Source: a virus
IMG/VR virus record: IMGVR_UViG_3300042528_000525
Coordinates: 1 to 38,008 of that record
Length of the DNA stretch: 38,008 nucleotides
Reading direction: 5' to 3' (one strand)
A program made the position numbers and the translations under genes. This document shows, in pieces, positions 1-38,008 of this stretch; positions within the stretch are counted from its first letter, which is position 1, and each line of letters opens with the position of its first letter. Below the pieces are notes generated by a model. It searched no databases, was not told the DNA's origin, and was given only the letters and a program-made list of their open reading frames with translations.

Positions 1-184
1 CTCCCTCGCCACCCTCGAATCCTCCCTCGGCACCCTCTCCCAGCAAAACGCCGACGCCGCCTCCATCACCGGCGGCACCGCCTATTTTGACACCCTTTCC
101 GCAGGCACCGACCACGCCGCCGCAGATGGCTACCTCACCGTAGCCGCCAACGGCGACCTCCTCGGCACCGGCGCAAACCGCATC
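1..184 (+). repeat. Terminal direct repeat, left copy
   Basis: Pairs with 37825-38008 at a constant offset of 37824 with no gaps. Bases 1-36 and 86-184 are identical to the right copy; about 16 differences are confined to 37-85 and most change the protein. The copy lies wholly within a fibre gene, so it is either assembly overlap of a circular genome with strain variation, or a duplicated fibre end. Confidence 0.85.
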
Positions 185-217
185 CTCGGCTTCATCGCCG
201 GAGGCGCAACCTACTAA
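1..217 (+). CDS. Tail fibre protein, C-terminal end only
   Basis: The window opens inside this reading frame (first full codon at base 2), which stops with TAA at 215-217. The visible 71 residues contain the module LGTL-Q-A-ITGG-A-FDTLSAG and end in FIAGGATY. The same module closes the fibre at 689-2473 (ending FVIGGQTY) and is found at the end of the fibre gene that runs off the window at 38008. The last 99 bases up to 184 are identical to the final 99 bases of the window, so this is most simply the 3' end of the gene starting at 36698 in a circular genome. A tandem paralogue is the alternative. The role in host binding is inferred from position and from the shared module. Confidence 0.75.
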   Translation, partial: SLATLESSLGTLSQQNADAASITGGTAYFDTLSAGTDHAAADGYLTVAANGDLLGTGANRILGFIAGGATY

Positions 218-244
218 ACCACAACACACCACAAAACCACCACC

Positions 245-634
245 ATGATCCGCAAATCACTCGCCATCCTCACCCTCGCCGCCGCCGTGCTCGGCACCGC
301 CGCAGCCCAGCAGCCCCTCCTCATCACCACAGCGCCCAACCTCCCCGATGTGCGCCTCGGCCAGCCCGTCAGCCTCGCCCTCAACGCGCGCGGCGGCGTC
401 CCGCCCTACACATGGAGCCTCGACAGCGGCAGCCTGAACGGCCTCAGCCTCACACCCGCAGGCCAGATCGTCGGCTACGCCAACAAACGCGGCACCCTCA
501 CCATCAAAGCCGTCGCCACCGACAGCGCAGACCCCACCCACCGCTCCACCGCCCGCATCTTCAAGCTCAACATCCTCCCCGCCTTGACCTCGAACTCCAC
601 CGGCAACTTCACCTCCAGTAACTCCACCAACTAA
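245..634 (+). CDS. Secreted protein with putative Ig-like (He_PIG type) domain
   Basis: 129 residues. Residues 1-21 form a signal peptide (MIRKS, then a hydrophobic stretch ending TAAAQ), so export or virion-surface display is likely. Residues about 28-110 match the pattern of the putative-Ig domain found in bacterial surface proteins: P-V-LG-P-V-L-L-A-GG-PPYTWSL, then LNGLSLTPAG-I-GYA. The C-terminus is Thr/Ser/Asn rich. The start follows a leader rich in C and A, with no Shine-Dalgarno. It sits between two fibre genes, which suggests an accessory adhesin or a lysogenic-conversion product. The domain call rests on pattern recognition only. Confidence 0.7.
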   Translation: MIRKSLAILTLAAAVLGTAAAQQPLLITTAPNLPDVRLGQPVSLALNARGGVPPYTWSLDSGSLNGLSLTPAGQIVGYANKRGTLTIKAVATDSADPTHRSTARIFKLNILPALTSNSTGNFTSSNSTN

Positions 635-688
635 TTTCCCACCAAGGAAAAACCAAACCACCACAACCAATCCACATCTAAAAATACC

Positions 689-2473
689 ATGGCACTTCCA
701 ACCGACCCAATCCGCTTCCGCCAACGCCACCGCCTCAACGACGGCACCAACCAACCCGGCGCACCCCTTGACGGCTTCACCGCTGAAATCACCGTCGATA
801 TGCCCGGCGACATCGTTTACATCGGCTACGGCGACGATGGCGAAGGCAACGCCACCACTCAAATTCCCGTAGCCGGTGCAGGCCACTTCGCCACCCGCGC
901 CTACGCCGAATCCCTCGCCGGAGGCGTCCAAGACAACCTCGACACCGAAGTTGCCGCCCGCGAATCGGCCATCGACACCCTCACCAATCGAGTCGCCAAT
1001 GTCGAATCCAACCTCGACCCCGCCGCGCTCGACAGCCTTACGGAAATCGTCACCGCTTTCCAGGGGGCGGACCAAAATCTCAACGGAGCCATCACCAGCC
1101 TCGCCGCTTCCGCCTCCGCCGCTCTCGCCGCAGAGACCACAGCGCGCGAAAATGCCGACTCCGACCTTCAAGACGCCATAGATTCCGAGGCCGCCACGCG
1201 CGCCGCTGACGACACCACGCTCACCCAGAACCTCGCCACCGAGGTCTCCGCTCGCCAGACAGCCGTCTCCGACGAATCCGCCGCCCGCGCCGCCGCCGAC
1301 CTCATCCTGGAGACAGCCATCTCCGCCGAGTCCACCGCACGCGCCGAAGAGATCGCCGAGGAGACATCCGCACGCGAAGCCGCCATCACCAGCCTCAGCG
1401 CCGATCTCGCCGATGAGGTCACCCGCGCCACCGCCGCCGAGGAAACCTTGGACGCCAAGATCGACCAAGAGATCGTCGATCGCGCCGCCGCAGTCAGTGC
1501 AGAGGCCGCAGCCCGCGAAGCCGCCGACACCGCCGAAGCAACCACCCGTGCTTCCGCCATCAGCGCCGAGGCCGCCACACGCGCCTCTGCCGATACAGCC
1601 CTGCAAAATTCCATCACCAGCGAGGCCAGCACACGCGCCGCAGCCGATGTTTCTCTTCAGACGGCCCTCACAGCCGAGGTCAACCGCGCCACCGCAGCCG
1701 AAGGCGTCATTAACACCCGCATCGACAATGTGTTGAGCAATGTGGACGGCACCGCGCTCGATTCGCTGACGGAAGTTGTAAGTGCCTTCCAAGCAGCGGA
1801 TTCCAACCTAAACGGAGCCATCACCACGCTCGCTTCCAGCGCCAGCAGCGCCCTCGCCACCGAGACCGCCGCCCGCACCGCAGTAGACACGGCCCTTCAG
1901 ACCGCCATCGACTCCGAAGCCAGCACCCGCTCTTCAGCCGATGCCAGCCTCGCCGCCGACATCTCCGCCGAGACCGCCGCGCGCTCCACAGCCGTAGCCG
2001 CCGTCGTCGCGGATCTCGCCACCGAGACAGCCACCCGCGCCAGCGCCATCAGCGCCGTCGAGAGCAGCATCGCCAGCGAAGCCAGCACCCGCGCCGCAGC
2101 CATCACCGCTGTAGAATCCAGCCTCTCCAGCGAGACCTCGGCACGCCAGTCGGCTGATAACGCCCTCGATAGCCGTCTCGACAGCGCCGAGAGCACCATT
2201 ACCGACCACGAGACCCGCTTGGACAGCGCCGAGCAGACCATCGCCTCCCTCGGCACCCTCAGCACCCAGGATGCCGATGATGTCGAGATCACTGGCGGCA
2301 CAGCCATCCTCGAATCCCTCGAAGTCGGCCAAGCCAACGCCGCCGCGAACGGCAGCGCCACCATCCACGCCGATGGCAGCGCCTCATTCACGAACCTCAC
2401 CCTCTCCGGCAACCTCACCGGCTCCGGCACCTCCGTGCTCACCGGCTTCGTCATCGGAGGACAAACCTACTAA
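689..2473 (+). CDS. Tail fibre, long alanine-rich coiled coil
   Basis: 594 residues. The N-terminal 75 residues look globular (RFRQRHRLNDG, IVYIGYGDDGEGNATTQIPV) and probably attach to the tail. Residues about 80-520 are a run of short A-E-T-A-R-A-D repeats typical of trimeric coiled-coil fibre shafts. A longer block, LDSLTEIVTAFQGADQNLNG at about residue 114, recurs with changes at about residue 357, so the shaft grew by internal duplication. The C-terminal 70 residues carry the EITGG module shared with the other fibre genes and end GGQTY. High GC repeats make all six frames open here; the forward frame is chosen because of its protein periodicity and the module it shares with its neighbours. 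Confidence 0.85.
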   Translation: MALPTDPIRFRQRHRLNDGTNQPGAPLDGFTAEITVDMPGDIVYIGYGDDGEGNATTQIPVAGAGHFATRAYAESLAGGVQDNLDTEVAARESAIDTLTNRVANVESNLDPAALDSLTEIVTAFQGADQNLNGAITSLAASASAALAAETTARENADSDLQDAIDSEAATRAADDTTLTQNLATEVSARQTAVSDESAARAAADLILETAISAESTARAEEIAEETSAREAAITSLSADLADEVTRATAAEETLDAKIDQEIVDRAAAVSAEAAAREAADTAEATTRASAISAEAATRASADTALQNSITSEASTRAAADVSLQTALTAEVNRATAAEGVINTRIDNVLSNVDGTALDSLTEVVSAFQAADSNLNGAITTLASSASSALATETAARTAVDTALQTAIDSEASTRSSADASLAADISAETAARSTAVAAVVADLATETATRASAISAVESSIASEASTRAAAITAVESSLSSETSARQSADNALDSRLDSAESTITDHETRLDSAEQTIASLGTLSTQDADDVEITGGTAILESLEVGQANAAANGSATIHADGSASFTNLTLSGNLTGSGTSVLTGFVIGGQTY

Positions 2474-2558
2474 TCCAAAAACCACACCGCCGGGGCGCGG
2501 CCAGCCCGCTCCCCGGCACCCAACCAAAACCTAATCAAAACCTAACCACATCACTCAT

Positions 2559-3287
2559 ATGCCAAACTACATTAAACTCGGAAACCTCCGCATCGAAATC
2601 CCTGAACCCGCCAACAACGGAGGTGGCGGCGGTGGAGGCGGAGGCGAAGGTCTCCTCAACGGCCTCCTCGCCTTCTACAACCTTAGCGACCTCACCGATT
2701 CTTCTGGAAACAATCGCACTCTTACTAACAATGGTGGAGTGACTTTCTCTTCCGGAAAGATTGGAAATGCTGCTGTTTTTAATGGGAATTATTTAAAATT
2801 AGAATCTTTTACAATTCCATCTGAATTTAGCATTTCTTTTTGGTGCAATATAGAAACTACAGCAGAAGGAAATTACCAAGTTACAGGTTTGTTTGGAACT
2901 GGAACAGATTTTTTCTGCCACACTCTTTCCAATGGTCAAACATTAAAAATACATTGGGGAAATCCTTATCCTAATAATTTTAATGCTGATGACCCAAACA
3001 ATAATTCTTCTGTTTTGTTGAATGATTGGACTCATGTAGTTATTGGTCAAGATTCGGCAAAAAAATACATTTATACAAATAATGTAAAATCAGAAATCCT
3101 TTCTAACGGGATAAGTGAAGTTACTACAAATATAGCGATTGGAGCATTTTTGAGTGGCGGAGTAGAACCTTATGTTCTAGGAAGCAAAAAAATGGATGCC
3201 TTTGGTATCTGGAACAGAGCACTTTCTGATCAAGAAGTAGCCGCTCTCTACAACGCCGGAGCAGGCAAAGAGCATCCGTTTGCGTAA
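2559..3287 (+). CDS. LamG/concanavalin-like adhesin with glycine linker
   Basis: 242 residues. Residues 1-20 are a small tail-attachment region. They are followed by a run of nine glycines as a hinge, and from residue 30 by a LamG-like laminin/lectin fold: LLAFYNLSDLTDSSGNN, GKIGNAAVFNG, FSISFWCNIETT, DWTHVVI, MDAFGIWNRALSDQEVAALY. These are the hallmark strands of LamG_3 domains, which bind glycans. A host surface glycan is the likely ligand (inference). Codons for residues 1-48 and for the last 20 are GC-rich, whereas 2700-3240 is strikingly AT-rich, so the lectin core looks imported into a resident frame. Its stop overlaps the next start by one base (TAATG). Confidence 0.85.
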   Translation: MPNYIKLGNLRIEIPEPANNGGGGGGGGGEGLLNGLLAFYNLSDLTDSSGNNRTLTNNGGVTFSSGKIGNAAVFNGNYLKLESFTIPSEFSISFWCNIETTAEGNYQVTGLFGTGTDFFCHTLSNGQTLKIHWGNPYPNNFNADDPNNNSSVLLNDWTHVVIGQDSAKKYIYTNNVKSEILSNGISEVTTNIAIGAFLSGGVEPYVLGSKKMDAFGIWNRALSDQEVAALYNAGAGKEHPFA

Positions 3288-3514
3288 TGGACCTCGGGCA
3301 CATACTGCCCCTCACCAGTGCCGTCGCCGGGAGAACCCCGGCGGCGGACGACTGGCATGAGAAAGAGATGGCGGTAAACACCGCCGACGGCCTCATTTTC
3401 CAAAAAATCGACGGCCAGCCCCTCGTCATTTCCCGCCTTATCCCCGCCCCGCCCGAATCCGGCACCCACACACTTAAGTCCATAGAAGGAGTCATGCAAT
3501 GGGTCGCCGACTAA
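3287..3514 (+). CDS. Small tail-fibre-associated protein
   Basis: 75 residues, not recognised. It begins at the A of the preceding TAA and overlaps the next gene by 16 bases, so it is translationally coupled on both sides. The C-terminus (SIEGVMQWVAD) resembles in layout the end of the tail protein at 35339-35605 (SVDGALSWIATEEC), where a short structural protein ends in a GxxxW segment. A fibre-tip or chaperone role is a guess. Confidence 0.55.
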   Translation: MDLGHILPLTSAVAGRTPAADDWHEKEMAVNTADGLIFQKIDGQPLVISRLIPAPPESGTHTLKSIEGVMQWVAD

Positions 3515-3885
3515 TTTTCCCACTCCTCGCCGCAGCCGCCCTCCTCGCCGCCTGCGCCCCCCGCAATCCCGAGTCGTGGATGGCCTTCGAGCGCAACGCC
3601 TGTTTGCCGACTGCCATCGCCATGGCCCAGGGGCTGGAGCGCCAAAACATTCAGGCCAAGGTCGTCACCTACAACTACCCCGACCCCGCGACCAAGCGCC
3701 TCACCGGCCACGCCATCACCGCCTATTTGTTCCCCCAAGGACAAAACCAAATGTGGACCTACGACTTCATGGGCTCCTACCGCACCCGCGCCTTCTGGCA
3801 CGACGCGCACGCCATCGCCCAACAGTCCGAAAACCTCCGAGGCCGACCACACCACCGCATCTTCCAATCCCAATTCGAAAAATGA
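3499..3885 (+). CDS. Lipoprotein with possible Cys-His-Asp papain-like core
   Basis: 128 residues. The N-terminus is a lipoprotein signal (GRRLIF, hydrophobic core, lipobox LLAAC at residues 15-19), so the mature protein would be membrane-anchored. The remainder has NACLPTAIAM, then GHAITAYLF, then MWTYDF. This is the order and spacing seen in small cysteine-peptidase or transglutaminase-like folds (Cys, His, Asp). It heads the lysis cassette and overlaps the next start by ATGA. Possible roles are outer-membrane disruption at lysis or a lysogenic surface factor. Lipidation is well supported; the catalytic reading is inference. Confidence 0.6.
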   Translation: MGRRLIFPLLAAAALLAACAPRNPESWMAFERNACLPTAIAMAQGLERQNIQAKVVTYNYPDPATKRLTGHAITAYLFPQGQNQMWTYDFMGSYRTRAFWHDAHAIAQQSENLRGRPHHRIFQSQFEK

Positions 3886-4199
3886 CACCCGACTCCGCCC
3901 TCAACACCATCAGCCACATCTCCAACCAGAGCGACCGCTGGATATTCGTCGCCCTGCTCGCCATCGGCATCTTCGCCGCCTGGATGCTCTTCAAGCACTT
4001 CACCAGCCGCGAGCAAGCCCTCGAAGCCAAGATCGACCGCATCGGAGCCGACAGCAAAGAGCAAGGCCAGCAATTCATCTCCTACCTCCAAACCGCCAAC
4101 CGAGAACTCACCCAGATCCTCACCGAAACCAACGCCACCCTCCACCGCAACGCCGTTCTCATGGAGCGCGTGGAACGCAAACTAGAAAAATCACTATGA
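3882..4199 (+). CDS. Single-TM coiled-coil protein (holin or inner-spanin-like)
   Basis: 105 residues. The ATG at 3882 overlaps the upstream stop (ATGA), which sets the start; the open frame extends further upstream, but only as a shadow. Residues about 20-40 (WIFVALLAIGIFAAWMLF) are one transmembrane segment. Residues 48-105 are a charged helix with heptads (EQALEAKIDRIGADSKEQGQ, then LMERVERKLEKSL). A short N-terminus, one TM and a periplasmic coiled coil is the layout of inner spanins and of some holins. It lies between two lipoprotein genes and ahead of the amidase. Confidence 0.65.
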   Translation: MTPDSALNTISHISNQSDRWIFVALLAIGIFAAWMLFKHFTSREQALEAKIDRIGADSKEQGQQFISYLQTANRELTQILTETNATLHRNAVLMERVERKLEKSL

Positions 4200-4417
4200 A
4201 AAACACCCTCATCCGCCTCCTCGCCTGCCTCGACCTCGAAGGAAAACTCCGCGCCACCGGGTCCACCTCCGCAAAACTCGCCGCCGTCCGCCAGTGGCTT
4301 GACAACCTCACCCTCGCCGCCGCCGCCAACCCCGACGAAGCCCGCCCCGACTGGCCCGCCGCCCCTCACCCCTTCGAAGCCGTCCTCGCCGAATCCCTCG
4401 CCGCCCTCACCGCATGA
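4196..4417 (+). CDS. Small protein of lysis cassette, unknown
   Basis: 73 residues, not recognised. It is coupled by ATGA to the gene before and by ATGA to the gene after. The N-terminal half (MKNTLIRLLACLDLEGKL) is amphipathic and the remainder is Ala/Pro rich with no predicted membrane segment. Only its position in the lysis operon suggests a role. Confidence 0.5.
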   Translation: MKNTLIRLLACLDLEGKLRATGSTSAKLAAVRQWLDNLTLAAAANPDEARPDWPAAPHPFEAVLAESLAALTA

Positions 4418-4680
4418 GTGTTGAAACCGTCCGCAATCGCCCTGGCGTCCGATTGAGCATTGGCGAAGCCATCGCCGCGCTCGCCCTCGTCGCCACCATT
4501 TTTTCAATTTCCCAAGCGTGGTGGGTTCTGCCCGAGAAAGTCCGCGCCGTCGAAGTCGACAACGACAAACAAGAAACCCGCCTCGGCAATATCGAGCGCC
4601 TCGCCGCCGAACGCGCCGAGACCCTTGCCCGCATCGACGAGCGCACCAAGCGCATCGAGGAAGCCCTCCGCGCCCGCTGA
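4414..4680 (+). CDS. Single-TM coiled-coil protein (spanin-like)
   Basis: 88 residues. Residues about 15-38 (LSIGEAIAALALVATIFSI, then AWWVLP) form one transmembrane helix. They are followed by a highly charged coiled coil of about 45 residues (DNDKQETRLGNIERLAAERA, then RIDERTKRIEEALRAR). It begins inside the upstream stop (ATGA). Two base pairs after its stop lies the TTTGACAC motif that precedes the lipoprotein at 4709. A TM/coiled-coil protein followed by a small lipoprotein is the classic i-spanin/o-spanin order, so this is the better i-spanin candidate of the two. Confidence 0.65.
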   Translation: MSVETVRNRPGVRLSIGEAIAALALVATIFSISQAWWVLPEKVRAVEVDNDKQETRLGNIERLAAERAETLARIDERTKRIEEALRAR

Positions 4681-4681
4681 G

Positions 4682-4711
4682 TTTGACACCATGGCCGTGT
4701 TTGCGGCCATG
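4682..4711 (+). promoter_or_regulatory. TTTGACAC plus start-codon hairpin
   Basis: TTTGACAC (4682-4689) is followed at once by a perfect 8-bp inverted repeat, CATGGCCG (4690-4697) and CGGCCATG (4704-4711), with a 6-base loop. The 3' arm ends in the ATG of the lipoprotein at 4709. The same arrangement, with different arm sequences, precedes several late genes. Confidence 0.6.
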
Positions 4712-4933
4712 AAACCCGCCCTTCTTTCACTCCTCGCAGCCCTCCTCACCGGCTGCGTCACCATCCCCGTCCCGCCCTTCGGCGAATCCCGCGGCGCCCT
4801 CGGCGACCTCAAAGTCAGCGTCACCGTCCAATATTTCCCAAAAACCAACCCCCTCCAGAGCACCACCGCCACCGACCACGCCCTAAAAAAGCTCATCGAA
4901 TCCACCTCAACCCGAACCCTCAAAGACAAATGA
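4709..4933 (+). CDS. Small lipoprotein (o-spanin-like)
   Basis: 74 residues from the ATG at 4709; an in-frame ATG at 4691 would add six residues (MAVFAA). The signal MKPALLSLLAALLTGC carries a lipobox with Cys16, followed by VTIPVPPFGESRG, a proline-rich stretch as in outer spanins. The mature part is short and polar. Size, lipobox, proline segment and position after a TM/coiled-coil gene and before holin and amidase genes fit an o-spanin that would fuse the outer membrane with its i-spanin partner. The start codon lies in the 3' arm of a hairpin, so translation may be controlled. Confidence 0.65.
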   Translation: MKPALLSLLAALLTGCVTIPVPPFGESRGALGDLKVSVTVQYFPKTNPLQSTTATDHALKKLIESTSTRTLKDK

Positions 4934-5103
4934 AAATCCTCGACTACATCCTCGCCCGCCTCTCCGAAAATTCCACCTATCGCGGCGCCATCTTCCTCGC
5001 CGCCGCCCTTGGCCTCCAGCTCAGCCCCGAGCACCAAGAAGCCATCGTCACCGCCGCCCTCGCCGTCGTCGGAGCAATAAATGTGATCCGCAAAGGCAAA
5101 TGA
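4930..5103 (+). CDS. Holin-like small membrane protein
   Basis: 57 residues, starting in an ATGA overlap at 4930 and ending in another at 5100. The sequence begins MKILDYILARLSENSTYRGA, then a hydrophobic stretch (IFLAAALGLQL), a short polar turn (SPEHQE), a second hydrophobic stretch (AIVTAALAVVGAINVI) and a basic tail (RKGK). Two short helices with a basic C-terminus directly ahead of an endolysin gene is a common phage holin layout. Membrane permeabilisation at the end of the lytic cycle is therefore the likely role; the family was not confirmed. Confidence 0.65.
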   Translation: MKILDYILARLSENSTYRGAIFLAAALGLQLSPEHQEAIVTAALAVVGAINVIRKGK

Positions 5104-5699
5104 TCCTCGCCTGGCTGAGTCGTATATTAGGTAGGGATGGCTCGCCGAGCCGTCCCAAGCCTGTAACGCCCGCGCCCGCACAGCCAGCCACCGCCCCACT
5201 CCCCGTCACCGCCGTGACGAAACTCTACCCGCAAACCAACCGCCGCACTCCCAACATCTCCGCTGGCCGCACCATCCGCCCGACCCACATCGTCCTCCAC
5301 CACACCTCCGGCGCCTACGCCGGATCCGTCTCCTGGTGCATGGACCCCATCAGCAAAGTCAGCTACCACTGCATCGTCGCGCGAAACGGAAAGCGAACCG
5401 TCCTCGCCCCGCCCACAGCCCGCACCTGGCACGCCGGAGTCTCCTCCTGGCAAGGCCGCAAAGACGCGAATAGCTGGTCCATCGGCTTGTCATGGGAAGG
5501 CGACACCTACACCACCCCACTCAGCGCAGACGCCATCCTCTCCGCCGTCGAATACCTCCTCCCTATCCTCGACGAATACGACATCCCGCTCACCCACATC
5601 ATCCGCCACGCCGATGTCTCGCCCGGCCGCAAAAACGACTGCTCCCCCGCCGCCCAATCCGCCCTCCTCGCCGCCCTCCAAAAAATCCTCGGCAAATGA
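5100..5699 (+). CDS. N-acetylmuramoyl-L-alanine amidase endolysin (Amidase_2/PGRP fold)
   Basis: 199 residues. After a short N-terminal helix and a proline-rich linker (residues 16-40), residues about 58-195 form an Amidase_2 domain: HIVLHHTSG (first zinc His), SYHCIVARNG, TWHAGVSSWQG, SWSIGLSWEGD and HADVSPGRKNDCSP, which supplies the second zinc His and the Cys ligand. It cuts the amide bond between MurNAc and L-alanine in peptidoglycan. The N-terminus MILAWLSRILG might act as a membrane-associating segment rather than a cleaved signal. It is coupled by ATGA to the holin-like gene upstream and to the phosphoesterase downstream. Confidence 0.92.
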   Translation: MILAWLSRILGRDGSPSRPKPVTPAPAQPATAPLPVTAVTKLYPQTNRRTPNISAGRTIRPTHIVLHHTSGAYAGSVSWCMDPISKVSYHCIVARNGKRTVLAPPTARTWHAGVSSWQGRKDANSWSIGLSWEGDTYTTPLSADAILSAVEYLLPILDEYDIPLTHIIRHADVSPGRKNDCSPAAQSALLAALQKILGK

Positions 5700-6682
5700 A
5701 AAAACCCAACGCACTCCAAAACATCGTCTCCAAAAGCCAAGTCGCCGCCGCGCTCAACGAAGCCGCCGCCGCCCGCGCCCAGCTCGAAGCCGAACGCCGC
5801 GCCCACGCTGAGACCGTCAAAGCCCTCGAGCGCGTCCGCTTCACCCGCCCGCCCAAAAAAATCACCCCACGCACCAGCACCGCAGGCACCGGCGACATCG
5901 TCGAAGTCATTTTCTCAGATGTCCACGGCAACAAGCACGACCCCGCTGCCATGGCCGCCTTTCTCGGCGATCTCAAATCCCTCAACCCCGACCGCCTCAT
6001 CGTCGGCGGCGATTTCGTGGATTGCGGCGGCTTCCTCGCCGAGCACCACACGCTCGGATATGTGGCCGAGACGGACGACTCCTACGAAGACGACATCGCC
6101 GTCGCCAACAGCCTCCTCGACCAAATCCTCGCCGCCGCCCGCCCCAGCGAAGTCCACTACATCGAGGGCAACCACGAGTGGCGCGTCGAACGCTGGGCGC
6201 TCACCCAACGCCTCGCCCATCACAAAGACACCGACCTCCTCCGCCGCACCTTCTGCCCCGAGCATGTCCTGCGACTCAAAGACCGCGGCATCGCTTACTA
6301 CCACCAAGGAAAAACCCACGGCGACTGCGACACGCCAGGATGGGTCAAAATCGACAAAGCCTTCTTCGTCCACAAAATCTCCAACGCCCGCGATGCCGCC
6401 GGTCAAGCCATGGCAAAAGCCGCCGCCAACATCGTTTTCTTCGACACCCACCGCGCCGCCTACAAGCCCATGCACCTCCCCGGCGTCGGCCTCATCAGCG
6501 CCTGGAACCCCGGCTGCCTCTGCAAACGCCAACCCCTCTACGCCAACACCCGCCCCACCGAGTGGACCCACGGCTACCTCGTCCGCTTCATTTCTAAACG
6601 CACCGGCAATTTCCAGATGGTCAATGTCACCATCAACGACGGCGTCAGCTACGCCAGCCTCCTCCTCAAACCCAAGTCATGA
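5696..6682 (+). CDS. Calcineurin-like metallophosphoesterase
   Basis: 328 residues, start fixed by the ATGA overlap at 5696. Residues 1-50 are a short coiled coil (AAAARAQLEAERRAHAETVK). The metallophosphoesterase motifs follow in order: FSDVHGNKHD at about residue 73 (D-x-H), VGGDFVD at about 103 (GD), IEGNHEWR at about 156 (GNHE), a later His in VHKIS, and FFDTHR at about 249 in place of the usual GHTH. The substrate is unknown; phage members act on nucleotides or nucleic acid ends. The substituted last motif could affect metal binding. It is placed between the lysis genes and an HTH gene. Confidence 0.88.
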   Translation: MKKPNALQNIVSKSQVAAALNEAAAARAQLEAERRAHAETVKALERVRFTRPPKKITPRTSTAGTGDIVEVIFSDVHGNKHDPAAMAAFLGDLKSLNPDRLIVGGDFVDCGGFLAEHHTLGYVAETDDSYEDDIAVANSLLDQILAAARPSEVHYIEGNHEWRVERWALTQRLAHHKDTDLLRRTFCPEHVLRLKDRGIAYYHQGKTHGDCDTPGWVKIDKAFFVHKISNARDAAGQAMAKAAANIVFFDTHRAAYKPMHLPGVGLISAWNPGCLCKRQPLYANTRPTEWTHGYLVRFISKRTGNFQMVNVTINDGVSYASLLLKPKS

Positions 6683-7122
6683 ACAAACTCCTCGCCCTCG
6701 TCGCCAAGCACAAAGCCGCCAAATACGGCATCCCGCCCAACCAAGGCTGGCTCACCCGCCAGCAAGCCGCCCGCCAGCTCGGCACCACCGACCGCAATGT
6801 CCACGACCTCCTCCGCGACGCCATTGAGGCCAAAGACATCGAGTGCAAAAAATTCTCCGATTGGGACGCCGCCAGCATGCGCCCCGTGCAAGTCACCTGC
6901 TACCGCATCCTCGCCGACATCCCCGACAAAAAATCCCCCGCCAAAAAATCCACGCCTGCCGCAGCCGTCGGCCCCATCAGCTCCGAACTCCGCACCGCCG
7001 TCCTCGCCGCCCACAAACGCCACCCCCACATCCCAGGCCGCCGCCTCCGCGAATACCTCCCCCCCCGCCTCCGCCGCGCCTCCACCGGCGACCAAGTCCT
7101 CGAAATCCTCGCCAAGGCGTAA
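6679..7122 (+). CDS. Putative HTH DNA-binding protein
   Basis: 147 residues, coupled by ATGA to the phosphoesterase. Residues about 27-60 (GWLTRQQAARQLGTTDRNVH, then DLLRDAI) look like a helix-turn-helix of the excisionase/MerR type. A lysine/proline linker (residues 88-100) leads to a second small helical region rich in arginine (KRHPHIPGRRLREYLPP, then STGDQVLEIL). No family was recognised. Regulation of the lysis or integration region is possible from its position three genes before attP. Confidence 0.55.
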   Translation: MNKLLALVAKHKAAKYGIPPNQGWLTRQQAARQLGTTDRNVHDLLRDAIEAKDIECKKFSDWDAASMRPVQVTCYRILADIPDKKSPAKKSTPAAAVGPISSELRTAVLAAHKRHPHIPGRRLREYLPPRLRRASTGDQVLEILAKA

Positions 7123-7125
7123 ACC

Positions 7126-7383
7126 ATGGCCCGGCGGAAAAAACCTCCGACCCTCTCCATCGTTTACCGCAAGCTCGGCCGCGAAAAGGCGAGGGGCCAA
7201 TACTGCGAAGCCACCCGCACCATCGAACTCGACGAACGCCTCCGCGGCGAAGAACACCTCGAAGTCCTGGTCCACGAAAGCATGCACGCCCTCCAGCCCC
7301 ACCACGACGAAGCCGTCGTCGAACGCGACGCCAAAAACCTCGCCCGAATCCTCTGGTCCGAAGGCTACCGTCGGCCGCATTGA
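7126..7383 (+). CDS. Small HExxH zinc-peptidase-like protein
   Basis: 85 residues. The motif VHESMHALQP at about residues 48-57 is an HExxH zinc-binding helix, followed by DEAVVERDAKNLARIL, where an acidic residue could be the third ligand. The N-terminus (LSIVYRKLG, ARGQYCEATRTIELDERL) would form the small beta sheet that precedes this helix in SprT/ImmA-like minimal metallopeptidases. It is the last gene before attP. It might be a repressor-cleaving or host-factor protease, but only the metal motif is visible. Confidence 0.65.
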   Translation: MARRKKPPTLSIVYRKLGREKARGQYCEATRTIELDERLRGEEHLEVLVHESMHALQPHHDEAVVERDAKNLARILWSEGYRRPH

Positions 7384-7506
7384 TTCTTCGGCTTGCATCA
7401 AGACACAGGCGCAAGGGACAAATCAAGGGACTATTTGAAAAACCAAAAAACTCGGGCAACAAAGGGCAACAGCAACATAAGTCTCTACAAATCAGCACCA
7501 GCAAAA

Positions 7507-7563
7507 CGACTTAAAATCCCTTGATCCGAAAGGATCGTGCGGGTTCGAGTCCCGCCGCCGGCA
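7507..7563 (+). other. attP core: 3' part of a tRNA-Leu(TAA)-like gene
   Basis: Reading forward, there is an anticodon loop CTTAAAA (anticodon TAA), a long variable arm with stem GATCC-GAAA-GGATC, a T arm GCGGG-TTCGAGT-CCCGC (7539-7555), a 3' acceptor strand CGCCGGC and discriminator A at 7563. No matching 5' acceptor or D arm is present upstream, so this is not a working tRNA. It is the segment that would restore the 3' end of the host tRNA-Leu on integration. Confidence 0.8.
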
Positions 7564-7576
7564 GAGGGACTTACGA

Positions 7577-7605
7577 CCCGCAGAGCCAGTGTTTATGCGG
7601 GTTTT
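7577..7605 (+). terminator. Possible terminator after the tRNA core
   Basis: CCCGCA (7577-7582) pairs with TGCGGG (7596-7601), followed by TTTTC. It could be the host tRNA's terminator carried along with the att core. The short T run makes this weak. Confidence 0.35.
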
Positions 7606-7706
7606 CGGGCGATTGGCTTGCATTCGCTTACCTTGTTTTCGTTGCTTTACAGTTGCACCTTTTCTTGCATTTTCGGGCAACACGGGCAACAAATCTCAAC
7701 AAGCAC

Positions 7707-8738
7707 ATGGAAACCTTTCTCGTCTCCCCATACCCGGCGCGGCCGAAAACGCCGTGGAAGCTCACCATTCCAGAAAAATTTTTCGGCAGGCGCATCCGCA
7801 AATTCTACCGCACCGAGGCCGAGGCATGGGCGTCAGGGCCGGCGATTGTTGAGAGCCTGCGACGCGGCGGCACGAAGGCGCTCGAGTCACAGAGCGGCAT
7901 GTCCATGAAGTCGGCCGTGCGCGAATATCTCGCCACAAAATCGAACGCCTCCACGAATCACTCTTCAAAAATCAACCGCGTCTGCGCCGAGCTTCTTCGG
8001 GAGTTTCCAGGCGCGGTCTCCAGCATCACGCCCATGGATGCGGCCAAGTGGTTCGCCTCTGTTCCAGGATCGCCGACGACCCGTGCCGGCTGGCACCGAT
8101 ACGCGAGCGGGTTTTTCCGGTGGTGTGCCGACATGGAGGTCATCCCGCGCAATCCGCTCAAAAGCGTGAAGGCGCCAAAGGCCGAGCCGAAACGCTCGCT
8201 TCTCACGCCCGTTCAGTTGTCCGCCATTCTGGAATCGAAAATGTCCGACCCGCTGCGCGCATGGTTCCTCCTCGGCGCCTTTGCCGGCCTGCGGAGCATC
8301 GAGGTTCACCGAATGCGCTGGGAGGACATCGACACGAAGACCGGCCAGATCGAAGTGCGGCGCGAAGTCTCGAAACAATCCACCGGCCTCCCCGAGCGCA
8401 TCGTGGATTTCACTGCGCCGTTGAAAAAGCGGTGCGATTTTTTCAAAAAAAAATCCGGCCCAATCGTGCCACCGAACTCGCTTCGTCTCTATCGTGAGCG
8501 CGAGCGGCTGATTGACCGTCTCAACGCCGCCGAGTCCGAAACCGCCGAGAAAAAAATCCCATGGTCGAAGTTGCCGGAGAATGCGCTCCGTCACTCGTTC
8601 GCCACCTACCATCTCGCCAGCGGCCAGGATGCCGCCAAAACCGCCCACCAGCTCGGACACTCATCCACCGCCCTTGTCTTGAAAACCTACGCCGTGCCGG
8701 CGCGAAAAGCCGACTGGCGCGCTTGGTGGAGACTTTAG
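7707..8738 (+). CDS. int: Tyrosine recombinase integrase
   Basis: 343 residues. The frame is open back into the att core, but the ATG at 7707 (METFLVSPYPARPKTPWKLT) is preferred because upstream codons read through the tRNA piece and arm sites. Residues about 65-160 are a SAM-like core-binding domain. The catalytic domain shows Arg in FAGLRSIEVHRMRWEDID (about residue 195), LRHSFATYHLASG (second Arg with its His, about 294), LGHSS (His, about 317) and KTYAV (nucleophile Tyr, about 328). It catalyses attP x attB recombination at the tRNA-Leu gene. Its codon use is somewhat less GC-rich than its neighbours. Confidence 0.93.
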   Translation: METFLVSPYPARPKTPWKLTIPEKFFGRRIRKFYRTEAEAWASGPAIVESLRRGGTKALESQSGMSMKSAVREYLATKSNASTNHSSKINRVCAELLREFPGAVSSITPMDAAKWFASVPGSPTTRAGWHRYASGFFRWCADMEVIPRNPLKSVKAPKAEPKRSLLTPVQLSAILESKMSDPLRAWFLLGAFAGLRSIEVHRMRWEDIDTKTGQIEVRREVSKQSTGLPERIVDFTAPLKKRCDFFKKKSGPIVPPNSLRLYRERERLIDRLNAAESETAEKKIPWSKLPENALRHSFATYHLASGQDAAKTAHQLGHSSTALVLKTYAVPARKADWRAWWRL

Positions 8739-8751
8739 GCGGTTAGGTCGA

Positions 8752-9090
8752 TTATTTCCGCTTCCCAACCTGGCGGTAGCTCGTTTTCTGGCGAATTGAG
8801 GACCCACCACCGGAGAGTTCGGGTGGCTTCACGATGTTGTCGGCAGCAGGCGCATTCACATCGGCCCGATTGTGAGGATGGGCCTCTTCGTTTCCCGATT
8901 TTTCATTGAGGAAACGGTTTTGCTTAATTTCTTCTTCCATGACTTCCCGAATGGCGTGCGAGATGACATGCGAAAGTTTGACCTCACCCATCCGGTTTTT
9001 CCGTTGCTCGGATTTCATTTTTTGAACGCACCACGCATGCAGTTCCAGCGGCAGGCTGATGTTTAATTTCGCGTGTGTTTTTGTTTTCAC
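8752..9090 (-). CDS. Ribbon-helix-helix regulator, candidate lysogeny repressor
   Basis: 112 residues on the minus strand, starting with GTG at 9088-9090. The N-terminal 55 residues (KLNISLPLELHAWCVQKM, VKLSHVISHAIREVMEEEI) have the strand-helix-helix pattern of Arc/CopG DNA-binding proteins. A polar tail of about 55 residues without a recognised domain follows. It is the only credible minus-strand gene in the window and is divergent from another RHH gene, with a GGTAGCACC site just upstream of each start. The divergent arrangement beside the integrase suggests the genetic switch; no cI-like protein is present. Confidence 0.7.
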   Translation of the reverse strand: MKTKTHAKLNISLPLELHAWCVQKMKSEQRKNRMGEVKLSHVISHAIREVMEEEIKQNRFLNEKSGNEEAHPHNRADVNAPAADNIVKPPELSGGGSSIRQKTSYRQVGKRK

Positions 9091-9095
9091 CTATC

Positions 9096-9249
9096 CCACC
9101 AGTAGCACCGAACACGCCCGCGCGCAAAATTTTTTTTCGCCCGCAGGCGTAGTGTTCATGCGGAAGTCAAGAGAAAAGTTGAGGTAGGAGAACACCCCAT
9201 TGACATTTTTTTGTTGCCTACCGGTAGCACCGGAAATATCGGTAGCACC
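9096..9249 (+). promoter_or_regulatory. Divergent operator region, GGTAGCACC sites
   Basis: Three sites share (G/A)GTAGCACC: 9101-9109, 9223-9231 and 9241-9249. The middle one lies in the perfect palindrome CCGGT-AGC-ACCGG (9221-9233). The outer sites lie about 10 bp before the minus-strand GTG (9090) and one base before the plus-strand ATG (9251). A TTGACA at 9200-9205 is a possible -35 whose -10 would fall on the palindrome. Binding here would repress both genes. Confidence 0.65.
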
Positions 9250-9250
9250 A

Positions 9251-9415
9251 ATGCAAAACGCATTCGTCAAAACAAGCATCAGCATCCCCGCCGAACTCTT
9301 CGGGTTTTTGAAGGCCAAGGCGGAAGCAAACGGGGGAACCCCAATAAGTCGGCTGGTGGCCCAAATGATCCGCCAGCAGGCGCAAAAAGAAAAAACCAAG
9401 GGAGGAAAAAAATGA
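9251..9415 (+). CDS. Small ribbon-helix-helix regulator
   Basis: 54 residues from the ATG at 9251, which directly follows an operator copy; an upstream in-frame extension reads through the operator and is rejected. FVKTSISIPAELFGFLKAKA, then ISRLVAQMIRQQAQ, is a minimal RHH fold with a beta strand of alternating polar and hydrophobic residues (KTSISI) and two helices. The C-terminus is lysine-rich. It is the Cro-like counterpart of the divergent RHH gene. It overlaps the next gene by ATGA, and a good Shine-Dalgarno (GGAGG) inside its end serves that gene. Confidence 0.7.
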   Translation: MQNAFVKTSISIPAELFGFLKAKAEANGGTPISRLVAQMIRQQAQKEKTKGGKK

Positions 9416-9621
9416 ACTTCAGCGAGTCCTTCATCACACTCAAAGAAGCCTGCCAGATTTCGGGTGCGTCCCGCTGGACGCTTTACCGGCAAATTCAAGC
9501 GGGCGCTTTTTCAGCCTCCTTGCCATTCGGCGACAAAGGCGGCTGGCGCATCGTTCGCCAATCTTTCGAGCGCTGGCTGCTCGACCGCATCGGCAAGACC
9601 TCGAACCGGAGGGCGGCATGA
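9412..9621 (+). CDS. Excisionase-like HTH protein
   Basis: 69 residues. The start at 9412 has GGAGG six bases upstream and overlaps the previous stop. The sequence FITLKEACQISGASRWTLYR, then GGWRIVRQSFERWL, is the winged HTH_17/AlpA-excisionase pattern: helix, turn, recognition helix ending TLYR, then a beta wing with a Trp-Arg and a closing helix. It could direct excision with the integrase or act as a transcription factor. Position directly after the RHH switch favours a first-early-gene role. Confidence 0.75.
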   Translation: MNFSESFITLKEACQISGASRWTLYRQIQAGAFSASLPFGDKGGWRIVRQSFERWLLDRIGKTSNRRAA

Positions 9622-9767
9622 ACCTGTATTACTGCCAAGCCACATCCGCCTTCGGGATTTTCGGAGACCACATCTGGGCCGACTCCAAGCTCGCCGCGGA
9701 GGTCGCCTTTCAAAACCAGCACCACTGCTGGCCGCACTTTGTCCGGTGCGAGAGGAGGGCGAAATGA
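9618..9767 (+). CDS. Small early protein, unknown
   Basis: 49 residues, with ATGA overlaps at both ends. MNLYYCQATSAFGIFGDHIW, then KLAAEVAFQNQHHCWPHFV. It is rich in aromatic residues, His and Cys, with three cysteines and three histidines that could hold a metal. The reading frame is supported only by coupling and codon pattern. Confidence 0.5.
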   Translation: MNLYYCQATSAFGIFGDHIWADSKLAAEVAFQNQHHCWPHFVRCERRAK

Positions 9768-9970
9768 AAAGCCTGCTCCTCGCCCTCCCCTGCCCCGTGG
9801 TTGCCGCCATCGTGCCGCTTGAAGTCGCCATCGGCCTCTTCCTTGCCGGCCTGGTGGTGCTCGTCGCCTACAGCGCCTTTGCCGAGAAAATCCGCCGCGA
9901 CCGCCAGCGCCGAGACATCGAGCGGTTTTTCGAGAACCGCCGCCAACGCCACTACCGCTTCCGCGGTTGA
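9764..9970 (+). CDS. Small membrane protein, early operon
   Basis: 68 residues. ATGA overlap sets the start. A long hydrophobic stretch (residues about 5-42: LLALPCPVVAAIVP and LEVAIGLFLAGLVVLVAY) could make one or two TM helices. A strongly basic cytoplasmic tail (EKIRRDRQRRDIERFFENRR) follows. Possible superinfection exclusion or host-membrane role by analogy with other early membrane proteins; unproven. Confidence 0.55.
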   Translation: MKSLLLALPCPVVAAIVPLEVAIGLFLAGLVVLVAYSAFAEKIRRDRQRRDIERFFENRRQRHYRFRG

Positions 9971-10038
9971 CCCATTTCCCCCCAGGTCGGCGCGCCACGA
10001 CCGAGGGGCCAACAACACCGGCGCAAAAAAGTGAGACC

Positions 10039-10974
10039 ATGAAAATCATCAGCGGAAAACTGAACCGGCCACAGCGCGTGGTCATTTACGGAGTCGAATC
10101 GGTGGGCAAATCCACCTTCGCCTCGCAATTCCCCAAGCCCCTATTCCTCGACATCGAAGGCGGCAGCGCCCACCTCGATGTGGATCGGGTCGAGGTCACC
10201 AGTTGGAAACAACTCAACGACTGCGTCACCGAAGCCGGCCGCACGGACTACCAGACCGTTGTCATCGACTCGGCGGATTGGGCCGAGCGCCTCGCCGTCG
10301 AAGAACTCCTCGCCACCAATAAAAAAACCAGCGTCGAGGACTTTGGATACGGCAAGGGCTGGGTCATGGCCGCCGAGAAAGTGAGCCGCCTGCTCACCTC
10401 GCTCGATGGCCTCATCGCCGCTGGCAAGAATGTCGTCGTCATCGCCCACAGCAAGGTCCAGCGCGTCGAGCCGCCCGACCTCCTCGCTGCCTACGACCGC
10501 TACGAGTTAAAACTCTCGAAGCAATCCTCGCCGCTGGTCAAAGAATGGGCCGACGAACTCTGGTTTTTCCGGTTCAAGGTCAAAGCCGTCACCCAAGACG
10601 GCGGCCGCGCCAAAGGCATCGGCGGCAAGGAGCGCGTGATCTTCACGACCCACAGCGCCGCCTACGACGCCAAAACCCGCAGCGGCCTCGCCGAAGAACT
10701 CCCCATGGAGTTTGCCAGCGTCGCCCACCTATTCAAAGCCCCCGCCGCAGCCAAGCCCGCCCCCGCCGTGGCAATCATCGGGAAAGAGACCAACGACGCC
10801 GTCGCCCTCCTCGAAGCCCACGAAGGCGCCGTAAACGCCTTCCTCCTTGGCAACGGTTCCATCACGGACGGCCAGACCTGGCGCGACGCCAGCGCCAAGC
10901 TCCTCGCCCAGATCATGTCCCGCCCGCAGGCGCTGATCGACAAAGCCAAAGCCCCCGTGGAGGTCGCCGCGTGA
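10039..10974 (+). CDS. RecA-like ATPase, Sak4/AAA_24-type recombination protein
   Basis: 311 residues from the ATG at 10039; an in-frame upstream extension from 9967 reads low-complexity sequence and is not preferred. Walker A GVESVGKST lies at about residues 18-26, with LFLDIEGGSAHLDVDR following as in AAA_24/Sak4 proteins, Walker B TVVIDSADW at about 73-81, and NVVVIAHSKVQRV as sensor strand. The last 60 residues are an Ala/Pro linker and a helical tail. Sak4-type proteins pair single-strand DNA with the help of a cognate SSB, and an SSB-like gene and a nuclease gene follow here. The assignment to Sak4 rather than another AAA_24 ATPase is inference from context. Confidence 0.8.
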   Translation: MKIISGKLNRPQRVVIYGVESVGKSTFASQFPKPLFLDIEGGSAHLDVDRVEVTSWKQLNDCVTEAGRTDYQTVVIDSADWAERLAVEELLATNKKTSVEDFGYGKGWVMAAEKVSRLLTSLDGLIAAGKNVVVIAHSKVQRVEPPDLLAAYDRYELKLSKQSSPLVKEWADELWFFRFKVKAVTQDGGRAKGIGGKERVIFTTHSAAYDAKTRSGLAEELPMEFASVAHLFKAPAAAKPAPAVAIIGKETNDAVALLEAHEGAVNAFLLGNGSITDGQTWRDASAKLLAQIMSRPQALIDKAKAPVEVAA

Positions 10975-11981
10975 AGGAAACCTCCCCCAGCAGCCTCCCG
11001 AAGCTCGACGAGTGCCCCGTTTTCGTTCCAACCGAAAACGCCGGCCCCGCCGCCCAGCGAGGCACGAACATTGACCTCGCCATCCGCACCCTCATTTGCG
11101 GAGACACCAACGCCTACCACGCCCTGCCCCCGGAGGACCGACCCGCCGCCAAATGGGGCGCCGACAAGCTTATCGAACTCGCCGGCCTGCACCACATAGA
11201 GACCCGCGAGGAATATCTCGGCATGTGCGTCCCCGGCCTTTCACGCCCAGGCACGGCCGATGCCGTCTGCGCCCCGGCCCGCTGGGTCGCCGATATAAAA
11301 ACCGGAGCCAACCGCGATTATAGGGGGCAGTTGAGTGCCTACAGCCTGGCCTGCATGGACGAGCACTTCGCCGACGAGTGGACGGCGCATGTCGTCTTCG
11401 TGGACCTCCGACTTGTCCGCTCTTGGAAATTCACCCGAGAAAACGCCGAGGCCCGCTTGGCGGACACCATCGCCCGCATCACCTCGCCCGATGCCCAGCC
11501 CACGCCTGGGGAATACTGCGGCTGGTGTGCCAACCGAGACACTTGCAAAGCCCTCGTCCGCCAATCCACCGAGGCCCTCGCCCTCGTGGCCGGCAGCACC
11601 TCCCTCACCGAGATCCGCGAGCGCCTGCTCGCCAACCCAGTCGAACTCTCCGCCTTCGCCGCGAATTGGAAGACCGCCGAGAAGGAAATTGCCAAGCCCG
11701 CCCTTGATGCCCTCAAGACCCGCCTCCTCTCCGGCGAGGACATCCCCGGCTGGAAGGTCACCGAAAGCACCCGCCGCAGCGTCGGCGCCACAGCCATCGC
11801 CGCGGCAGCAGCCAATGTCAGCAAAGAGACCCTCATCCTTGCCATGGGCGGCTCCATGTCCGCCGACGATTTCACAGCCTTCTGCGCCGCCAACGGCGTC
11901 GAGGTCAACCCCGAACACATCCAGGAGGGCGCGCCCATCGCCACCCTCCGCCAATCCAAAACCAAAACCAAAACCAAATAA
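10971..11981 (+). CDS. PD-(D/E)XK nuclease (RecB/Cas4-like, DUF2800 type)
   Basis: 336 residues beginning with GTG in a GTGA overlap at 10971. The catalytic core is visible as SRPGTADAVCAP (Asp, about residue 96) and RWVADIKTG (DxK, about 108-110), followed by the helix motif RGQLSAYSLAC (QxxxY). CGWCANRDTC at about 182-192 has the cysteines that hold a 4Fe-4S cluster or zinc in Cas4/AddB-like exonucleases. The C-terminal 130 residues are helical and end in alternating KTK. It would supply single-strand ends for the neighbouring recombinase. Confidence 0.8.
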   Translation: MKETSPSSLPKLDECPVFVPTENAGPAAQRGTNIDLAIRTLICGDTNAYHALPPEDRPAAKWGADKLIELAGLHHIETREEYLGMCVPGLSRPGTADAVCAPARWVADIKTGANRDYRGQLSAYSLACMDEHFADEWTAHVVFVDLRLVRSWKFTRENAEARLADTIARITSPDAQPTPGEYCGWCANRDTCKALVRQSTEALALVAGSTSLTEIRERLLANPVELSAFAANWKTAEKEIAKPALDALKTRLLSGEDIPGWKVTESTRRSVGATAIAAAAANVSKETLILAMGGSMSADDFTAFCAANGVEVNPEHIQEGAPIATLRQSKTKTKTK

Positions 11982-11986
11982 CCACC

Positions 11987-12436
11987 ATGCCATCCTACAC
12001 ATCCGCACCCGAGCAAGAGACCTACTTCGTCGAGCCCGGCGAATACCAAGTCGAGATCATCGAGGCCGCACTCGCCATCTCGCAAAACAACAACGAAATG
12101 ATCAAGGCGAAGTGCCGCGTCCTTCTGCCCGACGGCACGAAAGGCCCGCTCCTCACCGAGTATCTGACCTTCACGGAAAAAGCCGCCTTCAAGATCGACC
12201 AATTCCGCAAGGCCATGGGCCAAACCGTCACCCCCGGCGAGACGGCCACGCTCGAGCCCGAGGACATTCTCGGGAAAACCCTCCTCGCCCAGATCGACGA
12301 GGAACCCGGCTCCAAGAACCCTGACGCCCGCTTCAACACGATCAAACGCTGGATTCCAGCCGTCAAACCGGCTCCCGCCAAACCCACCGCCCCGACAATT
12401 CACAAAGACGCCGACGGCGATGACATCCCGTTCTGA
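11987..12436 (+). CDS. Single-strand DNA-binding protein (DUF669-like)
   Basis: 149 residues. TYFVEPGEYQVEIIEAALAI opens a beta-rich OB-like domain (residues 10-120), with EMIKAKCRVLLPDG and LLAQIDEEPGS continuing it. A proline/alanine linker leads to the tail HKDADGDDIPF, which copies the acidic DDIPF tip by which SSBs recruit replication proteins. It is located directly after the Sak4-like ATPase and nuclease genes, the usual order in phage recombination cassettes. It follows a CA-rich leader without Shine-Dalgarno. Confidence 0.78.
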   Translation: MPSYTSAPEQETYFVEPGEYQVEIIEAALAISQNNNEMIKAKCRVLLPDGTKGPLLTEYLTFTEKAAFKIDQFRKAMGQTVTPGETATLEPEDILGKTLLAQIDEEPGSKNPDARFNTIKRWIPAVKPAPAKPTAPTIHKDADGDDIPF

Positions 12437-12439
12437 AAA

Positions 12440-12934
12440 ATGGAACGGGTTTATTTTTTCCACAATGGCAACGAGTGCAAGATCGGATGCACAGAGAACG
12501 ACTTACGGCTTCGGCTGTGGGCGGCTCATGTTTGGTCCCCTCGTGCGCTTGAAATGCTTGGGTGGGTGCAAGCCCAACCCGGCGAAAAAACCATTTTGGA
12601 AAAACAAATCCACCTCGCTCTTGCCCACCGTCGGCTTGTTAAGCCCAGTGGCAATGGCGAGTGGTTCAAACTCTCACGCAGTGAGGCATTAGAAACAATA
12701 AAAAAATATGAAGGACATCAAAACAACTACACTTACGGCCACGCTTCGCGGCATCCGGCCCATTATGTTCGACCGCTACGCGGGAGACAACAAAACGAAA
12801 CTGCCGGTGATGGAAAAATTCTACACCGCACCATCGGGCCATTTGGTCATTCCCGTGCTCAACCTTTATTCACTACTGGCGGCACAAAACACGCCATCGG
12901 TGGCCAAGCGTTTTTACGGAAAGCAGGCGCGTGA
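12440..12934 (+). CDS. GIY-YIG (T5orf172-like) protein, run-on C-terminus
   Basis: Residues 1-90 form a small GIY-YIG-like domain: MERVYFFHNGNECKIGCTEN, DLRLRLWAAHVWSP, LEKQIHLALAHRRL and NGEWFKLS, as in T5orf172 nucleases. After that the frame overlaps the well-supported gene at 12708 for 227 bases and loses any protein-like pattern. A run of seven A (12700-12706) precedes ATATGA. One extra A would put this frame on the TGA of ATGA at 12708, the coupling seen at most junctions here. The natural protein therefore probably ends at about residue 90, and the extension reflects an indel or slippage. Confidence 0.6.
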   Translation: MERVYFFHNGNECKIGCTENDLRLRLWAAHVWSPRALEMLGWVQAQPGEKTILEKQIHLALAHRRLVKPSGNGEWFKLSRSEALETIKKYEGHQNNYTYGHASRHPAHYVRPLRGRQQNETAGDGKILHRTIGPFGHSRAQPLFTTGGTKHAIGGQAFLRKAGA

Positions 12935-13268
12935 TGTTGCCCTTGGAGTTATGTCTTTTGTCTCTATTGAGGCAACTGGAGACGATCCGCTGAACGCCCA
13001 AATTCTTGACGCAGACGGAAAGGCTTACACGCTCAAAGACCCAAGGATCGAGGTTTTGCAGCATGTCGCAAGGGTTAAGGATGGTGTGCCTAACCCTAAA
13101 GAACGCCCGATGCTTCCGACGGGTTGGCAAATCAAAATCCAACTTACGCACCAAGAAAATACCTTACTCACAGCCGCATGCCTTCAAACTATGCTGGATC
13201 AAGGTGGAATTTTGGGGCTTGGAACATTTCGCCCAATCTTTGGCCGCTACACGGTTGAATGGAAATGA
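12708..13268 (+). CDS. Recombination-cluster protein of unknown function
   Basis: 186 residues, not assigned to a family. The sequence runs DIKTTTLTATLRGIRPIMFD, FYTAPSGHLVIPVLNLYSLL, SFVSIEATGDDP, a charged middle, and a C-terminal GILGLGTFRPIFGRYTVEWK. The glycine-rich GLGTFRPIFGRY end is similar in style to that of proteins in other phage recombination modules and of RAMP-like folds, but no catalytic residues are evident. It follows ATPase, nuclease and SSB genes, and its stop borders the GGCNN arrays. It has a lower GC content than its neighbours. Confidence 0.65.
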   Translation: MKDIKTTTLTATLRGIRPIMFDRYAGDNKTKLPVMEKFYTAPSGHLVIPVLNLYSLLAAQNTPSVAKRFYGKQARDVALGVMSFVSIEATGDDPLNAQILDADGKAYTLKDPRIEVLQHVARVKDGVPNPKERPMLPTGWQIKIQLTHQENTLLTAACLQTMLDQGGILGLGTFRPIFGRYTVEWK

Positions 13269-13280
13269 TTTGTGATTCGC

Positions 13281-13405
13281 GGCAGGGCGCGGCCGGGACT
13301 GGCACGGCTCGGCATGGCAAGGCTGGGCTCGGCCTGGCGTGGCAGGGCTGTGCAGGGCTAGGCGCGGCGCGGCGGGGCTCGGCGAGGCCCGGCGTGGCTT
13401 GGCAA
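13281..13405 (+). repeat. GGCNN pentamer array 1
   Basis: Twenty-five consecutive 5-bp units, 23 of them GGC followed by two variable bases; the exceptions are GGACT and TGCAG. The two variable bases take most possible values, so the array is not a simple microsatellite. The array runs from 12 bases after the stop at 13268 into hairpin element 1. The 5-bp phase is kept across the hairpin into array 2. Confidence 0.9.
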
Positions 13406-13439
13406 ACACACTGCACCTTTATTGGGTGCAGCAGTTTGC
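13402..13439 (+). other. Hairpin element 1 at end of GGCNN array
   Basis: Outer stem GCAAAC (13402-13407) pairs with GTTTGC (13434-13439). An internal loop ACA / CA separates it from an inner 7-bp stem, CTGCACC (13411-13417) with GGTGCAG (13425-13431), closed by a 7-base loop. Element 2 has the same outer stem and internal loop. Confidence 0.8.
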
Positions 13440-13440
13440 T

Positions 13441-13535
13441 TGGCTTGGCAAGCGCGGCAAGGCGAGGCAGGGCCCGGCTCGGCGCGGCGGGGCGAGGCAG
13501 GGCGCGGCGAGGCAGGGCGCGGCGAGGCATTGCAA
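13441..13535 (+). repeat. GGCNN pentamer array 2
   Basis: Nineteen 5-bp units in phase with array 1, 15 of them GGCNN. The right half nearly repeats a 10-15 bp super-unit (GGCGA GGCAG GGCGC), so this copy may have expanded more recently. It ends in hairpin element 2. Confidence 0.88.
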
Positions 13536-13568
13536 ACACACGGCGCTTTACGGAGCGCCGCAGTTTGC
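13532..13568 (+). other. Hairpin element 2 at end of GGCNN array
   Basis: GCAAAC (13532-13537) pairs with GTTTGC (13563-13568). Internal loop ACA / CA, inner stem CGGCGCT (13541-13547) with AGCGCCG (13554-13560), 6-base loop. Relative to element 1, three of seven inner pairs differ and each change is compensated. Confidence 0.8.
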
Positions 13569-13594
13569 GAACCCACACCAATAACAAATCGAAA

Positions 13595-13609
13595 ATGAAA
13601 CAACTATGA
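13595..13609 (+). other. Micro-ORF MKQL bridging to next gene
   Basis: ATG AAA CAA CTA TGA. Its stop overlaps the start codon of the gene at 13606 as ATGA. It may let ribosomes reinitiate after the GGCNN region. The frame is also open further upstream through the arrays. Confidence 0.4.
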
Positions 13610-13836
13610 CCCACGACCCCTGCCCCCGTTGCGCCGGCTGGCAGCGCCAGCACGAGCAAATCCTCGCCCATCTCCGGGCGGTCGAGCGTCGCCTTGACGA
13701 AGCGCAAACCGCCCAGATGGAGCAGCAAGCCGTCATCCGCACCCTGCGTGAGCACCTCCGTGAAGACAACGCCGAACTCCGCCGCGTCGAAATCGAACGC
13801 GACAACGCCGTCGCCCTCCTCCGAACCCACAAATGA
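13606..13836 (+). CDS. Small coiled-coil protein with N-terminal CxxC
   Basis: 76 residues. MTHDPCPRCAGWQRQHEQIL is followed by a continuous charged helix (LRAVERRLDEAQTAQMEQQA, REHLREDNAELRRVEIERDN) to the end. Such short coiled-coil proteins recur in phage early operons; two more lie at 19880 and 20106. Function unknown. Coupled by ATGA to the next gene. Confidence 0.6.
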   Translation: MTHDPCPRCAGWQRQHEQILAHLRAVERRLDEAQTAQMEQQAVIRTLREHLREDNAELRRVEIERDNAVALLRTHK

Positions 13837-14018
13837 AAACCTCCTGGCACAAAGCAAAAACCCCACCCGACGACGAGATCACCGTCCTCGTCCACCTCGA
13901 CGACGGCGCCGTGGAACCCGCATACCACGATGGCGATTGCTGGCGGTTCCTCAACGCCACCCGCATCCGCGAAAAGGTCGTCCACTGGTGCCCGCTACCC
14001 GAGCCCCCCACCAAATGA
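13833..14018 (+). CDS. DUF551-like small protein
   Basis: 61 residues. SWHKAKTPPDDEITVLVHLD, then DGAVEPAYHDGDCWRF, then VVHWCPLPEPP. This matches the DUF551 pattern (W-PP-D-VLV-dG-Y-dG-W-HW-PLP-PP), a very common phage protein of unknown function that is often an accessory of early operons. ATGA overlap at both ends. Confidence 0.75.
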   Translation: MKTSWHKAKTPPDDEITVLVHLDDGAVEPAYHDGDCWRFLNATRIREKVVHWCPLPEPPTK

Positions 14019-14140
14019 TCCCCAAGCCCGCCCACATCGTCGCCGTCCTCACCATCGCCCTCCTCGTCTTCGCCGCCTGGATGTCCATGCGCGAATCCGC
14101 CACCCCCAGGTTCAACCTCTGCCCGCTTTGCGGGAAGTGA
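14015..14140 (+). CDS. Tiny membrane protein with CxxC tail
   Basis: 41 residues: a TM helix (IVAVLTIALLVFAAWMSM), a short linker and the C-terminal FNLCPLCGK, a half zinc ribbon. It overlaps the upstream stop by ATGA and the downstream gene by GTGA. Dimerisation through the CxxC would complete a zinc site; this is speculative. Confidence 0.5.
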   Translation: MIPKPAHIVAVLTIALLVFAAWMSMRESATPRFNLCPLCGK

Positions 14141-14493
14141 AGATGCCCAACGACCAACAACTCGACCTCTTTGCGCCGCCGCCTAAAGACCCGGTTCAGG
14201 AACACCGCAGGATGTGGAAACTCTGTTGGGATTGGGAAGGTCCGGAGATCGGCGGTCGATGCCAGGTGGCCGGCTGCATGGCGTTCAATGTCACCCACGG
14301 CTGCACCAGATACCATGCCAGCGCTCCCTGCGAGATCATCGCCCAAGACGGCGAAGATTGGCTGTGCCGGATTGATTACTGGCCGGAATCCTGGTGTGCA
14401 GCCGCTTACAACGGACAAATCCTGCGCCTCGGCGTCATGGACATCTGGCCGCCGGTCAGAGACTTGATCCTCAAGCGGAAGGAGGCGGCATGA
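14137..14493 (+). CDS. Protein with N-terminal QLDLF sliding-clamp motif
   Basis: 118 residues from the GTG at 14137, which overlaps the upstream stop (GTGA) like most genes here; the ATG at 14143 would give 116. Residues near the N-terminus read NDQQLDLFAPPP: QLDLF matches the consensus peptide by which proteins dock on the bacterial beta sliding clamp (DnaN). The rest is Cys/Trp rich (MWKLCWDWEGPEIGGRCQVA, then GCMAFNVTHGCTRYH and APCEII) and could bind metal. The next gene starts with the same motif. A role at the replication fork is inferred from the motif. Confidence 0.65.
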   Translation: MKMPNDQQLDLFAPPPKDPVQEHRRMWKLCWDWEGPEIGGRCQVAGCMAFNVTHGCTRYHASAPCEIIAQDGEDWLCRIDYWPESWCAAAYNGQILRLGVMDIWPPVRDLILKRKEAA

Positions 14494-14744
14494 CCCAGCT
14501 CGACCTCTTTGGAACGCTTCCCGACGAACGCAAACACCGTTACTGGCGCAGCCGTCTCCGTGATTGGCCCCGGGAAGTCTTTGAATCACGCCATCAAATT
14601 CACTCCAGCGGGTGGAGCATGGCTGCCCAGGGTGGATGGTTTGCCGACCTTCTGCACCGCGACGGCGCTATGGGCGATATGGAATATCTACGTTGGCAGA
14701 ACTTTGAACGCCGAGTGCAACGCTGGGAGCAAAACAAACAATGA
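14490..14744 (+). CDS. Second N-terminal QLDLF protein
   Basis: 84 residues. GGAGG lies close upstream of the ATG at 14490, which overlaps the previous stop. MTQLDLFGTLPDERKHRYWR starts with a textbook clamp-binding pentapeptide at residues 3-7. The body is basic and aromatic (RDWPREVFE, GWSMAAQGGWFADLL, YLRWQNFERRVQRWEQ). No catalytic motif is seen. The protein could tether a partner to, or block, the host clamp. Confidence 0.65.
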   Translation: MTQLDLFGTLPDERKHRYWRSRLRDWPREVFESRHQIHSSGWSMAAQGGWFADLLHRDGAMGDMEYLRWQNFERRVQRWEQNKQ

Positions 14745-14959
14745 CCCCAAACCCCTCGAATTCGATGGGATTAAAACCCCGCCCCGTGCGCGACCGCAAC
14801 CTGATCGGCGACGGCGAACCCATGGCCTGCCCCCGGTGCGCCGGGCGCGGACACATCGGCCACGGCCAAGGCCGCTACGGCGAAACCATCGGCGGTTGGA
14901 AAAATGTCTATACCCCTTGCCCCGTCTGCCTCGGGCGCGGAGTCGTCGCAGCACTATGA
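14741..14959 (+). CDS. DnaJ-type zinc-finger protein
   Basis: 72 residues with two CxxCxGxG repeats, MACPRCAGRGHIGHG and TPCPVCLGRGVV, which together hold one zinc as in the DnaJ central domain. The N-terminal 25 residues are Asn/Pro/Arg rich. Small phage proteins of this type sit beside replication genes and may recruit host chaperones to replication complexes. ATGA overlap with both neighbours (the downstream one is a micro-ORF). Confidence 0.7.
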   Translation: MTPNPSNSMGLKPRPVRDRNLIGDGEPMACPRCAGRGHIGHGQGRYGETIGGWKNVYTPCPVCLGRGVVAAL

Positions 14960-14982
14960 CACCCCACACACAAAAACTATGA
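14956..14982 (+). other. Micro-ORF MTPHTQKL bridging two genes
   Basis: Its ATG overlaps the stop of the zinc-finger gene (ATGA at 14956) and its TGA overlaps the ATG of the replication gene (ATGA at 14979). An 8-codon relay for coupled translation is the likely purpose. Confidence 0.45.
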
Positions 14983-15428
14983 GCGAATGGATAAAAGTGG
15001 AGCACCACATCCACGAAAAAATTGAAGTGGCGGCCATCGCCGAGCACACCGGACTCGACCCCGACGCGGTCGTCGGGAAGCTCTGCCGGGTCTGGGCCTG
15101 GGCGTCACGGAATTGTTACGGTGACGGCGTAACCGACTGCACAGCTTTGCGCGTCATCCGCGAAATCACCCGCTCGGAGACCTTCGACGAAGCACTCGTA
15201 AAAACAGGGTGGTTGCTCATCAAAGGCGACAAAATCACCTTCACGAACTTCGACCGCCACAACAGTCAAAGTGCTAAAGAACGCGCACTTGCATCAAGGC
15301 GCATGGCAAAGAAGCGGAGTTACGATGTTGTTACGGACAAGTTACGCTCCCTCCGTAACAAAACTGTAACCAGAGAAGATAAGAATATAGGGGGCGGCTG
15401 CGCCACCCCCCCGAAACGCTGCCTCTGA
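14979..15428 (+). CDS. Replication initiator or helicase-loader-like protein
   Basis: 149 residues from the ATG at 14979. MSEWIKVEHHIHEKIEVAAI, LDPDAVVGKLCRVWAWASRN, VTDCTALRVIREITRSETFD, WLLIKGDKITFTNFDRHNSQ form a winged-helix-like N-terminal domain of the type in phage replisome organisers. A basic tail (ALASRRMAKKRS) follows. The 3' third of the gene contains helically spaced GTTACG iterons, as the lambda origin lies inside gene O. Its stop overlaps the DnaB helicase start by one base. Together these support an initiator that binds its own gene and loads the helicase. Confidence 0.65.
   Translation: MSEWIKVEHHIHEKIEVAAIAEHTGLDPDAVVGKLCRVWAWASRNCYGDGVTDCTALRVIREITRSETFDEALVKTGWLLIKGDKITFTNFDRHNSQSAKERALASRRMAKKRSYDVVTDKLRSLRNKTVTREDKNIGGGCATPPKRCL
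15319..15370 (+). other. ori: Candidate replication origin: phased GTTACG iterons
   Basis: GTTACG occurs at 15319, 15330 and 15341, exactly 11 bp apart, followed by its complement CGTAAC at 15354 and TGTAAC at 15365. An A/T-rich stretch (AGAAGATAAGAATATAG) follows at once. A further GTTACG/CGTAAC pair lies at 15115-15133 in the same gene. Spacing of one helical turn puts all sites on one DNA face. Confidence 0.6.
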
Positions 15429-16726
15429 TGCCGACCTACACTTCACCCAAGTCCGGCGCGGAGGAAAAAATCATCCCCATGCGCCCCGCCCTCCCGGCCA
15501 ACGAACCCGCCGAGCGAGCCGCCATTTCCTGCATCATCCAAGACTTGACCAACCTCGACCGCGCCACATGGCCCGAGGATCTGTTTTTTTACCCCCAGCA
15601 CCGCGAACTCCTCGCCTGCGCCAGACGCTGCCGCGAGAAGGGCGCCAGCGCCGATTATTTCGCCATCGAAGCCGACCTCGTCGCCCACAACCTCCTCGAA
15701 GCCGTCGGCGGCCACCAGGGGCTCATGGATTTTTGGACCCTCTACCCGAAGCCCGACGCCGGCATCGCCGCCTACCACCGCGAAATCCTCGCCGAGACCG
15801 CCCGTTACCGCAAAGCCTGCACCCTCGCCCAGGACGCCTCCCGTGAATTCGCCCAGCAGACCGGCTCGATCACGGATGCCGCCACCGCCTTGGCCGAAAT
15901 CTCCTCCGCCATCGACCGTCCCCGCGCCAGCCTCGCCACGATCCTCGGCGAGGTCATCACCGACATCGAACGCAAGGAACCCCCCGAAGCCTTCTCCACC
16001 CGCATCCCCACGCTCGACCACCTCACGGCCGGCGGCCCCAAGCGCGGCGAACTCGCCGTCATCGCCGCCGAGACCTCGGGCGGAAAATCCATCCTCCTCC
16101 TCCAGATCGCCCTCGCAGCCGCCCTCCGCGGCAAGCATGTCGCCGTCTTCTCCCTCGAAATGCCCGCCAAGGATGTCGCCCGTCGCATGGTCTCGAACCA
16201 CATCGGCATTCGCGTGAAGAACATCACCGAAGGATTCAACGGTGGAGAACTCGACGCCATCACCAGCGGAATCCACGCAATCGGCAAACTCCCCCTGCAA
16301 ATCGAAAGCGGCTACAGCGATTGGGAATCCATTGAAGCCTGCGCCCGCGAACTCCGCGCCAAGGACAAACTCGACCTCCTCGTCCTCGACTACATCCAGC
16401 TCGTCCACCTCCGCGACCTGGCGAAGAACGAGACCCGCGAGCAGCATGTCTCCGAGATCACCCGGCGCCTCAAATCCCTCGCCCTCACCCTCAACATCGC
16501 CACCGCCACAGCCTCCCAACTCAACGAAGACGGCCGCCTGCGCGAATCCCGAGCCATCGGCCACCACGCCGACCATGTCTGGCTCATTAACCCGAACGAA
16601 GACGGCCCCGTCCTCCGCATCGAGAAAAACCGCTCCGGCGAACGCGACCGCGCCATCCCGCTTTTCATGCGGGGAGACATCTCCCGCTTCGAAGAACGCA
16701 CCACCAAGAAAGAACCCACCAAATGA
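15428..16726 (+). CDS. dnaB: Replicative DNA helicase, DnaB family
   Basis: 432 residues. The N-terminal domain (residues 22-130: NEPAERAAISCIIQD, FYPQHRELLACARRC) is the DnaB helical collar. The ATPase domain has LTAGGPKRGELAVIAAETSG with GGKS (Walker A, about 210-220), FSLEMPAKDV, LLVLDYIQLV (Walker B), TASQLNEDGRLRESRAIGHH and the arginine finger region EKNRSGERDRAIPLFMRG. It unwinds DNA at the fork as a hexamer. It is coupled to the initiator-like gene upstream and by ATGA to the PP-loop gene downstream. Confidence 0.93.
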   Translation: MPTYTSPKSGAEEKIIPMRPALPANEPAERAAISCIIQDLTNLDRATWPEDLFFYPQHRELLACARRCREKGASADYFAIEADLVAHNLLEAVGGHQGLMDFWTLYPKPDAGIAAYHREILAETARYRKACTLAQDASREFAQQTGSITDAATALAEISSAIDRPRASLATILGEVITDIERKEPPEAFSTRIPTLDHLTAGGPKRGELAVIAAETSGGKSILLLQIALAAALRGKHVAVFSLEMPAKDVARRMVSNHIGIRVKNITEGFNGGELDAITSGIHAIGKLPLQIESGYSDWESIEACARELRAKDKLDLLVLDYIQLVHLRDLAKNETREQHVSEITRRLKSLALTLNIATATASQLNEDGRLRESRAIGHHADHVWLINPNEDGPVLRIEKNRSGERDRAIPLFMRGDISRFEERTTKKEPTK

Positions 16727-17589
16727 CCCCGATGGTTGCACCACCAAATACTGAATTCACACTCCTGTCGCTTGGGGCCGGAGTGCAAAGCAGCACCCTG
16801 GCACTGATGGCCGCCCACGGAGAAGTCACGCCCATGCCGACGGCGGCGATCTTTGCTGACACGCAAGCCGAACCGGCGAGCGTTTACAAGTGGCTTGATT
16901 GGCTGGAGGCACAACTGCCGTTTCCGGTGCATCGCGTCACCCGTGGCGACATGACCGCTGAATCTTTGCTCATCAAAGAACGCAAAGACGGCACAGGCCA
17001 TTGGAGCAAAAGCCTTATCCCTGCATTCATTGAAAACGCTGACGGTTCCCGAGGCATCATGGGTAGGCAATGCACCTACTCTTACAAAGTCGAGCAACTT
17101 GAAAGAGCCGCCCGGCGATTGGCGGGCATCAAGCGCGGCCAAAAGGAAACCACCGTCACCCAATGGATCGGGATTTCATGGGACGAAATCCAACGCATCA
17201 AACCTTCCCGCGTAGCTTGGTCCCAACATAGGTGGCCGCTTGTGGAACTTCGCATGGGTCGACGCGATTGTTTGAAATGGATGGAGGCGCACGGCTACCC
17301 GAAACCGCCACGCTCGGCCTGCGTTTACTGCCCGTTTCATTCTGACAAAGAATGGCGGCGACTCCGCGACGAAGAGCCAGAAGAATTTGCGCGAGCCATC
17401 CGATTTGAAAAAGACCTGCAAGCCGTCAAGGCGAAGACAGAAAACATGCGCGGCGTTCCTTTCCTGCACCCCAGCCTTGTCCCGCTGGATCAGGTCGATC
17501 TTTCCACCGACATCGAGCGCGGGCAACTGGCGCTTTGGCTCGATGAACAATCATTCGGCAACGAATGCGAAGGAATGTGCGGCGTTTAA
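16723..17589 (+). CDS. PP-loop (PAPS reductase-like) protein
   Basis: 288 residues. LLSLGAGVQSSTLALMAAHG carries the PP-loop (SxGxxSS) that binds ATP in PAPS reductases, DndC and related enzymes. AAIFADTQAEPASVYKWLDW matches the following strand-helix. Cysteines in GRQCTYSYKVEQLE and SACVYCPFHSDKEWRRL could hold an iron-sulfur cluster or zinc. EWRRLRDEEPEEFARAIRFE completes the pattern of a protein common in phages and usually named PAPS reductase. True sulfate reduction is unlikely in this context; nucleic-acid modification or a DndC-like reaction is a guess. Confidence 0.75.
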   Translation: MTPMVAPPNTEFTLLSLGAGVQSSTLALMAAHGEVTPMPTAAIFADTQAEPASVYKWLDWLEAQLPFPVHRVTRGDMTAESLLIKERKDGTGHWSKSLIPAFIENADGSRGIMGRQCTYSYKVEQLERAARRLAGIKRGQKETTVTQWIGISWDEIQRIKPSRVAWSQHRWPLVELRMGRRDCLKWMEAHGYPKPPRSACVYCPFHSDKEWRRLRDEEPEEFARAIRFEKDLQAVKAKTENMRGVPFLHPSLVPLDQVDLSTDIERGQLALWLDEQSFGNECEGMCGV

Positions 17590-17608
17590 CTTTAACCAAC
17601 ACAAACAT

Positions 17609-18040
17609 ATGACCATCCACATCGGCATCGACCCCGGCCTCTCCGGCGGCATCGCATTCGTCCCCACCCTCGGCGACCCATGGGCGCACAAAATGCCCGA
17701 AACAGACCGCGACCTCATCGACCTCCTCGGCGATTCGGTTTCCCTCGCCCAGCCCCGCGCCGTCATCGAACTCGTCCATTCCTCGCCGCAAATGGGCGTC
17801 AAGAGCGCTTTCACATTCGGCGAAGGCTACGGGCGCCTCCAAGCCGTTCTCACCGCCCTTCGCATCCCCTTCGAGCGCGTCCGCCCCGCCGTCTGGCAGA
17901 AGACGATGGGCTGCCTCACCCGCGGCGACAAAAATGTCTCCAAGCGCCGCGCCCAGGAACTTTTCCCGAACCTCCGAATCACCCACTCCACCGCCGACGC
18001 CCTCCTCATCGCCGAATTCTCCCGGCGCACCGCCAAATGA
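17609..18040 (+). CDS. RuvC-like Holliday-junction resolvase
   Basis: 143 residues from the ATG at 17609. IGIDPGLSGGIAFVP (first catalytic Asp, residue 8), AVIELVHSSPQMGVKSAFTF (second acid in IEL), a basic mid-section VRPAVWQKTMG, and THSTADALLIAEF (last Asp) are the RNase H-fold motifs of phage RuvC-type resolvases. It would trim branched DNA before packaging. It overlaps the next small gene by ATGA. Confidence 0.85.
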   Translation: MTIHIGIDPGLSGGIAFVPTLGDPWAHKMPETDRDLIDLLGDSVSLAQPRAVIELVHSSPQMGVKSAFTFGEGYGRLQAVLTALRIPFERVRPAVWQKTMGCLTRGDKNVSKRRAQELFPNLRITHSTADALLIAEFSRRTAK

Positions 18041-18192
18041 ACAACACCTTCCGCGCCCTCGATTTCCTCCCCATCCAACCCCGGCGCCGCCGGCGCACCT
18101 ACCTCGCCACCCCCAGCGTCCACCTTTGGACCGCCATAATGGCAGGCACCCGACCCGATTCCGAAATCATACAAGCCGCCCGCGCGCTCTAA
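18037..18192 (+). CDS. Small basic protein, unknown
   Basis: 51 residues, ATGA-coupled to the resolvase. MNNTFRALDFLPIQPRRRRR, then TYLATPSVHLWTAIMAGTRP. It has an arginine cluster and no known domain. Confidence 0.45.
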   Translation: MNNTFRALDFLPIQPRRRRRTYLATPSVHLWTAIMAGTRPDSEIIQAARAL

Positions 18193-18224
18193 AGGGCCGC
18201 CAAACGCTTCGACAATCCAAAACC

Positions 18225-18767
18225 ATGATAGGACACCACCCGACCTTCCCGAGCGAATCTGCGCGCCTTTACGCGCAAAACCAAGCCGATCCCGCCTACT
18301 GGCCCGACATCGCCAGCGACATCGACGCCCCGGAGGAAACCCTTGCCGATCACCTCGGCACCACGCCGGCTGTCGCCCTCCGCGTCATGGCCCACACAGA
18401 AGCCGCCGTCCGCGAATCCCAAGCCCTCACCCTCGGCAAGGTCGTCGGCCTCCTCCTCGAGACCAACAACCTCCCCGTCATGGCCCACGCCATCGCCTTC
18501 GCCGCCGGGCTCGACCAGCTCAACGGCAAACGCTCCCAAGCCCAGGTTGCCCGAGAACTCGGCGTCACCCGCGCCCTCGTCTCCCACTATGTCGTCGGCG
18601 TGCGCGATGTCCTCTCCGGCAAGGCCACCACCTTCGACTGCACCAAATTCCGCAAATCCCAATCCTCCCGCAAAACCTTCCAGGAAAAAGCCCGCTCACC
18701 CTTTCTGGCCGCCAAACGCGCAGCCATCCAACGCAAACAAAACCAACAAAAAACACCATGCAACTGA
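18225..18767 (+). CDS. HTH transcription-factor-like protein
   Basis: 180 residues from the ATG at 18225. The middle (residues about 55-115) is helical. RSQAQVARELGVTRALVSHY (about 105-124) is a clear helix-turn-helix of the sigma-70 region 4/Xre type, followed by VVGVRDVLSGKA and a basic C-terminal tail. It lies between the resolvase and the packaging genes, where lambdoid phages keep the late regulator Q, so late-gene control is a reasonable inference; no sequence relation to Q is claimed. Confidence 0.65.
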   Translation: MIGHHPTFPSESARLYAQNQADPAYWPDIASDIDAPEETLADHLGTTPAVALRVMAHTEAAVRESQALTLGKVVGLLLETNNLPVMAHAIAFAAGLDQLNGKRSQAQVARELGVTRALVSHYVVGVRDVLSGKATTFDCTKFRKSQSSRKTFQEKARSPFLAAKRAAIQRKQNQQKTPCN

Positions 18768-19180
18768 TCGACACCACCATGGTCACGCTCAACGAGCTGA
18801 CCCTACCCGACACCCTCAACAAAGCCGAGTGGACCGACCTCCACCGTCAACTCCTCCTCTGCAAAAAAGCCGCCGCCAAGTGGCTACAGCAGTCCCGCGA
18901 CTACAGCACGAGCAAATGGGGCCTCGAATACACCGCTGACACCGAAGCCCAGTTGGAGTTGGACCTCGGCCTCACCCTCACCGAAAAGCCCGACCTCAAC
19001 CCGGCTGACAAGACCAAAGCCATCGTCACCATCGAAGGACTGAGCCAGAAGTTCGAGATGTGGGAGCGCAAGATGCACGACGAGATCGACCAATGGGACA
19101 AACCCCGCCTCGAGCGCGCCCTCGAACTCCTCACCCCCATGGAAGCCACAGCCGCCCGCATCCGGCAGCTGCTTACTTAA
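18758..19180 (+). CDS. Hypothetical early protein
   Basis: 140 residues, overlapping the HTH gene by 10 bases. LNELTLPDTLNKAEWTDLHR, LLLCKKAAAKWLQQSRDYST, SKWGLEYTADTEAQLELDLG and a long charged C-terminal helix. SKWGLEYTADTEAQLELDLG resembles in flavour other small regulators, but no family was recognised. Mostly alpha-helical. Confidence 0.6.
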   Translation: MQLIDTTMVTLNELTLPDTLNKAEWTDLHRQLLLCKKAAAKWLQQSRDYSTSKWGLEYTADTEAQLELDLGLTLTEKPDLNPADKTKAIVTIEGLSQKFEMWERKMHDEIDQWDKPRLERALELLTPMEATAARIRQLLT

Positions 19181-19211
19181 TTTACTATACATTCGATGGT
19201 TATTTCAAATT

Positions 19212-19883
19212 ATGACTGAAATATCACAAGCGCAAAAAGATCGCACTTCTGCAATATTGCGGGATTGTGTGCGGCAAGTTGCAAATATGCCAAGCCTTAG
19301 AATCAAGGATTTTGAAAAGGCTTTGGATAGAGTGGTTAAAAAAAGGACATTCCAAATCCTTAAAGCTACTGTTCGCAGTGACTCTGAAGTGAAAAAAGCC
19401 CTTGAGGCCCAAGAGAAGAGATTGATTGCGCGAAAAGAACTTGCAAAGGAAATGAGAAAGCATTGGAGTAAGTTAAACGAGTTAAAAATACAAACGCGGC
19501 AGATGCAGGAGACATACAAATATTACTTGTCCGCAGCAGTTTGTAATGGGGCTGTTGTTGGTTATCCCAATGTTCCTCCCCCGATAATTGAAGTGAGTAA
19601 ATATCCTGATACTATACCATCCTGTTCTGGGATTTATTTTGCATGGGTTAATGGGATTGTTGAATATGTGGGACAGTCAATTAACCTACTTAGCAGGTGT
19701 AGGATTGGACATCATCGATTATTAGAAGGCGATAAACTATCTTGGGTTGAGATTGATCGAGCACAATTAAATTTTGCAGAATCTTATTACATTGGGATTT
19801 TAAAGCCGATTCGCAATTTTGGAGCAAAAGCAGGACATATTTTGCAAACCAATTCAATAAAACATCCGCAAGACTTGACATGA
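19212..19883 (+). CDS. GIY-YIG nuclease in AT-rich island
   Basis: 223 residues. Residues 1-115 are a charged helical region (LRIKDFEKALDRVVKKRTFQ, EKRLIARKELAKEMRKHWSK). From residue 139, SGIYFAWVNGIVEYVGQS with INLLSRCRIGHHRL is the GIY-YIG core, and NFAESYYIGILKPIRN carries the catalytic Glu. The gene is markedly more AT-rich than both neighbours, which begin and end sharply at its borders (ATGA overlap downstream). This points to recent acquisition, perhaps as a homing-type or anti-competitor nuclease. Confidence 0.8.
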   Translation: MTEISQAQKDRTSAILRDCVRQVANMPSLRIKDFEKALDRVVKKRTFQILKATVRSDSEVKKALEAQEKRLIARKELAKEMRKHWSKLNELKIQTRQMQETYKYYLSAAVCNGAVVGYPNVPPPIIEVSKYPDTIPSCSGIYFAWVNGIVEYVGQSINLLSRCRIGHHRLLEGDKLSWVEIDRAQLNFAESYYIGILKPIRNFGAKAGHILQTNSIKHPQDLT

Positions 19884-20098
19884 AGCGCACAGACACCTCC
19901 ACCCTCGCCAAAGCCATGGACGCCCTGGCCCGCGACATCCAATCCGGCGACGGCGTGGCCAACGCCGCCATCCACGAAGCAGCCGAGCGCCTGCGCGAAC
20001 TCGAACGCGAGCGAGACGAGGCGGCAAAAGAGGCGTTGTATTACAAAACCCGCTACGAACTCCTAAAAGACAGCATGGATGTATTTGCTGAAAAATGA
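19880..20098 (+). CDS. Small coiled-coil protein
   Basis: 72 residues, ATGA-coupled to the GIY-YIG gene. STLAKAMDALARDIQSGDGV, then a helix RLRELERERDEAAKEALYY. The ELERERDEA segment is shared with the next gene (ELERERDEAIRA), which suggests common origin. Function unknown. Confidence 0.55.
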   Translation: MKRTDTSTLAKAMDALARDIQSGDGVANAAIHEAAERLRELERERDEAAKEALYYKTRYELLKDSMDVFAEK

Positions 20099-20109
20099 TA
20101 CTACCATGA
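20095..20109 (+). other. Micro-ORF MILP bridging two genes
   Basis: ATG ATA CTA CCA TGA. The ATG overlaps the preceding stop (ATGA) and the TGA overlaps the following ATG (ATGA at 20106). Confidence 0.4.
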
Positions 20110-20405
20110 GCGACACACCAGAAACAGATGCGGCGTTGTATCCAATGAATGGGGTAGATATTGTGTGGCCTGAATTTGCTCGCGAACTGGAGCGCGAGCG
20201 CGACGAGGCGATTCGCGCAAGGGATGTGGCACTTAAAGCAGCGCACACCTACGATGAAGCCCACACAAAAGCCTGTGAGGGATGGGCGCAAGCAGAACGC
20301 GAGCGCGATGACTTGCGCGACAGACTCAACGAAATTCTCAACCCTCTTCCGCTCAAACATCCGCACGAAACGGGAGGGGGTGGCATGGGAACCCTACCGA
20401 AATAG
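20106..20405 (+). CDS. Small coiled-coil phage protein
   Basis: 99 residues from the ATG at 20106. The N-terminus SDTPETDAALYPMNG and the following WPEFARELERERDEAIRARD are typical of a phage protein type that starts SDTPxTDA and continues ARELERERD. The C-terminal helix AQAERERDDLRDRLNEIL is coiled coil. No function known. Confidence 0.6.
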   Translation: MSDTPETDAALYPMNGVDIVWPEFARELERERDEAIRARDVALKAAHTYDEAHTKACEGWAQAERERDDLRDRLNEILNPLPLKHPHETGGGGMGTLPK

Positions 20406-20477
20406 TTCAACGCCCGCAGTTTGCCAGTCGCCCGTTCATTTTCGGAGCGTTGCATAATTTGACTGCGTTGCACAAGC
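20406..20477 (+). other. Non-coding stretch before the small terminase gene, possible cos/pac region
   Basis: It contains two copies of GCGTTGCA (20447-20454, 20465-20472), 18 bp apart, and CGCAGTTTGC (20415-20424), the right arm found in hairpin element 2. No matching left arm GCAAAC is present. A site just upstream of a Nu1-like gene is where lambda has cos. Confidence 0.35.
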
Positions 20478-21137
20478 GTGGGCATTACGGAACTAAGCAA
20501 CGCGCTGGGCATCGACAAGTCGGTCGTCAGTCGCCTCGTCAAGAAAGGCATGCCCACCGGCTCCGTGGACGCCGCCCAGGCGTGGCGCGTGCAGAACGCC
20601 CCGCCGCGCGCCAAGCGAGGCCAGCGCGGCGAACCCCCACCACCCCCGAAGCCCACCCCCGCGCCCGACATCACGAAATCCGTTTCGCGATCATCCCCGC
20701 CCCCGCCGGTATCAAATGATACCACGCCCCGCCCCAGCGACCCCGAGCCCGACGACGAAGACAACACGCCGCGCCAATCCCTCCGCCGCGCCCGGCTCGC
20801 CGAGAAAGTCGGCTATAACGAACTCGTCCTGTGCAAGCGCAACGGCGGCTCCATCGAAGACATCCGCAAGGCAAACGCCATCTACATCGCCGCCCGCAAC
20901 AACCGCCACAAAGCCGAGCGCGATTTCAAAGACTGGCAACGCCAGGAAGCCATCACCCTTTTTTTCGACGAAGCCCGCGACATCGCCAGCCGCCCGCACA
21001 TCGCCGTGCGCCAGACCCTCGAAGTCGCCGCCAAGACCCTCGCCCCCCGCCTCCACGGCCAGCCCCAGAAAGCCATCGAAAAAACCCTCGCCGAATGGAT
21101 CGACGCCCTCACCGCCCTGATCCGCCAATCTATATGA
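20478..21137 (+). CDS. Nu1-like small terminase subunit
   Basis: 219 residues beginning with GTG at 20478 (no upstream in-frame ATG). GITELSNALGIDKSVVSRLV, then KKGMPTGSVDAAQAW, is a winged HTH as in Nu1 (DNA recognition). A proline-rich linker (residues 45-90) and a helical C-terminal oligomerisation part (RARLAEKVGYNELVLCKRNG, DEARDIASRPHIAVRQTLEV) follow. It would bind the packaging initiation site and recruit the GpA-type large subunit at 22247. The long linker is unusual. Confidence 0.75.
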   Translation: MGITELSNALGIDKSVVSRLVKKGMPTGSVDAAQAWRVQNAPPRAKRGQRGEPPPPPKPTPAPDITKSVSRSSPPPPVSNDTTPRPSDPEPDDEDNTPRQSLRRARLAEKVGYNELVLCKRNGGSIEDIRKANAIYIAARNNRHKAERDFKDWQRQEAITLFFDEARDIASRPHIAVRQTLEVAAKTLAPRLHGQPQKAIEKTLAEWIDALTALIRQSI

Positions 21138-21154
21138 AAAAATAAAAAAACTTA

Positions 21155-21177
21155 CTTGACACAAAAGCCCTTTTGTG
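21155..21177 (+). promoter_or_regulatory. CTTGACAC with 8-bp inverted repeat
   Basis: A one-mismatch copy of TTTGACAC (21155-21162) runs into a perfect inverted repeat CACAAAAG (21160-21167) / CTTTTGTG (21170-21177). The next gene starts 15 bases later with its own GAGG, so here the repeat does not cover the start. Confidence 0.45.
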
Positions 21178-21191
21178 AGAAATTGAGGGCG

Positions 21192-21347
21192 ATGAAACAA
21201 AAACCACCACCGAAGAAAAACCCCGCCGCCGTTGCCCTTGGGAAACTTGCCGCTGGGAAAAAGAAAAAACTCACCTCCGCCGAAATCGCCAAGCGCACCG
21301 AGCGCCTGGCCGAAGCCAGAAAAAAAAGATGGGAGAAAAAACCATGA
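21192..21347 (+). CDS. Short lysine-rich protein
   Basis: 51 residues from the ATG at 21192, with GAGG close upstream. MKQKPPPKKNPAAVALGKLA, then KKKLTSAEIAKRTERLAEAR. It is very basic and probably binds nucleic acid. ATGA overlap with the next gene. Confidence 0.5.
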   Translation: MKQKPPPKKNPAAVALGKLAAGKKKKLTSAEIAKRTERLAEARKKRWEKKP

Positions 21348-28909: not shown

Positions 28910-29225
28910 GCCTGAGTCCCGCAACGCCTTCGCCCTCCGCGCCGCCCAGGCGGCCAATGCCGTCCACGGCATCCCCGTCACTTTCCGCAGCCAGGAGATG
29001 CGCGTCTGCTTGGCGCCCATAGCCATCGGCCTCGATCTCGAAACCGGCGGCCTCCGCCAGGGCGGCGAATTCAAGTGCCGCTTCCTCGCCAGCACCCTCG
29101 ACTCCGCCCCCCGCCGCGGCGAGCCCGTCCTCTACAACGGCCGCACCTATTTCATCTCCCAAGTCAGCGAGTCCCACGCCCCCGGCGAATTCCTCGCCAC
29201 CCTGTCACCGGGAGGTGCAGCGTGA
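28905..29225 (+). CDS. Head-tail joining protein
   Basis: 106 residues from the GTG at 28905. SPESRNAFALRAAQAANAVH (helix), PVTFRSQEMRVCLAPI, GGEFKCRFLASTLDSAPRRG, EPVLYNGRTYFISQVSES. A small beta-barrel after one helix, with the R-G-VLYNGRTYFISQV segment common in head-closure proteins of the FII/gp16 type. It precedes the tail-completion protein (GTGA overlap). Confidence 0.65.
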   Translation: MSPESRNAFALRAAQAANAVHGIPVTFRSQEMRVCLAPIAIGLDLETGGLRQGGEFKCRFLASTLDSAPRRGEPVLYNGRTYFISQVSESHAPGEFLATLSPGGAA

Positions 29226-29629
29226 ACATCCCCGTCGAGACCTCCCTCGCCGCGTGGCTCCGCAGCCAGCCCGCCTTTGACGGCATCCCCGTCCACACCG
29301 GCCAATCAGCCGACACGATCCCGCAGGACCAAAGCGTTCTCCTCGCCGGGTGCGAATCCACAGAAGCCGTGGCGCGTGGATTCTACAAGGCGACCGCGAG
29401 CATCGTGCTGGTCACCCCCGCCGTCCTCGAGAACTCCCTCGAAGCCCACACCGCCCTCGCCGAATCCCTCCGCGCCTCCCTCCTCGCCGCGACCGATTTG
29501 GCCGACGCCTTCGCGCCCGATCTGACCCTCGCCGGAGCCGACCTCCGCTCGGTCGATGACACGCAGAGCGATGGCCGCTGGCTCACCACAGCCGCTCTGA
29601 CCCTCGCCTTCACAGCCTCCGGCATTTGA
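29222..29629 (+). CDS. Tail completion/terminator-like protein
   Basis: 135 residues, starting with GTG in a GTGA overlap. IPVETSLAAWLRSQPAFDGI, helix-strand mixture and the C-terminal DDTQSDGRWLTTAALTLAFT resemble the alpha/beta tail-terminator fold (lambda U/Z-type), where the last strand is the one before the stop. Its TGA is the TGA of a TTTGACAC copy at 29625-29632. Family not confirmed. Confidence 0.6.
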   Translation: MNIPVETSLAAWLRSQPAFDGIPVHTGQSADTIPQDQSVLLAGCESTEAVARGFYKATASIVLVTPAVLENSLEAHTALAESLRASLLAATDLADAFAPDLTLAGADLRSVDDTQSDGRWLTTAALTLAFTASGI

Positions 29630-29632
29630 CAC
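29625..29632 (+). promoter_or_regulatory. TTTGACAC at stop codon, no hairpin
   Basis: The motif includes the upstream stop codon. No inverted repeat follows; instead there is a C/A-rich leader of about 45 bases to the tail tube ATG. TTTGACAG at 27453-27460 before the capsid gene has the same layout. Confidence 0.4.
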
Positions 29633-29681
29633 GCGCCCCCTCTCCGAAACCCGAAACCACCAACCCAACTCCACCACTACC

Positions 29682-30050
29682 ATGGCCGCCACACTCTATC
29701 GCTCATCCGCAGTCAGCTCCGCCGAATACGGCACGCCCGATGTCTCGGGCCTCATCGTCACCAGCTTCAGCGTCAACGAAACCGCATCGCTCTCAGAGGT
29801 CAAGGACGACCAGGGAAGTGTGGTTGCGGTGGCCATGTCCGAAGTCATTCAAGAAATCAGCATCGAAGGAATGCGCACTGGCAGCTTCTCCGCAAATGTC
29901 GGCAGCGCTTTGACCGTGACGATGCCCGCCTCGGTCACTCTGGGCGCGACAACCATCGTCACCGGTTTGACCACGAACTACGCCGCCGAGCAGTTTGAGA
30001 CCGTTTCGCTCACCGCGCGCTCCTACGAGACCGCGATGACCGCTTCCTAA
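29682..30050 (+). CDS. Major tail tube protein
   Basis: 122 residues. YRSSAVSSAEYGTPDVSGLI, VTSFSVNETASLSEVKDDQG, SVVAVAMSEVIQEISIEGMR and a beta-rich remainder (LTVTMPASVTLGATTIVTGL). It is small, nearly all beta and located after the tail terminator and before the chaperones, where the tube gene V lies in lambda. The pattern N-E-V-KD-QG-V is seen in short siphophage tube proteins. Followed by a strong hairpin that could set expression level. Confidence 0.75.
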   Translation: MAATLYRSSAVSSAEYGTPDVSGLIVTSFSVNETASLSEVKDDQGSVVAVAMSEVIQEISIEGMRTGSFSANVGSALTVTMPASVTLGATTIVTGLTTNYAAEQFETVSLTARSYETAMTAS

Positions 30051-30068
30051 GCCCAGCCCGCACCCAGC

Positions 30069-30099
30069 GCCCGGAGCGGAGTGATTCACCGCTCCGGGC
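30069..30099 (+). terminator. Strong hairpin after tail tube gene
   Basis: GCCCGGAGCGG (30069-30079) pairs with CCGCTCCGGGC (30089-30099), 9-base loop. No T tract, so it may stabilise the tail tube mRNA 3' end rather than terminate. Confidence 0.55.
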
Positions 30100-30112
30100 C
30101 TCCCTACGACAA

Positions 30113-30517
30113 ATGACGACAAAACCTCTCGCAGTTTTTTCAACCCGCGACCTCAAGCTCGCGACGATCTTGCTAACGCTCGGCTTCGAACCCGAAAACC
30201 CCGCCGCCCCCGCCACGCGCCTCCGCCGCGATTCCGGCGAAGAGTCGACCGTCTTCCATTTCCTCGCCAACCATCCCACCTCCGGCCAGCAGGCCAACCA
30301 GGTCATGGAGTGGTTCCGCGACGCCGACATTTTTTTGGAAAAAAACCCCGAGCATCCCGTCGCCTACATCCTCGCCGCCCTCCGCAACCGCGACACGCTC
30401 GTCAGCGTCGTCAAAGCCACCCCGCGCCAGCTCGTCTTCGAGCGGAACGGGAAAATCGTCTCGATCTCAGAAAACGCCACTGAAGCCGACAAGAAGCGGT
30501 TCGCAAAATTTCTATGA
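30113..30517 (+). CDS. Tail-region protein (DUF5659-like)
   Basis: 134 residues. PLAVFSTRDLKLATILLTLG with FEPENP opens like DUF5659 (STRDLxLAxxLLxxGF). HFLANHPTSGQQANQVMEWF and FERNGKIVSISENATEADKK follow. Position between tube and chaperone genes. ATGA overlap with the chaperone gene. Function unknown. Confidence 0.55.
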   Translation: MTTKPLAVFSTRDLKLATILLTLGFEPENPAAPATRLRRDSGEESTVFHFLANHPTSGQQANQVMEWFRDADIFLEKNPEHPVAYILAALRNRDTLVSVVKATPRQLVFERNGKIVSISENATEADKKRFAKFL

Positions 30518-30927
30518 AAAACAAAAACGACAAATCCACCACCCACGAAACACTCGAAACCGACGACGAAGTCCTCCGCGAGCAAGCCATGACCAGCGGC
30601 CCGCAGAAGCTCTCCCGCTGGGAACTCCGCCCCACCGCCGCGCTCGAAATCTCCTGGATGCAGCGCAACAAAATCCTCACCACCGACATGGACATCATGT
30701 GGCGCGCCTCGGGCTTCGGTTTTATCCACGGAGCGCCCAAGGCCACCGTCCGCGCCGTTGTGAATGACTTCGCCCGCTTCGCCTCCGCCGTCGATGATTG
30801 GATGGAAAAGCAATCTCCCTCCGCCCAAGAGATCGCCGACCTCCAAAGCCTCTGCCTCGAGCGCACGAACGAATACTTCGCCAGCTACAGCAGCCAGCCT
30901 GGCGCGAAGGATTCGTCGGGAAACTAA
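30514..30927 (+). CDS. Tail assembly chaperone, G-type product
   Basis: 137 residues. ETLETDDEVLREQAMTSGPQ, KLSRWELRPTAALEISWMQR, VVNDFARFASAVDDWMEKQS and a C-terminal NEYFASYSSQPGAKDSSGN. Position directly upstream of the frameshifted partner and the tape measure identifies it as the lambda G equivalent, which coats the tape measure during tail assembly. Its last two codons are GGA AAC of the slippery heptamer. Confidence 0.8.
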   Translation: MKNKNDKSTTHETLETDDEVLREQAMTSGPQKLSRWELRPTAALEISWMQRNKILTTDMDIMWRASGFGFIHGAPKATVRAVVNDFARFASAVDDWMEKQSPSAQEIADLQSLCLERTNEYFASYSSQPGAKDSSGN

Positions 30928-31148
30928 ACAGCCCCGGCTGGCTCGCGAGCTATGTCTACCGCATCGCCAAGATCACCGGCTGGGGCTTCCGCGAAATCCT
31001 CGAAGACCTCCCGTTCGCGGCAGGCCTTCAAATCCTCCACGCCGACGACTTCGCGCACGGGCGCAAACGAGTCTGGGGCCGCAACAACCGCGCCACCGAT
31101 TTTGACTCCCTCGCAGCCATAGAAGCCGCTTTCGAGAACCTGACCTGA
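30514..31148 (+). CDS. Tail assembly chaperone, -1 frameshift GT-type fusion
   Basis: Slippage at 30918-30924 (G GGA AAC) carries ribosomes from the frame of 30514 into the -1 frame just before the stop at 30925. This adds 74 residues: LNSPGWLASYVYRIAKITGW, FREILEDLPFAAGLQILHAD, WGRNNRATDFDSLAAIEAAF. The fusion is about 211 residues. The T part has no start of its own with a ribosome site; an ATG at 30798 exists only in overlap. GT proteins link the tape measure to the tube subunit. Confidence 0.8.
30918..30924 (+). promoter_or_regulatory. -1 programmed frameshift site GGGAAAC
   Basis: X XXY YYZ heptamer in the correct register for the zero frame (GGA AAC then TAA). It is the counterpart of lambda's G GGA AAG. 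Confidence 0.85.
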
Positions 31149-31149
31149 G

Positions 31150-31947
31150 ATGCCCAAATTCAAATTCGAAAACCTCAAGTTCGAGCAAATCATGAAAGAC
31201 TACGCGACGATTCGTGAAACCACGATCCCCGACGCTGTCCACTTGAATGCTCGGCTTTTGTGTGCCGAATTTGCCCGCCGCACTCAGGCTTTCGGGAAGG
31301 ATGAAAAGGTCGGCACGGAGCGCGTGCGGAAGGACATCTCCAACATCATCAAGCCGCCAGTCTACTTCTTGCAATTCCTCGGGAAAACTCAAAGCGAGCG
31401 TTTGAAAAAAAACCTCACCAAGAATTTCAACGCGAGGAATTGGCCGGGGCTAAAATCTACCTTGGCCGCTGTCGGCATGGGGTCTGAGGCATTCACGGTG
31501 GTAGATGGCGGAAACTTCTCTGCGATCCACCGCGAGAACCGGAATCCCAAGACCGGCCGCGCTTTCAAACGACCGAAGCAATTCTACCTCGCGGCCGATT
31601 CCACCACGCTCTTCAACTACATCAATGAGCGCCAGAAGATGGTCGGCTTTGCCAAAGCAGGATGGGCCGAGTGCGCGCTCCAGCTCAAGAAAGTCATCTC
31701 CCGCTCGCAGACCTACGATTTCGAGAAATGGGTGCTCCGCAACAAGCCAGGCACCGGAGCAGTCTTGGACAACACCAGCAACGCCGCAGCCCCAACGGTA
31801 ACGCTGAGGAACTCACTGCCGTGGGCAGACAGCGTCCTCCGGCTCACTGAGCAACTCAACGGCATGGCCTTCGTCGCGCAGAAAATGAAAAAGCAAATGG
31901 AGACGATTTTGAAAAAGAGAAAACTCAAACTCCAGGAGGCCGCGTAA
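31150..31947 (+). CDS. Tail protein ahead of tape measure, unknown
   Basis: 265 residues. KFKFENLKFEQIMKDYATIR, VHLNARLLCAEFARRTQAFG, FLGKTQSERLKKNLTKNFNA, GGNFSAIHRENRNPKTGRAF, FEKWVLRNKPGTGAVLDNTS and a basic C-terminal helix (MKKQMETILKKRKLKL). Basic, mixed alpha/beta. It could be a minor tail or HK97 gp10-type component placed late. No recognised domain. Codon use is less GC-rich than that of the chaperone genes. Confidence 0.6.
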   Translation: MPKFKFENLKFEQIMKDYATIRETTIPDAVHLNARLLCAEFARRTQAFGKDEKVGTERVRKDISNIIKPPVYFLQFLGKTQSERLKKNLTKNFNARNWPGLKSTLAAVGMGSEAFTVVDGGNFSAIHRENRNPKTGRAFKRPKQFYLAADSTTLFNYINERQKMVGFAKAGWAECALQLKKVISRSQTYDFEKWVLRNKPGTGAVLDNTSNAAAPTVTLRNSLPWADSVLRLTEQLNGMAFVAQKMKKQMETILKKRKLKLQEAA

Positions 31948-31950
31948 GCC

Positions 31951-34764
31951 ATGGCCGATGTCAGCGTAGAATTCGGAGCCAAGGATGTCGGGCTGCAAGA
32001 AAGCCTGAAGAAAATCCAAGGCGAGATGCAGACCCTCGAAGGGAAGGTCAAGAGTGGCGAACTCTCTTTCGAGGAATTGGAATCCACCATGAAGCGCCTC
32101 GGCCAAGTCGAGCGCCTCGAGAAGCAACTCCAAGCCATCGGAAATGAGTCCGCAGGCACCGGCAACAAAGTTGAAAATCTCGGCAAGGACATCCAAGACG
32201 CAGGAAACAAGAGCGAGAAAATGGGCGAGCAGAGCGGCATGGGATTTGGGAAGCTCGTTGCCGCCGTGGGCCTCGGCCAAATCGCCGCCAAAGCCTTCAC
32301 CGCCGTCCTCGATTCCGCATTCGCCGCCGTGCGTGGAACGATCCAAGGATTCACCGACGCCCTTGACCTCGGCGGCCGACTCTCCGACCTCTCCGCTTCC
32401 ACCGGCGAGACGGCGGGCAAGCTCCTCGTGCTCGAGCGCGCCTTCGACAACAGCGGCATCGGCGCGGACAAAGTCGGCTCATCGATCGCCAAGATGCAGA
32501 AGAACATCGAGGACGCCCGCGATGGCTCCGGCACGGCCGCGAATGCCTTCGCCATGATGGGCGTGAAGGTTGAGGAACTCGAAGGCAAGCTCCCCACCGA
32601 GCAACTCAAAATCCTCTCCTCCGGCATCCAATCCATTGACGACCCCACCCAGCGCGCTGCCGCCGCCATGGGAGTCTTTGGCAAGAGCGGAGCCGAACTC
32701 CTCCCGCTCCTCACCAATCTCGACGGAGAACTCTCCGACGCCCGCGACACCGTCGGCTCCATGGCCGAGATCATGGACCGCCGCTCCTCGGTCTTCGACG
32801 CCGTTTCCGACCGCTTCCAAACCATTTCACAAAAAGTCCGCGACTTCGCCGCCGGCATCCTCGACCGCGCCCTCCCCGCCATCGACGCCATCACCACAGC
32901 CCTCTCCCGCATCGACGCCGCCAAGATCGGCCAAGACCTCGCCAATTCCTTCCTCGGCGGGCAAAAAGCCATGTCGGGATTCCAAGCCGCCGTCGATGCT
33001 TTCAAGACCGGCCAAATCTCCGCCGGGCTTGGGTTGCTCTGGGAGAGCACAAAGCTGCAATCCATGCAGACCGGTAATGAAATTTATAAAAACCTCACGG
33101 CGGCTTTCAACACGGTTGCTTCCACGATTGCCAAGATATTCGGCCCCGGCAGTGGCACATTCACGCTGGTTGTCGATTCATTTGCCCTTATCGGAAAAGC
33201 CTCCGCGCAAAAACTTGCAGAGGGTATCCTAAACATTTTGCCGGACATAAACAACGGGCTTTTGAAAACCCTTGAGATCACGGCAATCGCTTTGCCAGGA
33301 CTGGTGGGACCTGTGTCTCTTGCAGCCAAGGCCGCCGATGTCGCGCTTGAAGCTCTGCGCGGGTCAATGGAAGGGATGAAAGAAGATGTCAAAGCCCAAA
33401 AAGAAGAGCTCACGACCAGTTACAACAATTTTGCCGCCAACGCCAAAAAGTCATTTTCTGAAATCCCCGAAGATTTCAAAACGAACTTGCAGAGTGTGCC
33501 TCCACTCTTCGATGGCATCACGGCACAGCAAAACAAAGTCGCCGAATTAGAAAAAGAAGTCGCTGCCAAGGTCGCCGAAACCAACACGGAGCGCGAAAAA
33601 ACAAACGAAAAGCTCGAAAAAGAAAAATCCCGCCGTGCGGAGATCGCCGCCCAAGCCGCTGCCAATGCCGATAAAGAACGCCAAAACTCTTTGCAACTCG
33701 TCACCCTGGAAACCGAAATCAACGAAGCCAAATCTGCGGGAAACGACGAAAGCGTCAAAGCCCTCGAAGCCGAAAAAAAACGCCTCGAGGACCAGAAAGA
33801 AATCGCCAAGCTCACAAAAGAATTCTTGCCGCTGGTGAATGGGAACGCCACTGCCGCCGCCCGCCTCGCCACCAATTTCGTGAACGCCAAAAACGCCGCC
33901 GCCGCCATCGGCGACCGCAGCGCCACCGTCACCGTCACGACCAAAGTGGACGACAGCCGCTGGAAAGACCTCCTCGCCGAACTGGCCCTCAATCGAGACC
34001 CGAAGACGATCGCCGTCGCGCTTGAGGTCACCGGGAAAAGCAATCTCCAAGACGCCCAGATCGCCCTCCAAAACATGGAGCGAGCCAACAAAAATTTTGA
34101 TGCGGTTTTTAAAGTCATTGGCGCACGCAGCATCGAAGAAGTCGCGGCCAACCTCAACGGCATCCCCACCGAATCGCAAAAGCAGCTCGCCCTGCAAATC
34201 ACCGGCGAGACCGACATCGACCGCGCCATTGGCAAGCTCGACACTTTCGCTGGCACAAAAAAAGCAAAAGCCCTTCTCGAGACCCAAGGCTTCGAAAAAA
34301 TGGAGGAACTTCAAAACGCCCTCAAAGGCGTCGTCGGCGAAAAACGCACAAAAGCCATCGTGCAAACCCTCGGCGTGGATGATGTGGAGGACGCCAAAGA
34401 TGCCATTGACTCTATCCTTCGTAACAACGGCAAAAAAACCAAAGTCACCGCGGAGGCAAACACCGCCCCAGCTCAAAACGCCATCGACTCGCTGGATGCG
34501 CGCAATGTCACGGTCAACGCCGCCGCCGATACAACATCCGCCAGTCAAGCCATAGACAACTTGGGTGGGCAAACCATCGAAGGCAACCTCGACGCCTCCG
34601 AATCCATCCAAGCCATCCGCAAGCAGCTGGAAAAAGAAGTCGACCTCGGGCTCAATGCCTCCGAGGGGAACAAAATCCTTGGGAACATCGAGGGCCTCCT
34701 CGGCGATTTGAAAACCGTCATGGAAACCCTCTCCCAAAAACTCCCCACCCCCGCCCTTGTATGA
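31951..34764 (+). CDS. Tape measure protein
   Basis: 937 residues, the longest gene. Coiled coil at residues 10-95 (LKKIQGEMQTLEGKVKSGEL), a glycine/alanine-rich hydrophobic stretch (GFGKLVAAVGLGQIAAKAFT) and the classic segment LGGRLSDLSASTGETAGKLL, FDNSGIGADKVGSSIAKMQK of siphophage tape measures. A further hydrophobic stretch (LEITAIALPGLVGPVSLA, about 435) and a long coiled coil (about 530-630) follow. The C-terminal 300 residues contain repeated beta-alpha units (AVALEVTGKSNLQDAQIALQ, LALQITGETDIDRAIGKLD, TKAIVQTLGVDDVEDAKDAI). Sets tail length and enters the membrane at infection. Confidence 0.92.
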   Translation: MADVSVEFGAKDVGLQESLKKIQGEMQTLEGKVKSGELSFEELESTMKRLGQVERLEKQLQAIGNESAGTGNKVENLGKDIQDAGNKSEKMGEQSGMGFGKLVAAVGLGQIAAKAFTAVLDSAFAAVRGTIQGFTDALDLGGRLSDLSASTGETAGKLLVLERAFDNSGIGADKVGSSIAKMQKNIEDARDGSGTAANAFAMMGVKVEELEGKLPTEQLKILSSGIQSIDDPTQRAAAAMGVFGKSGAELLPLLTNLDGELSDARDTVGSMAEIMDRRSSVFDAVSDRFQTISQKVRDFAAGILDRALPAIDAITTALSRIDAAKIGQDLANSFLGGQKAMSGFQAAVDAFKTGQISAGLGLLWESTKLQSMQTGNEIYKNLTAAFNTVASTIAKIFGPGSGTFTLVVDSFALIGKASAQKLAEGILNILPDINNGLLKTLEITAIALPGLVGPVSLAAKAADVALEALRGSMEGMKEDVKAQKEELTTSYNNFAANAKKSFSEIPEDFKTNLQSVPPLFDGITAQQNKVAELEKEVAAKVAETNTEREKTNEKLEKEKSRRAEIAAQAAANADKERQNSLQLVTLETEINEAKSAGNDESVKALEAEKKRLEDQKEIAKLTKEFLPLVNGNATAAARLATNFVNAKNAAAAIGDRSATVTVTTKVDDSRWKDLLAELALNRDPKTIAVALEVTGKSNLQDAQIALQNMERANKNFDAVFKVIGARSIEEVAANLNGIPTESQKQLALQITGETDIDRAIGKLDTFAGTKKAKALLETQGFEKMEELQNALKGVVGEKRTKAIVQTLGVDDVEDAKDAIDSILRNNGKKTKVTAEANTAPAQNAIDSLDARNVTVNAAADTTSASQAIDNLGGQTIEGNLDASESIQAIRKQLEKEVDLGLNASEGNKILGNIEGLLGDLKTVMETLSQKLPTPALV

Positions 34765-35342
34765 CGATCTACCGCGCCTCCGAAAACTGGATCCCCCAAG
34801 CCCGCAAAACCGTCCGCAAATTCGCCAGCGGGCTCCAAATCACCGAACAGGAATTCCTTTTTCCTGGAACGCCCATTGCCACGCCAAAAAACGAAGGCGA
34901 CGCATTTGAAGGCGGCTTCGTTTTCCCACAGCCCAGCATTTCCACCACGGACTCCAGCTTGTCGTCCTGCATTGTTAAATCCTACGGTATTTGGGCAACT
35001 GTTTCTGAAAAAATCGATTCGAAAATCCTAAAAACAGGGACTGCGACCACCACGCAAGGCACGACGCAGACCACGCAAGAATTCCAATACCTGGCCGCAC
35101 GCATTCAAACCAAAATCGCCTGGCCGACAAATGATATGGCGACCCCCGTCCCGCCCGACCCATCGCTGCTCGACGGCGCCAATTCAGATTATTTTTTGCC
35201 GATCACGCTGCCCACCGGCTCTGGATTTGCGCTGCAAAAGTCCTGGGTCCTCTCTCAATACGAAGTGCAGAATTATGGCCAAACCTCGGAAGTCACCTAC
35301 ACCTACGAGGTCCAAGCGCAATACTCCCGCACCATCACATGA
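34761..35342 (+). CDS. Tail tip protein, unknown
   Basis: 193 residues, ATGA overlap with the tape measure and with the next gene. TIYRASENWIPQARKTVRKF, GLQITEQEFLFPGTPIATPK, a Thr-rich stretch (TGTATTTQGTTQTTQEFQYL) and a C-terminal VQNYGQTSEVTYTYEVQAQY. Beta-rich; the position corresponds to lambda M/L tail tip genes. No domain recognised. Confidence 0.6.
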   Translation: MTIYRASENWIPQARKTVRKFASGLQITEQEFLFPGTPIATPKNEGDAFEGGFVFPQPSISTTDSSLSSCIVKSYGIWATVSEKIDSKILKTGTATTTQGTTQTTQEFQYLAARIQTKIAWPTNDMATPVPPDPSLLDGANSDYFLPITLPTGSGFALQKSWVLSQYEVQNYGQTSEVTYTYEVQAQYSRTIT

Positions 35343-35605
35343 TAAGCCTGCCAGTCGATTTTGAAAAATTAACCGGCAAAACGGATTCCCCCAACGGGTA
35401 TCCCTACCAGCTCAAGGCCGCCGACCTCCAAAAAAATTTCCTCTACGCCGCACTCGACGCACACGAATCCCTGCTCGAAAACAAAACCGGCCCCGGCGGC
35501 CACACGCAGCGCCGCCTTAAAATCCCCGCCGTGCCAGCCACCGGAAAATATGTCCTCGGCTCGGTGGACGGCGCCCTCTCTTGGATCGCCACGGAGGAAT
35601 GCTGA
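35339..35605 (+). CDS. Small tail tip protein
   Basis: 88 residues, ATGA-coupled. SLPVDFEKLTGKTDSPNGYP, LQKNFLYAALDAHESLLENK, TGPGGHTQRRLKIPAVPATG, KYVLGSVDGALSWIATEEC. Ends in a fibre-like LGSVDGALSWI segment common at the end of short tail proteins. Stop overlaps a micro-ORF start (TGATG). Confidence 0.55.
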   Translation: MISLPVDFEKLTGKTDSPNGYPYQLKAADLQKNFLYAALDAHESLLENKTGPGGHTQRRLKIPAVPATGKYVLGSVDGALSWIATEEC

Positions 35606-35682
35606 TGCAAAACCGGAAATCTGAGACCGGAAACCGGAAATCCCTCTCCGCCTTCCGCCTTCCCCTTTCCGCCTTCCTATGA
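35605..35682 (+). other. 25-codon bridging ORF made of short direct repeats
   Basis: ATG overlaps the upstream stop (TGATG) and the final TGA overlaps the ATG at 35679 (ATGA). The content is imperfect repeats of ACCGGAAATC and CTTTCCGCCTTCC. Probably non-functional as a peptide (MQNRKSETGNRK-type sequence) but open by necessity or by selection. Confidence 0.4.
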
Positions 35683-36344
35683 CCCTCGGCCGATCCAGCA
35701 CCGGAGCCATCAAGATCAAAACCGACTCCCCCGGCCTCCGCGCCGTCGAGTGCGGGTGTTGTGGGCCTTGCACTTGCGTTTTTTCTGACGGGAATATTGT
35801 TACAATCTCCGCTCTTGGCAAATCCAGCACCGTTACCATGGGTCAAACCTCACATGGGCCGGTTCCGTGTTATGGGGATATTTCAGAGCAGAGGGAAAAT
35901 CAGGTTTTTATCCGGTTCAAAACCAGATACACGTTCAGTGACGGAAGCACCGGATCGGAATGTGTGCCTGATAGCATTAGAGAAGATTACGAAGATTGGT
36001 TTTACCGCTACATTTGGAGATATTCAATCCAAGGGTGCATCTGTCGTATTGACTTTGAGGAAAACACAAACATTTCAGACGTATTCATAAATATGAATGG
36101 GGATCTATGCGACTCATCTGGGGAATTTCCGCCCGGTTGTTGCGTTTGTAGCACCGACACTTATATGTCTGGGTTAGCTAGCAATTACGAAACAGCAACC
36201 ATAACAAAACGCGGGTCCGTATCTTTTCCCATCACAGGATATGGAACATATAATATAACCATGCCATTTACTGAATTTCATTTCCCTTTTTGTAATCCTT
36301 ATACTGTTCAATCAAGCCCGACGATAACCGTTGTCTTATCTTAA
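35679..36344 (+). CDS. Cysteine-rich tail tip or receptor-binding protein
   Basis: 221 residues. A conserved-looking GC-rich start (TLGRSSTGAIKIKTDSPGLR, AVECGCCGPCTC) is followed from 35760 by an AT-rich region. That region encodes a Cys- and aromatic-rich, mostly beta protein (RFKTRYTFSDGSTGSECVPD, WFYRYIWRYSIQGCICRIDF, GEFPPGCCVCSTDTYMSG). At least 12 cysteines suggest disulfides or metal sites. The abrupt change of composition resembles the LamG gene at 2559 and suggests an exchanged receptor-binding part. Confidence 0.65.
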   Translation: MTLGRSSTGAIKIKTDSPGLRAVECGCCGPCTCVFSDGNIVTISALGKSSTVTMGQTSHGPVPCYGDISEQRENQVFIRFKTRYTFSDGSTGSECVPDSIREDYEDWFYRYIWRYSIQGCICRIDFEENTNISDVFINMNGDLCDSSGEFPPGCCVCSTDTYMSGLASNYETATITKRGSVSFPITGYGTYNITMPFTEFHFPFCNPYTVQSSPTITVVLS

Positions 36345-36347
36345 TAT

Positions 36348-36650
36348 ATGAGAAATCTAGAGGCGCACCGGATGGCGATTGAAAGCGTTCTTTCCGCTGG
36401 AGCAAAGTGGACGACCTCCGGCTTCGCGACCACCCCACCCGAAGCCCTCGCCACCCGCGAAGCCACCTGCCGCGCCTGTTCCGAATGGGACGCCACCGCG
36501 CTGAACGCCACCGGCCGCTGCCGCAAGTGCGGATGCTCGACCTGGGCAAAGCTCCGCATGGCCACCGAGCGCTGCCCACTCGGCAAATGGGAGGCCGTCT
36601 CTGTGTCCTCTGTGTCCTCTGTGGTCATTCCCTCCGAGCCGCTCCAGTAA
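36348..36650 (+). CDS. Zinc-ribbon protein before tail fibre
   Basis: 100 residues. PPEALATREATCRACSEWDA, ATGRCRKCGCSTWAKLRMAT, ERCPLGKWEAVS. Four or more cysteines in CxxC..CxxCxC..C order make a zinc ribbon of a type often found in phage tail regions. The C-terminus VSVSSVSSVVIP is encoded by the CTCTGTG repeat at 36599, an insertion that stayed in frame. ATG at 36348 or 36372 (MAIESV) possible. Confidence 0.65.
   Translation: MRNLEAHRMAIESVLSAGAKWTTSGFATTPPEALATREATCRACSEWDATALNATGRCRKCGCSTWAKLRMATERCPLGKWEAVSVSSVSSVVIPSEPLQ
36599..36626 (+). repeat. CTCTGTG repeat, copy B
   Basis: Two CTCTGTGTC units and one CTCTGTGGTC at the 3' end of the zinc-ribbon gene, followed by ATTCC. See copy A at 24131. 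Confidence 0.6.
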
Positions 36651-36670
36651 ACACTCGGAAGCCCGCTTGA

Positions 36671-36700
36671 TTTGACACCCATGCCGCAAGCAGCGGCATG
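36671..36700 (+). promoter_or_regulatory. TTTGACAC plus start-codon hairpin
   Basis: TTTGACAC (36671-36678), CATGCCGC (36680-36687), 5-base loop, GCGGCATG (36693-36700). The fibre ATG is at the end of the 3' arm; the 5' arm also has an ATG (36681) that starts a 6-codon ORF ending on the fibre start as ATGA. Confidence 0.6.
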
Positions 36701-38008
36701 AAACTTTTCCTCGACCAAAAAAACCGGCGATTCATCAAGAGCGCCGCGTCGAATGTCGCGCTCCAGACCCTCCACCTCAAGCGCCGCGACCAGGTGCCGA
36801 TCGAGATCGTTTTCGTCAGCAACAACGCCGTCACCCCCGCCCCCGCCGGCACCACCACCGCAGTCGGCCTCAAAGCCAAATTCTCCGACGCCAACTTCCT
36901 TGCCTACGCTCCCGCCGGCACCGCCCTCCTCGACCTCTTCACCCAGCCCGTCGAAACCGCATTCGCCTCCAACCCCGCCAGCCTCCCCGCCCTCCTCGAA
37001 GTCCGCTGGTCCGCCCCTGGCGAGAGCCTCCGCACCGCCACCCTCCAGGTCGAACTTCAAAACTCCGTCATCCTCGGCACCGAAGGCACCCCCGCCGCCG
37101 CCCCCGACCTCAAAGCCACGCAAGCCGAGGCCGAAGCAGGCACCAGCAACGAAAAGTGGATGACCCCCCTGCGCACCGCGCAAGCCATTGCCGAACTCGC
37201 CCCACCGACCACATGGACCAGCGTCACCGGCAAGCCCGAGTCTTTCCCGCCGTCCTCCCACACCCACACGGCCAGCCAGATCACCGATTTTTCCAGCGCC
37301 GTCGTCGCCGCCGCCCCGCCGACCACCGACGCCTCCCTCCTCACCAGCGGCACCCTCGCCGACGCCCGCCTCTCCGCCGCCACCACTGACTCCCTGGCCA
37401 AAGCCGCCACCGCTCTCCAGCCCGACTCTCTGGGCGGCGTCGAAGTTTCCTATCTCTCAGCGAAAGGCTACAACCTCGGCGAAAATAACCCCCAGCCTGG
37501 CGAAGTATTCCTCCAAGCCGCAGCCAGCGCCCTCGGCGTCTCCATCCGCCCCGCCTCACTCACAGACGACCGCGTTCTCATCACGCCGGACTCCGACGGC
37601 ACCCTCGCCCTCACCCCCCACGCCGATGGGCGCACCCAGCAACTCTTCTTTACCGGCATTTCTTCTCCCGCGTCCACCCTCGGCCGCCCCGACGATTACT
37701 ATTTGCGACGCGACGGCTCCACGAGCGTCACCATTTTTCGGAAAAACAACGCAAGCCAGTGGGAGGCCGAAGCCACTCTCGCCACCTCCGGAGCCGTCAC
37801 CGCCGCCACGCAATCTCTCACGGACTCCCTCGCCACCCTCGAATCCTCCCTCGGCACCCTCGCCACCCAATCCGCCGAAGCCGTTGAGATCACCGGCGGC
37901 TCCGCCCACTTTGACACCCTTTCCGCAGGCACCGACCACGCCGCCGCAGATGGCTACCTCACCGTAGCCGCCAACGGCGACCTCCTCGGCACCGGCGCAA
38001 ACCGCATC
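36698..38008 (+). CDS. Tail fibre, runs off the window
   Basis: 437 residues visible from the ATG at 36698, no stop before the window end. Residues 1-145 form an N-terminal attachment domain (MKLFLDQKNRRFIKSAASNV, LKRRDQVPIEIVFVSNNAVT, LPALLEVRWSAPGESLRTAT). A segment TSNEKWMTPLRTAQAIAE and SSHTHTASQITDFSSAV follows, which is the His-containing collar motif common in phage fibres (SHTHxxSxITDF). Then LLTSGTLADARLSA, and the EITGG-FDTLSAG end module. If the genome is circular it continues at base 185 and ends at 217, giving a protein of about 448 residues. Confidence 0.85.
   Translation, partial: MKLFLDQKNRRFIKSAASNVALQTLHLKRRDQVPIEIVFVSNNAVTPAPAGTTTAVGLKAKFSDANFLAYAPAGTALLDLFTQPVETAFASNPASLPALLEVRWSAPGESLRTATLQVELQNSVILGTEGTPAAAPDLKATQAEAEAGTSNEKWMTPLRTAQAIAELAPPTTWTSVTGKPESFPPSSHTHTASQITDFSSAVVAAAPPTTDASLLTSGTLADARLSAATTDSLAKAATALQPDSLGGVEVSYLSAKGYNLGENNPQPGEVFLQAAASALGVSIRPASLTDDRVLITPDSDGTLALTPHADGRTQQLFFTGISSPASTLGRPDDYYLRRDGSTSVTIFRKNNASQWEAEATLATSGAVTAATQSLTDSLATLESSLGTLATQSAEAVEITGGSAHFDTLSAGTDHAAADGYLTVAANGDLLGTGANRI
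37825..38008 (+). repeat. Terminal direct repeat, right copy
   Basis: Matches 1-184. The last 99 bases (37910-38008) are identical to 86-184 and 37825-37860 to 1-36; 37861-37909 is diverged without gaps. Confidence 0.85.

Follow-up and report, generated by a model that had tools for sequence, protein, structure and literature searches.

VIPR, a recently described relative of CRISPR, reads DNA through variable letter pairs of a guide (PMC13142463, a 2026 preprint). According to the main text of that preprint, VIPR systems combine a RAMP protein, Vipr, with vrRNAs that carry 9–16 GGY/NN repeats and a structured 3′ tail; GGY is the protein-bound scaffold, along which, in the proposed model, successive Vipr subunits each make a single GGY contact with the RNA, and NN is the programmable guide. 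The systems, of which seven types are distinguished, are mostly encoded by phages or proviruses, and an accessory vap gene acts on DNA. Expression of vrRNAs, formation of the RNP, the one-nucleotide skip rule, DNA binding, and silencing come from work on SUSP1 and P. fulva, and the NN pairs of SUSP1 are reported to set the target. Predicted nucleases are given there for types III and V only, which are said to be enriched in defence islands, and GIY-YIG is not mentioned in the main text.

Here, we describe a locus in a viral contig of 38,008 nucleotides (IMG/VR record IMGVR_UViG_3300042528_000525, positions 1 to 38,008; hereafter, the window) that, judging from sequence and by analogy with the described systems, is very probably a phage-encoded VIPR locus, with two hairpin-capped vrRNAs that would be coated by Vipr, read double-stranded DNA through their NN pairs, and silence competitors. 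The relevant features are as follows.

12440..12934, plus strand: gene of the GIY-YIG (T5orf172/MUG113) type, a candidate for a vap-like accessory role, from Pfam matches, synteny, and motif residues
12708..13268, plus strand: vipr, predicted 186-aa RAMP protein with the C-terminal glycine loop GGILGLGTFRPIFGRY, from PHROG, PDB profile, AF2, and fold matches
13281..13400, plus strand: predicted vrRNA 1 repeat tract, 24 GGCNN units with NN as the putative guide
13402..13439, plus strand: predicted 3′ tail hairpin of vrRNA 1, from fold and covariation
13442..13451, plus strand: two GGCNN units (13442 and 13447), one base off the register of the remainder of array 2 and probably not part of the functional guide
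13456..13530, plus strand: predicted repeat tract of vrRNA 2, with 15 GGCNN units that share the phase of the tail
13532..13568, plus strand: predicted 3′ tail hairpin of vrRNA 2, from fold and covariation

The 186-aa protein matches PHROG 4652 (1e-7), a family of unknown function that is matched by 85 of 86 Vipr homologues and, on these profile matches, corresponds to the Vipr family. A profile of the 86 homologues (A2) matched the SUSP1 Vipr structure (PDB 36pp) across the whole domain with E = 5.6e-38, and a narrower profile (A1), built from the clade of the window, matched the same entry at 0.0018. The AlphaFold (AF2) model built on the A2 alignment reached a pLDDT of 94.8, compared with only 42 for the narrow alignment. 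The nearest structures to this model in Foldseek were Csm3 and type VII Cas7 subunits (1.4e-6), VIA returned Csm3 as the best fold match (a Z of 12.6 and an rmsd of 3.9 across 161 residues), and the glycine-loop motif is present in 126 of 133 relatives. Profile and model together indicate that the protein is a Vipr with the CRISPR Csm3/Cas7 (RAMP) fold; a tblastn search with it yielded no match among INPHARED phages. The RAMP fold, the glycine loop, and a guide RNA with a constant handle are shared with class 1 CRISPR effectors and their Csm3/Cas7 backbone, but the locus has no identical repeats and spacers, and its guide information would reside in dinucleotides between constant triplets. A class 1 CRISPR-Cas system was rejected because a tandem-repeat search at the arrays recovered only periods that are multiples of 5 and no cas family was found in the eight neighbouring proteins scanned.

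Both GGCNN arrays are located between the stop of the 186-aa gene (12708–13268) and the next gene (~13606). The initial annotation had counted 25 and 19 in-phase units, with GGC nearly invariant. The first array indeed comprises 25 (13281–13405; exact GGC in 23, plus one GGA and one TGC), the last of which, GGCAA, is already the start of the hairpin, leaving 24 units ahead of the tail, 22 of them with exact GGC. The second array is real, but the count is about 18: units at 13442 and 13447 are followed by a 9-nt step and by 16 in-phase units from 13456, the last of them TGCAA, so that 15 units precede the tail. The phase that had been said to persist across the first hairpin is kept from 13456 on (13401 to 13456 is 55 nt), but not by the units at 13442 and 13447. 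Exact GGCNN units follow one another in phase up to 15 times; among 2000 first-order shuffles of this region no such run exceeded 5 units, and the rest of the window has none longer than 2. Elsewhere, L091 carries a single array of ~119 GGCNN units in 700 bp (6310–7010), in which staggered, overlapping vrRNAs are possible.

Each tail in the window consists of the outer stem GCAAAC/GTTTGC, the internal loop ACA/CA, and an inner stem, as originally described, except that the inner stem has 8 bp rather than 7; the three compensatory inner-pair changes claimed between the two hairpins are present. In an alignment of 36 related tails, 99.2% of the pair cells are paired, and both sides have changed in 83 pair cells, compared with 19 in shuffles and at most 15 when the alignment is slid. 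Compensatory change affects 9 of the 14 tail pairs overall, with covariation in 7 of the 8 inner pairs, and the outer stem also varies with pairing kept (GCAAAC/GTTTGC, GCTAAC/GTTAGC, GTCCAC/GTGGGC, and GCAGAC/GTCTGC). An Rfam search of the region produced nothing at the gathering score, and BLASTN against phages gave weak chance matches only.

The GCAAACACA...CAGTTTGC tail also occurs beside Viprs that are only ~25–29% identical to that of the window (L024, L045, L047, L051, L053, L061, L067, and others), which suggests, from sequence comparison, either tail exchange or strong conservation. Within the window's own Vipr clade, L246–L252 have a different tail with a longer GGGCGGCAC stem downstream of vipr, and L245 has another element, GGCAACTACGAG. 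Some GGCNN arrays contain, or are immediately followed on the 3′ side by, tRNA-like elements (ARAGORN identified one in L176 and an odd one in L190), and a T-arm-like sequence similar to these is found in L088 and L103.

Scanning IMG/VR for the hairpin pattern yielded 83 stretches, in which a Vipr gene accompanies the tail in 28 of 29 contigs with true tails, while the 54 look-alikes without pairing have none. Hairpins with a paired inner stem close a GGCNN array, sometimes a degenerate one; the matches with a non-pairing inner stem have no array alongside. The pattern also matched 28 GTDB contigs, which were dismissed as chance, with neither arrays nor Vipr (0/28). An independent IMG/VR scan, which looked for eight GGCNN units without regard to the hairpin, identified at least 119 contigs; in the 119 listed, Vipr lies on the same strand as the array in 82, on the opposite strand in 2, and nowhere in the examined DNA in 35. 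Among the matches listed, arrays are confined to one strand per contig, except in L101, a simple GGCCC microsatellite, and many stop just ahead of a gene start. When a profile was iterated over the collected loci, 139 of them proved to encode Vipr homologues. The window and its relatives are IMG/VR viral contigs; a Vipr search of the two genomes behind L213 and L215 found nothing. More distant Vipr homologues are present in 5 of 388 sampled Verrucomicrobiota genomes (L261–L265), and three of these also have GGC arrays, in part degenerate, in the vicinity.

These surveys bear on the simplest explanation of the arrays, plain expansion of a pentamer microsatellite next to an unrelated hairpin. 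Uniform units, of the kind expected from such expansion, do occur in a few contigs (L101, L110, L156, L164, and L183), but hairpin-less arrays of uniform units are not the general pattern: units are heterogeneous with GGC kept, and hairpin and array co-occur across many phages and with Vipr, leaving this explanation a practically negligible chance. The initial reading of a structured non-coding locus is instead upheld by the tail covariation, the array architecture, and the linkage to Vipr. The arrays are best read as two vrRNAs because the adjoining 186-aa protein is, by these comparisons, a Vipr.

The guide letters themselves differ between close relatives. Three loci (L248, L249, and L250) have 100% identical vipr genes, 100% identical tails and 350 nt downstream, and upstream DNA that is 99–100% identical, but their arrays are merely 74–85% alike and differ in the number of units, which looks like guide turnover or replacement. 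The first array of the window and that of L232 have a run of units in common that is displaced between the two and contains an identical TGC deviation; certain guides therefore appear to diverge by point changes and unit indels, not by whole replacement. Across 4741 units from 425 arrays, NN composition is nearest to codon positions 1–2 (KL 0.087, versus 0.165 and 0.356 for the other registers), and TA is the most depleted dinucleotide. Departures of NN from base composition track genomic DNA equally in all three registers (r ~0.85), so the NN pairs resemble pieces of natural DNA; because these deviations fit the three registers equally, the codon register, and hence the one-base skip, draws its support from base composition and not from any dependence within the dinucleotide, and the compositional signal points weakly to the one-nucleotide skip rule holding here.

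That GGC is selected and the last two bases are free, as first proposed, proved right. TRAP sites likewise join a constant triplet to two free bases (NAGNN), and the arrays could in principle be a protein-binding RNA without a guide role, a TRAP-like decoy or leader in which NN is a mere spacer. Such spacers would be random, unlike the observed NN pairs with their genomic deviations; the adjoining protein is not TRAP but a RAMP with homology to Vipr; and the NN pairs of SUSP1 are reported to set the target (PMC13142463). The decoy was dropped upon the RAMP homology of the adjoining protein, and we regard this family of explanations as very unlikely. In the VIPR reading, GGC would be the protein-bound scaffold and NN the guide.

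The genes surrounding the locus are those of recombination and replication (Sak4, exonuclease, DUF669, and helicase), a location that would suit a DNA-level platform, that is, iterons, a replication origin, or an enhancer with half-helical spacing in a replication operon. Among 24 relatives from the window's clade, however, Sak4, exonuclease, and DUF669 lie before vipr, after it, or nowhere near it, whereas a GIY-YIG gene is the direct upstream neighbour of vipr in all 24. The pairs in the tail covary, the NN pairs turn over among otherwise near-identical phages, and the arrays are co-oriented with Vipr in 82 of the 84 listed contigs that have both, all of which argues against a platform that acts as DNA. 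Of the three functions originally entertained, binding platform, origin/enhancer, or ncRNA, the last is thus retained and the DNA-level options have only a slender chance. The pentamer spacing, which had been attributed to selection at half-helical intervals, finds a better explanation in the model of the preprint (PMC13142463), in which every Vipr subunit along the RNA contacts one GGY.

The GIY-YIG gene matches the Pfam families MUG113 (1.7e-8) and T5orf172 (3.4e-7), and its motif residues are conserved in the alignment. Of the 139 loci, 40 have a GIY-YIG gene upstream of vipr by profile search, nearly all from the window's clade; 18 loci with the same tail and a more distant Vipr (~25–29% identical where measured) have no GIY-YIG. 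The constancy of this partner suggests nicking or cutting of the bound DNA as a possible further activity in the window's clade. The GIY-YIG domain ends at ~12706, and its frame stays open into vipr. This frame is open for 66–86 codons inside vipr in all 16 sequences inspected (12708–12934 in the window, plus 15 relatives), and synonymous shuffles of vipr keep it open in 1–14% of cases per sequence, the 16 sequences being related to one another; a run of A lies at the GIY-YIG/vipr junction of the window. The open frame may represent an overlapping coding region. As for the host, terminase comparison places Akkermansia phage Moulinsart nearest among named phages (37%), which weakly suggests a verrucomicrobial host.

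No target was found for either guide of the window in IMG/VR, 388 Verrucomicrobiota genomes, phage relatives, or the collected loci. In IMG/VR, guide cores read under the skip rule had 0, 4, 10, 7, and 18 exact matches, whose flanking letters agreed no better than expected by chance, and no guide match stood out in the phage relatives and collected loci. Two matches with 3 mismatches in the 388 Verrucomicrobiota genomes were set aside, the first because it does not extend and the second, in a flagellar FlhB-like gene (24/30), as chance. An all-against-all comparison of the collected loci under skip rules, which has little power, revealed no excess, and there was no sign of self-targeting within the window (guide 1 matched 16/26 at best, guide 2 19/30).

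We assign the locus to VIPR because it has the features by which these systems are defined at the sequence level: a GGY/NN tract (24 + 15 units), a structured 3′ tail, an adjacent RAMP Vipr, and residence in viral contigs. The closest described relatives are the type II systems of Escherichia phage SUSP1 and a Pseudomonas fulva prophage, which, as presented in the main text of the preprint (PMC13142463), likewise have a GGY/NN tract with a structured 3′ tail and several vrRNAs next to a ~20 kDa phage-encoded Vipr, homologous to that of the window over the whole domain. Unlike these, the window has as its tail a hairpin of two stems around an ACA/CA loop, in which no pseudoknot is visible, a GIY-YIG gene as candidate accessory gene where theirs encodes a predicted DNA-binding protein, and, in array 1, 24 units, beyond the reported range of 9–16. 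A predicted nuclease is also the accessory gene of types III and V of the same source, as it would be here, but those are reported to be enriched in host defence islands, whereas the window's locus sits among the replication genes of a phage.

By analogy with SUSP1, the arrays and hairpins would be transcribed as two guide RNAs, on which copies of Vipr would line up, one per GGC, exposing the NN dinucleotides; these would read a double-stranded DNA target by a gapped code (successive NN pairs with one skipped base between them), with the hairpin capping each guide as its 3′ tail, and the complex would bind genes carried by rival phages, prophages, or satellites and silence them. We infer the targets, the probably verrucomicrobial host, and the role of GIY-YIG. 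A more elaborate scheme, which we put forward tentatively and consider rather doubtful, is a phage VIPR subtype in which the Vipr–vrRNA complex would mark competitor DNA and GIY-YIG would cut it, with a further reading frame within vipr supplying the C-terminus of the nuclease, and with exchange of the hairpin tail between distant Vipr lineages.

Apparently undescribed so far are GIY-YIG as the constant upstream neighbour in a VIPR clade (with respect to the main text of PMC13142463), a single tail common to Viprs with only ~25% identity, and the identification of PHROG 4652 as Vipr. An RNA-guided system with a gapped code would now be placed in uncultured phages with probable verrucomicrobial hosts, and an easy DNA signature (GGCNN arrays), together with a protein family handle (PHROG 4652), should allow VIPR systems to be found in bulk. 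The clade with a nuclease-like partner offers a setting in which targeted DNA cutting by phage-encoded VIPR may occur, and phages that are near-identical save for their guides provide natural material on guide acquisition.
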